64,000 nucleotides of DNA from positions 1 through 64,000 of the forward strand of contig CALDTV010000013.1 in NCBI GenBank assembly GCA_937923625.1, written 5' to 3'. Numbering within the stretch: the first letter of the stretch is position 1; each line of letters starts with the position of its first letter. This DNA is from an uncultured Alphaproteobacteria bacterium (GTDB taxonomy: Bacteria > Pseudomonadota > Alphaproteobacteria > Micavibrionales > Micavibrionaceae). Below, one piece after another: positions 1-64,000 of this stretch. A model generated the notes under the pieces. It did no database searches. It saw only the letters and a program-made list of their open reading frames with translations, and had not been told where the DNA came from. The translations under genes and the position numbers were made by a program.

Positions 1-1764
1 CGCTTGTCTGTCATTTTTAAATTCACCAATATCCCATGCCTCGACGCCACGTTTGGCAAAGAGAGCTAAGAGTTTGTCAACATTTTCTGGTGGTACGGCG
101 AGGGTCATGCGTTCTTGGCTTTCCGAAATCCAAATTTCCCATGGCTGCATGCCTGGATATTTAAGCGGCACTTTATCGAGTGCTAAACAAAAGCCGCCAG
201 AACTTTCGCCCATTTCGCCAACGCTTGAAGCCAATCCGCCTGCGCCGTTATCGGTGATGGCATTATAGAGGCCGAGGTCACGAATTTCTTTGACGATAGC
301 ATCAGAGAATTTCTTTTGTGTGATCGGGTCGCCAATTTGTACGGCTGTCGCGGGGGAGCTTTCATCAAGCGCCACAGAAGAGAAAGTTGCGCCGTGAATA
401 CCGTCACGACCAACTTTACCGCCAACCATAATGATGCGATCGCCATTATGGGCAGACTTTTCATGGCTTGGCTTGCCGTTCACTTCGCGCGGAATGATGC
501 CAACTGTGCCTGCAAAAACGAGGGGTTTGCCAACATAACGATCATCAAAATACAAGAAACCTTGTGGTGTCGGGATACCGGATTGATTGCCACCACTTTC
601 AACGCCAGCCACGACCCCCTTCATGATCGTGTCAGGGGAGAGAATAGGTGTCATCTTGTTTTGACCGCGGAAATATTCCGGTGAGGTGCGTGGGTCAGCA
701 AGGCAAAATCCGTAACGATTAAGCACAGGCTTCGCCCCTTGGCCAAAGCCCATGCAGTCGCGGTTAACCCCAACAATCCCCGTAATCGCGCCACCGAAAG
801 GGTCAAGAGCGGAAGGGGAGTTATGGGTTTCAACTTTATCCGTAATCATCCAATGATCGTCAAAAATAATGCCGCCGGCATTGTCACTAAAGACGGAGAT
901 ACAAAAATCATCATCGCCTCTGGCGGCGCGAATCTCATTTGTTGCGCCTTTGATGTAATGCTTATAAAGGCCTGCCGTAATCTCATCGATGGGGCTAGCG
1001 AAAATGGTGTGTTTACAATGTTCTGACCATGTTTGGGCAAGGGTTTCTAGTTCTACATCGGTAGGGTTACGACCTAATGTCTTAAAATGCTCTTGTACCG
1101 CTTTCATATATGTTAAAGACATACCAAGCGGGCCGCGGCGTGTGCCATCAGGGTTTGCGATACCTTCTTTGCCGATGATAATTAATTCTTCATCACTGAC
1201 ATTTAAATTAACCTCATCAACGATAATCTCTTCCGTGCCTAAAACAACTTTAGGGATAACAATGCCCATGCCGCTATCAGATTTAAATTGAGTTTTATTT
1301 TTATTGGTCGCACGCTGGATAAGAGGGTTGTGAAGCTCTGCTGCTATAGCTTTCACATCACCTTCGTTCATGTCTCCCTTGATAAGCAGCAGTTGAGAAG
1401 AATAGATGTTTCGTTCATCACCAAGGGTGAGGGTGGTTAGCTCTTCAGCTGTATGTCCAATATTATCGGTTACCCCTGGGAGGAAGCCAATTTCTAAAGC
1501 CCAGTCAAAGTCGCCGACTGTGTCCCAATAATCATTGGCGGGGGCGTTATTTTCACCAATAACAAAAGCGCGTTGTGTCACTGGATTGGTAAAAGATTTT
1601 AAACAGTCCTTAATCTTTTCTTGGGATTTAATGGGTTGTTCAACGGTGTAAACATCGACGACACGGATGCCCTTAATACCGTTGATAATTTTGGCAAAAT
1701 TCCGTTCATATGTTTTGGCGCGGCCATCTTCGGAAACGGTAAAAACTTCAATACGTTGTGACAT
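1..1764 (-). CDS. purL: Phosphoribosylformylglycinamidine synthase, fused PurS-PurL (3' end outside window)
   Basis: FGAM synthase catalyses the ATP- and glutamine-dependent conversion of FGAR to FGAM in purine synthesis. The start is ATG at 1764-1762, and 588 codons are visible before the left edge. Residues about 1-155 look like PurS material (for example FDWALEIGFLPG at 86-97), followed by the PurL N-terminal signature TWSEHCKHTIF at 245-255 and the glycine-rich region with ESGGNQSGIPTPQGF. PurS and PurL are usually separate proteins in alphaproteobacteria; here they appear fused. No glutaminase (PurQ) domain is visible, but the C-terminus is missing. The assignment to PurL is firm; the fusion is inferred from the N-terminal extension. 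Confidence 0.93.
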   Translation of the reverse strand, partial: MSQRIEVFTVSEDGRAKTYERNFAKIINGIKGIRVVDVYTVEQPIKSQEKIKDCLKSFTNPVTQRAFVIGENNAPANDYWDTVGDFDWALEIGFLPGVTDNIGHTAEELTTLTLGDERNIYSSQLLLIKGDMNEGDVKAIAAELHNPLIQRATNKNKTQFKSDSGMGIVIPKVVLGTEEIIVDEVNLNVSDEELIIIGKEGIANPDGTRRGPLGMSLTYMKAVQEHFKTLGRNPTDVELETLAQTWSEHCKHTIFASPIDEITAGLYKHYIKGATNEIRAARGDDDFCISVFSDNAGGIIFDDHWMITDKVETHNSPSALDPFGGAITGIVGVNRDCMGFGQGAKPVLNRYGFCLADPRTSPEYFRGQNKMTPILSPDTIMKGVVAGVESGGNQSGIPTPQGFLYFDDRYVGKPLVFAGTVGIIPREVNGKPSHEKSAHNGDRIIMVGGKVGRDGIHGATFSSVALDESSPATAVQIGDPITQKKFSDAIVKEIRDLGLYNAITDNGAGGLASSVGEMGESSGGFCLALDKVPLKYPGMQPWEIWISESQERMTLAVPPENVDKLLALFAKRGVEAWDIGEFKNDRQA

Positions 1765-1806
1765 GCTGTTTAATTAGAGCATTTCACCCACGGCGTCTAT
1801 GCAAAA

Positions 1807-2148
1807 TTAAGCTGGCACGCAAGCTTGTCGTGGATGGTTTTCTGCAACGTCATTTTTGTTAGATTTGTAGGCACTTTCGAACGTACTTAATTGAGTTCTT
1901 GCAGCCGCAAGATCGTTAAAAATAATGCCTTTTTCTAAGCCTCTTAATGAAAGCTGAGCTTCTTCTATATCGCCTACTAATGCTCCATTTTCTGCCGTTT
2001 TTTGAAAAAAGCCTTTTACAACAAATTGGCCGCCTGTATGTTCTCTAATTTCTTGCCACGTAATTCCTGCAATATTACCATCCTCTTCCGTGTTGTCATA
2101 TTTGAAAGCTTTGGAAAGTTTGATTATTTTTGGTGAGGTCATAGTCAT
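1807..2148 (-). CDS. Small orphan protein, 113 aa
   Basis: Unrecognised soluble protein with no signal peptide or membrane segment. It has a mixed, charged composition, an N-terminal basic stretch (SPKIIKLSKAFKY) and a helical C-terminal half. The start could be either of two ATGs two codons apart (MTMTSP); the upstream AAAAGAA is a weak ribosome binding site. It lies 42 bp upstream of purL on the same strand and diverges from nuoG. It is one of several orphan genes placed at operon boundaries in this window. The reading frame is complete, so it is probably expressed, but no function can be assigned. Confidence 0.6.
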   Translation of the reverse strand: MTMTSPKIIKLSKAFKYDNTEEDGNIAGITWQEIREHTGGQFVVKGFFQKTAENGALVGDIEEAQLSLRGLEKGIIFNDLAAARTQLSTFESAYKSNKNDVAENHPRQACVPA

Positions 2149-2288
2149 TTCTTTTTTTTTAAGATATTTACAATTAGCTGTTTTAAAAGTTATGTCAATG
2201 TTGTTTCCTGTTTCTTATGCAGTGTTTTTTCTTTTTTTTGTACAATCTTCTGTGTACTCTATCGATTCAATGAGATAGGTAAGTATTT

Positions 2289-4319
2289 ATGCCAAAATTA
2301 ACCATCAATGATCAAGAAATCGAAATTGCCGCTGGCACGTCTATTATTCAAGCAGCCGAACAGATTGGTGTGGAGATTCCGCATTTTTGCTACCATGACC
2401 GCTTAAGCGTTCCTGCCAATTGCCGTATGTGCCTTGTTGAGGTTGAGGGCGGTCCGCCGAAACCTGTGGCATCTTGTGCGATGGCGTGCGGTGAAGGCAT
2501 GGTGGTTAAGACCGACTCGCCGATGGTAAAAAAGGCGCGTAAAGGCGTCATGGAAATGCTTCTTATTAATCACCCGTTGGATTGCCCTATTTGCGATCAA
2601 GGCGGTGAATGTGATTTACAGGATCAAGCCGTTGCTTATGGTTATGATCGTTCGCGATATCATGAGAATAAACGCGCTGTAAAAGACAAAAATTTAGGCC
2701 CGTTAATCAAAACCATCATGACGCGCTGTATTAATTGTACGCGTTGCGTTCGTTTTGGTGAAGAAGTGGCCGGCGTGACGGAATTAGGCCAGCTCAACCG
2801 CAGTGAAAACGCCGAAATAGGTACATTTATTGAACAGGCGGTGACGACAGAACTATCGGGCAACATGATTGATATTTGCCCTGTTGGCGCGCTAACGAGC
2901 AAGCCTTATGCGTTTAAGGCACGTTCTTGGGAATTAAAAAAGACGGAAACTATTGATGTGCACGACGCCGTTGGTTGTAACATCCGTGTCGATAGCCGCG
3001 GTGTTGAGGTGATGCGGGTTTTACCGCGTTTACATGAAGATGTGAATGAGGAATGGATTAATGACCGTTCGCGCTTTGCTTATGATGGTTTGAAGAAAAA
3101 CCGTTTGGATAAACCTTATTTTAAAAAAGACGGTAAGCTTCAGCCCGTGACATGGGACGAGGCATTGAAGGTCGCTGGCGACAAGCTTAAAACTTTCAAA
3201 CATGATAATATTGCTGCGCTGGCAGGGGATTTGGCGGATGCGGAGAGCATATATGCCCTTAAAACCCTCATGGCTCAATTAGGCGTAGAACAATTAGAAT
3301 GCCGCGTTGATGGCGCGAAATTCGATACAACGCAAAAATCTGGTTACAGCTTTAATTCGACAATTGCTGGCATTGAAGAGGCTGACGCTATTTTATTGGT
3401 GGGCACAAACCCACGCCATGAAGCGACATTAATTAATGCGCGTATTCGTAAAACCTATAATGATAAACGGATTCCAATCGCTTATATCGGTGAGGAAGTC
3501 GATTTGGCGCATCCTGCTTTGCATGCGGGAAAAACACTTCAAGATTTAAAGGCGCTGGCGAATGATAAAGATAATCAAGTGAAGGCCGAACGCCCGATGA
3601 TGATTGTTGGTATGGGGGCCTTCCAACGCGAAGATGGTATGGCTGTTCATGGTTTACTCCATAATGTAGCGGAACAATTGGGTGTTGTTAAAGAAGGTTG
3701 GAACGGTTTTAACGTACTTCATAATGCGGCCTCCCGTATGGCTGCGTTGGAAATGGATTTTACACCCGCGCGTCATTTTGATTTGGATGAAATGGGGCTG
3801 GTTTATTTATTGGGCGTGGATAACCCTGAAACCATTGATGCCATTAACCCACGTAGCTTTGTGATCTACCAAGGGCATCATGGTGACTTAGGTGCACATC
3901 GGGCAGATTTGATACTTCCAGGGGCGGCCTACACGGAAAAAGATGCTATTTACATGAACATGGAAGGCCGCGCGCAACGCGGTCGTCGTGCCATTTTCCC
4001 ACCGGGGGAGGCGCGTGATGATTGGTCAATTATACGCGCAATATCAACACATTGCGATAAAGAGTTAAAGTTTAATAACCTCTCCGAATTGCGTGAAGAA
4101 ATGATTGCCGCTTACACGCGTTTGGGGCAATTCGATGAAGTGCATCCTGCTTCGTGGGCAAGCTTTGGCGGTAATGCTGATAGCGTCACTGACGAGGAAC
4201 TTGTCTACCCCATCGAGAATTTTTATATGACCAATGTTATAACCCGTGCATCAGAGACAATGCGTCTTTGTACAGAAAAATTTGCTGAAACATCAGAATT
4301 TCAAGAGGCCGCAGAATAA
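2289..4319 (+). CDS. nuoG: NADH-quinone oxidoreductase subunit G
   Basis: Large peripheral-arm iron-sulfur subunit of respiratory complex I (676 aa), carrying electrons from NADH towards quinone. Cluster ligands are visible: 2Fe-2S C34, C45, C48, C63; a His-Cys3 4Fe-4S site H95, C99, C102, C108; and a second 4Fe-4S site C147, C150, C153, C197. A molybdopterin-oxidoreductase-like domain follows. It is the first nuo gene here: nuoA-F are not upstream, where an orphan gene and purL are divergent. A possible promoter in the AT-rich gap is weak (TTGTAC at 2238, TATCGA at 2260). Its stop overlaps the next start as TAATG. Confidence 0.97.
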   Translation: MPKLTINDQEIEIAAGTSIIQAAEQIGVEIPHFCYHDRLSVPANCRMCLVEVEGGPPKPVASCAMACGEGMVVKTDSPMVKKARKGVMEMLLINHPLDCPICDQGGECDLQDQAVAYGYDRSRYHENKRAVKDKNLGPLIKTIMTRCINCTRCVRFGEEVAGVTELGQLNRSENAEIGTFIEQAVTTELSGNMIDICPVGALTSKPYAFKARSWELKKTETIDVHDAVGCNIRVDSRGVEVMRVLPRLHEDVNEEWINDRSRFAYDGLKKNRLDKPYFKKDGKLQPVTWDEALKVAGDKLKTFKHDNIAALAGDLADAESIYALKTLMAQLGVEQLECRVDGAKFDTTQKSGYSFNSTIAGIEEADAILLVGTNPRHEATLINARIRKTYNDKRIPIAYIGEEVDLAHPALHAGKTLQDLKALANDKDNQVKAERPMMIVGMGAFQREDGMAVHGLLHNVAEQLGVVKEGWNGFNVLHNAASRMAALEMDFTPARHFDLDEMGLVYLLGVDNPETIDAINPRSFVIYQGHHGDLGAHRADLILPGAAYTEKDAIYMNMEGRAQRGRRAIFPPGEARDDWSIIRAISTHCDKELKFNNLSELREEMIAAYTRLGQFDEVHPASWASFGGNADSVTDEELVYPIENFYMTNVITRASETMRLCTEKFAETSEFQEAAE

Positions 4320-4723
4320 TGACCAAAAGCACATTAGACCAAGTTCAAGAATTTCATGAGACTTATGGCCTGCCCGTTGAAAGCGATCAAACAACTGGAA
4401 GCGACCAAACAAAAGAATTACGAATCAATTTGTTACAAGAAGAACTTAATGAATTAAAAGAAGCGCTGGAGAACGATGATTTAGTTGAAACGCTGGATGC
4501 GTTGATTGATCTGCAATATGTGCTGGATGGTGCGTTTTTATCTTTTGGTATGCAAGAGGTGAAGGAAGAGGCTTTTAATGAAGTGCATCGTTCAAACATG
4601 TCAAAGCTAGGCGCGGACGGCAAACCCATTCGCCGCGAAGGTGATGGCAAAGTCATGAAAGGCCCAAATTATTTCAAACCTGATATGACGCAGTTTATTA
4701 AGGTGAAGCGGAAAGCGGCTTAA
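4319..4723 (+). CDS. MazG-like / phosphoribosyl-ATP pyrophosphohydrolase-family protein
   Basis: 134 aa all-alpha NTP pyrophosphohydrolase-type protein. The MazG-superfamily metal-binding pattern is visible: EELNE (about residues 41-45), then ETLDALIDLQYV (about 58-69), fitting EExxE...ExxD. The C-terminal part, with basic residues and a GPNYFKPD motif, resembles phage and bacterial HisE/MazG-like proteins that hydrolyse nucleotides. The start overlaps the nuoG stop (TAATG), implying translational coupling. This is an odd position, since nuoG and nuoH are normally adjacent. The substrate is unknown; a housecleaning role on non-canonical NTPs is an inference from the family. Confidence 0.8.
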   Translation: MTKSTLDQVQEFHETYGLPVESDQTTGSDQTKELRINLLQEELNELKEALENDDLVETLDALIDLQYVLDGAFLSFGMQEVKEEAFNEVHRSNMSKLGADGKPIRREGDGKVMKGPNYFKPDMTQFIKVKRKAA

Positions 4724-4739
4724 AATGATTTTAACTATT

Positions 4740-4821
4740 CGTCATTGCGAGCGTAGCGCGGCAATCCATAGTGATGTTTACCGCATTGAGCTTCCGTGTT
4801 CGCTTCGTTCTCTCGCAATGA
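4740..4821. repeat. Palindromic repeat, family A, copy 1 (between MazG-like gene and nuoH)
   Basis: Interspersed inverted repeat beginning CGTCATTGCGAGCG and ending CTCTCGCAATGA, able to fold into a long hairpin. It lies inside the nuo operon and ends about 20 nt before the nuoH ATG, so it occupies most of the nuoH leader, and no clear Shine-Dalgarno sequence remains. Related copies lie at 7127, 18913, 28579 and 41540. Confidence 0.8.
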
Positions 4822-4840
4822 AACATAAAACGGTGCTTTC

Positions 4841-5851
4841 ATGATTGAAATTTGGAATACATACGGGATGCCAACACTCTTTATGCTGATGCATATTGGT
4901 ATTCTCATTGGCGTGCTTTTGGGCGCGGTGGCTTATTATACTTATCTCGAGCGTAAAGTAATGGGGGCGATGCAACGCCGCCAAGGGCCTATGACCGTGG
5001 GCCCCTTTGGGTTGCTTCAGCCTATTGCGGATGGGGTAAAGCTTCTGTCGAAAGAAACCATTGTTCCTTCAAACGCCAATGGCCCTGTCTTTGTGATTGC
5101 GCCGATGTTGACCTTTACCTTGGCATTAATTGCGTGGGCGGTGATTCCCGTTAACGCGAAGTGGGTGCTGGCGGATATTAATGTTGGTATTCTCTACCTT
5201 TTCGCTGTCTCTTCTATGGGGGTCTATGGTGTGATTATGGCGGGATGGGCGTCTAATTCTAAATATGCTTTTCTTGGTGGGTTGCGCTCTGCGTCGCAAA
5301 TGGTCTCATACGAAGTCTCGATGGGGCTCGTGATTGTATGCGTTCTGTTATGTGTTGGCTCACTCAACCTCTCTGAAATTATCACGACCGAGCGTCCATT
5401 TTGGGTTCAGGTAATGTTGTTCCCTATGTTGATCGTGTTTTTGGTGTCTATTTTGGCAGAAACAAATCGCGCACCGTTTGATTTACCAGAGGGCGAGTCA
5501 GAGATTACAGGCGGTTTCATGGTCGAATATTCTGCCATGACTTTTGCGCTCTTCTTCCTTGGTGAATACGCCAATATGATTTTGATGTCAGCGATGACCG
5601 TGGTGTTGTTCCTCGGCGGGTGGTTGCCGCCGTTTGGGATTGACGCGCTTGCGTTTGTGCCGGGTGTTGTCTGGTTCTCGCTCAAGACCTTGCTCGTGAT
5701 GTTCTTTTTTGTATGGAGCCGCGCGACATTCCCCCGTTATCGCTATGACCAGTTGATGCGCTTGGGCTGGAAAGTATTTTTGCCATTTACATTGTTTTGG
5801 GTTGTTGTCGTGTCTGGCTCGCTCATTTATTTTGACGCATTGCCGAAATAG
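4841..5851 (+). CDS. nuoH: NADH-quinone oxidoreductase subunit H
   Basis: Membrane subunit of complex I at the junction with the peripheral arm, forming part of the quinone chamber (336 aa, about eight hydrophobic segments). Family signatures include [16 protein letters not shown] near residues 31-46 and the conserved acidic loop [14 protein letters not shown]. The length is typical. The start is ATG at 4841 with no clear Shine-Dalgarno sequence, because a palindromic repeat directly precedes it. It is followed by nuoI after a 24 bp gap. Confidence 0.97.
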
Positions 5852-5875
5852 GCCAAAGTAAGATAGATTGTTGAT

Positions 5876-6358
5876 ATGAAAAAATTCTTTAAAGCATTCT
5901 TCCTGACTGAAATTGTCAAAGGTATGGCCTTAACATTGAAATATATGTTTTTTATGCCACGCGTGACGATTAATTATCCCAATGAAAAAGGGCCGATCAG
6001 TCCGCGTTTCCGCGGGGAGCATGCGCTTCGCCGTTATCCCAATGGTGAAGAGCGTTGCATTGCTTGTAAATTATGCGAGGCGATTTGCCCCGCGCAGGCG
6101 ATTACAATTGAGGCAGAGCCGCGTGAAGATGGATCGCGTAGAACGACTCGGTACGATATTGATATGACAAAATGCATTTATTGCGGCTTGTGTCAGGAAG
6201 CGTGCCCAGTGGATGCCATCGTCGAAGGGCCTAATTTTGAATTTGCAACAGAAACCCGTGAAGAGCTTTATTACAACAAAGATAAACTGCTCGATAATGG
6301 CGATAGATGGGAAGCGCAAATTGCCGCTAATCTTGCCGCTGACGCGCCTTATCGTTGA
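5876..6358 (+). CDS. nuoI: NADH-quinone oxidoreductase subunit I
   Basis: 160 aa ferredoxin-like subunit carrying the two 4Fe-4S clusters (N6a/N6b) that pass electrons to the terminal N2 cluster near quinone. Ligands are C61, C64, C67, C71 and C100, C103, C106, C110, each in the CxxCxxCxxxCP pattern. The N-terminal amphipathic helix ([15 protein letters not shown]) attaches it to the membrane domain. It lies between nuoH and nuoJ, with a 144 bp AT-rich gap before nuoJ in which I see no gene. Confidence 0.97.
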
Positions 6359-6502
6359 TTTTTTTCCTTTTAAAAAATACTTTCCAATATACGTTCCAAT
6401 ATAAGAGGGATAGATGTTGTCTTTTTGCGCATCAAGGCTTGCGTGTTTTGCCTGATCAGATTAAAAGTTAAGCTGTTATAACAACAAGATATCTCATTCA
6501 CA

Positions 6503-7114
6503 ATGCTCACTGCTTTTGCCTTTTATTTATTTGCTGCTATCACGCTATTAAGCGCGATGATGGTGATTACGGCGCGTAACCCTGTCCATTCGGTGCTTTT
6601 CCTTATTTTAGCGTTCTTTAATGCCGCAGGTTTATTCGTGCTGTTGGGGGCAGAATTTATCGCGATGATTCTTGTCATTGTTTATGTGGGCGCGGTGGCT
6701 GTGTTGTTCCTTTTTGTTGTCATGATGTTGGATATTAGTTTTGCAGACTTGCGTAAAGGGGCAATGCAATATGTGCCTGTCGGATTAATTGCAGGTGGCG
6801 TTTTATTGGCAGAACTTATTGCGGTTTTTGTGGCGTGGCGTTTTTCAAATAGTGCAGAACAAAATATTGCTGTCCCAACCCCCGATGCGGCGGAAGTAAC
6901 CAATACGGAAGCATTGGGGCAGGTGCTTTATACCGATTATATTTATGCATTTCAGATATCTGGTTTGATTTTGTTGGTGGCGATGATTGGCGCGATTGTT
7001 TTGACTCACCGCCGCCGCCCTGGGGTTCGAAAACAAAAAATTGAAGAGCAAGTGTCCCGAACACAAGAAGAAGCGATGGAAATTCAAAAAGTCACACCAG
7101 GTACGGGGATTTAA
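6503..7114 (+). CDS. nuoJ: NADH-quinone oxidoreductase subunit J
   Basis: 203 aa membrane subunit of complex I with five predicted hydrophobic segments. It carries the family pattern GAEFIAMILVIVYVGAVAVL (about residues 49-68), which includes the pi-bulge helix involved in coupling. The C-terminal tail after the last helix is charged and cytoplasmic. The start at 6503 lacks a strong ribosome binding site. A palindromic repeat follows, separating it from nuoK. Confidence 0.96.
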   Translation: MLTAFAFYLFAAITLLSAMMVITARNPVHSVLFLILAFFNAAGLFVLLGAEFIAMILVIVYVGAVAVLFLFVVMMLDISFADLRKGAMQYVPVGLIAGGVLLAELIAVFVAWRFSNSAEQNIAVPTPDAAEVTNTEALGQVLYTDYIYAFQISGLILLVAMIGAIVLTHRRRPGVRKQKIEEQVSRTQEEAMEIQKVTPGTGI

Positions 7115-7126
7115 TGAAAAAGTATA

Positions 7127-7217
7127 ACGTCATTGCGAGAAGCGGAGCGACGAAGCAATCTAGAATGGTTGTTGCGGCTCTGGATTGCCGTGTCGCTATC
7201 GTTCCTCGTAATGATGA
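7127..7217. repeat. Palindromic repeat, family A, copy 2 (between nuoJ and nuoK)
   Basis: Starts ACGTCATTGCGAGAAGCGGA, continues with GACGAAGCAATCTAGAA and ends GTTCCTCGTAATGATGA. The inverted arms can form a long hairpin within the nuo transcript. The same family occurs at 4740, 18913, 28579 and 41540. A position inside an operon argues against a terminator role unless readthrough is high. Confidence 0.8.
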
Positions 7218-7236
7218 TAAAAGAGGGTTTTAAATC

Positions 7237-7554
7237 ATGGAATTCTTTGAAATCGGCTTGGCGCATTATCTCTCTCTGGCGGCGATGCTATTTACGTTGG
7301 GTGTGTTTGGTATCTTTTTAAATCGTAAAAACGTCATTGTGATTTTGATGTGTATTGAGTTGATGCTTTTGGCTGTGAATATCAATTTTGTGGCATTTTC
7401 TGCGCATTTAGGTGATTTGGTCGGGCAAGTTTTTACAATTTTTATTCTAACGGTTGCCGCTGCGGAGGCCGCGATTGGCTTGGCGATTTTGGTGGTTTTG
7501 TTCCGTACCCGTGGCTCTATCGCGGTTGAAGATATTTCGAGTATGAAGGGCTAG
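7237..7554 (+). CDS. nuoK: NADH-quinone oxidoreductase subunit K
   Basis: 105 aa, three-helix MrpC-like subunit of the complex I membrane arm. The conserved [11 protein letters not shown] (about residues 39-49) contains the intramembrane glutamate needed for proton pumping, and a second acidic residue lies in [11 protein letters not shown] in helix 3. The ribosome binding site is AGAGGG, about 10 nt before the ATG. It is followed by nuoL after 15 bp. Confidence 0.97.
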
Positions 7555-7569
7555 TAAGAGGGTAATTCT

Positions 7570-9630
7570 ATGGAAATAATCGCTGTCTTTGCACCGTTGG
7601 TTGGCTTTTTGCTTGCTTTCTTATTTGGTAAAAATATGGGAGATAAAGGCGCCCAACTTGTTACTTGTGTGGGAATACTTATTGCGGCTTTTGCCTCATG
7701 CTATTTGTTTTCTACGGTGGTTTTGGGTGCTGGTCATGCTGGTGAACAGGGTGTGTTACACGCAGCAGAGGCGTATGTTGTTACGTTAATGAATTGGATT
7801 TCATCGGGTGCGATGGTGGTTGATTGGTCACTCCGCATTGACGCGCTATCAGTTGTGATGATGTGTGTTGTGACGATTGTTTCAAGTTGTGTTCACATTT
7901 ATTCAATTGGCTATATGAGCCATGATGCCAATAAAGCGCGCTTTATGAGCTATTTAAGCTTGTTTAGCTTTGCCATGTTGATGCTTGTGACCTCTGATAA
8001 TTTGGTGCAACTCTTCTTTGGTTGGGAAGGGGTTGGCGTTGCGTCTTATCTTCTAATTGGTTTTTGGAACCATAAGGACAGTGCCAATGCCGCAAGTATT
8101 AAAGCGTTCTTGGTGAACCGCGTAGGGGATTTTGGTCTTGCGCTAGGTATTTTTGCTGCTTTCTTTGTCTTCGGAACAGTGCAGTTTGATGAATTATTTG
8201 CCTTGGCGGCAGGCAGTGCCGATACGATGATGAATTTCTTCGGCTATGAGCTTCATGCCATGACGGTTATTTGTTTGTTACTGTTCATGGGGGCGATGGG
8301 CAAATCCGCGCAATTGGGACTGCACACATGGTTGCCAGATGCAATGGAAGGGCCAACACCTGTTTCCGCACTTATCCATGCCGCCACGATGGTAACGGCA
8401 GGGGTGTTTTTGGTGGCACGTTTATCGCCTATGTTTGAATTTGCGCCTATCGCGTTGATGGTTGTAACTATTGTTGGTGGATTGACTGCCTTCGTCGCGG
8501 CAACCATTGGTATGACGCAGTTTGATATTAAGCGCGTCATTGCTTATTCGACGATGTCGCAGTTGGGCTACATGTTCTTCGCGCTTGGAGTTTCGGCTTA
8601 CGGCGCAGCGATTTTTCATTTGATGACGCACGCATTTTTCAAGGCCTTGTTATTCCTTGGTGCGGGATCAGTGATTCATGCGATGTCAGATGAACAAGAC
8701 ATGCGTAAAATGGGGGGGATTTGGCGAAAAATTCCAACAACATATGCGCTTATGTGGATTGGCTCACTTGCACTTGCGGGGATGCCGTTCTTTGCGGGCT
8801 ATTATTCAAAAGATATGATCTTGGAAAGCGCCTTTGCAGATCACACATGGTTTGGTAATTTTGCTTTTTGGATGGGGATTGCGGCGGCGTTAATGACGGC
8901 GTTTTATTCTGCGCGTCTTTTATTTATGACGTTTCACGGCAAAGCACGCGCCAGTAAAAAAGTTATGGATCATATCCATGAATCGCCTTTTGTTATGTTG
9001 TTGCCGTTATTTGTTCTGGCGGCAGGATCGTTGTTTGCGGGATATGTTTTTTATGAGAAATTTGTCGGCCATCATCAAATTTGGAACGGTAGTATTTTTG
9101 TTCTGCCAGATAATGACACAGTAACCGCGGCGCATCATGTGCCGCTTTGGGTGAAAAAGTTACCGATTGTGATGGGCGCGTTGGGGCTATTTTTAGGTTG
9201 GGTTTTTTACGCAAAATATGTTGGTTTGCCTGAAAAATTTACTAAAATGTTTAGACCGCTTCATGGGTTGTTTTTCAATAAATGGTTCTTTGATGAGTTT
9301 TATCATAAAACAATGGTTGCGCCTGCAAGTTTTATGGGGCGTTTGTTTTTTAAGACAGATAAGAATGTGGTTGATGGCCTTGGCCCCGATGGTATGGCAA
9401 AAAGCTCACTTGGATTGGCAGGAATGTTAAGCCGTTTTCAAAGTGGGTATGTCTTTCAATATGCGTTTGTTATGATGCTGGGACTGATTGGCATTATTAC
9501 CTGGTATTTTTTCAAGATGGATTTAGGGGCGGTTGCACCGAATATCGAAGTGCCCACAATGGAAATGCGCGGTGGGGAAATACAAGATACAATTATGCCC
9601 GTTGATGGCACGACGGAGGCGTTTGAGTAA
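7570..9630 (+). CDS. nuoL: NADH-quinone oxidoreductase subunit L
   Basis: 686 aa antiporter-like proton-pumping subunit at the distal end of complex I. Signatures include [18 protein letters not shown] (conserved glutamate of helix TM5) and [20 protein letters not shown] (TM7/8 region, with the lysine of [12 protein letters not shown] just before). The C-terminal part contains the long lateral helix and an extra transmembrane segment followed by a short acidic tail. The ribosome binding site is GAGGG. It lies 2 bp from nuoM. Confidence 0.97.
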
Positions 9631-9632
9631 TC

Positions 9633-11186
9633 ATGGAAAATATTTCTATCTTATCGCTATTAACTTTTTTGCCACTGATTGGTGTTCTTTTCATTTTGCT
9701 TATTCGGGGTGATGAAGCGCGTGTAGCGCTTAATTCAAAACGCGTCGCGCTTTATATCACATCGTTTAACTTCTTGCTTTCACTGTTTATGTTACTTCGT
9801 TTTGATGGCTCTTCGGCTGACTTCCAATTTGTTGAATCGGTTGAATGGCTGCCTGCGCTTGGGCTGCAATATAAAATGGGTATTGATGGTATCTCGCTTT
9901 ACTTTGTATTGCTTTCAACGTTCCTGATGCCAATTTGTATTTTGGCAAGCTGGAACAGCATTAAAAACCGTGTGCGGGAATATATGATTGCGTTTTTGGT
10001 GTTACAGACCTTTATGATTGGAACTTTCTGCGCGCTTGATGCCGTACTGTTTTATATTTTCTTCGAAGGTGTGCTTATCCCAATGTTTATTATCATTGGC
10101 GTTTGGGGTGGAAAACGCCGCGTTTATTCCGCGTTTAAATTTTTCCTTTATACGCTGCTCGGTTCTGTCTTGATGTTGTTGGCATTGCTGGTTTTATATC
10201 TTGAAGTTGGCTCTAGCGACATGGAAACACTCATGGCGAACCCTGTGGCGCGCGGCATGCAAATGTGGCTGTGGTTGGCTTTCTTTGCCAGTTTTGCCGT
10301 CAAGATGCCGATGTGGCCTGTCCATACATGGTTGCCCGATGCCCACGTTGAAGCGCCAACGGCAGGATCTGTTATTTTGGCGGGTGTGCTGCTTAAAATG
10401 GGGGGCTATGGCTTTCTTCGTTTCTCTTTGCCGATGTTCCCTGAAGCAACAGAATTTTTTGCACCAATGGTATTTTGGTTGTCGGTGATTGCCATTATTT
10501 ACACTTCGCTTGTGGCGTTGGTGCAAGAAGATATGAAAAAGCTGATTGCTTATTCTTCTGTGGCGCATATGGGGTTTGTAACGCTTGGAATTTTCACAGC
10601 AACAACGCAAGGGATTGAAGGCGGTATTTTCCAAATGATCTCTCACGGTGTTATCTCTGCGGCATTATTCTTATGTGTTGGGGTTGTTTATGACCGTTTG
10701 CACACGCGCGAGATTTCGCGTTATGGGGGGCTGGTGAAGAACATGCCGAAATATGCGACCGTGTTTATGGTGTTAATGCTGGGCTCTGTTGGCCTGCCTG
10801 GAACATCGGGTTTTGTTGGTGAATTTTTGGCGTTGATGGGGGCGTTTCAAGTGAACACAGTGATTGCTGTTTTTGCGACGACTGGTGTTGTATTGGGGGC
10901 TGCTTATATGTTGGCGCTTTATCGTCGTGTGATTTTTGGTGAGCAGAAAAATGTGGACGCGGCGGCGATGAAAGATTTGACCAAGTTAGAATATAGCTAT
11001 TTCGTGCCGCTTGTTGCGCTTGTAATTTGGCTGGGTGTTCAACCGAGTGTTGTGATGGATAAAATATCGCCATCAGTTGAAAAGCTCATAGGGCAATATG
11101 AGGCAGGTATTAATAAATCAGAACAAACTGAAACAGCAGAACCAATAATGTTGGAAGTCATAGAAGAGGGTTTGAATAATGAATAG
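9633..11186 (+). CDS. nuoM: NADH-quinone oxidoreductase subunit M
   Basis: 517 aa antiporter-like subunit of complex I, about fourteen transmembrane helices. The conserved [17 protein letters not shown] carries the pumping glutamate, and [20 protein letters not shown] is the family hallmark near mid-protein. The C-terminus is a short acidic tail. It overlaps nuoN by 8 bp, implying coupled translation. Confidence 0.97.
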
Positions 11187-12621
11187 TCTAACTTTCGCTC
11201 CCCTTGCGCCCATCTTTCCAGAATTATTTTTGGCTGTGGCGGGTATGGCTTTGTTGATTGTGGGTGTTTTGCGCGGCAATCAATCCATGCGATTTATCAC
11301 ACAATCAACGATGTTTGTCTTCGCGATTGCGCTATTTTTGCTGATCGGACAAGAGCCGAGTAACGAAGCAATTTTAAATGATATGTTTGTTCAAAATAGC
11401 TTTACGTACTACATCAAGGCCATTTTGATTGTGGGTGTGATCGCTTCGCTTGCATTGTCTAAGCAATATCTAGAACAAGAGCTGGTTATTCGGTTTGAGT
11501 ATCCCATTTTGGTCTTGTTTGCGGGACTGGGCATGATGTTGATGGTTTCCTCTAATGATATGTTGGGGCTTTATATGGGGTTAGAGCTTCAATCTTTAAG
11601 CCTATATGTGTTGGCGACTATTCGTCGTAATCATGTGAAATCAGCAGAATCAGGGATGAAATATTTTGTCCTCGGTGCGATATCATCAGGGATGTTGCTG
11701 TTCGGTATTTCGATGATTTACGGCTTTACAGGCTCGACCAATTTCGATGTTATTGGCGCGACGCTGATTGAGGAAGTTAGCCTTGGGGCGGTGATTGGCT
11801 TTGTTTTTGTTTTGGCAGGGCTCGCGTTTAAAATATCTGCGGCGCCTTTTCATATGTGGACGCCAGATGTCTATGAAGGCGCGCCAACTTCTGTGACCGC
11901 TTTTTTTGCGATTGTTCCAAAAGTGGCGGCAATTGCGTTGATTATCAGATTGTTGTTTATCCCCTTCGCGGGGATTAGTGAGCAATGGTTCCAAATGATT
12001 TGGTTGTTATCATTCCTTTCCATGATCGTCGGAGCGTTTGCAGGATTGCGTCAAAATAATATTAAACGCCTGCTGGCTTATAGTTCGATTGGGAATATTG
12101 GCTATGCGTTGATTGGTATTGTTGCGGGCGGTGATGCAGGGTTGGCGTCAGTGTTGGTTTATTTAACGCTTTATATGGTTATGACAGCGGGTGTTTTTGG
12201 CATTATCCTATGCATGCGTGTTGAGGGCGTGTCGGTAACGTCAATTTCAGACTTGGCGGGGCTGTCACGCAATGCGCCTTGGTTGGCTTATTCTTTGGCG
12301 ATCTTGATGTTTTCTATGAGTGGTATTCCGCCTATGGCTGGCTTTTTTGGAAAATTCATGGTGTTTGAAGCCGCAATGCAATCAGGGCTTTATACTCTGG
12401 GCGTGATTGGTGTGCTTAGCTCCGTTGTCGCATCTTATTATTATTTACGCATTATCAAAACGATGTTTTTTGATGATCCTGCGCCAGCCTTTGACAGTAA
12501 TATTGATTTTAGCCGCCGTTTGGTCATTGGCTTTTCCGTTTTGATTGTCTTGGTGTTTATCTTAAAGCCGTCCCCCCTGATTGAAGTTTCTAAAGGTGCT
12601 GTGGAGAGCTTTTTTAGTTAA
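11179..12621 (+). CDS. nuoN: NADH-quinone oxidoreductase subunit N
   Basis: 480 aa antiporter-like subunit of complex I, the last nuo gene. Signatures are [14 protein letters not shown] (TM5 glutamate) and [20 protein letters not shown]. The start lies inside the end of nuoM, with a GAGGG ribosome binding site within nuoM. It is followed after 2 bp by birA, the usual alphaproteobacterial arrangement. Confidence 0.97.
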
Positions 12622-12623
12622 TC

Positions 12624-13346
12624 ATGTCTGTTGCGTGGCGTGTTAATCTTTACCAGTCAGTCAGCTCGACCATGACTCTTGCGCATGAAGCCTCAGCGGC
12701 AGGTGCAGAAGAGGGGTATGTTATACAAGCCTTGATGCAGGAGTCAGGGAAGGGGCGTCATGGCAATGACTGGACATCGCCAATGGGCAATCTCTATTTA
12801 TCGGTTCTGTTGCGCCCTAATTGTGTGACAGAGCGGGCAGGGGAGCTGGCTTTTGTTGTGGCTGTTGCTTTATCAGCCGCGCTTGATGTTTATATTGATC
12901 CTAAAAAGCATGTTAAAAAATTGAAATGGCCAAATGATATTTTAGTCGATGGCTTGAAGATAAGCGGTATTTTGATTGAAACGAATTTACATGACAATTC
13001 CTTGGACTCTGTTGTGATTGGTATGGGGCTCAATATCTTTAAAGCCCCCGATTTGGCCGTGAGTTTAAATGATATCGCTGAGGAGCCTGTCTATATTAAT
13101 AAGGTGCGTGAAACGGTTTTAGACAAGCTGTCGCATTATTACGGTGAATGGCAAGAAAGCGGGTTTGCACCGATACGTAAAATATGGTTAAACCAAGCGC
13201 ATGGATTGAATGAGCCAATGACAGCGCGCCTGCCGCAGGATAAATTTAAAGGTATCTTTAAAGGTATAGATGAAGCGGGAAGTTTGATTTTGACTATGGA
13301 TGAGGGCGATAAAATTATTCATGCAGGTGATGTGCATTTTGGGTGA
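12624..13346 (+). CDS. birA: Biotin--[acetyl-CoA carboxylase] ligase
   Basis: 240 aa monofunctional biotin protein ligase, which activates biotin to biotinyl-AMP and transfers it to carboxylase carrier lysines. The ATP/biotin loop GKGRHGNDWTSPMGNLY lies near residues 43-59, and KLKWPNDILVDGLKISGIL holds the catalytic lysine. There is no N-terminal helix-turn-helix, so it cannot be a BirA-type repressor. It follows nuoN by 2 bp and precedes coaX, a standard alphaproteobacterial cluster. Confidence 0.95.
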   Translation: MSVAWRVNLYQSVSSTMTLAHEASAAGAEEGYVIQALMQESGKGRHGNDWTSPMGNLYLSVLLRPNCVTERAGELAFVVAVALSAALDVYIDPKKHVKKLKWPNDILVDGLKISGILIETNLHDNSLDSVVIGMGLNIFKAPDLAVSLNDIAEEPVYINKVRETVLDKLSHYYGEWQESGFAPIRKIWLNQAHGLNEPMTARLPQDKFKGIFKGIDEAGSLILTMDEGDKIIHAGDVHFG

Positions 13347-13388
13347 TCAAGAATATGACGCAAAATGAAAATTTAATAAGGTTTTGAA

Positions 13389-14168
13389 ATGCTTTTAGCC
13401 ATTGATGTTGGTAATACAAATATCGTCTTTGCGGTCTATGATGGATCTGTACAGCAGGGCTTTTGGCGCTTAGAAACGCAGGCTGATGCCTCACCGATAT
13501 TTGAAGATATCGCCAATCAATTCCAAGTTATAAAGGATGTCATCATCAGTTCTGTTGTGCCGAAGGTGAATGATAAATTAGCAGAAGCGTCTGAAAATTT
13601 TTTAAAGCTTAAACCATTTTTTGTGACGCATGACAAAATTGATTTAACTATTGCGCTTGATAACCCCGATGAAGTCGGTGCAGATAGATTAGTTAATGCA
13701 GTTGCCGCAAAAGTGCATTATCAATGCCCCGTCATTATTGTCGATTTTGGTACAGCAACGACATTTGATGTGATTAATGCGCAAGGGGAATATGCGGGCG
13801 GTGTGATTGCACCAGGAATAAACTTATCGTTGAAAGCATTGGAACAAGCGGCGGCAAAATTGCCGCATATTTCGGTGGAACGTCCTGATTACGTGATTGG
13901 CAAAAATACAACTCATGCGATGCAATCGGGTATTTATTGGGGCTATATTGGTTTGATTGAAGGAACATTGAAACGCATCGCCGAAGAAATGGCAGCGGCA
14001 GATTCAAAGGCTGAAAAACCTTACGTGATTGCGACGGGCGGCTTGGCGTCTTTGTTTGGTAAAGGAACAACGATGATTGATGCAATGGATCAATATTTGA
14101 CGATGAAAGGCTTGGTTTATTTAAACAGCCAAATGGCCAAACAAAATAATGAAAGAAAGAGCGCCTGA
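13389..14168 (+). CDS. coaX: Type III pantothenate kinase
   Basis: 259 aa ASKHA-fold kinase phosphorylating pantothenate, the first step of CoA synthesis. The phosphate-binding motif DVGNTN is at residues 6-11, the pantothenate-site motif DEVGADRLVNA follows at about 96-106, and VDFGTATTFD provides the second acidic motif. The stop overlaps the next ATG (TGATG), so it is coupled to the RNase J gene. Confidence 0.95.
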   Translation: MLLAIDVGNTNIVFAVYDGSVQQGFWRLETQADASPIFEDIANQFQVIKDVIISSVVPKVNDKLAEASENFLKLKPFFVTHDKIDLTIALDNPDEVGADRLVNAVAAKVHYQCPVIIVDFGTATTFDVINAQGEYAGGVIAPGINLSLKALEQAAAKLPHISVERPDYVIGKNTTHAMQSGIYWGYIGLIEGTLKRIAEEMAAADSKAEKPYVIATGGLASLFGKGTTMIDAMDQYLTMKGLVYLNSQMAKQNNERKSA

Positions 14169-15850
14169 TGGCCAAAAATAAAGACCACAATTACAACCCT
14201 GATGAATTGCTATTTATTCCGCTTGGTGGGGCGGAGCAATTTGGGGCGAATTTAAATGTTTACGCGTATAAGGGAAAATATCTTGCAATTGATTGCGGAA
14301 TTGGTTTTGCGGATGATTACTATCCAGGGATAGATATTTTACTACCCGATCCTACATTTTTGGCAGAACGTCAAAATGATTTGGCGGGGATGATTATTAC
14401 GCATGCCCATGAAGATCATATCGGTGGCGTTGCGCGTTTATGGCCACGGCTAAAATGCCCAATTTTTTGTACAGAATTCACGGGCAAAATTCTGGCGAAA
14501 AAACTGAAAGAAAATCCAGAATGTAAGGGTGCGCGGGTGCGCATTATCAAACAGCATGATCCAGTGGCTATTGGGCCGTTTGAAGCCACTTTTTTGCCTG
14601 TTACGCACTCCATCCCTGAAGCATCTGCGATATTGCTTAAAACTGATTTGGGTAATGTCATGCATAGCGGTGATTGGAATCTTGATCCGCGCCCTGTGAT
14701 GGGCAAACCGACGGATGCGACGACATTTAAGAAAATAGGGGATGATGGTGTACTTGCCTATATAGGGGATTCAACCAATGCGGGCGTGGACGGTTTTTCT
14801 GGCTCCGAAAGCGATGTCGCCAAAGGCTTGGCGAAGGTGTTTAAAGATTGTGAGCAGCGAATTGTTGTGACCATGTTTGCTTCGAATGTTGGACGTATAA
14901 AATCTATTTGTAAGGCAGCCGCAGAAAATGATCGTCACGTTGCGGTAATTGGTCGCTCCCTCCATAACATGATTGGCGCGGCGAAAGAATGCGGCTTTAT
15001 GGATGATGTACAGGACATGATTGATGAGCAAGACATCAGCGTTATCCCGCGGGATAAACTGGTGATTATTGCGACAGGATCACAAGGCGAGGCGCGCGCC
15101 CAAATCGCGCGGATTGCGCGGGGCGACCAACGTAATATTAAAGTGCAATCGGGGGATACAGTTATATTCTCTGCGCGCCCTATACCGGGCAATGAAAAAG
15201 AAATTAACTTTGTGCAAAATCGTTTGGCAGGGTCGGGCGTGAACGTCATTAATCCGCGTGATGTAAATGAAACCATTCATGTCTCTGGTCACCCAGCACG
15301 GGATGAAATTAAACAAATGTATGATTGGCTGCGCCCCGAAATTGTTGTGCCAGTACATGGCGAAAAAATCATGATCGAAGACCAAGCGACATTAGCGCGG
15401 AGCAGCCAGATCAAACAAGTTGTGCCACCGAATAATGGCTCTGTTGTGCGGCTTGCTCCAGGAAATGCAGAAATTATTGACCATGTCGAAACGGGATTAT
15501 TAGCCGTCGAGCCTGGGCGCATCATTAGCGCGTCACACGTCGCCATATCAGAGCGCCGCAAATTACAATTTTCGGGAACGGCACATGGTAGCATCGTGAT
15601 TGATGGCAAAGGTAATTTAATGGCACGCCCTCAGCTTGATCTGGTTGGATTGGTTGATGAGAGTGATGAGGAAGAAGGCGACTTCGTTGAAGATTTAATT
15701 GATGATATGGAAGATATGATTGCTGGTTTAAAACGTAAGAAATTATGTGATGAAGAAATAGCCGATAAGATTCGTATTAGCGTCCGTCGTAATATTTTTG
15801 AAGTCTTGCGGATTAAGGCGAAAGTTTCGATTCATTTGACGAGGATTTAA
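14168..15850 (+). CDS. rnj: Ribonuclease J
   Basis: 560 aa metallo-beta-lactamase/beta-CASP nuclease with 5'-3' exo- and endonuclease activity in rRNA processing and mRNA decay. The metal motif HAHEDH is at residues 79-84, with further ligands in THSIPEASA and MHSGDWNLDP. The beta-CASP region carries the SGHPARDE motif, and PVHGE follows. The acidic stretch DESDEEEGDFVEDLIDDMED precedes the C-terminal domain. It is coupled to coaX (TGATG) and to the next gene (TAATG). Confidence 0.95.
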   Translation: MAKNKDHNYNPDELLFIPLGGAEQFGANLNVYAYKGKYLAIDCGIGFADDYYPGIDILLPDPTFLAERQNDLAGMIITHAHEDHIGGVARLWPRLKCPIFCTEFTGKILAKKLKENPECKGARVRIIKQHDPVAIGPFEATFLPVTHSIPEASAILLKTDLGNVMHSGDWNLDPRPVMGKPTDATTFKKIGDDGVLAYIGDSTNAGVDGFSGSESDVAKGLAKVFKDCEQRIVVTMFASNVGRIKSICKAAAENDRHVAVIGRSLHNMIGAAKECGFMDDVQDMIDEQDISVIPRDKLVIIATGSQGEARAQIARIARGDQRNIKVQSGDTVIFSARPIPGNEKEINFVQNRLAGSGVNVINPRDVNETIHVSGHPARDEIKQMYDWLRPEIVVPVHGEKIMIEDQATLARSSQIKQVVPPNNGSVVRLAPGNAEIIDHVETGLLAVEPGRIISASHVAISERRKLQFSGTAHGSIVIDGKGNLMARPQLDLVGLVDESDEEEGDFVEDLIDDMEDMIAGLKRKKLCDEEIADKIRISVRRNIFEVLRIKAKVSIHLTRI

Positions 15851-16296
15851 TGTTTGAGGTTTCTGACTTTAAAGAAAGCGATAAAGAGCAGTGGGGTATT
15901 TTGTGGCGAAGTTATGAGCGCGATGATGCCTCAGAAGAGCGAATTCAAAGAGGTATCAACGAGGGTTGGGAAAATGTTTTAAATAATCCTGAGTTTAATT
16001 CTAAAGCTTTAAAATTAAAAAATAATGGCTGCGCGGTGGGCTTGGTGACTTATGTCGAACATCCGTATGTGCTAAGTAAAACTAATGAATGCTATTTATC
16101 TAATCTGTTCGTAATGGAAGAATACCGACGTAAAGGTGGAGCAAGATTGCTGATTGATTCTGTTCTAGAGTGGGCAAAAGAAAAAGGGTTGTATCGTGTG
16201 AAGTGGATAACAGAGCCAGACAATAAAGATGCACAAATGTTATATAACAAGATTTCAGATCCTGAGATTTGGCTGCAATATAAAGTAAAGGTTTAG
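15850..16296 (+). CDS. GNAT-family N-acetyltransferase
   Basis: 148 aa single-domain Gcn5-related acetyltransferase. The acetyl-CoA loop is recognisable in NLFVMEEYRRKGGARLLID (R-x-K-G-G-A form), and the C-terminal part WITEPDNKDAQMLYNKI matches motif B. The substrate is unknown. The start overlaps the RNase J stop as TAATG, and a GTG-started DUF1467 gene follows by 2 bp. Codon use looks slightly more AT-rich than in the neighbours. Confidence 0.85.
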   Translation: MFEVSDFKESDKEQWGILWRSYERDDASEERIQRGINEGWENVLNNPEFNSKALKLKNNGCAVGLVTYVEHPYVLSKTNECYLSNLFVMEEYRRKGGARLLIDSVLEWAKEKGLYRVKWITEPDNKDAQMLYNKISDPEIWLQYKVKV

Positions 16297-16298
16297 AT

Positions 16299-16574
16299 GT
16301 GAATATATTTACAGGAATTATTGTTTATCTACTTATTTTTTGGACAGTGTTGTTCATGATTTTACCTTGGGGCAATCGTGCGAAAGATAAAGCAGAAATT
16401 GGTATGGCTGGCAGTGCGCCAGCTAATCCGCGTATTAAAAAGAAATTTATTGTTACTTTCATTGTATCCTCGGTACTATGGATTATTATAGCAACGCTTA
16501 TCCATATGGAAGTGATTGATTTTTATGAAATTTCGCGCAACATGGTCGCCGAAGATGCGATGAGAGAGAGATAA
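16299..16574 (+). CDS. DUF1467 family membrane protein
   Basis: 91 aa protein with two hydrophobic segments (about residues 4-23 and 48-68) separated by a polar loop rich in lysine. The pattern FWTVLFMILPWG...A...GSAPANPRIKKKF is characteristic of the DUF1467 family found beside proS in alphaproteobacteria. The start is GTG at 16299, three bases after the preceding stop codon. The function is not known. Confidence 0.85.
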   Translation: MNIFTGIIVYLLIFWTVLFMILPWGNRAKDKAEIGMAGSAPANPRIKKKFIVTFIVSSVLWIIIATLIHMEVIDFYEISRNMVAEDAMRER

Positions 16575-16576
16575 TT

Positions 16577-17395
16577 ATGAGAATATTTTTATTACTAACC
16601 TTGTTATTGTTTCCTTCTTTTGTTCAAGCAGATGAATTAAAGCCGGAGATTTGTGGCTTATTATCTCGCTCTATAAATATATCGAATGCTGTCGCCTATC
16701 AAGCGGGTGTTGACGCCTATGGTAATGCAGTTGTCCCCGCAGATGGGCGAACAGGTTTAGGGGGCAATATTGATGTAGTAAAAATGCCTTTAACGATTGA
16801 TTTGGCGCGGCGCGTCCAGAGCTTATCTGGCTCAAATTTTGAATTAAAATCGCAGATGGGTATGATTGAAATTACCAATGATGGGGCGGTGAAATATGGC
16901 GATCAAGATTGGACGAAACAGGTAAAAACACTTTGTGGGATTTCGCATAAAGAAGTGATCGAAGCTACAATGGCGGCCAATTTACCCAAAGCTATTGATA
17001 AGGCAAAAGCTCAACCTCAACCTCAACCTGCGGTTCAAGCACCGCAAATCCAAATACCCCGTGTGCCAAAGCTGCAAACACCACAAGCGGCGCGTGTGCA
17101 AACACCAACCGCGACACCTGTGGCGAGATTAGAAACCCCGCAAGTTCCAAAAATTAGACCTCCAGCAATGACTTTACCGCAATCCACAGATAATCGGCCT
17201 ATGTTAAAAGTGCCCAAGCCTGTGCCGCTTGTTCAAGAACAGGCTACTCAAGCAATGCCTAATTTATTAGAAGAAAAGATTGAAGCAGAGCAGTCACTGA
17301 AACTGAAGCGTGATGGTACGCGTGTGAAAACAATCGCTCAGGGATCTGAAACGATCAATGGCGGATCTTATAAGGATTTTAATTACAATGAATAA
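16577..17395 (+). CDS. Secreted/periplasmic proline-rich protein
   Basis: 272 aa protein that I do not recognise. It has an N-terminal signal peptide (hydrophobic residues 3-16, cleavage probably after VQA at 17-19), a globular domain to about residue 135 with two cysteines (C26, C115), then a low-complexity region of repeated PQ, VP-x-L-x-TP and TPQ units, and a charged C-terminal tail. Such a spacer often spans the periplasm or cell wall. It overlaps proS by 8 bp and lies 2 bp after the DUF1467 gene, so it is part of this operon. Confidence 0.8.
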   Translation: MRIFLLLTLLLFPSFVQADELKPEICGLLSRSINISNAVAYQAGVDAYGNAVVPADGRTGLGGNIDVVKMPLTIDLARRVQSLSGSNFELKSQMGMIEITNDGAVKYGDQDWTKQVKTLCGISHKEVIEATMAANLPKAIDKAKAQPQPQPAVQAPQIQIPRVPKLQTPQAARVQTPTATPVARLETPQVPKIRPPAMTLPQSTDNRPMLKVPKPVPLVQEQATQAMPNLLEEKIEAEQSLKLKRDGTRVKTIAQGSETINGGSYKDFNYNE

Positions 17396-18890
17396 CCCCC
17401 AAAAACAAAAAGACCAGCAACAACAGCAAAAAGGTCAGGGCAAAAAACCTAGAACGGCAATTACGCCAACACGTGAAGAAGACTTTGCGGAATGGTATCA
17501 GCAAGTTGTCAAGGCGGCTGATATGGCGGAAACATCCCCGACCCGTGGGTGTATGATTGTCAAACCTTATGGCTGGGCAATTTGGGAAAAATCTCAAGAG
17601 ATTTTTGATAAATGGCTGAAGGATTATGGTGTTCAAAATTGCTCTTTCCCGCTTTTGATCCCGATGAGTTTTTTCAGCCGCGAAGCAGAGCATGTTGATG
17701 GCTTCGCCAAAGAATGCGCCGTTGTCACCCACCATCGTTTAGAAAGTGATGGCAAAGGCGGCTTGCAACCTGCGCAAGAGGCAAAATTAGAAGAACCCTA
17801 TGTCGTGCGTCCTACATCGGAGACAATTATTGGTGATGCGATGTCACGATGGATTCAATCCTATCGTGATTTGCCGATGCAATTAAATCAATGGTCACAA
17901 GTACTGCGGTGGGAAATGCGGACGCGACTATTTTTGCGCACAGCCGAATTTTTCTGGCACGAAGGGCATAACGCGTTTGAAGATCACGAAGGCGCAGATA
18001 ATGATTGTCGCCACGTGATGGGATTGTATGAAAAATTCTTTACTGAGTATTTAGCTTTTGATGGTTTTGTTGGTGTTAAAACACCCGAAGAAACATTCCC
18101 GGGTGCCAACAGAACTTATGCGTTTGAAGCCATGATGCAAGATGGTAAAGCTTTACAGGCCGCGACCACGCATGATCTTGGTACAACATTTGCTAAAACT
18201 TTTGATATTAAATATCAGGGGAAGGACGAGCAGGAGCATTTATGCCATACGACGTCATGGGCCTTTAGTACGCGCACAATTGGGGGCTTGATTATGATGC
18301 ATGGCGATGATGATGGTATGATGATGCCACCACGCATCGCGCCGCATCAAATTATTATTTTACCTGTGATCAAAGATGATAACGAAGATGCTGTGATGGC
18401 ATTTTGTCAGAAACTTCAAGGCGATTTAAAAGCCAAAGGTATTCGCGCCCATCTTGATAAACGTGATATGCGTACGCCTGATAAAATGTGGGATGCGGTG
18501 AAAAAAGGCGTGCCGTTGCGTGTTGAAATTGGTGGTCGCGAGGTTGAAAATAATCAACTGACTCACGTGCGCCGAGATATTGGGCGTGATTCTAAAACGA
18601 CAGTTGGTGTTGATGAATTTTTAGGACAAGCAGAAGGAATATTAGACGCGATTCATGATTCAATGCTGGCACGTCAACGTAAATTCCGTGATGACAATAC
18701 GCATGACATGACGAGCGTTCAGGAAATCGATGATTTCTTTAAAGCCAACAAAATTGGTTTTGCACGCGTGCCAGTATCCTTGTTAGAGGACTCTAGTTTA
18801 GAAAAAGTGATGGGTGAATATAGCTTGTCTTGTCGTAATATGCCGCTAAGTGATAAAGGCAAAAAAGTCCTTATTTCGAAAGCATATTAG
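17388..18890 (+). CDS. proS: Prolyl-tRNA synthetase, short Thermus/archaeal-like type
   Basis: 500 aa class II synthetase charging tRNA-Pro. The start is ATG at 17388, just before the upstream stop codon. A lysine/glutamine-rich N-terminal tail (residues 4-20) precedes the catalytic core. RPTSETIIGD (141-150) and FLRTAEFFWHEGH (182-194) are typical of the archaeal/eukaryal-like 'type 3' ProRS of Thermus, not of the bacterial ProRS with an inserted editing domain. The absence of that insertion, the HLCHTTSWAFSTR region and the terminal tyrosine (SKAY) agree. The gene sits at the position where alphaproteobacteria normally carry the bacterial type, which suggests replacement in place. Confidence 0.93.
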   Translation: MNNPQKQKDQQQQQKGQGKKPRTAITPTREEDFAEWYQQVVKAADMAETSPTRGCMIVKPYGWAIWEKSQEIFDKWLKDYGVQNCSFPLLIPMSFFSREAEHVDGFAKECAVVTHHRLESDGKGGLQPAQEAKLEEPYVVRPTSETIIGDAMSRWIQSYRDLPMQLNQWSQVLRWEMRTRLFLRTAEFFWHEGHNAFEDHEGADNDCRHVMGLYEKFFTEYLAFDGFVGVKTPEETFPGANRTYAFEAMMQDGKALQAATTHDLGTTFAKTFDIKYQGKDEQEHLCHTTSWAFSTRTIGGLIMMHGDDDGMMMPPRIAPHQIIILPVIKDDNEDAVMAFCQKLQGDLKAKGIRAHLDKRDMRTPDKMWDAVKKGVPLRVEIGGREVENNQLTHVRRDIGRDSKTTVGVDEFLGQAEGILDAIHDSMLARQRKFRDDNTHDMTSVQEIDDFFKANKIGFARVPVSLLEDSSLEKVMGEYSLSCRNMPLSDKGKKVLISKAY

Positions 18891-18912
18891 CCCATGTTTT
18901 GTTTTTTAAAGC

Positions 18913-18992
18913 CGTCATTGCAAGAAGCAAAGCGACGAAGCAATCTAGAATCTAGATTGCCGCGTTGGCCTGTCGGCCTCCTCGCAATGACG
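18913..18992. repeat. Palindromic repeat, family A, copy 3 (proS-lolC gap)
   Basis: Starts CGTCATTGCAAGAAGC, contains the perfect internal palindrome CAATCTAGAATCTAGATTG (single-base centre) and ends CTCCTCGCAATGACG. The whole unit can fold into one long hairpin. It is the least diverged copy in the window by eye. Confidence 0.85.
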
Positions 18993-19010
18993 ATGAGAGG
19001 AACATAATAA

Positions 19011-20252
19011 ATGTTTTCCCCCTTTGAACGCATGATGGCATGGCGGTATTTACGGGCGCGTAAAGCCGAAGGATTTGTGTCAGTCATTGCGGGCTTTTCC
19101 TTTGCAGGGATCATGCTAGGCGTTGCGACACTTATTATTGTGATGTCAGTGATGAATGGTTTTCGCGCGGAGCTGGTGAATCGTATTTTAGGCTTAAATG
19201 GCCATTTAAATGTCTATTCCCAAGGCGGTACGTTACAAAATTATATGTCCCTTGTTGATCGTTTGGAAAATATAGACGGTATTGAATCCGTTCGACCAAT
19301 GGTTGAGGGGCAAGTTTTAATTTCCGTGAATGGGGCGGCAAACGGGGCGATGGTTCGTGCCATGAGCCGTGAAGATTTTGCGACGAAACCCTTATTATCA
19401 AATAGTATTATTCAAGGGCAACTGACCAATTTTCGGGGCGAACAAGTGGCAATAGGCAAAGATTTGGCACAACGATTGAATTTACGCTTGGGCGATAATA
19501 TGACGTTGCTCGCACCGAAGGGAAAGGCGTCACCGTTTGGCACTATTCCGCGTTCGCGAACATATTCCATCGGGTTAATTTTTGATGTGGGCATGTATGA
19601 GTATAATAATGGTTTTATCTTCATGGACCTCGATAGCGCCCAAAAATTCTTCCAATTGCCTAATCAAGTGAACTCCATTGAGGTGATGGCAACCAGCACG
19701 GATAAGGCAGATGAAATCACGGATGATATTGTGCAAGCCCTCGCGGGTAAGGCGCAGATTTATGATTGGCGACAAGCGAATAGCTCATTTTTAAATGCGC
19801 TTGCGGTGGAGCGTAACGTGATGTTTCTTATTCTCACGCTTATTATTTTGGTTGCGGCTTTTAACATTATTTCAAGCATGATTATGCTGGTGAAGGACAA
19901 GGGCAAGGATATTGCCATTCTTCGCACAATGGGGGCAACGCAATCAAATATGTTGAAAATATTTACCCTGACAGGGGCCAGTATTGGTTTTGCAGGAACG
20001 ATTGCGGGTGCGGTGTTAGGGATTGCTTTTGCGACCAACATTGACCGCATTAAAGTATTTCTCGAGGGACTTACGGGGGCAGAACTTTTTGCAGATGAAA
20101 TATATTTCCTCTCCAAGCTTCCTTCGGTTATTCATTGGGATGATGTTTTGACTGTGGTGTTAATGGCGTTTGTACTTTCTATTGCAGCAACTTTTTATCC
20201 CGCATGGCGCGCCTCACGTCTAGACCCTGTGGAGGCGTTGCGTTATGAATAA
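19011..20252 (+). CDS. lolC: Lipoprotein-releasing ABC transporter permease LolC/LolE
   Basis: 413 aa inner-membrane permease of the Lol system that extracts lipoproteins for delivery to the outer membrane. There is one N-terminal transmembrane helix (about residues 24-48), a large periplasmic MacB-like domain, and three C-terminal helices ending in the FtsX-like motif YPAWRASRLDPVEALRYE. Only one permease is encoded here, as usual in alphaproteobacteria (LolF-like homodimer). The ribosome binding site GAGAGGAA is well placed. It overlaps lolD by 8 bp. Confidence 0.95.
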   Translation: MFSPFERMMAWRYLRARKAEGFVSVIAGFSFAGIMLGVATLIIVMSVMNGFRAELVNRILGLNGHLNVYSQGGTLQNYMSLVDRLENIDGIESVRPMVEGQVLISVNGAANGAMVRAMSREDFATKPLLSNSIIQGQLTNFRGEQVAIGKDLAQRLNLRLGDNMTLLAPKGKASPFGTIPRSRTYSIGLIFDVGMYEYNNGFIFMDLDSAQKFFQLPNQVNSIEVMATSTDKADEITDDIVQALAGKAQIYDWRQANSSFLNALAVERNVMFLILTLIILVAAFNIISSMIMLVKDKGKDIAILRTMGATQSNMLKIFTLTGASIGFAGTIAGAVLGIAFATNIDRIKVFLEGLTGAELFADEIYFLSKLPSVIHWDDVLTVVLMAFVLSIAATFYPAWRASRLDPVEALRYE

Positions 20253-20925
20253 GGCTATCTTAGAGGCAAAATCTTTGACGCGCGTCTACACGCAAGGGGA
20301 GAAAACCTTGAACGTGCTAGATGCAGTAGACGTTCAAATTAATTCTGGCGAGATTGTTGCTTTTGTTGGGCCCAGCGGGTCAGGAAAATCGACTTTTTTA
20401 CAAAGCGTTGGCTTGTTAGATAAACCGACAGGCGGTGAAATTATTATTGGCGGTAAAAATGTTGCGCCAATGGATGATAAAGAGCGCACAGAAATGCGCC
20501 GTCAATATATTGGGTTTGTGTATCAATTTCATTATCTTCTGCCTGAATTTTCCGCACTTGAGAATGTGGTTATTCCGCAAATGGTCGCGGGTGTGAAACG
20601 CATAGAGGCCGAAGTGAAAGCCAAAGAATTATTGGCAGGGCTTAAGATGGATCACCGTTTTGATCATCGCCCTGGTTTGTTATCTGGGGGGGAGCAGCAA
20701 CGCGTTGCTATCGCGCGGGCGTTAGCGAATAACCCCAAATTACTACTGGCAGATGAGCCAACGGGCAACCTTGATCCCGAAACTTCTGAGACAGTTTTTG
20801 AACTATTGATTGATTTGGTGCGTAACGCAGGAATTGGCGCCGTTATCGCCACTCACAATATGCAAATCGCGGAGCGTATGGATCGGATTTTGGAGCTAAA
20901 AAATGGTAAAATCTTAAGTTATTAA
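20245..20925 (+). CDS. lolD: Lipoprotein-releasing ABC transporter ATPase LolD
   Basis: 226 aa ABC ATPase energising lipoprotein release. Walker A GPSGSGKST is at residues 42-50, signature LSGGEQQ at 146-152 and Walker B LLLADE at 166-171, followed by the D-loop GNLD and H-loop TH. It starts within lolC and its last codons overlap the convergent downstream gene by 4 bp. Confidence 0.96.
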   Translation: MNKAILEAKSLTRVYTQGEKTLNVLDAVDVQINSGEIVAFVGPSGSGKSTFLQSVGLLDKPTGGEIIIGGKNVAPMDDKERTEMRRQYIGFVYQFHYLLPEFSALENVVIPQMVAGVKRIEAEVKAKELLAGLKMDHRFDHRPGLLSGGEQQRVAIARALANNPKLLLADEPTGNLDPETSETVFELLIDLVRNAGIGAVIATHNMQIAERMDRILELKNGKILSY

Positions 20926-21452
20926 TTGTCAAAAACTTTGGCAGTAATTCTTCTGGTGGGCGTTTCAGGTTTATTTTTATCGGTACCAAGCCATCTCGCA
21001 CGAGTAGATATTTTAACATCATCTGGAAATTCTACATTTATCTCCATAAAGCTTTTTCCTAGCTGTCCAATGCTAGGTAAGCGTTTCTGATTAGATACAA
21101 AAACAAAGCCAGTTTGGTTTTGGCCTCTTGTAGCCAGCCCAGCTGCTAAATATAAATCACCAGCTGGGCCTCCATCTGCATTTATAAAAGAAATTTTTGC
21201 ATTTTTATCACCGATTTTCCCATCGTAATGTCTAATAGCTTTATTTTCAAAAGCTGGTAATTCTTCACCAAATAACTCTGCTTTCATTGTATCCACAACC
21301 AAAGACTTTCCAGACCAAGGGTCACCATCTAATTTAATATAGTAAGTTTTATTAGGATTTTTATCGAATTTTTCACGCGCCTTTTTGGCAAATTCTTTGC
21401 CAAGGGCAATCATTTCGTCTCTGCTATTTACGTTATAACTTTTTTCAAACAT
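20922..21452 (-). CDS. Orphan P-loop protein, weakly TsaE-like
   Basis: 176 aa soluble protein. Walker A GDPWSGKS is at residues 43-50, and a possible Walker B (KISFINAD) follows at about 86-93. The N-terminal pattern SRDEMIALGKEFAKK and the position of the P-loop recall TsaE, the ATPase of tRNA threonylcarbamoyladenosine synthesis. However, the usual GDLGAGKT is changed and the C-terminal half does not resemble TsaE. It is convergent with lolD and divergent from dnaE, in an AT-rich setting. The function cannot be named; a TsaE paralog or a separate small kinase are both possible. Confidence 0.6.
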   Translation of the reverse strand: MFEKSYNVNSRDEMIALGKEFAKKAREKFDKNPNKTYYIKLDGDPWSGKSLVVDTMKAELFGEELPAFENKAIRHYDGKIGDKNAKISFINADGGPAGDLYLAAGLATRGQNQTGFVFVSNQKRLPSIGQLGKSFMEINVEFPDDVKISTRARWLGTDKNKPETPTRRITAKVFDN

Positions 21453-21558
21453 AAAAAAACTTTACAACAATATGGTAAATATTTGTTTAATTTGAATAAA
21501 TTAGGTTTTATTTAATGTGGGACTATTAGATTTTTGAAAATTGTAATATTAATTACCT

Positions 21559-24500
21559 ATGTCTCAACCAACTCAATTCGTGCATTTGCATGTTCATTCC
21601 GCTTATTCCCTTGCGGAAGGGGCATTGCGTACAAAAGAAATAGTCGAGCTTTGCGCACAGGATAAAATGCCTGCGGTGGCGGTAACGGATACGAATAACA
21701 TGTTTGGCGCGCTTGAGTTTTCGATGGCGGCAACGGGCAAGGGGGTTCAACCGATCATTGGCTGTCAGGTGAATGTTGGTGAAGCAGAACAACAAATTGT
21801 TTTGTTGGTGCAAAACCAAACTGGTTATTTGAGCCTGTCCAAAATTGTCAGTGATACGTATATGGAAGGCGATGTTTCAAAATCTATCGCGACAAGTTTT
21901 GAAGCATTGAAAAAGCAAAACGAAGGTTTGATTTGTTTTACGGGCGGCGCGGTTAAAGGTTTTCGTGAGGAAAAAGATATCCTTGCCCTACAAGAAATAT
22001 TTGGAGATCGCCTTTATATTGAATTGCAACGTCACGGCCTACGTGAAGAAGAATTACACGAAGACGCCCTGATTGATTTAGCATATGCGCATAACATCCC
22101 GCTTGTTGCGACCAATGATGCCTATTTTAGCTCCCCCGAAATGCATCAAGCGCATGATGCGTTACTGTGTATTGCAGAGGGGCGATATATTACAGAGGAT
22201 GATCGCCGTAAAGTCACCCCGCAGCATTATTTTAAAACGCCAGCGGAAATGATTGAGCTGTTTTCGGATGTGCCTGAAGCTGTCCAAAACACGGTACAAA
22301 TTGCACAAAGATGTTCTTTCATTTTAAAAGAGATTGATCCGTTATTACCCCCATTTGAAACAGGCGAGGGGCGTGATGAGGTTGAAGAATTAAAATTCCA
22401 ATCACGAAAGGGATTAGAGTGGCGGCTTGATACGTTTAAAAACCATGCCGAGCGAGAGGTCTATTTTGAACGATTGGATTTTGAGTTAGATGTTATTATT
22501 AACATGGGCTTCCCTGGTTATTTTCTGATTTGTGCGGATTTTATTCAATGGGCGAAAGATCATGATATTCCTGTTGGACCGGGCCGTGGTTCTGGCGCGG
22601 GGTCGGTGGTGGCTTGGTCATTAAAAATTACCGACCTTGATCCTTTACAATTTAATTTACTGTTCGAGCGCTTTTTAAATCCTGAACGTGTCTCTATGCC
22701 AGACTTTGATGTTGATTTCTGCCAAGACCGTCGTGGTGAAGTGATAAATTATGTACAGGAAAAATATGGGCGCGACCGCGTGGCGCAAATTATTACCTTT
22801 GGTAAATTACAAGCCCGTGCGGTGGTGCGTGATGTTGGACGTGTTCTACAAATGCCTTATTTCTTGGTTGATCGTATCGCCAAGATGATCCCTAATAATC
22901 CTGCTGCGCCAACAACATTGCAAGAAGCCTTGGATGCAGATCCAGATTTTCGCGCCGAGATTGCCAAGGATGAAACATCTGAAAAGTTAATTGATATAGC
23001 GTTGAAATTGGAAGGGTTATTCCGTCATGCTTCCACCCATGCGGCGGGACTGGTGATTGGAGATAGGCCACTGCATGAGCTTGTGCCGCTTTACCGTGAT
23101 CCGCGTTCTGATATGCCCGTCACGCAGTTTAACATGAAATATGTGGAACAGGCTGGATTGGTGAAATTCGACTTTTTGGGCTTGAAAACCTTAACTGTTG
23201 TGCAAAAAGCAGTGAAGTTCATTCAAGAAACTAAAGGTGAAGAGCACGATATTCTTAAAATCCCGCTTGAGGATACAGCCAGTTACGAACTCATGGCCTC
23301 TGGTATTACGACGGGGGTTTTCCAGCTTGAGAGTACGGGCATGAAAGATGTCCTCCGCAAAATGAAGCCGACACGGTTTGAAGATATTATCGCGCTCGTA
23401 TCGCTTTATCGTCCAGGCCCGATGGATAATATTCCCAAATATATTTCTATTAAAGATGGTCATGAAGACCCCGATTACCTGCACCCCAAACTGCAACCAA
23501 TTTTGGAGGAAACGTTTGGAATCATGATTTATCAAGAGCAAGTTATGCAGGCCGCTCAGATTTTGGCGAATTACTCGCTCGGTGGGGCGGACTTGTTGCG
23601 TCGCGCAATGGGCAAGAAAATTAAGGAGCAAATGGATATTGAGCGCCTTAAATTTGTTGAAGGTTCTGCCAAACATAATGATGTTCCTGAAGAACAATCA
23701 GGCATGATTTTTGACCAAATTGCGAAGTTCGCCGGCTATGGTTTTAACAAATCACACGCGGCGGCATATGCGTTGATTGCTTATCAAACTGCGTGGTTAA
23801 AGGCAAATTATCCTGTTCAATTTATGGCGGCCTCCATGACGCTTGATGCAGGGAACACGGATAAACTGAGCGTGTTTAAGCAAGAGCTTGATCGTATGGG
23901 GATTGAGCTTTTGCCCCCTGACATCAATAAATCCGATGTCATGTTCAAGGTCGAGGGCGATGCGGTGCGTTATGCACTTGCCGCCTTAAAAGGCGTAGGG
24001 GAGGGGGCGATGGAAAAGGTACTCGCGGAGCGAAGCGAAAACGGTGATTTCAAAGATATGGCCGACTTTATTACGCGCCTTGATACCAAAGCGATGAATA
24101 AACGCCAATTTGATGGGCTGATCTGTTCTGGCGCGTTTGATAGTTTTAATCCTGACCGTGCATTGCTGCATGGCAATATGGAGATGCTATTGCGTCACGC
24201 CAGTAGCTTGGCGGATGAACGCGCCAGCGGACAATCAAGCTTGTTTGGCGGTGATGATGCAGGAAGTGATGTTCCTGATTACGTCGCCGTTGAACCATGG
24301 GATCAGCTAGAAAAATTAGCGCATGAATTTGGCGCGGTTGGTTTTTATCTGTCTGCGCACCCACTTGATGCGCGAATGGATCAATTAGAAAAAATGGGCG
24401 TCACGCCACTTAACCATGTGGCAAATAAGATCAGCCGTTCGCCCTCTGGCCGTGTTCATATGGCGGGAATTCTCATACGTAAACAGGAGCGCGTATCGGC

Positions 24501-24930
24501 AAAAACAGGTAATAAATTTGCCTTTTTGCAACTCTCTGATGCAACGGGCGTTTATGAGGTAATGATATTTTCCGAAACACTAGCGCGTGCGCGCGAATTT
24601 CTTGTTCCAGGTACACCTTTGCTTATTCGTGCCGACGCGGAGATGAAGGATGAGGAATTGAGGTTTTTAGGACAGATCATAGAACCGCTTGATGAAGCGA
24701 TGGCGGATAAAGTCCGTGAGTTAAAAATCTACATTGATGCAAGCGAGCCGATACAACGTTTGCATGATGTTTTAAAAATCAGTGGGGCAGGCAACGTGAA
24801 AATTCACCTATACGCACATATCAACGACAATATTGCAGAAATCGAATTAAAAGGTCGCTATACAATTCCAAGCGACCTCATCAGCATGCTCCAAAAAACC
24901 CCGGGTTTTGTGAAGTATAGCGAAGGGTAA
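21559..24930 (+). CDS. dnaE: DNA polymerase III subunit alpha
   Basis: 1123 aa replicative polymerase of the DnaE1 type. The N-terminal PHP domain begins with HLHVHS (residues 9-14). The catalytic aspartates are in PDFDVDF (381-387), preceded by GPGRGSGAGSVVAW. A helix-hairpin-helix region and an OB-fold (VHMAGILIRKQERVSAKTGNK) follow. No obvious Shine-Dalgarno sequence precedes the ATG. It occupies the standard place after lolCD, with the P-loop orphan inserted between them. Confidence 0.97.
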   Translation: MSQPTQFVHLHVHSAYSLAEGALRTKEIVELCAQDKMPAVAVTDTNNMFGALEFSMAATGKGVQPIIGCQVNVGEAEQQIVLLVQNQTGYLSLSKIVSDTYMEGDVSKSIATSFEALKKQNEGLICFTGGAVKGFREEKDILALQEIFGDRLYIELQRHGLREEELHEDALIDLAYAHNIPLVATNDAYFSSPEMHQAHDALLCIAEGRYITEDDRRKVTPQHYFKTPAEMIELFSDVPEAVQNTVQIAQRCSFILKEIDPLLPPFETGEGRDEVEELKFQSRKGLEWRLDTFKNHAEREVYFERLDFELDVIINMGFPGYFLICADFIQWAKDHDIPVGPGRGSGAGSVVAWSLKITDLDPLQFNLLFERFLNPERVSMPDFDVDFCQDRRGEVINYVQEKYGRDRVAQIITFGKLQARAVVRDVGRVLQMPYFLVDRIAKMIPNNPAAPTTLQEALDADPDFRAEIAKDETSEKLIDIALKLEGLFRHASTHAAGLVIGDRPLHELVPLYRDPRSDMPVTQFNMKYVEQAGLVKFDFLGLKTLTVVQKAVKFIQETKGEEHDILKIPLEDTASYELMASGITTGVFQLESTGMKDVLRKMKPTRFEDIIALVSLYRPGPMDNIPKYISIKDGHEDPDYLHPKLQPILEETFGIMIYQEQVMQAAQILANYSLGGADLLRRAMGKKIKEQMDIERLKFVEGSAKHNDVPEEQSGMIFDQIAKFAGYGFNKSHAAAYALIAYQTAWLKANYPVQFMAASMTLDAGNTDKLSVFKQELDRMGIELLPPDINKSDVMFKVEGDAVRYALAALKGVGEGAMEKVLAERSENGDFKDMADFITRLDTKAMNKRQFDGLICSGAFDSFNPDRALLHGNMEMLLRHASSLADERASGQSSLFGGDDAGSDVPDYVAVEPWDQLEKLAHEFGAVGFYLSAHPLDARMDQLEKMGVTPLNHVANKISRSPSGRVHMAGILIRKQERVSAKTGNKFAFLQLSDATGVYEVMIFSETLARAREFLVPGTPLLIRADAEMKDEELRFLGQIIEPLDEAMADKVRELKIYIDASEPIQRLHDVLKISGAGNVKIHLYAHINDNIAEIELKGRYTIPSDLISMLQKTPGFVKYSEG

Positions 24931-24947
24931 TTATTGTCTGTAAAAAA

Positions 24948-26285
24948 CTATGAAAAAAGATCAAGAATGTTTGATTGGCTGCTTAAGGATAATGCTGTTG
25001 TTTGTATCTGTTGTCTTGTTTGAAGGCTCAATAGTTCAGCGCCATTTTGATTTTGATTGGCAAGAGTTAAGTCGTCTGATCCAGCGCTCAGCGTGTTAAT
25101 ATTTTGTTCAATAAAATCACGGCGCGTTGTTATGATGGTTAAATCATTTTGTAAGCTGGCGCTGTAATCTCTCAATGTCTCACGGGCATCGCGCAGCTCA
25201 TCAAGAATTTTAGTCATCTCGACCTTACTAATAAAATTGTCATTATCTAGCCCTAAGCCTAATGCACTGGTATCGATTCCTTGTGTTGTTAAGCTATGTT
25301 GGTTTTCTTGATTAAAGGTTGTTTCAAGGTCATCTTCTTTTAAAAGCTGTATGCCTCTATAGCTGGCATCAGTAGAGATATCTTCCATTTGGCTAAGAAC
25401 TTCTAGATAGCGCTCTCTATATTCAACGCTATCGCTAGACACGTTAATATCGGGATTATCAATGAGCAGGTCGCCGCCCCATTCAATGATGTAATTTAAA
25501 TTTCTATTCTCAGGAAGATCATTCCAGAATCCATCGGATCGCATATGCGCATAATTTTCTGGGTCTGCTGCGCCAAAAAATTGGTTAGGCTCACCTGGTG
25601 CCCAATTTGTATAAGCGCCGTTGACAGAACTTCCAGCCACAAGGCCTTGCCAGAATTGCTCTCCTTCTTCTGCCCCTTCAACCCATCGCCATTCTCCCTC
25701 AACGGCTTCGTCACTACCGCCCAGCCAGCTACTTGATGTTAGCAATGCTTGAACAAAATCATTTTCTTCTTGGGATGTAATCGTGGCTAAGTGTCCAGTC
25801 AGCTCTGGCACGCCGTCTAAACCTGCTTGCGCGGCTGTGGCGCTTGCGTCCTCCCACGAAGCGAAGTCTGTTGTGTTTTGATAGAAGTTATTTGTGGCGG
25901 CAAAATAAGCCTTGTCGGGGTTTCTATATAAAATATATTGAATTGCGCGTGCATCAGGCGTTTCATCGGTGCGGGGGAAAAGCTCTGTTAAGCCATCCTC
26001 AACTAATTGCTCTGCTGTATCAATAAGTTTGAGCATGGTTTCAACCCCTATATTCGCTTCTTGTATTGCACGGATACTGGTACCTATATGGTTTAGGTTA
26101 CGGTCTAAATCATTGGCTTTATTAATAAGGCTTTTGCTAGCGAAGTAATTTTGGGGATTATCTAAAGCCGAATTAACGCGCTTGCCAGAGGCAAGAGCCA
26201 ATTGCATGCGATCAATGTTGCGATTTGTTTGCTCCATAGAAAACAAAACATTGCGCTGAACAGAAGATAAGACATTGTTTATCAT
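24948..26285 (-). CDS. Flagellin with an inserted C-type-lectin-like domain
   Basis: 445 aa. Residues 1-105 match the flagellin N-terminus (coiled D0/D1 helices; LASGKRVNSALDNPQNYF at 31-48), and 285-445 match the rest of an alphaproteobacterial flagellin (ASYRGIQLL at 307-315; SLQTRQQIQTTALSLSSQ at 420-437). Between them, about 115-270, lies a C-type-lectin-like fold: GHLATI 164-169, WLGGSD 187-192, NWAPGEPN 227-234, WNDLP 254-258, YIIEWG 265-270. Cysteines are absent. EPN and WND are the calcium and sugar ligand motifs of lectins of this fold. The insertion falls at the turn between the two N-terminal D1 helices, not at the usual variable D2/D3 site. The ribosome binding site is AAGG. No other flagellar gene is nearby. 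Confidence 0.92.
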   Translation of the reverse strand: MINNVLSSVQRNVLFSMEQTNRNIDRMQLALASGKRVNSALDNPQNYFASKSLINKANDLDRNLNHIGTSIRAIQEANIGVETMLKLIDTAEQLVEDGLTELFPRTDETPDARAIQYILYRNPDKAYFAATNNFYQNTTDFASWEDASATAAQAGLDGVPELTGHLATITSQEENDFVQALLTSSSWLGGSDEAVEGEWRWVEGAEEGEQFWQGLVAGSSVNGAYTNWAPGEPNQFFGAADPENYAHMRSDGFWNDLPENRNLNYIIEWGGDLLIDNPDINVSSDSVEYRERYLEVLSQMEDISTDASYRGIQLLKEDDLETTFNQENQHSLTTQGIDTSALGLGLDNDNFISKVEMTKILDELRDARETLRDYSASLQNDLTIITTRRDFIEQNINTLSAGSDDLTLANQNQNGAELLSLQTRQQIQTTALSLSSQSNILDLFS

Positions 26286-26293
26286 AACCTTTT

Positions 26294-26299
26294 ATTATA
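26294..26299 (-). promoter_or_regulatory. Putative -10 element of the lectin-flagellin gene
   Basis: TATAAT reading towards the flagellin, 8 bases before its ATG, so any transcript would have an almost absent leader or start close to the AAGG ribosome binding site. No good -35 hexamer is seen; a CtrA-type box occupies that region instead. Confidence 0.4.
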
Positions 26300-26311
26300 G
26301 CCATAAATGCA

Positions 26312-26327
26312 TTAACAAGGCTTTAAC
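26312..26327 (+). promoter_or_regulatory. CtrA-type binding site TTAA-N7-TTAAC
   Basis: TTAACAAGGCTTTAAC matches the full CtrA consensus of alphaproteobacteria. It lies 12 bases upstream of the flagellin -10, at the -35 position typical of CtrA-activated promoters. About one chance match is expected in a window of this size and composition, so the position is what makes it credible. Confidence 0.5.
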
Positions 26328-26572
26328 TGACTTGGTTTGGGGATGGTAAAGCTCTCTATATTTTCACTTGCATTTCAGCTGAAAAACACATAAAACACCT
26401 TTAATTCTGCAATGTTGTAGAAAATTCACAGGTGCGATTCCTTATACGGTGTCATAACGAATGACCAAGGCGCACTGAGGACTTAAACAAGTACGCCGTG
26501 TCGCTCTATATTTTATGTGGGCGGGAGGGCGTTTAACCGAAATCCACTTTAAAGGTGGTTTTATCAGCTTTA

Positions 26573-26586
26573 GCGGGCTTGCCCGC
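26573..26586. repeat. GCGGGC-TT-GCCCGC palindrome before rpsB
   Basis: Perfect 6 bp inverted repeat with a two-base centre, 33 bases before the rpsB start. The same sequence in inverse orientation follows tsf at 28546-28559. It may fold in the leader RNA together with the upstream GGGCGG tract. Confidence 0.6.
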
Positions 26587-26618
26587 CCAAGGCTTTTACA
26601 AAAAGAGGAAAACTAATC

Positions 26619-27461
26619 ATGCCTATGCCAATCGTAAAAATGAAAGACTTGCTTAATGCAGGTGTTCACTTTGGTCACCATACACGTCGTTGGAACCCAA
26701 AAATGCAACCATATATCTTCGGTGTGCGTAACGGTGTTCACATTATGGATTTACAACAAACTGTGCCAATGTTGGGGCAAGCGCTTCAGGCGATGCGCGA
26801 CATTGTTGCTAATGGCGGGCGCGTTCTATTTGTTGGAACGAAACATCAAGCAAAAGCAAAAATCGCGGAGAGTGCAAAGCGCTCTGGTCAATTCTATGTC
26901 AACCACAGATGGTTGGGTGGAATGATGACGAATTGGAAAACTATTTCTAATTCAATCAACCGTTTGCGCGATGTTACTGATATTTTGGCTAAAGGCGAGC
27001 AATCTGGTTTGAAGAAAAAAGAATTGCTGATGATGGAGCGCGAGCGCGATAAGCTTGAGCTTGCTTTGGGCGGTATTAAGGACATGGGCGGACAGCCAGA
27101 TGCGATTTTCATCATTGATGTAAAACAAGAAGATATTGCTGTAAAAGAAGCAAATAACTTAGGAATTCCTGTTTTTGCTATCTTGGACTCGAATGTTGAT
27201 CCTGTTGGCGTTGATTATCCAATTCCTGGCAATGACGATGCGCTTCGTGCGATTTCGCTTTATTGTGATCTTTTCAGCGATGCTATCTTGGACGGTATTC
27301 AGGCAGAGATGAACAAATCTGGTAAAGATGCTGGTGCGGATGTCAATGCAGGCGTTAAAGTGGCTGCGGCGCAAAAAGAAGCGGCGCCAGCTGCTGACGA
27401 TGCTCCTAAGGCTGAAGAAAAGCCAGCCGAGGCTCCTAAAAAAGCCGCTTCTGCGGGTTAA
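26619..27461 (+). CDS. rpsB: 30S ribosomal protein S2
   Basis: 280 aa small-subunit protein needed for late 30S assembly and S1 binding. It has the typical N-terminus ([22 protein letters not shown]) and the motifs FVNHRWLGG-like [14 protein letters not shown] and [12 protein letters not shown]. An alanine/lysine/proline-rich tail from about residue 240 is longer than in enterobacteria but common in alphaproteobacteria. The ribosome binding site is GAGGA. The start could also be the third codon (MPMP). Confidence 0.97.
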
Positions 27462-27516
27462 TCTCAATCAATCACGCATGCCCCAGCGAAGGCTAGGGTT
27501 TGTAGATTTTAAATAA

Positions 27517-27589
27517 CGTCATTCCGCGGTTGAATCGCGGAATCTTCTCAAAAAAACTAAGATATTGTGGCCAAGCCACAGCATGACGA
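27517..27589. repeat. Palindromic repeat, family B (rpsB-tsf gap)
   Basis: A unit bounded by CGTCATTCCGCG and GCATGACGAT, containing two perfect hairpins: ATTCCGCG/CGCGGAAT around a 7-base loop and TGTGGC/GCCACA around a 3-base loop. It shares the CGTCAT/ATGACG ends with family A but not the interior. It fills most of the gap between rpsB and tsf. Confidence 0.65.
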
Positions 27590-27611
27590 TAACTTAAAAA
27601 GGACATATAAA

Positions 27612-28529
27612 ATGACACAAATTACAGCAAGCATGGTCAAAGAACTTCGTGAAAAATCAGGCGCAGGCATGATGGACGCTAAAAAAGCTTTAACCGAAGT
27701 CAATGGTGATATGGAAGCCGCGATCGACTTTTTGCGTAAAAAAGGTATGGCGAAAGCTGATAAGAAATCGAGCCGTACAGCGGCAGAAGGTCTTGTGGCG
27801 ATTGTTTCAAAAGGAAATGAAGGCGCGGTTGTTGAAATTAACTCCGAAACAGATTTTGTTGCCCGCAACGAGCAATTCCAAAAATTTGTTAGAAACACTG
27901 CGGATAAAGCAATGGACGTTGATAACGTTGAAGTGCTTTTGGCGGCAGATTATGACGGTAAGTCAGTCTCTGACACAATCACAGATTTAGTGGCAACAAT
28001 CGGTGAAAACATGACGGTGCGCCGCATGGAAAAACTTTCCGTAAGCGAAGGGGCTGTTGTAGGTTATGTGCATAACGCTGTTGCTACAAATTTGGGTAAA
28101 ATTGGTGTGTTGGTTGCGCTTGAGTCTGCTGGCGATGAAGCGGCTTTACAGGCGCTTGGTAAACAGCTTGCAATGCATGTCGCGGCAGCGTTCCCACAAT
28201 GTTTGGACGCAAGCAGTGCCGACCAAGATGCTTTGGAGCGCGAGCGTAATATTATTCGTGAAACAGCGTTGGCTGAAGGCAAGCCCGCAGAAATCGTTGA
28301 AAAAATGCTGGATGGTCGCATGAAGAAATATTTGAAAGAGATTTGCTTGATGGATCAAACCTTTGTCATGGACGGTGAAACAAGCATTGCGGATCTTGTA
28401 AAGAATGCAGAAAAAGAAGTTGGTGCGCCAGTCACGTTAAAAGCTTACTCACGCATTCAGCTTGGTGAAGGTATTGAAAAGGAAGAAGAAGACTTTGCTG
28501 CTGAAGTTGCGAGAACTGCAGCGGGTTAA
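27612..28529 (+). CDS. tsf: Translation elongation factor Ts
   Basis: 305 aa nucleotide exchange factor for EF-Tu. The start at 27612 (MTQITASMVKELREKSGAGMMDAKKAL) is preferred to an upstream in-frame ATG at 27567 because AAAAAGGA is well placed before it, and the family begins here. The UBA-like N-terminus contains the TDFVARN motif (INSETDFVARNEQF). It follows rpsB as usual. Confidence 0.97.
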   Translation: MTQITASMVKELREKSGAGMMDAKKALTEVNGDMEAAIDFLRKKGMAKADKKSSRTAAEGLVAIVSKGNEGAVVEINSETDFVARNEQFQKFVRNTADKAMDVDNVEVLLAADYDGKSVSDTITDLVATIGENMTVRRMEKLSVSEGAVVGYVHNAVATNLGKIGVLVALESAGDEAALQALGKQLAMHVAAAFPQCLDASSADQDALERERNIIRETALAEGKPAEIVEKMLDGRMKKYLKEICLMDQTFVMDGETSIADLVKNAEKEVGAPVTLKAYSRIQLGEGIEKEEEDFAAEVARTAAG

Positions 28530-28545
28530 TTTTTAATGGCCTCAG

Positions 28546-28559
28546 GCGGGCAAGCCCGC
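28546..28559. repeat. GCGGGC-AA-GCCCGC palindrome after tsf
   Basis: Reverse complement of the palindrome in the rpsB leader (26573-26586), 16 bases after the tsf stop. Together the two copies bracket rpsB-tsf. Confidence 0.6.
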
Positions 28560-28578
28560 TATGGCTGATTTATTAATA

Positions 28579-28665
28579 ACGTCATTGCGAGCGGAGTGAA
28601 GCAATCTAGAATAGCCATTGTGTCACTTGATTGCCGCAGTCGCTAACGCTCCCGCGCAATGTCAC
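28579..28665. repeat. Palindromic repeat, family A, copy 4 (tsf-pyrH gap)
   Basis: Starts ACGTCATTGCGAGCGGAGTG, continues GAAGCAATCTAGAAT and ends CTCCCGCGCAATGTCA. It can fold into a long hairpin immediately upstream of an intrinsic terminator. Confidence 0.8.
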
Positions 28666-28672
28666 AGAGTAC

Positions 28673-28701
28673 AAAAAGCCGCTTTGTTGCGGCTTTTTTG
28701 T
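28673..28701 (+). terminator. Intrinsic terminator after rpsB-tsf
   Basis: AAAAAGCCGC, a short loop TTTGTT, then GCGGCTTTTTT: a stem of at least six GC-rich pairs (extended by A-T pairs) followed by a T-run. It ends the rpsB-tsf transcript, so pyrH probably has its own promoter between here and 28805. Confidence 0.85.
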
Positions 28702-28804
28702 TGTTTAGCTCATTTCCATGGTGAATTTTATAAACGCAGAATTGCTTTCGTTCACGGCTTCGCTTATGTTGATTTTGCACAAATTGTTGATGTTCGGGGA
28801 AGAT

Positions 28805-29521
28805 ATGAGCAAACCAGATTATAAACGTATATTATTGAAAATGTCAGGTGAAGTGTTGATGGGGGACAATGAATTTGGCCTTGATCCAGCAACGGTAAAG
28901 CGCGTGGCGGAAGACATCAAAGAAGCGGTTGATAGCGGTGTCGAGGTCTGTGTTGTGGTCGGTGCAGGGAATATTTTTCGCGGTGTGTCTGGCGCGGCGC
29001 AAGGGATGGATAGAACCACCGCTGATTACATGGGGATGTTAGGGATTGTGATTAATGCTCTCGCGCTTCAAAATGCGCTTGAAACTCTAGGAAAACAAAC
29101 GCGTGTGATGTCTGCTATTCCGATGTCAGCCATTTGCGAGCCGTATATTCGCCGCAAAGCCATGCGACACATGGAAAAAGGGCGTGTTGTAATCTTTGCT
29201 GCAGGCACAGGAAACCCATACTTTACAACTGACACAGCGGCGGCGCTGCGGGCGTCTGAAATGAATTGTGATGCGTTGCTGAAGGGCACGAAGGTGGATG
29301 GGATTTATAACGCTGATCCGCAAAAAGACGATACAGCAACGCGTTTTGAAAGTTTGAGTTATATGGATGTCTTGACCAAAGATTTAAAAGTGATGGATGC
29401 TACAGCGGTTTCGCTTGCGCGTGAAAATGATATTCCGATTGTGGTGTTTAATGTCCGTGAAAAGGGTAATCTCACGAAAACATTGGACGGTACGGGAACG
29501 TACACAACTGTAACGAATTGA
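28805..29521 (+). CDS. pyrH: Uridylate kinase
   Basis: 238 aa hexameric UMP kinase making UDP for pyrimidine nucleotide synthesis. The start at 28805 ([20 protein letters not shown]) is chosen over in-frame upstream ATGs because of the GGGGAAG ribosome binding site and the family N-terminus. GAGNIFRG is the phosphate-binding loop, and [13 protein letters not shown] is the typical mid-domain motif. It leads the pyrH-frr-uppS-cdsA-dxr-rseP series. Confidence 0.97.
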
Positions 29522-29537
29522 TAAGAAGGAAAACAAA

Positions 29538-30077
29538 ATGAGCAATGCTGACTTACAGCGCCGGATGGATGGGGCGCTTGATAATTTAAAAACCGAATAT
29601 GCAGGCTTGCGGACGGGGCGGGCATCGACCTCTATGTTGGATCCTGTTGTGGTAGATGTTTACGGGTCGAAAATGCCGCTTAATCAGGTGGCGACAGTCG
29701 GTGTGCCTGAACCACGTTTATTGACGGTGCAGGTTTGGGACGCGGGCAATGCGCAGGCGGTTGATAAGGCTATTCGTGAAAGCGGCTTGGGCTTAAATCC
29801 ACAAGCTGAAGGAGCGCTGATACGTGTGCCGATCCCTGAGTTGAATGAAGAACGCAGAACGGAATTAACCAAGGTGGCAGGGCAATATGCCGAAGCCGCC
29901 CGCGTGGCAATCCGTAATGTTCGTCGCGATGGCATGGATGATATCAAAAACGACAAAGATTTTTCAGAAGATGATAAAAAGCGTGAATCTGATAACGTGC
30001 AAAAATTAACGGATGAGAAAATCAAAATTGTTGACGAAATGTTAGCGGCCAAAGAAAAGGATATCATGACCGTTTAA
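29538..30077 (+). CDS. frr: Ribosome recycling factor
   Basis: 179 aa factor that, with EF-G, splits post-termination ribosomes. It has the family pattern LRTGRAS (residues 24-30) and the C-terminal three-helix bundle with [15 protein letters not shown]. The ribosome binding site AAGGAAAA is well placed. It lies 16 bp after pyrH. Confidence 0.97.
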
Positions 30078-30089
30078 CGGTTTTGATGC

Positions 30090-30827
30090 GTGTCTGTTTT
30101 GACAAAACAACCTTCCACCAACACACCACGTCATATTGCCATTATCATGGATGGTAATGGGCGTTGGGCAAAACAACGAAGCTTGCCGCGTACTGCAGGA
30201 CACCGTAAGGGTATTGAGGCCTGCAAACGTACGGTGCGTGCGGCGGGCGAGATCGGGATTGAATATTTAACGCTTTTTGGTTTTTCAACAGAAAATTGGA
30301 GCCGCCCTGCGGATGAAGTCAATGAACTGATGCGGTTATTGCGGATGTATTTACGCTCTGAAACAGCGGAACTTCACCGCAATAACGTGCGTATGACGAT
30401 GATTGGCGAACGGGCGGCTTTTTCGAAAGATTTATTGGAATTAATTGAAAACGCTGAAAAATTAACCGCTGAGAATGATGGTTTGAACCTAACAATTGCC
30501 CTTAATTATGGGGGGCGGGATGAGATCATTAGGGCGGCGAGCGATATGGCCTTGGCAATGAAGGCGCAAGGAATAGAGCCAAATTTTGACAATGCCCAAG
30601 AACATTTTGCGTCACATTTAATGACCAAGGATTTGCCTGACCCAGATATCCTTATTCGTACCAGTGGAGAGCAACGTATTAGTAACTTCCTGCTTTGGCA
30701 GTGTGCCTATACTGAGTTTGTTTACACAGATACCTTGTGGCCAGATTTTCAAAAATCAGACATGCAGGCCGCCATTGATGAATTTCAACATCGTGACCGT
30801 CGTTTCGGCGCCATAAAGACAGTTTAA
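30090..30827 (+). CDS. uppS: Isoprenyl transferase (undecaprenyl diphosphate synthase)
   Basis: 245 aa cis-prenyltransferase making the C55 lipid carrier precursor for peptidoglycan and O-antigen. IIMDGNGRWAK is at about residues 18-28, with the catalytic aspartate in MDGNG, and the C-terminal RTSGEQRISNFLLWQ is characteristic. The start appears to be GTG at 30090, as no in-frame ATG precedes the active-site motif. Confidence 0.96.
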   Translation: MSVLTKQPSTNTPRHIAIIMDGNGRWAKQRSLPRTAGHRKGIEACKRTVRAAGEIGIEYLTLFGFSTENWSRPADEVNELMRLLRMYLRSETAELHRNNVRMTMIGERAAFSKDLLELIENAEKLTAENDGLNLTIALNYGGRDEIIRAASDMALAMKAQGIEPNFDNAQEHFASHLMTKDLPDPDILIRTSGEQRISNFLLWQCAYTEFVYTDTLWPDFQKSDMQAAIDEFQHRDRRFGAIKTV

Positions 30828-30832
30828 CAATC

Positions 30833-31513
30833 ATGTCCATCCGCAACCTTAGTGATCTTAGACAGCGCGTCATTTCTTCTTGTGTGATTGTGCCGTTGAC
30901 GTTGCTTATAATATATTTAGGCATGATCCCGTTTATTTTGTTCGTGGTGTTTTTATTGGCGGTCTCCTTGCATGAATGGATGGCGATGGCGGGTAATAGC
31001 AAAAAGCCACGAAAGGATAAGATAATTGGGCTGGCTTATTTAAGCATGGGGCTTGGTGCGTTTTTAGTTCTTAGGCAACTGCCTATTGAATTTGCGGCGT
31101 ATAAAACATTAGCCTTAATTTTTATGATTTGGGCAGCAGATACGGGCGCTTTTGCGGCAGGAAAGACTATTGGGGGTAAAAAATTATGTCCTGCCATAAG
31201 TCCAGGGAAAACATGGGCTGGACTAATTGGCGGATTATTGGCGGGTGGCTTAACGGCACTTGCCTTTTTCCTTGTGTTTGGCTTTTACGGCACAGCATCC
31301 GTTGCGTTTTTAATTGGTGTAGTGATAGCTTGCGCGTCGCAAGCAGGGGATTTAATTATCTCAATTTTTAAACGTCGTGTTGGTGTCAAGGATACGGGCA
31401 CAATCATTCCAGGGCATGGCGGTATCTTAGACAGAATTGATTCTCTGTTGTTGGCCGCGCCAGTCTATTTGATGTGCTTGCACCTTTTATATGCATGGAT
31501 GGCTTGGTCGTGA
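30833..31513 (+). CDS. cdsA: Phosphatidate cytidylyltransferase
   Basis: 226 aa polytopic membrane enzyme forming CDP-diacylglycerol for phospholipid synthesis. The C-terminal signature KRRVGVKDTGTIIPGHGGILDRIDSLL is the diagnostic CDS motif; DTGAF and SPGKTWAG are also present. It is shorter than the E. coli enzyme but usual for alphaproteobacteria. It lies 5 bp after uppS. Confidence 0.95.
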   Translation: MSIRNLSDLRQRVISSCVIVPLTLLIIYLGMIPFILFVVFLLAVSLHEWMAMAGNSKKPRKDKIIGLAYLSMGLGAFLVLRQLPIEFAAYKTLALIFMIWAADTGAFAAGKTIGGKKLCPAISPGKTWAGLIGGLLAGGLTALAFFLVFGFYGTASVAFLIGVVIACASQAGDLIISIFKRRVGVKDTGTIIPGHGGILDRIDSLLLAAPVYLMCLHLLYAWMAWS

Positions 31514-31526
31514 AAGAAATAAGATC

Positions 31527-32699
31527 GTGACACGGAAAATATCCATCTTTGGTTCGACGGGGTCAGTTGGGCAAAACACCATTAAGGTGCTCGAGGCGCA
31601 AAGCGAAGCTTATGATGTTCAGGTTTTAAGCGCGTATAATAATACAAAATTATTAGCGCAGCAGGCGATAGCCTTAAAAGCTGATCACGCAGTGATTGGC
31701 GATGAGACTCAATATGAGCGTTTGAAGGAATTTTTGGCTGGCACAGACATTAAGGTGAGTGCAGGAGAAGACGCGCTTATCGAGGCGGCCTTAATACCCG
31801 CAGATTGGATTATGGCGGCGATTGTTGGTATGGCGGGCTTGCGTCCGTTAATGGCGGCAATCAAGCAAGGCACTACAGTCGCTATCGCGAACAAAGAGCC
31901 TTTGGTTGCGGCTGGGCCATTAGTATTAGAGGCGGCGAAGGCGGCTGGCACAACAATTCTACCGATTGATAGCGAGCATAATGCAATTTTTCAGGTTTTT
32001 GAGCAGGAAAATAAGGAGGCCGTTGAAAAAATTATCTTAACTGCTTCTGGTGGGCCTTTTCGAGCCAGCACAATTGAAGAAATGGCGCTTGTAACGCCGC
32101 AACAAGCCTTGGCACACCCTACATGGGATATGGGGGCAAAAATTTCGATTGATAGCGCCACGATGATGAACAAGGCGTTGGAGATTATTGAAGCGCAGCG
32201 TTTATTTAATATGAAGCCAGAGCAAATTGATGTGCTTGTGCATCCACAATCATTAATTCATAGCATGGTGCAATATGCAGATGGCTCGGTTTTGGCGCAA
32301 ATGGGCGCATCAGATATGTGTACCCCGATAACCAACGCGCTTGGTTGGCCAAAAAGGTTTGAGACACCAGGGGAGAAGCTCGATATTAATGCACTCACAA
32401 GCATGAGTTTTGAGCCAGTGGATCACGTCCGTTTTCCTTTTGTACAAACGGCTTACGAATGTCTGCATAGTGGTTTGGCGGCATGCATTACTTTAAATGC
32501 GGCAAATGAAATTGCGGTAGAAGCGTTTTTAAACCATAAAATTGCCTTTTTAGATATATATAACCTTGTCTTAGATATGCTGGATAAATGCCAAAGTAAT
32601 GATGGGGCGAGAGCGCTTCATTCGTTAAAAGATATCTTATCTTATGATAGTTTTGTTCGTCAGCAGGCAAATTCATGTATATTAAAGATTACCTCGTAA
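31527..32699 (+). CDS. dxr: 1-deoxy-D-xylulose 5-phosphate reductoisomerase
   Basis: 390 aa NADPH-dependent enzyme of the MEP isoprenoid pathway. The dinucleotide loop GSTGSVGQNT is at residues 8-17, and ANKEPLV and SEHNAIFQ are the substrate and metal motifs. I prefer GTG at 31527 (after cdsA ends at 31513) to the ATG at 31491 that would overlap cdsA; the protein then has the usual length and N-terminus. Confidence 0.95.
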   Translation: MTRKISIFGSTGSVGQNTIKVLEAQSEAYDVQVLSAYNNTKLLAQQAIALKADHAVIGDETQYERLKEFLAGTDIKVSAGEDALIEAALIPADWIMAAIVGMAGLRPLMAAIKQGTTVAIANKEPLVAAGPLVLEAAKAAGTTILPIDSEHNAIFQVFEQENKEAVEKIILTASGGPFRASTIEEMALVTPQQALAHPTWDMGAKISIDSATMMNKALEIIEAQRLFNMKPEQIDVLVHPQSLIHSMVQYADGSVLAQMGASDMCTPITNALGWPKRFETPGEKLDINALTSMSFEPVDHVRFPFVQTAYECLHSGLAACITLNAANEIAVEAFLNHKIAFLDIYNLVLDMLDKCQSNDGARALHSLKDILSYDSFVRQQANSCILKITS

Positions 32700-32739
32700 A
32701 GCCATATTGATTCTATGGCGGCATCTTAAGGAGAACCCA

Positions 32740-34194
32740 ATGCCTTCGATTTTTGATTTGTTACAATTAGTGGCCAGCAACCTTTGGTTTTATGGCGGAA
32801 CGTTTATTCTTGTTTTGTCTATTTTGGTTTTTGTTCATGAATGGGGGCACTATATTGTTGCGCGTATGTGTGGCGTCAAGGTCGAAGTGTTTTCGATTGG
32901 CTTTGGTAAAGAGCTTTTTGGCTGGAACGATAAAAACGATACACGTTGGAAAGTCTCCCTTATTCCGCTCGGGGGATATGTCAAAATGTTTGGCGATACA
33001 GATCCCGCAAGTGCCGGGCATACGGATACCGTGCAAGTCGTAGGAGGAAAGCCTGTTGATTTAGAGGCCGGAGAAAATATCAAGCAGGAAGCTATAGCCG
33101 AAGCAAAAGCACAACAGCGCCCCATGACAGACGAAGAACGTAAGGTTGCGTTCTTTTCAAAATCTGTTGCCAAGCGGGCGGCAATTGTTTTTGCAGGGCC
33201 CGCTATTAACTTCTTATTTGCGATATTATTACTCTTTGGGATGTATGCCTATCACGGGCAACCTGTCACACCGCCTGCGGCTTCAGCCGTGATCGAAGGA
33301 AGCGCTGCTGACATAGCAGGCTTTTTGCCGCATGATAAAATTACGCGTATTGATGGTGAAAATATTAATCGTTTTGAAGATATTCGTCGCGTTGTGTCCG
33401 TGGCTCTTGATACAGAGCTAACATTTGAAGTGGATCGTGGCGGCGAAGAAGTCATATTGACAGCTATTCCTGAAAAGCAGGAATTAACGGATCGTTTTGG
33501 CTTTTCTCATTCGCGCGGCATGCTGGGGATCATTGGTCCTGCACAAGGTTTGGCGATTAATAATATTACATCCGTCAACGGACAAGATGTCGAAGGCGAA
33601 GATGCTATTCGTAATGCTTTGCTAGCTTCTATGGGGAACGATGTCAAAATCGGTCTTGATCGTGGTGAGCAAACAGACATTTTAGTCGTGAACCCGCGAA
33701 AAGATTTAAATCAAGGTCTGTTGAGTGCGGATAGTCCCGATTACAATGTCTTGGTTGTTTCGGATGTGTTTAGTGAAGAGATCCTTCAGCATGGCATTGC
33801 GAATAGTGCGAAAGCAGCCGTATCTGAAACTTTTAGTATTACCGTTTCAACTTTAAAGGCGATTGGTCAGATATTTACAGGGACGCGAAGCGCAACGGAG
33901 CTTGGTGGTATTATCCGCATTGGTGCTATTGCGGGGGATATGGCGCAAGCAGGTTTGATTGCGATTATTACTTTCACAGCGCTTCTTTCCATAAATTTAG
34001 GCTTAATTAATTTATTCCCAATTCCCATGCTTGATGGTGGCCATTTGGTCTTTTACGCAATTGAGGCACTAAAGGGTAAGCCTGTGCCAGATCGTGTTCA
34101 AGAATACGCCTTTCGTGCTGGCTTTGCGATTTTAATTGGGATGATGTTGTTTGCAAATCTTAACGACCTATTCCAGCTATTTTGGGCGTCTTAA
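32740..34194 (+). CDS. rseP: Site-2 protease RseP
   Basis: 484 aa intramembrane zinc metalloprotease cleaving anti-sigma factors and remnant signal peptides. HEWGH (residues 33-37) and the LDGGH motif near the C-terminus are the zinc ligands. PDZ-like sequence lies between them in the periplasmic region. The start at 32740 is supported by AAGGAG seven bases upstream, against the in-frame ATG at 32707. It precedes bamA as usual. Confidence 0.95.
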   Translation: MPSIFDLLQLVASNLWFYGGTFILVLSILVFVHEWGHYIVARMCGVKVEVFSIGFGKELFGWNDKNDTRWKVSLIPLGGYVKMFGDTDPASAGHTDTVQVVGGKPVDLEAGENIKQEAIAEAKAQQRPMTDEERKVAFFSKSVAKRAAIVFAGPAINFLFAILLLFGMYAYHGQPVTPPAASAVIEGSAADIAGFLPHDKITRIDGENINRFEDIRRVVSVALDTELTFEVDRGGEEVILTAIPEKQELTDRFGFSHSRGMLGIIGPAQGLAINNITSVNGQDVEGEDAIRNALLASMGNDVKIGLDRGEQTDILVVNPRKDLNQGLLSADSPDYNVLVVSDVFSEEILQHGIANSAKAAVSETFSITVSTLKAIGQIFTGTRSATELGGIIRIGAIAGDMAQAGLIAIITFTALLSINLGLINLFPIPMLDGGHLVFYAIEALKGKPVPDRVQEYAFRAGFAILIGMMLFANLNDLFQLFWAS

Positions 34195-34277
34195 AGAGTT
34201 AAAAAAACTGTTTAGATCATTTGGATAAGTTTCCTAAAGGCTTGTTTCAGTCTTGAAAATTCTTTAATGTCGCGATT

Positions 34278-36569
34278 ATGTTACATATGTCTTCATCACG
34301 CATCATTGCTTTTTTGTCCTTGCTTATTATTTTTGCAGGTGTTTTTACGCCTCAAAAAGTCCTCGCGCAGTCCCAAGTCATTCGCGAAATCCGCGTAAAT
34401 GGAGCAGAACGCGTTGAGCCTTCCACGGTTCTAACCTATCTGGGGGTCAGCGTTGGCGATCCTGCTGATTCCGCCACGTTGAACCAAGCGCTTAAAAATC
34501 TTTATGGCACAGGGCTATTTGCAGATGTGAATATGAATCTTGATGGCGGTATTTTGATGGTTAATACGACTGAAAATCCTGTGATTAATCAAATTGCTTT
34601 TGAGGGAAATGACGCGGTTAAGGATAATGAATTACTGGCGGAAATTTCTTTGCGGCCGCGTCAGGTTTTTACCCGTACCCAAATTCAAAATGACTTAAGC
34701 CGTTTATATGAAATTTACAGACGTTCTGGCCGTTTTGCCGCAAGTATTGATCCAAAGATTATCAAATTAGATCAAAACCGCGTGAATGTGGTTTTTGAAA
34801 TTGTTGAAAGTGGCGTGACAAAAATTAAAGGTATTCGCTTTGTTGGAAATGAAGCTTTTAGTGATGACGCGCTTCGTTCGGAATTAACGTCGAAAGAAGA
34901 CCGTTGGTACCGATTCTTGAGCTCTAGTGATCGCTATGATCCAGATCGTATTGAATTTGATAAAGAATTACTGCGTCGCTTTTACCTCAAAGAAGGATAT
35001 GCCGACTTTCAAGTTTCTTCTGCTAATGCTGAATTAGCGCCGGGTCAAAAAGAGTTTTATTTAACTTTTAATGTAAATGAAGGGCCACGTTATCGCGTTG
35101 GCGACGTTGCTATTAGCTCTGAATTACGTGGTTTTGACGGCAAAGAGCTGCGTGACGATGTGTTGTTTGTACCGGGTGCATGGTATAATGCGAATGAAGT
35201 GCAGGAATCTATTGATAAGATGACTGAAACATTAGGCGATAAACAATATGCGTTTGTTGATGTCCGCCCAGATGTAAAACGAAACCCCGAAAGCGATACG
35301 GTTAATATTAACTTTAAGATTAATGAATCACCGCGCGTATTTGTTGAGCGTATCAACATAAGCGGTAATGTGAGGACAATTGATAAGGTTATTCGTCGTG
35401 AGATTTTATTGGCTGAAGGCGACCCATTTAACAGAACCAAATTGGCACGTTCCGAAGCCCGTATTCGCGACTTAGGTTTTTTTGAAAATGTTGCCGTTAG
35501 AACAAATCAGGGCAGTGCTCCAGACCGTGTTGTTGTTGATGTGAGTGTTGCCGAACAATCAACGGGTGAGTTATCAATCGGTGCAGGTTTCTCAACCAAC
35601 GATGGGCCTTTGGCTGATTTAAGTATTCGTGAACGTAATTTGTTGGGCAAAGGTCAAGACCTTTTATTTTCAACCACTATTGCAGGCGATAGAACACAAT
35701 TTAATGCCTCTTTCACGGAACCACATTTCTTAGACCGTGATTTGTCAGCGGGTATTGATGCTTTTCATATTGAACGTGACTTACAAGATGAAAGCTCCTT
35801 TGACCAACGTCAAACAGGTGGAGCGGTTCGCTTAGGTTATCCGCTTTCGGAAAAATGGCGTCAGTCTCTAAAATATCGTTTTGAAAGCAATGATATTACT
35901 GACGTTGATCAAGATGCCTCTCGCTTTATTCGTGATCAAGAAGGAAAACGTACAACATCTGCCATTGGCCAGCGTTTGACATATGATGATCGTGATAGCC
36001 GATTATTTCCAACAGAGGGGTTGTTTTCTTGGTTGGATGCTGAGGTTGCTGGTTTAGGTGGAGATGCACAATTTGTTTCTGGTAAGTTGGGTTCTCAATA
36101 TTACATTCCCGTCTATAAAAAGAGCGTGATCTTCGATGTTCTGGGCGAGGTCGGTGCCATTGGCGGCTGGGGTGATGAAGATGTTCGCATCAATGAACGT
36201 TTTTATCTTGGCGGTAATTCATTACGCGGGTTTGAGCGTGCAGGTGTTGGACCGAGAGATAGTCTCACCGATGACTCCCTTGGGGGTAATTTATTCTACC
36301 GTGGTTCAGCAGAGTTGAAATTCCCTCTTGGCTTACCAGAAGAGCTTGGTGTTGCTGGTCATGCTTTCTCTGATGTTGGATCGCTTTGGGATTTGGATGA
36401 AAATAGTAATCTAATTCAAGATGAAAATAGCTTGCGTATGTCTGCAGGTGTTGGAATTTCGTGGCGTTCACCACTAGGCCCTGTTCGCGTTGATTTTGCT
36501 CAACCAATATTGGAAGAAGATTTTGATAAAGATGAAGTCTTCCGCTTTAGCTTTGGAACACGGTTCTAG
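34278..36569 (+). CDS. bamA: Outer membrane protein assembly factor BamA
   Basis: 763 aa Omp85 protein that inserts beta-barrel proteins. The signal peptide ends near VLAQ (about residue 31), five POTRA repeats span about 32-430, and the barrel contains GGNSLRGFE and the lid-loop-type motif (VRFGF-like RFSFGTRF at the C-terminus, ending in phenylalanine). The ribosome binding site is weak. It is followed by an skp-like gene in 6 bp. Confidence 0.97.
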   Translation: MLHMSSSRIIAFLSLLIIFAGVFTPQKVLAQSQVIREIRVNGAERVEPSTVLTYLGVSVGDPADSATLNQALKNLYGTGLFADVNMNLDGGILMVNTTENPVINQIAFEGNDAVKDNELLAEISLRPRQVFTRTQIQNDLSRLYEIYRRSGRFAASIDPKIIKLDQNRVNVVFEIVESGVTKIKGIRFVGNEAFSDDALRSELTSKEDRWYRFLSSSDRYDPDRIEFDKELLRRFYLKEGYADFQVSSANAELAPGQKEFYLTFNVNEGPRYRVGDVAISSELRGFDGKELRDDVLFVPGAWYNANEVQESIDKMTETLGDKQYAFVDVRPDVKRNPESDTVNINFKINESPRVFVERINISGNVRTIDKVIRREILLAEGDPFNRTKLARSEARIRDLGFFENVAVRTNQGSAPDRVVVDVSVAEQSTGELSIGAGFSTNDGPLADLSIRERNLLGKGQDLLFSTTIAGDRTQFNASFTEPHFLDRDLSAGIDAFHIERDLQDESSFDQRQTGGAVRLGYPLSEKWRQSLKYRFESNDITDVDQDASRFIRDQEGKRTTSAIGQRLTYDDRDSRLFPTEGLFSWLDAEVAGLGGDAQFVSGKLGSQYYIPVYKKSVIFDVLGEVGAIGGWGDEDVRINERFYLGGNSLRGFERAGVGPRDSLTDDSLGGNLFYRGSAELKFPLGLPEELGVAGHAFSDVGSLWDLDENSNLIQDENSLRMSAGVGISWRSPLGPVRVDFAQPILEEDFDKDEVFRFSFGTRF

Positions 36570-36575
36570 AAAATC

Positions 36576-37112
36576 ATGATCTTTCGCTTTGTCCTCATTG
36601 TCTTTTCTATGTTGATTTTATCAACGACAGCTTCTTTGGCGCAAAATGCAAAAATTGCTGTTCTTGATGTTGAAAAAGTTTTGAATGACTCCTTGGCGGG
36701 TAAGTCTATTCAGGCACAACTATCATCACGGCGCGAGGCATTTCAAAAAGAATTTTCCTCACGTGAAAATAACTTAGTCTCTGCAGAAAGAAGTCTTATT
36801 GAGAAAAAAGCTGATATGTCAGCTGATAATTTTGCCGCAAAGCGTAAAGAGTTTGAAACGCAATTGTTAGAAACGCGTAATTTATTTCAAAAACGTCGTA
36901 ATGCGCTTGATAAAGGTTTATCCGCCGCTCTGGCAGATCTTCGTAAAAACGTTATTGAAGTCGCTGCGAAAGTTGCAGATGAAGGTAAACACGAAATTGT
37001 TTTGACACGTAATAGTGTCGTGATTGTTCAAAAAGAAATGGATATTACCGAAGCGGTGCTTGCGCGTCTGAATAGTAAAATTCAAAGTATTAAATTGGAT
37101 GTGGTTCAATAG
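36576..37112 (+). CDS. skp: OmpH/Skp-family periplasmic chaperone
   Basis: 178 aa protein with a signal peptide (cleavage near SLA-Q, residues 20-23) and a long charged coiled-coil typical of Skp tentacles (about 60-120). It binds unfolded outer-membrane proteins during transit to BamA. It sits between bamA and lpxD, the canonical place. Confidence 0.93.
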   Translation: MIFRFVLIVFSMLILSTTASLAQNAKIAVLDVEKVLNDSLAGKSIQAQLSSRREAFQKEFSSRENNLVSAERSLIEKKADMSADNFAAKRKEFETQLLETRNLFQKRRNALDKGLSAALADLRKNVIEVAAKVADEGKHEIVLTRNSVVIVQKEMDITEAVLARLNSKIQSIKLDVVQ

Positions 37113-37122
37113 GGGCGCATAA

Positions 37123-38154
37123 ATGGCAGACCCGAAATTTCACAAGCGCTCATCGCCACAATCTATAAAACAGCTTGCTGAGCTTGTTAATGCCGATATT
37201 CACGGTGATGAGACGTTGCTCATTGAAGATGTAGCACCGCTTGAGAGCGCAGATGATAAATCAATTAGTTTTCTAGATAATATAAAATATAAAGAAGATT
37301 TCAAAAACACGAAGGCGGCAGCCTGTATTGTGTCAGAAAAAATGATCGAATTCGCGCCTGAAAGCTGTACGCTTTTAGTCTCTAAAAACCCTTACAAATC
37401 TTATGCGCTTATTGCGCAAAATTTTTATCCTGACGCGCTGCCTGAAAGCCATATATCGCTTGCGGCGCATGTTCACGAAACGGCCAATATCGGGCAGGGA
37501 TGTATAATCGAATCTGGTGCTGTCATTGGCGAAAATGTTACATTGGGGGATGGTTGCTGGATTGGGGCAAATGCAGTTATAGCCAATCATGTCGAGATTG
37601 GCTCTTATTCTCGGATTGGGGCAAATGCTTCTGTTACCCACGCTATTATTGGTGAAGGTGTGCGGCTATATTCAGGCGTGCGTATAGGCCAAGATGGTTT
37701 TGGTTTTGCGATTGATCCTGCGGGGCATGTAAAAGTACCGCAACTGGGGCGTGTAATTATTGGTGATAATGTTGAGGTTGGCGCGAACACATGCATTGAC
37801 CGTGGAGCGGGGCCAGACACAATTATTGGCTCTGGCACTTGGATTGATAATCTTGTTCAAATTGGTCATAACGCTAAAATTGGAAAAGGATGCGTGATCG
37901 TTGCTCAAGTTGGTATTGCGGGAAGCACAGTGATAGAAGATTATGTGGTTATTGCCGCGCAAGCTGGTATTGCGGGACATTTGACAATAGGCATGGGCAG
38001 TCGTATTGGCGCACAATCAGGAATTATGCAGAATTTAGAACCGGGCTCTGAGGTGTTAGGCTCACCTGCTGTGCCAATTAGGGAACGCTTAAAACACGTT
38101 GCTTACTTAAAAAAGATGACGAAACCATTGAAAAAAACACGGAAAAAAGAATAA
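37123..38154 (+). CDS. lpxD: UDP-3-O-acylglucosamine N-acyltransferase
   Basis: 343 aa left-handed beta-helix acyltransferase, the third committed step of lipid A synthesis. An N-terminal uridine-binding domain precedes hexapeptide repeats from about residue 115; the catalytic histidine region is IGHNAKIG. The C-terminus is lysine-rich. Confidence 0.96.
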   Translation: MADPKFHKRSSPQSIKQLAELVNADIHGDETLLIEDVAPLESADDKSISFLDNIKYKEDFKNTKAAACIVSEKMIEFAPESCTLLVSKNPYKSYALIAQNFYPDALPESHISLAAHVHETANIGQGCIIESGAVIGENVTLGDGCWIGANAVIANHVEIGSYSRIGANASVTHAIIGEGVRLYSGVRIGQDGFGFAIDPAGHVKVPQLGRVIIGDNVEVGANTCIDRGAGPDTIIGSGTWIDNLVQIGHNAKIGKGCVIVAQVGIAGSTVIEDYVVIAAQAGIAGHLTIGMGSRIGAQSGIMQNLEPGSEVLGSPAVPIRERLKHVAYLKKMTKPLKKTRKKE

Positions 38155-38162
38155 TAAGAATC

Positions 38163-38630
38163 ATGACAAATCCAGATTTCAAAGAACCTTTAGACGTTAC
38201 CCGTATCATGCAAATGATTCCGCATCGTTATCCTATTCTACTTGTTGATCGTTTAATCGATTATGTGGCTGGGGAGAGCGCTGTTGGGCTTAAAAATGTG
38301 ACAATGAATGAACCACATTTTAACGGACATTTCCCCGGTATGCCCGTCATGCCAGGTGTGCTTATTGTCGAAGCAATGGCACAAACATCTGCGATTTTGG
38401 TTGTTCAAACCTTGGGTAAAGAAGCAGAAGGCAAAGCTGTTTATTTTATGACGATTGATGGGGCGCGCTTTCGTAAACCTGTCGTACCGGGCGATAGCCT
38501 TCATATCCATGTCGAAAAAGTGCGTCAACGTGGACAAGTCTGGAAGTTCAAATGTGAAGCCACCGTCGAAGGCAAAGTCTGTGCCGAGGCAACAATTTCT
38601 GCGATGTTGACGGACCAAGATGTTGGTTAG
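38163..38630 (+). CDS. fabZ: 3-hydroxyacyl-ACP dehydratase
   Basis: 155 aa hot-dog-fold dehydratase of fatty acid elongation. The catalytic region [20 protein letters not shown] (about residues 56-75) is diagnostic. It lies between lpxD and lpxA, the usual coupling of fatty acid and lipid A synthesis. Confidence 0.97.
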
Positions 38631-38703
38631 GCAATTATTTGCTGTAACATCTGGTAAAACAAAGTGAGTTGAGGCCTAAGCTTGCTCGCACTAGGCTCTA
38701 GTC

Positions 38704-39516
38704 ATGACTAATTCTAATGAAACGCAAATCCATCCAACGTCTGTTATAGAAAACGGCGCGTCGTTGGGCGTCGGTTGTAATATTGGGCCATATTCGATTA
38801 TTGGCGCAGATGTTGTCCTTGGCGATAACGTAAGCTTGAAATCTCACGTCGTTATCGATGGAAGAACACAGATTGGCGATGGAACAACAATTTATCCTTT
38901 TGCTTCTATAGGCACTGCACCACAAGATTTAAAATTTAAAGGTGAACCGTCTGAACTGATTATTGGCAAAAATAACACTATCCGCGAACACGCGACAATG
39001 AATCCAGGGACAGCTGATGGCGGCCTTAAAACGGTGGTAGGGGACAATGGCCTGTTTATGATGGCAACACATGTGGCGCATGATTGCATCATTGGTGATA
39101 ATGTCATCATGGCAAATAATGCAACACTTGGTGGACATGTCACGGTGGGGGATCGTGTTTTGATTGGCGGACTGGCGGCAGTGCATCAATTTGTGCGCAT
39201 TGGCTCTTTTGCGGTTATTGGCGGAATGAGCGGCGTTGAAAGCGATGTTATTCCTTTTGGTCGTGTAAAGGGGGAGCGCGCTTCTTTGGCGGGGCTTAAT
39301 TTAGTTGGTTTAGAGCGTGGTGGTTTTACCAAAGACCAAATTCGGATTATTCAGCGGGCGTTTAAAGATATTTTTGATGGAGATGGCAACTTAGATCAAC
39401 GGCTCGAGCATGTTGCAAAAGATAATGTGGGAAATGATTTGGTTGAAAAGATTGTTGATTTCGCCCGCAATAGAGAGAAGTTCGGACTATGTCAGCCGGA
39501 ACAGAAAAAAGCTTAA
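38704..39516 (+). CDS. lpxA: UDP-N-acetylglucosamine acyltransferase
   Basis: 270 aa hexapeptide-repeat acyltransferase catalysing the first step of lipid A synthesis. The motif MMATHVAHDCIIGDNVIMAN holds the catalytic histidine, followed by IGGLAAVHQFVRIG. The C-terminal helices are typical. It overlaps lpxI by 28 bp. Confidence 0.97.
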   Translation: MTNSNETQIHPTSVIENGASLGVGCNIGPYSIIGADVVLGDNVSLKSHVVIDGRTQIGDGTTIYPFASIGTAPQDLKFKGEPSELIIGKNNTIREHATMNPGTADGGLKTVVGDNGLFMMATHVAHDCIIGDNVIMANNATLGGHVTVGDRVLIGGLAAVHQFVRIGSFAVIGGMSGVESDVIPFGRVKGERASLAGLNLVGLERGGFTKDQIRIIQRAFKDIFDGDGNLDQRLEHVAKDNVGNDLVEKIVDFARNREKFGLCQPEQKKA

Positions 39517-40322
39517 TTCCCGAAATTAAAAAACTTGGTATCGTCGCAGGAAGCGGCGGCATCCCCAAGCAATTAATCGACGCTTGTAAGGCGCAAAATA
39601 TCCAAACATATGTGATTGGTATTAAGGGCCAGACAGACCATGTTGTCCCTGATAGCTGGGGGCGCATTGGAACAGCTGGAAAAATGATACGCGATTTTAA
39701 ATCCCAAAATTTATCGGATTTAATTTTTATCGGCGGCGTAAAGCGCCCTACTATTTTTGATCTTTGGCCTGACTGGTTCACGTTCAAATTTTTTTTAAAA
39801 GTTTGGCTTAATTCTTTTGGGGATAATAGCTTGTTAGAAGCCATGCGTCAGGAGCTGGAATTCCAAAATTTTAGAATTCATGGAGTTCATAAATATTTAC
39901 CTGAGCTGTTGATGACAAAAGGCTGTATCAGTCATTTACATCCCTCAGAGAAACTAAAAGCAGATATAAAAATAGGAATTCAGGACTCACAAAGCCTAGG
40001 ACTTGCGGATATTGGGCAGGCTGTCATTGTTAAAGATGGTACCGTAATAGCGCGAGAAGATAAAAAAGGCACAAGCGCGATGATAATGCGTCATGGTGTT
40101 GAAGGGGCGATTTTGGTAAAGACCTGTAAACCGCAACAGGATAAAGATTTAGATCTACCAACTATAGGGCCGAATACAGTCCAGCTTTGCGCCGATAAAA
40201 AAATGGCAGGAATTGTTGGGCATGCGGGATATAGTTTATTGGTTGATAAAGATCTTGCAGTAAAAATTGCCGATGAAAATAATTTATTTTTAATAGGAGT
40301 GACAATTGATGATGCCTATTAG
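39489..40322 (+). CDS. lpxI: UDP-2,3-diacylglucosamine pyrophosphatase LpxI
   Basis: 277 aa DUF1009-family enzyme that makes lipid X, replacing LpxH in alphaproteobacteria. LGIVAGSGGIPKQL lies near the N-terminus, and the conserved GVTIDDAY is at the C-terminus. It starts 28 bp inside lpxA and overlaps lpxB, so the three genes are tightly coupled. Confidence 0.94.
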   Translation: MSAGTEKSLIPEIKKLGIVAGSGGIPKQLIDACKAQNIQTYVIGIKGQTDHVVPDSWGRIGTAGKMIRDFKSQNLSDLIFIGGVKRPTIFDLWPDWFTFKFFLKVWLNSFGDNSLLEAMRQELEFQNFRIHGVHKYLPELLMTKGCISHLHPSEKLKADIKIGIQDSQSLGLADIGQAVIVKDGTVIAREDKKGTSAMIMRHGVEGAILVKTCKPQQDKDLDLPTIGPNTVQLCADKKMAGIVGHAGYSLLVDKDLAVKIADENNLFLIGVTIDDAY

Positions 40323-41535
40323 AATTTATCTTATTGCTGGAGAGGCGTCGGGGGATTTTTTGGGCGCGCAATTAATGCGGGCGCTTAAGGAACATAAACC
40401 CGATATTAAATTTTTTGGTGTTGGTGGCTCTTTGATGGAAGCTGAAGGGTTAAGCAGTTTGTTCCCGATGGAAGATTTATCTGTTATGGGGATTAGCGAG
40501 GTTTTACCGCGTTTGCCATTGCTTATAAAAAGAATAAGACAAACAACAAAAGATATTATTACGCGTGAACCTTTTATGGTGGTGAGTATTGATGCGCCAG
40601 ATTTCTCATTCCGTGTGCAAAAGAAAATAAGAGCATATTATGACAGTGACCCCATGGCGCGGCCGCGTCAAATTCATTACGTCGCGCCAACAGTTTGGGC
40701 ATGGCGACCCAAACGGGCGAAAAAAATCGCGGCATTTTTAGACGCACAAATATGCTTGTTTGATTTTGAGCCTCCTTACTTCGAAAAAGAAGGATTAAAG
40801 GCCATTGGTGTGGGGCATCCCATGATGGAAAGTGGCCTGCAGGAGGCAAAGCCATTACAAATTGGAGAGGAAAAAACAAAAAAACTGGGTGTTTTTTTTG
40901 GCAGCCGTCAGGGGGAGATTAAACGTGTTTCGCCCGTTATTTTAGACGCTTTACAAAATATTATCATGGCGCAACCTGATATTGAATTAATCGTTCCAAC
41001 TTTGCCGCATTTAAAAGATCAAATTGCGGAATTAATGTCTGGCATAAACGTGCCAATTCATATTATAGCGCCCAGCTTATCACATTCCTGCGAGGGTAGG
41101 ATTTTAGATTCTAACCTTCATGAAGGACCGGCGGAAAAAGTAAATCAAGAAAATGTTCAGAATAAATGGTCTGTGTTTAAAAGCTGTGATGCTGCAATTG
41201 CTGTTTCAGGCACTGTAGGGTTAGAGCTCGCCGCTTGCGGTGTGCCACATTTAATTGCCTATAAAATGAACGCGATGACAGCACGGATTTTAAAACGTGT
41301 GGTGCGGGTTAGATACGCACATTTGGCAAATATTATGCAAGACAAAGAAATTGTACCTGAATTTATTCAAGATAACTGTAGAGCAGAAAAAATTTCACAA
41401 AAAGCTTTGTCGCTATTAATGGATGACGGGGCACGGCAAAGTCAATTATCGCAATTTGACGCTATTCGTCGTCGTATTGGTGGTGATAAATCCCCCTCTA
41501 TAGCGGCCGCAGAATTTTTATTAAGTCTTAAATGA
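40309..41535 (+). CDS. lpxB: Lipid-A-disaccharide synthase
   Basis: 408 aa GT19 glycosyltransferase condensing lipid X and UDP-diacylglucosamine. YLIAGEASGDFLGAQLM is at the N-terminus, and VAPTVWAWRPKRAKKIA and FFGSRQGEIKR (instead of the more common LPGSR) mark the nucleotide region. The start ATG at 40309 follows TAGGAGT by nine bases; a TTG at 40306 or the ATG at 40312 are alternatives. A short insertion at about residues 265-285 (EGRILDSNLHEGPAEKV) looks non-homologous. Confidence 0.95.
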   Translation: MMPIRIYLIAGEASGDFLGAQLMRALKEHKPDIKFFGVGGSLMEAEGLSSLFPMEDLSVMGISEVLPRLPLLIKRIRQTTKDIITREPFMVVSIDAPDFSFRVQKKIRAYYDSDPMARPRQIHYVAPTVWAWRPKRAKKIAAFLDAQICLFDFEPPYFEKEGLKAIGVGHPMMESGLQEAKPLQIGEEKTKKLGVFFGSRQGEIKRVSPVILDALQNIIMAQPDIELIVPTLPHLKDQIAELMSGINVPIHIIAPSLSHSCEGRILDSNLHEGPAEKVNQENVQNKWSVFKSCDAAIAVSGTVGLELAACGVPHLIAYKMNAMTARILKRVVRVRYAHLANIMQDKEIVPEFIQDNCRAEKISQKALSLLMDDGARQSQLSQFDAIRRRIGGDKSPSIAAAEFLLSLK

Positions 41536-41539
41536 TTAA

Positions 41540-41623
41540 GTCATTACGAAGGGGCAACACGACTTTCACAATCCAGAGCCTATAAGAAAAATTCTAGATT
41601 GCTTCGCTATGCTCGCAATGACG
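41540..41623. repeat. Palindromic repeat, family A, copy 5 (lpxB-gltA gap)
   Basis: More diverged copy: begins GTCATTACGAAGG and ends TCTAGATTGCTTCGC followed by GCTCGCAATGACG. It lies between convergent lpxB and gltA, where it could terminate both transcripts. Confidence 0.75.
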
Positions 41624-41630
41624 AAGGACG

Positions 41631-42935
41631 TTATTTCCGCTTAGAGACTTCCACGTATGGACGTTCGGCTTCACCTGTATATAGCTGGCGCGGGCGACCG
41701 ATACGCAAAGATTTCTCTTCCATCATTTCTTTCCATTGTGAAATCCAGCCTGCTGTCCGCGATACGGCAAACAACACGGTAAACATTTCAACAGGGAAGC
41801 CCATCGCTTTTAAGATAATGCCTGAATAAAAATCAACATTCGGGAAAAGTTTACGGTCGATGAAATAAGGGTCTTCAAGCGCAATTTTTTCCAGTTCCAT
41901 CGCTAACTCTAATTGTGGGTCGTTGATGCCCAATTCTTCAAGTACTTCGTGGCAAGACTCACGCATGATCTCTGCACGGGGGTCGAAATTTTTGTAAACG
42001 CGGTGGCCAAATCCCATAAGGCGGAACGGATCTTCTTTATCTTTTGCCCTTTTAATGAATTCGGGGATGTTTTTCTTATCACCAATTTCATCCAGCATTT
42101 CCAAAACAGATTGGTTTGCGCCTCCATGTGCCGGCCCCCAAAGCGAGGTAATACCAGACGCAATACACGCCATAGGATTGGCTTGGCTTGACCCTGCTAA
42201 ACGCACGGTTGAGGTCGAAGCATTTTGTTCGTGATCCGCATGAAGGATCAAAATACGTTCCATCGCACGCACAACAGGTGGTCGCAATTTATATTCTTCT
42301 GCAGGAACAGAGAAACACATATGTAAGAAATTCTCAGCATAGGTTAAATCATTGCGCGGATACACATAAGGTTGGCCTTTTGAATATTTTAACGCCATCG
42401 CCGCCATTGTCGGCATTTTTGCAATCAAGCGATGTGCCGAAATACGGCGCTGTTCAGGGTCCCAAATATCGAGCGAGTCGTGATAAAACGCCGCCATTGT
42501 CCCTACAACCCCACACATAATTGCCATCGGGTGGGCGTCTCGGCGGAAGCCTTGATAAACACTTTTGACCTGCTCATGCACCATCGTGTGATTGGTTATA
42601 TGACCACTAAATTCTTTTAATTCGGCTTCGTTTGGCAATTCACCATGTAGTAAAAGATGACACACTTCCATGTAGGTACTTTTTACGGCTAATTCTTTAA
42701 TATTGTAGCCACGGTGTAATAAAATGCCTTCGTCACCATCAATATAGGTGATCTTTGACTTACAGCTTCCTGTTGCCGTGAAGCTAGGGTCGAACGTAAA
42801 ATAACCTGTTTGTGAATATAGCTTGCGAACATCAATACAATGCGGGCCATATGTTCCTTCAACAACGGGCAAAATTGATTCTTCGCCTGTTTGATTGTTG
42901 ATGAGGGTAAAAGTTGGTTGTTTATCGTCGCTCAT
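41631..42935 (-). CDS. gltA: Citrate synthase
   Basis: 434 aa hexameric-type citrate synthase condensing acetyl-CoA and oxaloacetate. Catalytic histidine regions are [12 protein letters not shown] and [14 protein letters not shown], and the [10 protein letters not shown] motif lies between them. The length is typical for alphaproteobacteria. It lies 32 bp downstream of gltX on the same strand. Confidence 0.97.
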
Positions 42936-42967
42936 AATTTTTCCTGTTTTCTTATTAAATTATTATT

Positions 42968-44371
42968 TTACTTATTAATGTGGTCGATAGCAGATTGAAG
43001 CCGTGCAAGGACTTCATTCTGCCCTAAAATCTCTGCTGCTTCAAACAAAGAAGGGGATTTGTCTGTTCCCGTTAAGGCGGCACGAAGGGGCATCATCACC
43101 TTGCCAAGCTTTCCACCTGCAATGGTGTCGGATACATCACGGCAAGTGGCCTCTATTTGCGCCGTAGTGAAATCATTTAAGGATTCAAGATCACCTTTTA
43201 ATTGATTGAGAATAGGAAATGAATCAGTATTTAAATGTTTGTCACCTTTTGGGTCATAAGTGATTTCATTACTGACGTAAAAACGACTTTCTTGCGCCAA
43301 TTCAATCAGAGTTTTTGATCGATCCTTTAAGCCGTCCATGCCTGCCTGCAAGCGTGTGCGGGCGGAACCAGAAACATCTAATGCATGAAGCTGTTTCAAA
43401 AGCGGAATAACCAAATCAATTAAACGGTCATTATCTGCTTCTTTCATATAATGCGCATTCAAGCTTTCTAACTTGGCATAATCAAAGCGCGCTGCAGATT
43501 TATTCATGCCATCAAAATCAAATAATTCAATCGCGCGTTCCATAGACATGATTTCTTCATCACCATGCGCCCAACCAAGGCGTAGCAAATAATTATTCAT
43601 TGCTTCGGGCAGATATCCCATTTCTTTAAATTCTCCGACGCCAACGGCGCCGTGACGTTTGGAAAATTTTGATCCATCTGGACCATGAATAAGCGGTAAA
43701 TGCGCGTAGCTAGGCTTATCCCAACCAAGCGCATCATAAATTACATTTTGGCGGAACGTATTATTAAGGTGATCGTCCCCCCGTATCACGTGGGTGACAT
43801 TCATATCATGATCATCTACAACCACGGCAAGCATATAAGTTGGCGTGCCATCACTGCGAAGTAAAATAAGGTCGTCAAGATTCTCATAATCTACTTTGAC
43901 CTCTCCTTGCACCTCATCATGGATCGTCATTGTGCCCTCAAGGGGGGCTTTGACGCGAATGACAAAGGGTTGATCATCTGGGCCTTCTTTATCACGCCAA
44001 CGACGATCATAAGCGGTCGGGCGGCCTTCGGCTTTTGCGGTTTCACGCATTTCTGCTAATTCCTCGGGGGTGCAGTAACATTTATAAGCTTTGCCTACCG
44101 CAAGAAGTTCATTCGCAACATCAATATGGCGTTGTTTGTTCGCATATTGCGACTCTGGCGTATTATCAAAATCAAGACCTAGCCATTCAAGTCCTTCTAA
44201 AATAACTTGTACCGCTTCGTCGGAGTGACGCTCACGATCGGTGTCCTCGATACGAATTAGGAATTTTCCATTTTTGTGACGGGCATAAAGAAAATTAAAC
44301 AGTGCCGTGCGGGCATTGCCAATATGCATAAAGCCAGTCGGAGAGGGCGGAAAACGTGTAACAACGGTCAT
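42968..44371 (-). CDS. gltX: Glutamyl-tRNA synthetase
   Basis: 467 aa class I synthetase. The HIGH-type motif HIGN is at residues 16-19, and a KFSKR (KMSKS-type) loop lies in GSKFSKRHGA near residue 240. C41-type zinc ligands (CYC) occur in KAYKCYCTPEE. It is divergent from comEC, with a 74 bp gap. Confidence 0.97.
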   Translation of the reverse strand: MTVVTRFPPSPTGFMHIGNARTALFNFLYARHKNGKFLIRIEDTDRERHSDEAVQVILEGLEWLGLDFDNTPESQYANKQRHIDVANELLAVGKAYKCYCTPEELAEMRETAKAEGRPTAYDRRWRDKEGPDDQPFVIRVKAPLEGTMTIHDEVQGEVKVDYENLDDLILLRSDGTPTYMLAVVVDDHDMNVTHVIRGDDHLNNTFRQNVIYDALGWDKPSYAHLPLIHGPDGSKFSKRHGAVGVGEFKEMGYLPEAMNNYLLRLGWAHGDEEIMSMERAIELFDFDGMNKSAARFDYAKLESLNAHYMKEADNDRLIDLVIPLLKQLHALDVSGSARTRLQAGMDGLKDRSKTLIELAQESRFYVSNEITYDPKGDKHLNTDSFPILNQLKGDLESLNDFTTAQIEATCRDVSDTIAGGKLGKVMMPLRAALTGTDKSPSLFEAAEILGQNEVLARLQSAIDHINK

Positions 44372-44445
44372 TTTAAATCAGTACTTCTTATGTGAATGTT
44401 TTAGCGGGTTTTTTCTTATAATTCTTAACGCTATAGTGGCTTGTT

Positions 44446-46563
44446 TTGCAGAAAATTCAAGAGCTTATAAGCAACAAAATTATAGCGGCGTTTGCGGCGC
44501 AAAAGAACAATGTGTTTTTATGGATTCCGTTTTTCTTTAGCGTGGGCATTGCCTTGTATTTTTCATGCAAAACAGAGCCTAACATTTATTTTTCCCTTAT
44601 CTTACTGATCGTTTTCGCCGCCATCACCATTGGCGCGTTTTGGTGTCAGACGCGTGGTTTTGCGTTTAAAGTGGTTTTTCTATTTTTGATGATGATTTTA
44701 TTTGTTTTATTCGGGCTTAATGCGGCGCAAATTCGCACCAACATTGCGCATACGCCGATGTTATTGAAAAAAATGATGCCTGTCGGTGTTGAAGGAACCA
44801 TTGAAAGCATTGAACCGCTTGGTATCAAGGACGGCAGTCGGGTGATTTTAAAAAATCTGAGGATTGAGCGTTTAAAGAGTGATAAAACGCCGCGCAAAAT
44901 TCGTGTGAAAATTCGTCAAGATGATAACATTCGGGCGGGTCAGCGTTTAAAATTTTTGGCAGGACTCAATCCGCCATCGCCACCCGTTGCGCCGCATGCA
45001 TTTGATTTTCAACGTATGGCATATTTTAAAGGAATTGGCGCCGTTGGTTTTGCATATAATGAACCAAAAATTTTAAGCGAAAATAAAACAACGGCACGCC
45101 TTGCGAATATTCGAAATACTATAGCAAAAAAGGTTCAATTGATAACGGCTGAACCGCAATCATCGGTTCTTATAGCTTTAATGACGGGACAGCGTGGTGC
45201 GATTGAGGAGGCGGATAAGGAGGCCTTACGCGGGGCAGGTCTGGCGCACTTACTTGCTATCTCAGGATTGCATGTGGGCATGGTTGCTGGGGTCATATTC
45301 TTTTTCTCACGGTTCATCTTGGCAGGATTTCCTCAGCTTGCTTTAAAATATCCTATTAAGAAATGGGCGGCAGTCATCGCCTTAATAGGAGCGTTTTTTT
45401 ACACATTGACTGTTGGGGGCACAATACCAACACAGCGAGCCTTGATAATGACGGGGCTATTTATGGTGGCAATTATTTTTGACCGTTCGCCATTTTCATT
45501 GCGTTTGGTCGCGTTTGCCGCATTTGTTGTTCTGTTGTTTTCGCCCGAAAGTCTCACCAGTGTTAGCTTTCAGATGTCATTTGCTGCGGTTGTGGCACTA
45601 ATATGCTTTTATGATTGGCTCAGGCCTTTTTGGATTTCGGCGCATCGGCAAGCAGGACTCATGCGTAAAGTGGGACTTTATTTTGCTGGTGTTCTTATCA
45701 CAACGCTTATTGCTGGGGTGGCAACAGGATTATTTGCCCTGTTTCATTTTCAACAATATGCCCATTACGGGATGTTGGGTAATTTGGTCGCCGTGCCGTT
45801 AATGGCGTTTGCGGTGATGCCATTGATTGTTCTTTCTTATGTTTCAATGCCCTTTGGATTAGAGGCCTTTCCATTGATGGGCGCGGAGTGGGGTGTCGGT
45901 TGGATTTTGGCAACGGCGCATTGGGTTAATAATATGGACGGGGCTGTGCTTCATATGGCGGCATGGCCGCATTGGATTTTCATTTGTTTAGTCATTATTT
46001 CATGGATTTTTTGCGTTTGGATAGGGCGCATAAAGTGGCTTTTGCTACCTATTTTTATTTTTTTAATTGGCCTTATTTTTATTTATAAACAACCAGATAT
46101 TTTTATTTCTTCAAAAATAGATCTGGTAGCAGTGAAGGATCAAAACGGTTCACTCTGGTTTTCAACGGGGCGAAAGGAGCGCTATACCGCAGATAATTTA
46201 ATGCGACTAAATGGGGCGGAAGGGCAAAAGAAAAAGATTTGGCCAAAAGAAGGAAGTGCAAATAATTTCCCCTTAAACTGTGACAGCTATGGCTGCCGTG
46301 GTGAGGTGAATGGACAGCGTGTTTCTGTAGCCTTTACAAATAAAGCGTGGCAAGAAGATTGCCGTTGGGCAGATATTATGATCTCCAAAATGCCAGTGCC
46401 TTATAAAGATTGTGATGCCAATATTGTGATTGATTATTTCGACGTTTGGCGTGAGGGAGGGCATGCCCTTTGGATTAGACCAGAGAAGGTTAAAATAAAA
46501 ACTGTTGAGGAAGTGCGCGGCATAAGACCTTGGACACAGACATCGGCGAATGCGCGGAAGTGA
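44446..46563 (+). CDS. comEC: ComEC/Rec2-family DNA uptake channel protein
   Basis: 705 aa polytopic inner-membrane protein. It has an N-terminal DUF4131-like region with an OB-fold part (about residues 95-190), then the Competence domain beginning with ALMTGQRGAIEEADKEALRGAGLAHLLAISGLHVGM, the family hallmark. There is no C-terminal metallo-beta-lactamase domain. It translocates single-stranded DNA during transformation. The start looks like TTG at 44446, but no good ribosome binding site decides this; a start a few codons either way is possible. Confidence 0.9.
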   Translation: MQKIQELISNKIIAAFAAQKNNVFLWIPFFFSVGIALYFSCKTEPNIYFSLILLIVFAAITIGAFWCQTRGFAFKVVFLFLMMILFVLFGLNAAQIRTNIAHTPMLLKKMMPVGVEGTIESIEPLGIKDGSRVILKNLRIERLKSDKTPRKIRVKIRQDDNIRAGQRLKFLAGLNPPSPPVAPHAFDFQRMAYFKGIGAVGFAYNEPKILSENKTTARLANIRNTIAKKVQLITAEPQSSVLIALMTGQRGAIEEADKEALRGAGLAHLLAISGLHVGMVAGVIFFFSRFILAGFPQLALKYPIKKWAAVIALIGAFFYTLTVGGTIPTQRALIMTGLFMVAIIFDRSPFSLRLVAFAAFVVLLFSPESLTSVSFQMSFAAVVALICFYDWLRPFWISAHRQAGLMRKVGLYFAGVLITTLIAGVATGLFALFHFQQYAHYGMLGNLVAVPLMAFAVMPLIVLSYVSMPFGLEAFPLMGAEWGVGWILATAHWVNNMDGAVLHMAAWPHWIFICLVIISWIFCVWIGRIKWLLLPIFIFLIGLIFIYKQPDIFISSKIDLVAVKDQNGSLWFSTGRKERYTADNLMRLNGAEGQKKKIWPKEGSANNFPLNCDSYGCRGEVNGQRVSVAFTNKAWQEDCRWADIMISKMPVPYKDCDANIVIDYFDVWREGGHALWIRPEKVKIKTVEEVRGIRPWTQTSANARK

Positions 46564-46620
46564 TCTTGTAAATTGTGATAAATCAGGGAAATCGATGTGA
46601 TACAGAATTATTTGAAAAGA

Positions 46621-46735
46621 CTGTCATTCTAAGCGTGACGCAACAACACAAAATAGCTTTATTAATAACCAGATTTTAATGCCGCTAAGCTCCTCACAAT
46701 AATAAATGAGCGGAGCGGACCATGTCATGTCACGC
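46621..46735. repeat. Degenerate palindromic repeat, possibly family A
   Basis: The comEC-lexA gap contains GTCATTCTAAGCGTGACGC, then GCTCCTCACAATAA, resembling the two ends of family A with several changes. It has no gene. Both flanking genes are convergent. Assignment to the family is tentative. Confidence 0.35.
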
Positions 46736-46841
46736 CATATTCTTTAAAAAAGGCGGTGGCTAAGCACAATTTTTATTTATTTACTTTCAACTATACTGGT
46801 GAGATGAAGAACATCATTTTTAATTGATGTAGTAAATAAAA

Positions 46842-47492
46842 TTAATGATATGTTCGCATAAGGCTAGCGAGTTTACCTTGGATTTGGACTTGCTCAGCGT
46901 TGTAAACTTGTTCTTCATAATCATCATTTTCAGGAATGAGAATAATTTTACCGCCATCACGTTTGAGGCGTTTGAGGGTCACTTCCTCTCCATCAACAAG
47001 GGCAACAACAATATCACCGTTATTGGCTGAATCGGCTTTTTTGATAATCACGGTATCACCATCATTGATGCCAGCTTTAATCATGGAATCGCCATCAACT
47101 TCGAGGGCGTAATGCTCCCCGTGGCTGACCATCGTCGGAGGGATTTCAACGGAACCATTTTCATCGCGAATGGCCTCTATTGGTGAGCCTGCTGCGATGC
47201 GCCCATAAAGTGGCACAGTTTCCATTGTGGCGGCCGCGATCGCTGTTGATTGTGCATTGTTCGGTTCATTGCTGTAACCCTCGGGGAGTCGTTTGACTTC
47301 CAAAGCACGGGCGCGATTGGGCAGACGTTCAAGATAACCGCGTTCGACCAAACCCGTGATGAGGCGGTGGATTCCTGATTTTGATTTAAGCCCCAAGGAC
47401 TCACGCATTTCATCAAAAGAGGGGGCGACATCGCCGTCTTGCATGCGTTTGTGAATAAGAATTAAGAGCTCTCTTTGCTTTTTTGTCAGCAT
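46842..47492 (-). CDS. lexA: LexA repressor
   Basis: 216 aa SOS repressor with self-cleaving peptidase domain. The winged-helix N-terminus (SFDEMRESLGLKSKSGIHRLI) binds operators, the cleavage bond is A101-G102 in GRIAAGSP, and S136 and K174 form the catalytic dyad. The region between domains is rich in alanine. It lies 70 bp downstream of trpC. Three GTTC half-sites precede it, so it represses itself. Confidence 0.97.
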   Translation of the reverse strand: MLTKKQRELLILIHKRMQDGDVAPSFDEMRESLGLKSKSGIHRLITGLVERGYLERLPNRARALEVKRLPEGYSNEPNNAQSTAIAAATMETVPLYGRIAAGSPIEAIRDENGSVEIPPTMVSHGEHYALEVDGDSMIKAGINDGDTVIIKKADSANNGDIVVALVDGEEVTLKRLKRDGGKIILIPENDDYEEQVYNAEQVQIQGKLASLMRTYH

Positions 47493-47526
47493 AATATTTC
47501 CCCGATATGTATAGAATCAATTAAAT

Positions 47527-47552
47527 GTTCATCTATAGTTCTACTTTAGTTC
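47527..47552 (-). promoter_or_regulatory. LexA operator: three GTTC half-sites at 11 bp spacing
   Basis: GTTC occurs at 47527-47530, 47538-47541 and 47549-47552, giving two overlapping GTTC-N7-GTTC sites, the alphaproteobacterial SOS box. The middle half-site coincides with the putative -10 (TAGAAC at 47543-47538, minus strand), so bound LexA would block its own promoter. Confidence 0.85.
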
Positions 47553-47566
47553 ACCTTACGTGTCAA
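47538..47566 (-). promoter_or_regulatory. lexA promoter
   Basis: Reading towards lexA: consensus -35 TTGACA (47566-47561), a 17 bp spacer, then TAGAAC (47543-47538, four of six matches). The -35 overlaps the trpC stop codon TGA. The SOS operator covers the -10. Confidence 0.65.
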
Positions 47567-48354
47567 TTATGTGTTTGTAATTTTTGAACGGCGTTAGCGA
47601 TATTATCTTCACGCATCAGGCTTTCGCCGACCAGAAAAGCAGAGTAGCCAGCGTTTTTAAATCCTTCGATATGGTCAGGTTTATAAATGCCACTTTCGGC
47701 GACTTTCAATATATTCGCAGGAATTTGTGCGGCGAGGTCTAATCCTGTTTGAAGATCGACTTCGAGCGTTTTGAGGTTACGGTTATTGACGCCAAGCATT
47801 TTTGGTTTAAGCGCAAGTGCGCGGTTTAATTCTTCTTCGTCATGCACTTCGAAAAGCGTATCCATGCCAAGGGATTCTGTTAGCTCATAAAGTTCAGCCG
47901 CAAGGGCGTCCGATAGGCAGGCCATAATTAGTAAAATACAATCAGCCCCAAGAGCGCGGGATTCATAAATTTGATAGGGATCAATCATGAAGTCTTTGCG
48001 GAGCATAGGCAGGGAAACTTCACTGCGTATGGCGGTGAAATAATCATCATGGCCTTGGAAATAAGGCTCATCGGTGAGGACAGATAAGCAAGCCGCGCCG
48101 CTTTGGGCGTATATTTGTGCGATGGCGACGGGATCAAAATCTTCGCGGATAACGCCTTTGCTAGGGGAGGCTTTTTTGACTTCTGTTATAAGGGCTGTTT
48201 GGTGTTTGCTCTTTTTTGCTAGAGCATTAATAAACCCGCGAGGGGCTTCTTGATCTTGCCGTAAAGCTATGAGGTCATCAATGGAGCGTTTTTGCTTCAT
48301 TTTTTCCACATGGATCGCTTTATCGGTGCAGATTTTTGTTAGAACGTCAGTCAT
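47563..48354 (-). CDS. trpC: Indole-3-glycerol phosphate synthase
   Basis: 263 aa TIM-barrel enzyme of tryptophan synthesis (not fused to TrpF). ITEVKKASPSKGVI carries the substrate loop lysine, and GVNNRNLKTLEVDL and VAESGI are standard barrel motifs. It is downstream of trpD by 61 bp; moaC and moeA, often found between trpC and lexA in alphaproteobacteria, are absent. Confidence 0.97.
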   Translation of the reverse strand: MTDVLTKICTDKAIHVEKMKQKRSIDDLIALRQDQEAPRGFINALAKKSKHQTALITEVKKASPSKGVIREDFDPVAIAQIYAQSGAACLSVLTDEPYFQGHDDYFTAIRSEVSLPMLRKDFMIDPYQIYESRALGADCILLIMACLSDALAAELYELTESLGMDTLFEVHDEEELNRALALKPKMLGVNNRNLKTLEVDLQTGLDLAAQIPANILKVAESGIYKPDHIEGFKNAGYSAFLVGESLMREDNIANAVQKLQTHN

Positions 48355-48415
48355 TTTTTTAACCTTTGTATTGTCATGCCTTTAAGTCATTTTGACTTGA
48401 TTAGAGAATCTTTCG

Positions 48416-49444
48416 TCAAGCTGAAGGCTGACAGCTTTGGGTGTGTTTAATATAGTTTTCTAGGGTATCTAATGCCTTACCATTATCAATCGTTGCGGCG
48501 GCGAGGCCGACGCCTTTGGTTAAGTCATTGACTTTCCCATGAATGTTTAAAACCGCTGATGTGTTTGCAAGGACAATGTCACGATAGGCATTTTTATGAC
48601 CGTTTAGAACGCCTCTTAAAGCGTTAGCATTTTCTTCTGTATTGCCACCTTTTAAATCATTTGGGTTTGCACGTGCCAGCCCAAAGTCAGAAGGGCTGAT
48701 CGTTTTTTCAATAATTTTGCCGTTATCAAGAATAGCGATATCGGTTTCTGCTGTGGTTGTGATTTCATCTAAACCATCGCGCCCATGTACGACCCAAGCG
48801 CGGGTTGTGCCGAGGTTATTGAGAACATCTGCGATAGGACGCACCCATTCTGGCGCGAAGACACCAATGAGCTGAAACTTTGTGCCAGCGGGGTTGGCGA
48901 GGGGGCCTAGAAGGTTAAAAATTGTGCGCGTGCCAATTTTCTTGCGGACGGGCATGACGTGCTTCATGGCTTTGTGGTGGTGCGGCGCCATGAGAAAGCA
49001 GAAGTTAAATTGTTGTAAGGCATTTTCAAGTTGTGCGTGGCTGAGATTTAAATTCACGCCCAAAGCCTCTAATACATCTGCCGCGCCAGATTTTGAACTT
49101 GCCGCCCGATTGCCATGTTTTGCAACGGGAACACCACAGGCTGCCGATAGAATTGCAACTGCTGTTGAGATGTTGAAAGTGCCCGAAGCATCACCGCCTG
49201 TGCCGCAACAATCAAGCGCATCATCGGGGGCGTAAATTGTGGCGGCCATATCGCGCATGACTGTTGCCGCGCCGGTAATTTCAGAAACGCTCTCTCCGCG
49301 TTTTTCCAACGTGGTCAAAAAAGTTTCTATTTGCGTGTCATTGGCATTGCCTTGCATGATTTCTTGCATCACGCTTTGCATTTTTTCGGCTGTTAAAACA
49401 GTGCCTTGGCGGAGGTTATTAAGAATTTGATCTAAAAAGGTCAT
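48416..49444 (-). CDS. trpD: Anthranilate phosphoribosyltransferase
   Basis: 342 aa transferase joining anthranilate and PRPP. DCCGTGGDASGTFNIST is the PRPP-binding motif at about residues 79-95, and KHGNRAASSKSGAADVLEALG the second conserved stretch. It lies 9 bp after trpG. Confidence 0.97.
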   Translation of the reverse strand: MTFLDQILNNLRQGTVLTAEKMQSVMQEIMQGNANDTQIETFLTTLEKRGESVSEITGAATVMRDMAATIYAPDDALDCCGTGGDASGTFNISTAVAILSAACGVPVAKHGNRAASSKSGAADVLEALGVNLNLSHAQLENALQQFNFCFLMAPHHHKAMKHVMPVRKKIGTRTIFNLLGPLANPAGTKFQLIGVFAPEWVRPIADVLNNLGTTRAWVVHGRDGLDEITTTAETDIAILDNGKIIEKTISPSDFGLARANPNDLKGGNTEENANALRGVLNGHKNAYRDIVLANTSAVLNIHGKVNDLTKGVGLAAATIDNGKALDTLENYIKHTQSCQPSA

Positions 49445-49453
49445 GATGCGGCG

Positions 49454-50020
49454 TTATAGAATATTTATGAAGTTTTGAAGCATATCATGACCATGCTGTG
49501 TCGCGATGCTTTCGGGGTGGAACTGGACGCCGTGAAGTGGTTTGTCATTATGCTGTACGCCCATGATAACGCCATCTTCGGTTTTTGCGGTGACACTCAA
49601 ACATGCGGGAAGGCTTGGCGGATCAATGGTCAAGGAATGGTAACGCGTTGCTTCGAATGGGGAGGGGAGTCCTTTGAAAACGCTCTCGCCCTCGTGGTGC
49701 ATTTGTGATGTTTTACCATGCATGGGGTTTATGCGAACGATATCGGCGCCAAAAGCTTGCCCGATGGCTTGATGCCCAAGGCAAACACCAAAAAGTGGCA
49801 TATCGCGCTCTGCGGCTTTTTGAATGACGTTTAAACAAATGCCAGCATTGTCAGGATCACTTGGCCCTGGGGAGATAACGATTCCTTTTGGTTTGAGATC
49901 AAAAACGTTCTCAACGCCGATTTTATCATTGCGATGTACAAGTGTTTCTATCCCCAAGTCACCAAAATACTGGACGAGGTTGTAAGTAAAGCTGTCATAG
50001 TTATCAATCAACACAATCAT
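49454..50020 (-). CDS. trpG: Anthranilate synthase glutaminase subunit
   Basis: 188 aa class I glutamine amidotransferase giving ammonia to TrpE. The nucleophile cysteine is in FGVCLGHQAIG (residue about 80), the oxyanion loop in SPGPSDP, and the H-x-E dyad in QFHPESI. I start at ATG 50020 (MIVLIDNYDSF), since the upstream TTG at 50056 only adds a non-homologous extension. trpE is not adjacent: a divergent gene lies between them. Confidence 0.96.
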   Translation of the reverse strand: MIVLIDNYDSFTYNLVQYFGDLGIETLVHRNDKIGVENVFDLKPKGIVISPGPSDPDNAGICLNVIQKAAERDMPLFGVCLGHQAIGQAFGADIVRINPMHGKTSQMHHEGESVFKGLPSPFEATRYHSLTIDPPSLPACLSVTAKTEDGVIMGVQHNDKPLHGVQFHPESIATQHGHDMLQNFINIL

Positions 50021-50077
50021 GCCTGACTTTATGCCGTGCCTGTGGACGCAAAGCAAGTCTATTGGTAAAGTTCGCGC

Positions 50078-51211
50078 ATGACAAAAAAGCCATCAATCCC
50101 AAATAAGAAGCGCTCTAAAAAGCGGGTAAACCCCCTAAAGCCCAAACGCGATATTAAGGCTTATTTTAAGTTCTTGCTGATTGCGGGATTGATGATGTTT
50201 ATCATTGATACATATGTTTGGAAGGATGGCAGGCCATATCTTGAAAAGGTGAAACGAGATTATGCGCTTGAACAAGCCGCGCTTTTGGAACAAGAACAAA
50301 AAGAAACCGCCGCATTATCGGCTGTGATTAAAGAATTATTGCCACCACAAATTGTGTTTCCTGATGATAGGGCTGAGTATTTTGAAGCTCCCCTTGAAGA
50401 TACCACAAAATTTCAAACCATGATATTGCCAGAATTTGAAGAAGTTCTGCCGCTTGAGAAAGAGAGTATTGTGCAAGAGCATGCTGTAGAAGAAATTTTA
50501 CCAGAAAAGATTACGCGCGTTATTACGCCAAACAAACCAGAGGCAATGGCAAAGCCAAAAATCGCCATTGTGATTGATGATGTTGGCGTAAACTTAAATC
50601 AAAGCCGCGTGGCGATGAGCTTGCCGAAAGAGGTGACCTTAGCATTTTTGCCTTACGCCAAGAATGTTCGCGATATGGCGGCAAAAGCCAAGGCAAAGGG
50701 GCATGAAATTATTATCCATATCCCGATGGAGGCAATGAGTAGCGATGTGCCCTTGGGCGGTTTAGCCTTAAGGAGCAATATGGATACAACAAGTTTTAAC
50801 CAAGAATTTGAAAAAATTGCCGCTAGTTTTGATGGCTATAGTGGTGTGAATAACCATATGGGCAGTAAATTGACCCAAGATGAAAATGCCATGGCGGCTT
50901 TAATGACACAGCTTAAATCACGCGGACTTTATTTTATGGACTCCAAAACGATTCATACGTCTGTCGCGGGTGATGTTGCGGAGCAATATAATGTGCCCTT
51001 TATTGCGCGTGACGTTTTTTTAGATCATGAGGAAACGATGGAATATACGCTTGCCGCATTCAAAAAAACAGAGCGCATTGCACAGCAAGAGGGCGCTGCA
51101 ATTGCGATAGGACACCCTAAAGAAATTACGATGAAGGCTTTGCAAAAATGGATTCCGACTTTAGAAGATAAGGGGTTTGAAGTTGTGCCTTTGGGGGAAT
51201 TGGTGAAATAA
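50078..51211 (+). CDS. Divergent polysaccharide deacetylase family protein (YibQ-like)
   Basis: 377 aa. The cytoplasmic lysine-rich N-terminus (residues 2-28) precedes one transmembrane helix (about 32-48), a coiled, acidic linker to about 160, and the family domain starting KIAIVIDDVGVN (D in IDDVG) with HIPMEAM, NNHMGSKL and GHPKEI. This is the pfam04748 type found in proteobacteria beside envelope genes. Its enzymatic role is unproven. It is divergent from trpG with a 57 bp shared region and separates trpG from trpE. Confidence 0.85.
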   Translation: MTKKPSIPNKKRSKKRVNPLKPKRDIKAYFKFLLIAGLMMFIIDTYVWKDGRPYLEKVKRDYALEQAALLEQEQKETAALSAVIKELLPPQIVFPDDRAEYFEAPLEDTTKFQTMILPEFEEVLPLEKESIVQEHAVEEILPEKITRVITPNKPEAMAKPKIAIVIDDVGVNLNQSRVAMSLPKEVTLAFLPYAKNVRDMAAKAKAKGHEIIIHIPMEAMSSDVPLGGLALRSNMDTTSFNQEFEKIAASFDGYSGVNNHMGSKLTQDENAMAALMTQLKSRGLYFMDSKTIHTSVAGDVAEQYNVPFIARDVFLDHEETMEYTLAAFKKTERIAQQEGAAIAIGHPKEITMKALQKWIPTLEDKGFEVVPLGELVK

Positions 51212-51238
51212 CTTCATCGTTGTGGGAAGGCAAGGCCT

Positions 51239-51269
51239 AGGCATCATTTTATAGAGGCATCATTTTATA
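51239..51269. repeat. Tandem duplication of a 16-mer
   Basis: AGGCATCATTTTATA occurs at 51239-51253 and 51255-51269, one base apart, in the gap between the convergent YibQ-like gene and trpE. It is non-coding. A hairpin TTTCCTT/AAGGAAA lies a little downstream near 51298-51312. Confidence 0.7.
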
Positions 51270-51342
51270 AATTTTTGTTAGGTCAACCTTTGACTCTTTC
51301 CTTTAAGGAAAAGAAGGAAAAAATTATAAGCCAGAATATTTA

Positions 51343-52845
51343 TTAATTCTTCTCTCTTTGCGCTAATTCAATTGCATTTTCGGCGGCTTGAAGAACAGCT
51401 TTGGCTTTGTTACAGCTCTCTTGATATTCGAATTCTGCATCGCTATCTGCGACAACCCCGCCGCCTGCTTGAACGTAAACATGCCCATCTTTGACCAACG
51501 CGGTGCGCAGGGCGATACAGGTGTCCAAATCCCCGTTACCATCCATATAACCCACACAACCAGCATAAGTGCCGCGACGGGTGGGTTCGAGCTCATCAAT
51601 AATTTCCATCGCCCGAATTTTTGGGGCACCGCTGACGGTACCATGGGGAAAGCCTGCAAAAAGCGCATCGAGGCTATCGACATCATCTTTAAGCTTCCCT
51701 TCCACGTTGGAGACAATATGCATGACATGCGAATATTTTTCGATAAAGAAGCTATCGGTGACGGTGACGCTTCCATCAATGGCAACCTTGCCAATATCAT
51801 TACGGCCTAAATCCACCAGCATTAAATGCTCCGCGCATTCTTTCGGATCGGCGAGGAGTTCTTCCATTAAGGCTTTATCTTCCGCCGCATCTACGCCACG
51901 TTTCCGCGTGCCAGCGATAGGGCGGACGGTCATGGTGCGATCCCGCACACGCACGAGTACTTCGGGGCTAGAGCCGACAAGCGCGAAGCCATCAAAATTG
52001 ATATAGAATAAAAATGGTGAAGGATTAAGACGGCGCAAGCTGCGGTATAAATCAAAAGCAGGCAAGTCGAATGGCATTTTAAAGCGTTGTGATAAGACCG
52101 CTTGGAAAATCTCCCCCGCCAAAATATCTTCCTTGGCACGATGCACCATGGCATGAAATTCATCGCGCGTCATATTGCTTTCAGGGGGGATTGGTGTTTT
52201 TAACTTTGTTTCGTTATGCAGAACTCTTGGGCCAATGGGACTCATCAGGTCATTATAAACACCATCCAGTCTTGCCTCGGCTTCGGCATAATGTTGCGCG
52301 GCATCTTTATCGCAGTTTTGGGCGTGGTGGCGCACGGGCGTGGCAAGGCACATCATATTTTGAACATTATCAAAAATCACCATAACGGTTGGCCGCATTA
52401 AAATGCTTTCAGGCAAATTTAAGTCGTTTGGATTACTATCGGGAATATCTTCGATCAAGCGAATAGAATCATAACCCATAAAGCCAAACAGGCCGCTTGG
52501 TGCCATAGGCGGAAGGCTTTCATCAACAGAGTCGATTTTAGATGCGTTTAGTTGCGCGCGCAGTGAATCAACAGGCGCGATATCTTGTTTCTCATCATTA
52601 ACGAAAACGCCACTGTCATTATACTTCCAAATCAAATCAGGTGATAAGCCAATCGCGGAATAACGCCCCAGCGTTGCACCACCCTCAACAGACTCAAGCA
52701 AAAGGGAGTAAGGTGCATTGCCTGATAATTTCAAAAAAGCCGAAACAGGCGTTTCTAAATCCGCAGGAATCCAGCGCCAAACAAGTTGCGATTTACCTGC
52801 GGCAAATTGTTTGCCAAAATCATCTGGAGAGGAAGATTTAGGCAT
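51343..52845 (-). CDS. trpE: Anthranilate synthase component I
   Basis: 500 aa chorismate-utilising enzyme. The chorismate-binding C-terminal half has VRPIAGTRKRG, DLGRNDIGKVA and HGTVSGAPKIRAMEII. The N-terminal regulatory region contains LLESVEGGATLGRYS, the tryptophan-binding feedback site. The start overlaps the ppiD stop as TAATG, so it is translationally coupled to ppiD. Confidence 0.97.
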   Translation of the reverse strand: MPKSSSPDDFGKQFAAGKSQLVWRWIPADLETPVSAFLKLSGNAPYSLLLESVEGGATLGRYSAIGLSPDLIWKYNDSGVFVNDEKQDIAPVDSLRAQLNASKIDSVDESLPPMAPSGLFGFMGYDSIRLIEDIPDSNPNDLNLPESILMRPTVMVIFDNVQNMMCLATPVRHHAQNCDKDAAQHYAEAEARLDGVYNDLMSPIGPRVLHNETKLKTPIPPESNMTRDEFHAMVHRAKEDILAGEIFQAVLSQRFKMPFDLPAFDLYRSLRRLNPSPFLFYINFDGFALVGSSPEVLVRVRDRTMTVRPIAGTRKRGVDAAEDKALMEELLADPKECAEHLMLVDLGRNDIGKVAIDGSVTVTDSFFIEKYSHVMHIVSNVEGKLKDDVDSLDALFAGFPHGTVSGAPKIRAMEIIDELEPTRRGTYAGCVGYMDGNGDLDTCIALRTALVKDGHVYVQAGGGVVADSDAEFEYQESCNKAKAVLQAAENAIELAQREKN

Positions 52846-54746
52846 TATCCGTCAACCGGTGTGCCGTAGATGGCACGAAGGGCGCGCTCATTAATTTCGA
52901 CTTTGTATTGAGCGGCCATGGTGTTGATATATTGCGCGAAGATTTCTTGCGGGAAAGTCGCCGCAGTTTCTTCACGGATCTTTTCAATCTCCGCCGAAGC
53001 ATTTTCGATATCTGGCAGAGAACTTTTGCCAACCGTGCCGATAACAAAACCGTTTTGAACACTAAGCTTTAAATTTTCACCTTCCATAGAGCGAAAGATT
53101 TCTCGCAGGGCAGGGAGGGTAATAGGGGCTTGTGGCGTGCTGGCACGTGCTAGTCCATTGAAATTTTGGACGCTTCCGCCAATCTCTGCTGCAATTTCTT
53201 CTAAAGAGGTGCCCGCTGATAATTTTGCCATAGCATCTTCGGCACGCGCACGATTGGCAAGTTGTCTTTGCTGTGTCATCCAGCGCGTTTCTAATTGTGT
53301 TTTAACTTGGTCAAACGGTGTGTAGCTTAAAGGGGTGACGCTATCGACTCGTACGGCAATAAAGCGCCCATCCGTAAGCTCCATCACAGGAGCAGTTTCC
53401 CCTGCGTCAAAGTCAAAGGCGGCTTCCAAAATTTGCGCTTTATCGCCTTGATAGCTTTCGAGCGCATCGGTGCCGCTTAAACTTACACCTGCTTGGTTAA
53501 TGTCTGTTATGGCTTCTTTGGTTAAACCCATTTCTGTCGCGACTTCATCCAAGGGGGCGCCACCCGCAAGCTGGTCATCTAAATTATTCGCGGTTTCGAT
53601 CAAATCTTCAAGCAAGCGCTCTTGTAAAAGGGAGTCTTTTATATCTGCTTTTACTGCGTCAAAGCGCGTGGTGCTTGGCGCAGTGACCTCTTTCACGGTA
53701 ATAACGTGCCAGCCTAGGGCTGTTTTAACAGGTTCAATAATGTCGCCTTTTAATGCCGCAAAAACAGGCGAAGAAATTTCTTCTAATAAACCATTTTGCT
53801 CAAAATCATTCTCTCCCAAATAAGAGGTATCTTCACCCGTGACAGCTTTTGTTGCGTCTTTTAGGGCTTGTCCCGCAAGGGTCTTGTTGTATACCTCCTG
53901 CGCCTCGGCTTGGGTGGTGAAAACGGCCTGTTCCAGCGTTCTTTGTTCTGGCTTTTTATAGCTATCAATGGCCTCGTCATAAATAGCTTTTAATTCTTCA
54001 TCCGTAATCTCTACTTGATCTGCCAGCATCTCTTTTGAAAGCGTTGCAATCGTGATGCTGCGCTTTTCAGGGATAGCGAAATCACTTTTATTTGCGTTGT
54101 AATATTTTTGTATGTTTTCTTCAGTGGGTTGTTCGCTCGCTTCGGCATCTTTGTCTTTCAGGACGATCCCTACAAAATCACGCTTTTCATTTTGAAATTG
54201 GTAAAGGTCTTTGGCTTCGTTTAAAGATAATTTTTTCGCGCCGCCCAGTAAAGCATCACCATATAAACTATTAGACATTTCTAATCTTATGGATTGAACA
54301 AACTCATTTTCTGAAATTCCTTGTGATCGTAAAATTTCTCTCAAGGCTTCGCCTTTGCTTTTGCCCTCAGTGGCAAGGGGGGCGGCGAGTTTAGCAATTT
54401 GTACCTTTACCGTTTCATCATTGATGTTGATCCCTAATTTAGAAGCTTCGCGCGTCATGATTTGTGTTTGAACTTCGCCTTGAAGGATTTGGTTAATAAG
54501 GCCCAATTGATAAGCTTCTTGTGATCCCATACCTTGACGGGCAAGGATACGGCGTACAGTGCGGTCAAATTGTATCGTGCTTATTTCAATATTTTTCCCC
54601 TTGGCGACAATATTGTTAGAAATACCACCACGGAAAAACCCACCAACATCAGTCAGCACAAGCCCAGCCACAGCCAGCCCCATAAATCCGAATAAGATGT
54701 ACCTCAAAACGCCAGATTTGGCACCATCACGAAGGGAGCGCAGCAT
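52845..54746 (-). CDS. ppiD: PpiD-like peptidylprolyl isomerase
   Basis: 633 aa SurA/PpiD-type foldase. A single N-terminal transmembrane helix (about residues 14-33) anchors it, the SurA-like N-domain spans about 40-200, and a parvulin domain about 255-370 contains TLEQAVFTTQ, SYLGENDF and ALGWHVITVKEV. It assists folding of secreted and outer-membrane proteins in the periplasm. It is coupled to trpE, a common alphaproteobacterial pair, and divergent from tpiA. Confidence 0.93.
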   Translation of the reverse strand: MLRSLRDGAKSGVLRYILFGFMGLAVAGLVLTDVGGFFRGGISNNIVAKGKNIEISTIQFDRTVRRILARQGMGSQEAYQLGLINQILQGEVQTQIMTREASKLGININDETVKVQIAKLAAPLATEGKSKGEALREILRSQGISENEFVQSIRLEMSNSLYGDALLGGAKKLSLNEAKDLYQFQNEKRDFVGIVLKDKDAEASEQPTEENIQKYYNANKSDFAIPEKRSITIATLSKEMLADQVEITDEELKAIYDEAIDSYKKPEQRTLEQAVFTTQAEAQEVYNKTLAGQALKDATKAVTGEDTSYLGENDFEQNGLLEEISSPVFAALKGDIIEPVKTALGWHVITVKEVTAPSTTRFDAVKADIKDSLLQERLLEDLIETANNLDDQLAGGAPLDEVATEMGLTKEAITDINQAGVSLSGTDALESYQGDKAQILEAAFDFDAGETAPVMELTDGRFIAVRVDSVTPLSYTPFDQVKTQLETRWMTQQRQLANRARAEDAMAKLSAGTSLEEIAAEIGGSVQNFNGLARASTPQAPITLPALREIFRSMEGENLKLSVQNGFVIGTVGKSSLPDIENASAEIEKIREETAATFPQEIFAQYINTMAAQYKVEINERALRAIYGTPVDG

Positions 54747-54768
54747 GTTTTATTTCCTTTATTTTAAA

Positions 54769-54866
54769 AACCACGAATGGACATGAATAGACACGAATTT
54801 TGAATAAATTTCCATGGCTTATGTATTTTTTATTTTATTCATGTTAATTCGTGTTCATGCGTGGTT
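54769..54866. repeat. Long imperfect inverted repeat (family C) between ppiD and tpiA
   Basis: The left arm begins AACCACGAATGGACATGAAT at 54769; the right arm AATTCGTGTTCATGCGTGGT ends near 54865. The arms are reverse complements over most of 22 bp, with a roughly 45 bp AT-rich centre. It creates a spurious 5' extension of the tpiA frame. Confidence 0.75.
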
Positions 54867-54879
54867 CAAGAAAGAAGAA

Positions 54880-55629
54880 ATGATGAAAAGATTAATTGCA
54901 GGTAATTGGAAGATGAATGGCACAATGAGTGCGGCAATCAAATTGGCGCAAGGCATTGTTGAAGCCATTCAAAACGACTCAAAAGTTTTGGAAAATAATG
55001 ATTTTCTCGTCTGTCCGCCTTTTCATCATATTGTCCCTGTGCAGGCAGAGTTAAGCATGGCGGTATCACTTGGCGCACAGGATTGCTCACCGTATGAAGT
55101 GGGCGCTTATACAGGTGATGTTTCTGCCGCTATGCTAAAAGATGTGAATTGTGATTATGTTATTTTGGGGCATTCGGAACGGCGTGAATATTACGTTGAG
55201 AGCAATGATCTCATTCGCCAAAAAGCCGCGATAGCACATGAAAATGGTTTAATAGCGATTATCTGCGTGGGTGAAACCGAAGCCCAGCGCGAAGCGGGGG
55301 AAGAACAAGAGGTTGTCGGTAAACAACTAGCCGAATCCTTGCCCGAAGGTGCAACGGCACAAAACACTGTGATCGCTTATGAGCCTGTCTGGGCGATAGG
55401 CACAGGCAAAACGGCGACAACGGATGATATCGCGGCCATGCATGATTTTATTCGGGGGCAACTAAAAGCTAAGATCGACAATGCTGATACCCTCCGCATT
55501 CTTTATGGCGGATCGGTGAAACCCTCCAACGCCGCTGAAATATTCGCAGTTGATAACGTCAATGGCGCCCTTATTGGCGGCGCATCCTTAAAGCCCGAAG
55601 ATTTTATCGGGATTGCGACGGCGGGTTAA
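54880..55629 (+). CDS. tpiA: Triosephosphate isomerase
   Basis: 249 aa TIM-barrel isomerase interconverting glyceraldehyde 3-phosphate and DHAP. IAGNWKMNG is near the N-terminus; HSERR, the catalytic YEPVWAIGTGKTAT and the phosphate loop YGGSVKPSN follow. The start is ATG at 54880 (or 54883), after AAAGAAGAAA; the longer in-frame opening from 54814 lies in an inverted repeat and is not expected to be translated. Confidence 0.97.
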   Translation: MMKRLIAGNWKMNGTMSAAIKLAQGIVEAIQNDSKVLENNDFLVCPPFHHIVPVQAELSMAVSLGAQDCSPYEVGAYTGDVSAAMLKDVNCDYVILGHSERREYYVESNDLIRQKAAIAHENGLIAIICVGETEAQREAGEEQEVVGKQLAESLPEGATAQNTVIAYEPVWAIGTGKTATTDDIAAMHDFIRGQLKAKIDNADTLRILYGGSVKPSNAAEIFAVDNVNGALIGGASLKPEDFIGIATAG

Positions 55630-55631
55630 GG

Positions 55632-56018
55632 TTAAGCGGGTATTGGTACGTAGCAGGACAGGTTTTGAAGGCCTCGTTTTTCTAAACTTGTGCCAATTTG
55701 TTCCAAACGGCTTGATGAGCTAAATGAAGCTCTAGGTATTAAATTGTTAATATTGTCATGGGAGCAGACTGTTGCAAAATCTTCTGATGAGGCAAGTACC
55801 GCTTCACAAAAAGCTGTGTCTTTAGTCATCTTTGTTTCTGCTTCATCAAAATCTAGATTAGCAAGCTGTTCTAAAATGTCGATCGCCTGCGCTTTTTTGT
55901 TACCTTCGAGGGCGTTTACCATAGAAGCTTGTGTTTCATCATCTGTCGAGGCAACATTAAATAAGAATGTTAAAGCCCATTTATTCGCATCTTGGATTAT
56001 TTGTTGTTCTTGTGACAT
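55632..56018 (-). CDS. Orphan protein, 128 aa (paralog of the next gene)
   Basis: Unrecognised soluble, mostly helical protein, acidic in the middle (FDEAETKMTKD), with a serine-rich and hydrophobic tail. The start ATG has AAGGA eight bases before it. Its N-terminus IIQDANKWALTFLFN aligns with VIEQTNQLALNFLFN in the gene at 56112, and the leader around the start codon is also similar, showing a duplication. It is convergent with tpiA, 2 bp apart. Confidence 0.65.
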   Translation of the reverse strand: MSQEQQIIQDANKWALTFLFNVASTDDETQASMVNALEGNKKAQAIDILEQLANLDFDEAETKMTKDTAFCEAVLASSEDFATVCSHDNINNLIPRASFSSSSRLEQIGTSLEKRGLQNLSCYVPIPA

Positions 56019-56111
56019 AGTGTGTCCTTACATATGTTAATTAATGAAGCCACATTAAAATAAAAAAACGCTATGTCAATTATTTTTGTTATGAAATTTT
56101 ATTAATTAGCA

Positions 56112-56576
56112 TTAAACGCATCGAATCTGAGCTTTTTGGCGTGTTAAATAAGCAAGGTTCGGGGCGCTTTGTGTTGCGAGGGTGTCAGCTATTATCATCA
56201 GGGTTGCTGTGTCAAAGTCGTCACCAAAACATCTTCTTACATTCACAGAGTTTATTTTGGGGTTTTCGCGCATATCCTTTGCAATCATCTCTGCTGCAAA
56301 AATGAGATCGTCATCTATTTCTGTTTTTGGGCTTAAGTCAAATGTGTCTTGCTTTCTAAAATCGCCTTCTTTTCTTATTTCTGCCAGTTTATTCCTTAGA
56401 AATTCTTTTAATTTTTCTTCTTTTTGTTTTTCACTTTGCTCTTTTAAAAAAGCAAAATCAGTTGCTATCATCTTTGTTTGATGGTGCCATTCTGGATGCT
56501 CACCATAGGCGGCCACAGCATTAAATAAAAAGTTTAAAGCCAGCTGATTTGTTTGCTCTATGACTTTTTACGACAC
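56112..56576 (-). pseudogene. Paralog of the preceding orphan, with an in-frame TAA at codon 3
   Basis: The intact frame runs from 56567 to 56112. Just upstream, AGGA is followed by GTG TCG TAA: a start context matching that of the 55632 gene (AGGA, six bases, ATG TCA CAA), but with a stop where the paralog has CAA. Past the stop the reading continues with KVIEQTNQLALNFLFN, paralogous to the neighbour. The remaining coding potential may be used from GTG at 56516 (134 aa, helical and rich in Lys/Glu), which would lose the conserved N-terminus. I read it as a recently damaged gene, not certainly dead. Confidence 0.55.
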
Positions 56577-56671
56577 TGTGAATCCTGTTTTGAAATTTTT
56601 AAAATGGCAATATGTTAGAGCCTTATTTATTATGCAAATAAAATTATCTATTATTATTTTTAAAAGAGGGC

Positions 56672-56701
56672 TTGATTTCTACCTGTGCAAAAGCTTATAA
56701 A
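56672..56701 (+). promoter_or_regulatory. Promoter of tRNA-Glu
   Basis: TTGATT (56672-56677), an 18 bp spacer and TATAAA (56696-56701), ending 27 bases before the tRNA 5' end. A good sigma-70-like match in the expected position. Confidence 0.5.
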
Positions 56702-56728
56702 GCGATGTCTTTTAGACAACACTCTTGC

Positions 56729-56806
<78 letters not shown>

Positions 56807-56941
56807 TTTGTTTGTTAAACCGTCATATCGGTCAGTCCGAAGGATACTATTTTATAAATTCCTCATGGCCCGAACGGCAAGAGGTAAGAGAAAAAAGACA
56901 AGGCTCACATATAGGTTGGAGCAAATATCGAGATTTAATTC

Positions 56942-57340
56942 ATGGAACATGTTGTACTTATCATTCACCTTATTCTCGCGCTAGGCATTATTGGCTTGGT
57001 GTTGCTTCAACGCTCTGAGGGGGGTGGTTTGGGTATTGGCGGCGGCGGTGGCGGCCTTGGTGGTTTTGCCTCTGCGGCATCTACGGCAAATGTTCTTACA
57101 CGTGCTACGGCGCTTTGTGCGGTGGCGTTTTTTTGCACTAGTTTATTGTTGGCCGTTTTGGCTGGTAATGGCACGCGTTCAACAAGTCTGTTGGAAAGTC
57201 TCGATAATCCACCTGCGGCTGTTGACAGCATGAGCAAAACCAACGATAAACAACTTCCGGAAGCACAGGCGTCCGGAGACGTGCTGGAAGACATAGAAAC
57301 AGCACCAATTTCCCCACCTTCTGCCCCTTTATCTGAGTAA
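56942..57340 (+). CDS. secG: Protein translocase subunit SecG
   Basis: 132 aa. Two hydrophobic helices (about residues 4-22 and 53-73) flank the glycine-rich loop LLQRSEGGGLGIGGG, the SecG signature; a polar, acidic C-terminal tail follows, as in alphaproteobacteria. It assists SecYE in protein export. It is upstream of pyrG, the usual order. Confidence 0.95.
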   Translation: MEHVVLIIHLILALGIIGLVLLQRSEGGGLGIGGGGGGLGGFASAASTANVLTRATALCAVAFFCTSLLLAVLAGNGTRSTSLLESLDNPPAAVDSMSKTNDKQLPEAQASGDVLEDIETAPISPPSAPLSE

Positions 57341-57366
57341 CTTTACACTCACTTAAAGCTTTATTT

Positions 57367-57382
57367 TTAAGTTTAATTTAAC
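57367..57382 (+). promoter_or_regulatory. Possible CtrA-type site upstream of pyrG
   Basis: TTAAGTTTAATTTAAC fits TTAA-N7-TTAAC and lies 40 bases before the pyrG ATG. The region is AT-rich and such a match can arise by chance, so this is only a note. Confidence 0.25.
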
Positions 57383-57397
57383 GCCATAAGGTGTTGA

Positions 57398-59059
<1,662 letters not shown>

Positions 59060-59138
59060 TAAATATTGCCATCGAGCAAATTTTTATACACAATTGTTTT
59101 TCTCTTAAAAATTTTAATTATGAATAAGGATATATAAA

Positions 59139-59264
59139 ATGAATAAAACATTTCTCATCGCAATGCTCTTAGGGGCGTTCAGCCTTTCTGCCTGTGAAAC
59201 CATTCAAGGTGCAGGTCGTGATATTCAAAGCGGCGGAAAAGCTCTTGAAAGAGCTGTTGAGTAA
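59139..59264 (+). CDS. Entericidin-like small lipoprotein
   Basis: 41 aa. Signal peptide with lipobox LSAC (cysteine at residue 19), then ETIQGAGRDIQSGGKALERAVE, the pattern of the entericidin EcnA/EcnB family. It is exported and anchored to a membrane; the family is linked to stress and cell lysis, but the function here is unknown. The upstream AAGGA lies 12 bases before the ATG, a longer spacing than usual. A perfect hairpin follows. Confidence 0.85.
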   Translation: MNKTFLIAMLLGAFSLSACETIQGAGRDIQSGGKALERAVE

Positions 59265-59280
59265 TAGAACTTATAAGAAA

Positions 59281-59319
59281 TATAACAAGCATTTTATCAA
59301 TCATGAAATGCTTGTTATA
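59281..59319 (+). terminator. Perfect 14 bp hairpin after the entericidin-like gene
   Basis: TATAACAAGCATTT (59281-59294) and AAATGCTTGTTATA (59306-59319) are exact reverse complements with an 11-base loop. No T-run follows, so it may end or stabilise the short transcript instead of being a classical intrinsic terminator. Confidence 0.6.
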
Positions 59320-59368
59320 AATCAAATCATTAAAAGCGAAAAATTTTCCTTTCTTTGCTTATAATAAA

Positions 59369-59396
59369 TCTTGGTGTCTTTGTGTCTTGGTGGTAA
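59369..59396 (+). repeat. Single arm of a dispersed repeat (TCTTGGTGTCTTTGTGTCTT)
   Basis: The kdsA leader contains TCTTGGTGTCTTTGTGTCTT followed by GGTGGT, resembling one arm of a repeat that I recall from other bacterial genomes. No complementary arm is seen nearby. Treat as tentative. Confidence 0.3.
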
Positions 59397-61603
<2,207 letters not shown>

Positions 61604-61614
61604 TAACAACTAGC

Positions 61615-62240
61615 TTATGGCTCAATGACTTTAGGGGGCCATTGAATTGGGGTATTGCTTCCTGTTTCTAATGCCTCCATGTTGGAAGCGGCTTTGGGAT
61701 CATATTTATGCGCTGATGAGCCAGAGCCTTGTACGGAAGCGTTATGTGCTAAGCGCATATTTTCTGCGATCTTAGCATCATCGATCCTGTCGTTTACAGC
61801 CACAGCGTCAACAATTTGATGTCTTTCTAGAGACGCACCCAAAAGAAACATAATTTTCAACATAATAGGGTTATTTGCTGTTCTGGAAGCGCGTGGGTTT
61901 TCTGCCCAAAGAAAAAGATCTGTGCATGCTCTTGCTAGATCATGATTGTCAGTATGTAAAATGACCTTTGATTTTTTGGAAGAGAATTTAAAGCGCAGCA
62001 TGCAGCCATGAATTCCCCTGCCATCGCTAAATTACGTCTCTTGCCTCTTGAATGATTGGTGTTTCTTGTTTTTGTTTTAGGTTTTTCGGGAAAAATTTTT
62101 GCTGTCTTAATTATTGGGTTATTGCTTTTTTTTGTCGTAATTACCCAGCCGAGCCCCATTCTGGAAGAGTCTCTTTTTACGCTCGCATCAGTAAATATAT
62201 GGGCGTATCCTTTATCATCATAAAAAATGTCATCTTTCAT
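61615..62240 (-). pseudogene. RNase H-like gene split by a -1 frame change at A AAA AAT
   Basis: Two overlapping frames together form one RNase H-type protein of about 208 aa. The first (from ATG at 62240) has IFTDAS with D18 and LAMAGEFMAACCALNSLP with E76. At 61977-61971 the sequence is A AAA AAT in the reading frame; stepping back one base continues SKVILHTDNHDLA, giving the third acidic residue (about D98), and later VNDRIDDAKIAENMRLAH for the fourth. Separately the frames make 101 and 128 aa fragments, neither with all four catalytic acids. It is either a programmed frameshift, a mutation in an A-run, or a sequencing error. Substrate and role are unknown. Confidence 0.6.
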
Positions 62241-62371
62241 ATGATGTATAAAACATAAATTATTATGTAAATCAATTAAAAAACTGAATCATTCGAATCG
62301 CTTAACGCTAATAATTTTTTTGTTCACTGTATATTCTTTATTAAGATGCTGAATCTATTGTGTTTTATGGG

Positions 62372-62400
62372 TTGACGCTGCGAATCGGGTGTGATTCAAT
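62372..62400 (+). promoter_or_regulatory. Putative ftsB promoter
   Basis: TTGACG (62372-62377), a 17 bp spacer, then TTCAAT (62395-62400). The ftsB ATG is only seven bases further on, so the transcript would be leaderless or nearly so. The -10 is poor, hence low confidence. Confidence 0.3.
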
Positions 62401-62406
62401 GGGACT

Positions 62407-62724
62407 ATGAAACGCCTTATCGAAAAACGTTATATAATGCGCCGCAACATGTTAGCGGTCATTGGCTTATGTTTAAGCCTATATTTTGCATATCACTTAA
62501 TTGCGGGGCAGCGTGGTTATTTGAGCCTTTTGACGTTAGAAAACAAAGTAGCAGAGGCCTCAGAGCATTATAGCAACGTAAAAGCTGAGCGTGAGGCCGT
62601 TGAAACCAAGGTTGTGATGATGCGCCCAGGATCTATTGATCGTGATTTATTAGAAGAGCGCGTACGCCATGTTTTAGGGTTTCGTTATTCAAACGAATAT
62701 GATTTGCTACAAGATCGCTTATAG
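62407..62724 (+). CDS. ftsB: FtsB/DivIC-family septum formation initiator
   Basis: 105 aa single-pass cell division protein: basic cytoplasmic N-terminus, one transmembrane helix (about residues 15-32), then a coiled coil (about 43-75) and the family tail DRDLLEERVRHVLGF. It links the divisome with FtsL and FtsQ. It lies between eno and pdhA, the canonical alphaproteobacterial position, with the RNase H-like gene inserted on the other strand. Confidence 0.92.
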   Translation: MKRLIEKRYIMRRNMLAVIGLCLSLYFAYHLIAGQRGYLSLLTLENKVAEASEHYSNVKAEREAVETKVVMMRPGSIDRDLLEERVRHVLGFRYSNEYDLLQDRL

Positions 62725-62850
62725 CGACATAATATTTTTTAATATATATCAATGCCTTACCGATTTTATCCTCATTTTTTTTAATAAATGCTTTTTTTTG
62801 GCTAGATTCCCTTTGGCGTTATCGTTAGTTAAGGGGAGTTATTTATATAA

Positions 62851-63891
62851 ATGCGAGGGTGTTTAAACGTGGCCACAAAAACAAGTAAGTCTAAAAAGCC
62901 AAATTTAAAAACGGTATCAAATTCGAACCCAGAACCAACTCTGGAGGATATGAAGAATTTGTATCATGAAATGTTGCTTATTCGCCGTTTCGAGGAAAAA
63001 GCAGGACAGCTCTATGGCATGGGTCTGATTGGTGGATTTTGTCACTTATATATCGGACAAGAAGCCGTCGTGACAGGTATTCAATCTGTTCAAGAAGAGC
63101 AAGATACAGTTGTCACAACCTATCGTGACCACGGCCATATGTTGGCAAAAGGTATGGATCCAAAAGGGGTCATGGCAGAACTGACGGGGCGCGAGGGCGG
63201 TTATTCTCGCGGTAAGGGCGGCTCAATGCATATGTTCTCTCAGGAAAAAGGATTTTTTGGCGGGCATGGTATTGTTGGGGCCTCTACGGCGATTGGAACG
63301 GGGCTTGGTTTTTCTCATCAATATAAGGGCGATAATGGCGTTGCGATTTCCTACATGGGCGATGGCGCGGCAAATCAAGGACAAGTGGCTGAATGCTATA
63401 ACATGGCCGCGCTTTGGAAATTGCCGGTGCTGTACGTGATTGAAAATAACCAGTACGGCATGGGAACCTCTTCGGCGCGTCACGCGGCGGGGCAACTTTA
63501 TGCCCGTGGTCAGGGCTACGGCATTCCGGGTGAAATTGTCGATGGTATGGATGTGTTTGCGGTGCAGGCCGCCGCGCGTCAGGCGCTTGATTATATTCGC
63601 GATGGCAATGGGCCATACATTTTAGAAGTCATGACTTATCGTTTTCGTGGGCACTCGATGTCTGATCCAGCGAAATACCGTACAAAAGATGAAGTCGACG
63701 CCCAAAAAGAAAATGATCCAATCGTTAAGTTAAAAGCGATCATGATGGAAACGCATGATGTCGCCGAAGACGATTTAAAGAAAATAGATAAAGACATTAA
63801 AGCACGTATCAAAGAAGCGGCAGAATTTGCGCAAGAATCCCCAGAGCTTCCACCGGAAGAGCTTTGGACAGATGTGTTAGTAGAGGTTTAA
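62851..63891 (+). CDS. pdhA: Pyruvate dehydrogenase E1 component, alpha subunit
   Basis: 346 aa thiamine-diphosphate enzyme subunit oxidatively decarboxylating pyruvate. [20 protein letters not shown], the ThDP-binding [12 protein letters not shown]...NN and the phosphorylation-loop-like [12 protein letters not shown] are visible. A lysine/serine-rich N-terminal tail of about 25 residues precedes the core. GGGGAG lies upstream of the ATG at 62851; GTG at 62869 is an alternative start. Confidence 0.97.
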
Positions 63892-63895
63892 AAAG

Positions 63896-64000
63896 ATGAC
63901 AATACAAGTATTAATGCCGGCTTTATCGCCGACGATGACCGAAGGAAATTTGGCCAAGTGGCTGAAGAAAGAGGGCGACAGCGTTGAGTCCGGTGATGTG
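63896..64000 (+). CDS. pdhB: Pyruvate dehydrogenase E1 component, beta subunit (5' part)
   Basis: The first 35 codons ([20 protein letters not shown]...) form the start of a lipoyl domain, four bases after the pdhA stop. In alphaproteobacteria PdhB carries such an N-terminal lipoyl domain and directly follows pdhA, so E1 beta is more likely than E2 (PdhC), which begins similarly. The rest lies beyond the right edge. Confidence 0.8.

Follow-up and report, generated by a model that had tools for sequence, protein, structure and literature searches.

Can a flagellin carry a whole C-type lectin-like domain (CTLD) among its N-terminal helices, and what would such a domain do on a filament? The question is raised by a single gene in the window, the stretch of 64,000 nucleotides analysed here, which comes from an uncultured alphaproteobacterium of the family Micavibrionaceae. 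An earlier note, made by inspection of the letters, had described intact flagellin ends around a lectin-like fold and had suggested that filaments could thereby display a calcium-dependent sugar-binding surface.

The gene and its predicted protein

The CTLD-flagellin gene lies on the minus strand (24948..26285) and runs from ATG to TAG; its translation gives a protein of 445 amino acids (aa), while the plus strand over the same positions is full of stops. A putative ribosome-binding-site-like AAAAGG, read from the sequence, is found immediately upstream of the ATG (26288..26293, minus strand). The neighbouring dnaE-like and rpsB-like genes, named by eye from their translations, are both on the other strand, and the gene stands alone.

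Only two Pfam families passed their cut-offs, Flagellin_N at residues 11-96 (E 1.8e-7; 31.7 bits against a cut-off of 26.6) and Lectin_C (PF00059) at residues 163-266 (E 4.4e-9; 37.5 bits against 22.6), and a metallopeptidase domain of the flagellinolysin type was absent. The domain search proposed in the earlier note was borne out for these two families and failed for Flagellin_C, which had no match in the protein at E ≤ 1. When solved structures were searched by sequence, residues 293-444 matched Caulobacter flagellins (6xl0, E 7.3e-7) and residues 163-269 matched C-type lectin CRDs, namely those of CLEC10A, CD23 and aggrecan. At E ≤ 1, four NCBIfam families were matched, every one of them named flagellin and none FlgL, for which the library presumably contains a model. 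The best of them, PRK12688 (E 2.3e-43) and PRK14708 (E 7.8e-41), were each matched in two stretches with the better stretch in the C half, at scores far under their full-length cut-offs.

The structure was predicted with AlphaFold from an alignment that combined the window protein with seven relatives built in the same way, one of them truncated, and with 30 rows holding a CTLD only, and the resulting model had a mean pLDDT of 84, with 14 of the 15 ten-residue blocks over residues 121-270 above 90. In the model, the N part (residues 1-105; 25971..26285, minus strand as for all features below) holds the ND0 and ND1a helices at 8-33 and 44-102, and is followed by a linker with a short helix at 112-121 (residues 106-125; 25911..25970), the lectin fold (residues 126-270; 25476..25910) and a return linker of low confidence (residues 271-281; 25443..25475; pLDDT below 50 at 275-281). 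Then come the ND1b helix (residues 282-306; 25368..25442), the D1 beta-hairpin (residues 320-334; 25284..25328), which is the usual place of the hypervariable region and carries no domain here, and the C-terminal CD1/CD0 helix (residues 354-436; 24978..25226). Because the model gives this order of helix, lectin and helix, it places the lectin domain between helices N-D1a and N-D1b, in agreement with the earlier note.

Using VIA-align on the predicted model, the flagellin core was aligned to the Caulobacter FljK filament subunit 8uxj with a Z of 19.2 (262 residues, 5.2 Å), a deviation that we take as bending of the long helices. The lectin part fitted its closest CRDs at 1.0-1.2 Å over 115-125 residues, including 2ox9 (1.2 Å, 125 residues) and 1kza, mannose-binding protein C with mannoside (1.0 Å, 115 residues). 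Foldseek returned 296 matches, and all 50 listed are C-type lectin domains (6py1, E 4.4e-9). A distant copy, L041, which is 44% identical to the window protein, models alike (pLDDT 87). The motifs that had been pointed out are all present (GHLATI 164-169, WLGGSD 187-192, GEPN 231-234, WND 254-256, YIIEWG 265-270 and ASYRGIQLL 307-315), and the intact flagellin ends were recovered by the searches and by the model of the protein alone, as were the lectin match and the lectin fold, whose joint absence the note had named as grounds for giving up the idea. Overall, we confirmed that the combination of flagellin and C-type lectin is real and above chance.

The loop between N-D1a and N-D1b and its inserts

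The insertion site had also been called unusual, which held in one respect: it departs from the hypervariable region between N-D1b and C-D1 that is described for Shewanella flagellins in the consulted part of PMC11839096. As regards the window's own clade, the claim was incomplete, because the same slot is occupied, by 145-325 aa, in every one of 100 other flagellins examined from the order. These 100 comprise 99 flagellins from the matches listed in the order-wide search and one from the window genome, two being from another family of the order; a further 17 listed flagellin rows (hand count), several of them at contig ends or with stops, were left out. The inserts are Flagellin_IN-like in 65 cases, LamG in 21, an unnamed domain of roughly 170 aa in 12 and glycine-rich in two. 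The underlying grouping by single-linkage similarity gave one family of 64, LamG sets of 20 and one, the 12 unnamed, the two glycine-rich and one short insert; the Flagellin_IN label of the 64 rests on the Pfam test of one member (L001, from the window genome), and the short insert (L213) was added to them by eye and from its place in the core tree. A Pfam scan of 24 other inserts found Laminin_G_3 in 21 and Gly_rich_2 in two, the latter being those of L157 and L197. The unnamed inserts (L126-L129, L139, L145, L158, L159, L170, L172, L177 and L182) are 40-52% identical to that of L127; their best Pfam match across the 12 members had an E of 0.017, no solved structure was matched at E ≤ 1, and NCBIfam gave nothing better than E 0.27 for three members.

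Among other Alphaproteobacteria, both ends could be placed in 20 flagellins (L252-L280). Inserts of 95-372 aa occupy the slot in 17 of them, and the three short ones, which serve as a method control, gave -3, an empty slot; both filled and empty ones had been picked by similarity. Since other Alphaproteobacteria use the slot too and the short controls are empty, the slot is wider than the Micavibrionaceae, and it is normal in this clade though unusual compared to textbook flagellins. The same may hold for flagellins encoded in large genomes (f177; 759-837 aa), whose N ends lie outside the stretches read. It is the lectin kind of domain, not its position, that is the special feature of the window flagellin.

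The other flagellins that the earlier note had advised looking for were found in the window genome, which holds five Flagellin_N genes: that of the CTLD-flagellin and four others of 552, 533, 531 and 380 aa (lengths stop to stop). The 552-aa protein carries Flagellin_IN, the 533- and 531-aa proteins carry Laminin_G_3, and the 380-aa protein (L002) is FlgL-like by its full Flagellin_N match. In the search for relatives, the paralogs matched residues 5-102 and 282-444 of the window protein in one frame, with other sequence between. With three other flagellins in the genome, and given that bacteria with several flagellins often put minor ones at one end, the CTLD-flagellin could be a minor subunit found only at the hook-proximal end or the tip of the filament, where it would serve local contact. 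We consider this very unlikely, and an identity as FlgL in particular is improbable in view of the NCBIfam matches, which name flagellins only, and of the separate FlgL-like protein.

Evidence on whether filled slots are compatible with motility comes from M. aeruginosavorus ARL-13 (G070), which has three Flagellin_N genes with frames of 575, 588 and 351 aa. Both the 575- and the 588-aa flagellin carry a slot insert, and the 351-aa protein matches Flagellin_N over its full length and is FlgL-like. Micavibrio are described, in the part of the literature consulted, as motile by means of one polar flagellum that has no sheath. Because both long ARL-13 flagellins carry inserts and Micavibrio are motile, a functional filament can seemingly be built from flagellins with a filled slot, provided that motility does not depend on a flagellin that escaped the search; the inserts in question are Flagellin_IN-like, not CTLDs.

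Conservation, distribution and origin of the lectin module

Five putative ligand positions were identified in the lectin domain. Two of them flank the proline of the EPN motif (E232-P233-N234; 25584..25592), the third is E243 (25557..25559), which aligns with the Glu of the CD23 'GED', and the fourth and fifth lie in the WND motif (W254-N255-D256; 25518..25526). E232, N234, E243, N255 and D256, which from the CRD literature we take to be the Ca2+/sugar ligand positions of sugar-binding CRDs, with EPN presumably being the mannose-type motif, are invariant in all seven intact copies (the window protein and six others); in 38 rows, which include CTLDs of several phyla, each is either invariant or conserved to at least 90%. 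Calcium-dependent sugar display for attachment, as the earlier note had suggested, is plausible and is backed by these conserved positions.

The lectin domain evolves slower than the flagellin core. Among the seven intact copies, 51 of 145 columns are invariant in the CTLD, compared to 24 of 105 in the N part and 25 of 164 in the C part. The window protein and L042 are 84% identical in the CTLD (64% in the N part, 67% in the C part), the window protein and L037 80% (62% and 57%), and in the remaining four comparisons with the window protein the CTLD identity is likewise above that of the core. The amino-acid-changing distance between window and L042 (NG86) is 0.11 for the CTLD, 0.28 for the N part and 0.35 for the C part, and for the CTLD the two pairs that allowed a calculation of dN/dS gave about 0.05-0.09, their synonymous sites being close to saturated. 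This pattern bears on the idea that the protein is a filament subunit whose CTLD is just a structural outer domain, adding bulk, stiffness or masking without binding sugar. Loss of sugar binding is common among CTLD folds, and the fold matches include a type II antifreeze protein that does not depend on calcium. In the main flagellins the slot holds Flagellin_IN-like domains, which have no ligand known to us. The five ligand positions, invariant in the intact copies and held across the 38 rows, and the stronger constraint on the CTLD than on the core both argue against a purely structural domain, and we regard this idea as improbable.

Cysteine is absent from the seven intact copies, from the L039 piece and from the 100 other flagellins. 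Animal CTLDs carry conserved disulfides, a feature that the window CTLD lacks. The absence of cysteine suits export through the flagellum, yet it is not special to the CTLD-flagellin, because other bacterial CTLDs compared here usually do without cysteine as well (all eight flagellin CTLDs, 20 of 20 other CTLDs of the family and 23 of 28 further CTLDs).

The full architecture occurs in eight of 104 Micavibrionaceae genomes, four of them among the ten of the window's genus and four across three other genera, so that the gene must be dispensable. Six of the seven copies outside the window genome are intact and 44-72% identical to the window protein; the seventh, in G009 (L039), is broken by a frameshift and a stop (L039:6960-7010) adjoining a short T run, which is either real decay or an assembly error. 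That the fusion as such is an assembly chimera or a decaying gene, to which this one broken copy of eight could point, is almost certainly wrong, since seven intact copies under constraint come from separate assemblies. The CTLD-flagellin gene is the single Lectin_C match in the window genome. Order-wide (142 genomes), a full-length match was found in the same eight genomes only, among the best matches listed. In a class-wide sample, four of 385 genomes matched at E ≤ 1e-45, all of them Micavibrionaceae, and in a phylum-wide sample 19 of 398 genomes matched at E ≤ 1e-25, the listed matches outside the window genome covering the C half of the flagellin only. A search of the named genome collection gave 197 relatives, of which 80 were kept; seven of these 80 loci join flagellin to CTLD, all of them from records labelled Micavibrio, Micavibrionaceae or Alphaproteobacteria/Pseudomonadota. 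No CTLD flagellin was found outside the Micavibrionaceae among the sampled genomes and the matches listed. Two loci from Opitutia/Opitutae (L111 and L114) were considered and taken as chance, with N-part E values of 0.02 and 0.04 and no C part. A phage origin was also considered: no relative was confirmed in viral contigs, and PHROGs gave no match at E ≤ 0.001.

A quick tree of 107 cores placed the Flagellin_IN-like main flagellins in one group and 16 LamG flagellins in another, while a third group of 25 contained 11 flagellins with the unnamed insert, seven with a CTLD, five with LamG and two with glycine-rich inserts. This mixed group looks like module exchange in the slot, with long branches flagged and the details unsure. 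In the CTLD tree, a supported branch separates group A (window, L042, L037, L038 and L039) from group B (L040, L041 and L043), and the window CTLD is not nested among the CTLDs of the family. RTX proteins of the same family were considered as donors of the CTLD, which is unsupported for group A, as this group falls with the CTLDs of other phyla. The CTLD flagellins occupy two places in the core tree, which takes two changes, of which the well-supported branches alone force one; one clade of flagellin CTLDs was not rejected by an AU test (p 0.10). The CTLD was perhaps captured more than once.

The regions around the genes were compared as well. The neighbourhoods of the CTLD-flagellin copies differ, with no synteny seen by eye, so that a flagellar role finds no support in operon context. 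Upstream regions were scored against sigma-54 and sigma-28 motifs, in the consensus forms assumed by us, with 40 mononucleotide shuffles per upstream. Neither the window gene nor the four other group-A copies scored above their best shuffle (L038 tied for sigma-28 and L039 for sigma-54). The three group-B copies have sigma-54-like sites of 11, 10 and 10 of 11, compared to shuffled maxima of 8-9, all starting at most 93 bp from the start codon. The LamG flagellin L217 of the window genome has such a site of 10 (shuffled maximum 9), and none of seven main-flagellin upstreams exceeded its own shuffles. The main flagellin genes share a 5' leader, CCTAG[G/T]AAAGGA, in 12 of 13 upstreams compared (L130, L132, L136-L138, L140-L144 and L146-L148), L137 having one extra base; it is possibly a regulatory element, and it is missing from the window CTLD-flagellin gene. 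Neither seven main-flagellin loci nor the locus of the window gene had an Rfam match at the gathering score.

These observations are relevant to the possibility that the protein never joins a filament and instead leaves through flagellar export as a secreted or cell-surface homolog, acting as a free lectin or matrix adhesin. By eye, branches are longer in the accessory clade, to which the CTLD proteins belong, than in the main flagellin clade, as if the constraint of assembly were relaxed, and neither neighbourhood nor leader is common to the CTLD-flagellin and the main flagellin. Secreted flagellin homologs (FHPs) of Vibrio, according to the consulted part of PMC6692518, behave in this way and bind exopolysaccharide. 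We nevertheless consider such a secreted role unlikely, given that neither the D0/D1 helices nor the C half shows damage and that both can be aligned to filament structures. The sigma-54-like sites in all three group-B copies also speak against it, if weakly, as no main-flagellin upstream exceeded its shuffles. In other Alphaproteobacteria, sigma-54 sites are of the flagellar type.

Proposed role and comparison with known systems

We propose that the protein is probably an accessory filament subunit whose N-D1a/N-D1b loop displays a putative calcium-dependent glycan-binding CTLD, perhaps for recognition of prey or surfaces. It would be exported unfolded and free of cysteine via the flagellar secretion system, and its intact D0/D1 helices would allow co-assembly with the main flagellin. 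The lectin domain would then fold outside the cell and bind Ca2+ at the EPN/E/ND site, so that a mannose-type (EPN) glycan-binding surface would be repeated along part of the filament, which could provide a weak multivalent grip on glycans carried by prey or exposed on other surfaces. In the Micavibrionaceae the loop is a site of general use for display, and different outer domains (Flagellin_IN-like, LamG, CTLD and others) look to have been exchanged in it.

The suggested role in prey recognition draws on the known predator of the family, on the expression of flagellar genes in the attack phase and on a report of carbohydrate receptors; the window organism may itself be a predator, judging by its family. 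In the consulted literature, expression of flagellar genes is raised during the attack phase, and the consulted part of PMC3189940 cites an early study that implicated carbohydrate receptors in the interaction of Micavibrio with its prey, and a later one calling for further work on them. A broader version, which we put forward only tentatively, is a modular 'glycan-reading' flagellum with a plug-in loop, in which a Flagellin_IN-like main flagellin is accompanied by accessory flagellins with exchangeable lectin-type modules (CTLD, LamG and the ~170-aa domain), the CTLD perhaps being captured repeatedly, and the mixed filament reads the glycans of prey or surfaces during swimming. If sugars are bound on the assembled filament, the swimming organelle would be a multivalent lectin too, which would offer a molecular candidate for the early report of carbohydrate receptors in the contact between Micavibrio and prey. 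The loop would also be a second insertion site of flagellins, natural, repeatedly used for whole domains and seemingly compatible with motility, which bears on filament evolution and on where filaments tolerate cargo.

Several known systems share part of this arrangement. In sequence, no solved structures come nearer to the core than the Caulobacter FljK-type flagellins (8uxj, 6xl0), which also rank among its best structural matches; their chains of 270-273 residues lack a comparable domain. Long alphaproteobacterial flagellins, the kin of PRK12688 and PRK14708, have a similar C half and the same slot filled, with no CTLD among the sampled genomes outside the Micavibrionaceae. The fold matches of the model (VIA-align) include 3k8v, which we take to be the alginate-binding cell-surface flagellin p5 of Sphingomonas. 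The Vibrio FHPs are likewise flagellin-fold proteins tied to polysaccharide, and a separate lectin domain is not mentioned in the consulted part of PMC6692518. The RTX proteins of Micavibrio contain CTLD kin within the same family, but they are large, carry type I secretion signals and are not flagellins, according to the consulted part of PMC3189940; one of them, GMV2456 of ARL-13 (1238 aa, with a lectin domain), probably corresponds by its length to the 1244-codon frame of G070. The RTX protein L033 (G031) combines calcium-binding repeats with Laminin_G_3 and Lectin_C, module types that are also found in the flagellin slot.

Functional domains in flagellins are already known. A survey in the consulted part of PMC5595980 counted 61 types of domain within the hypervariable regions of flagellins, with neither Lectin_C nor LamG in its printed top ten, in which 'Sialidase' is tenth. 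Among the papers listed in searches of the open-licence full-text literature (PMC), none joined a flagellin to a C-type lectin or LamG, and none described an exchange of domains across a family in the N-D1a/N-D1b loop; both may be in print elsewhere. The nearest precedent is flagellinolysin, the metallopeptidase-containing flagellin FliA(H) of Clostridium haemolyticum (Eckhard et al. 2017, PMC5595980, consulted in part). Both proteins hold a foreign functional domain between flagellin ends, would present it on the filament, and have conserved functional residues that argue for its use, whereas the domain of flagellinolysin lies in the central hypervariable region and the lectin of the CTLD-flagellin in the N-D1a/N-D1b loop.
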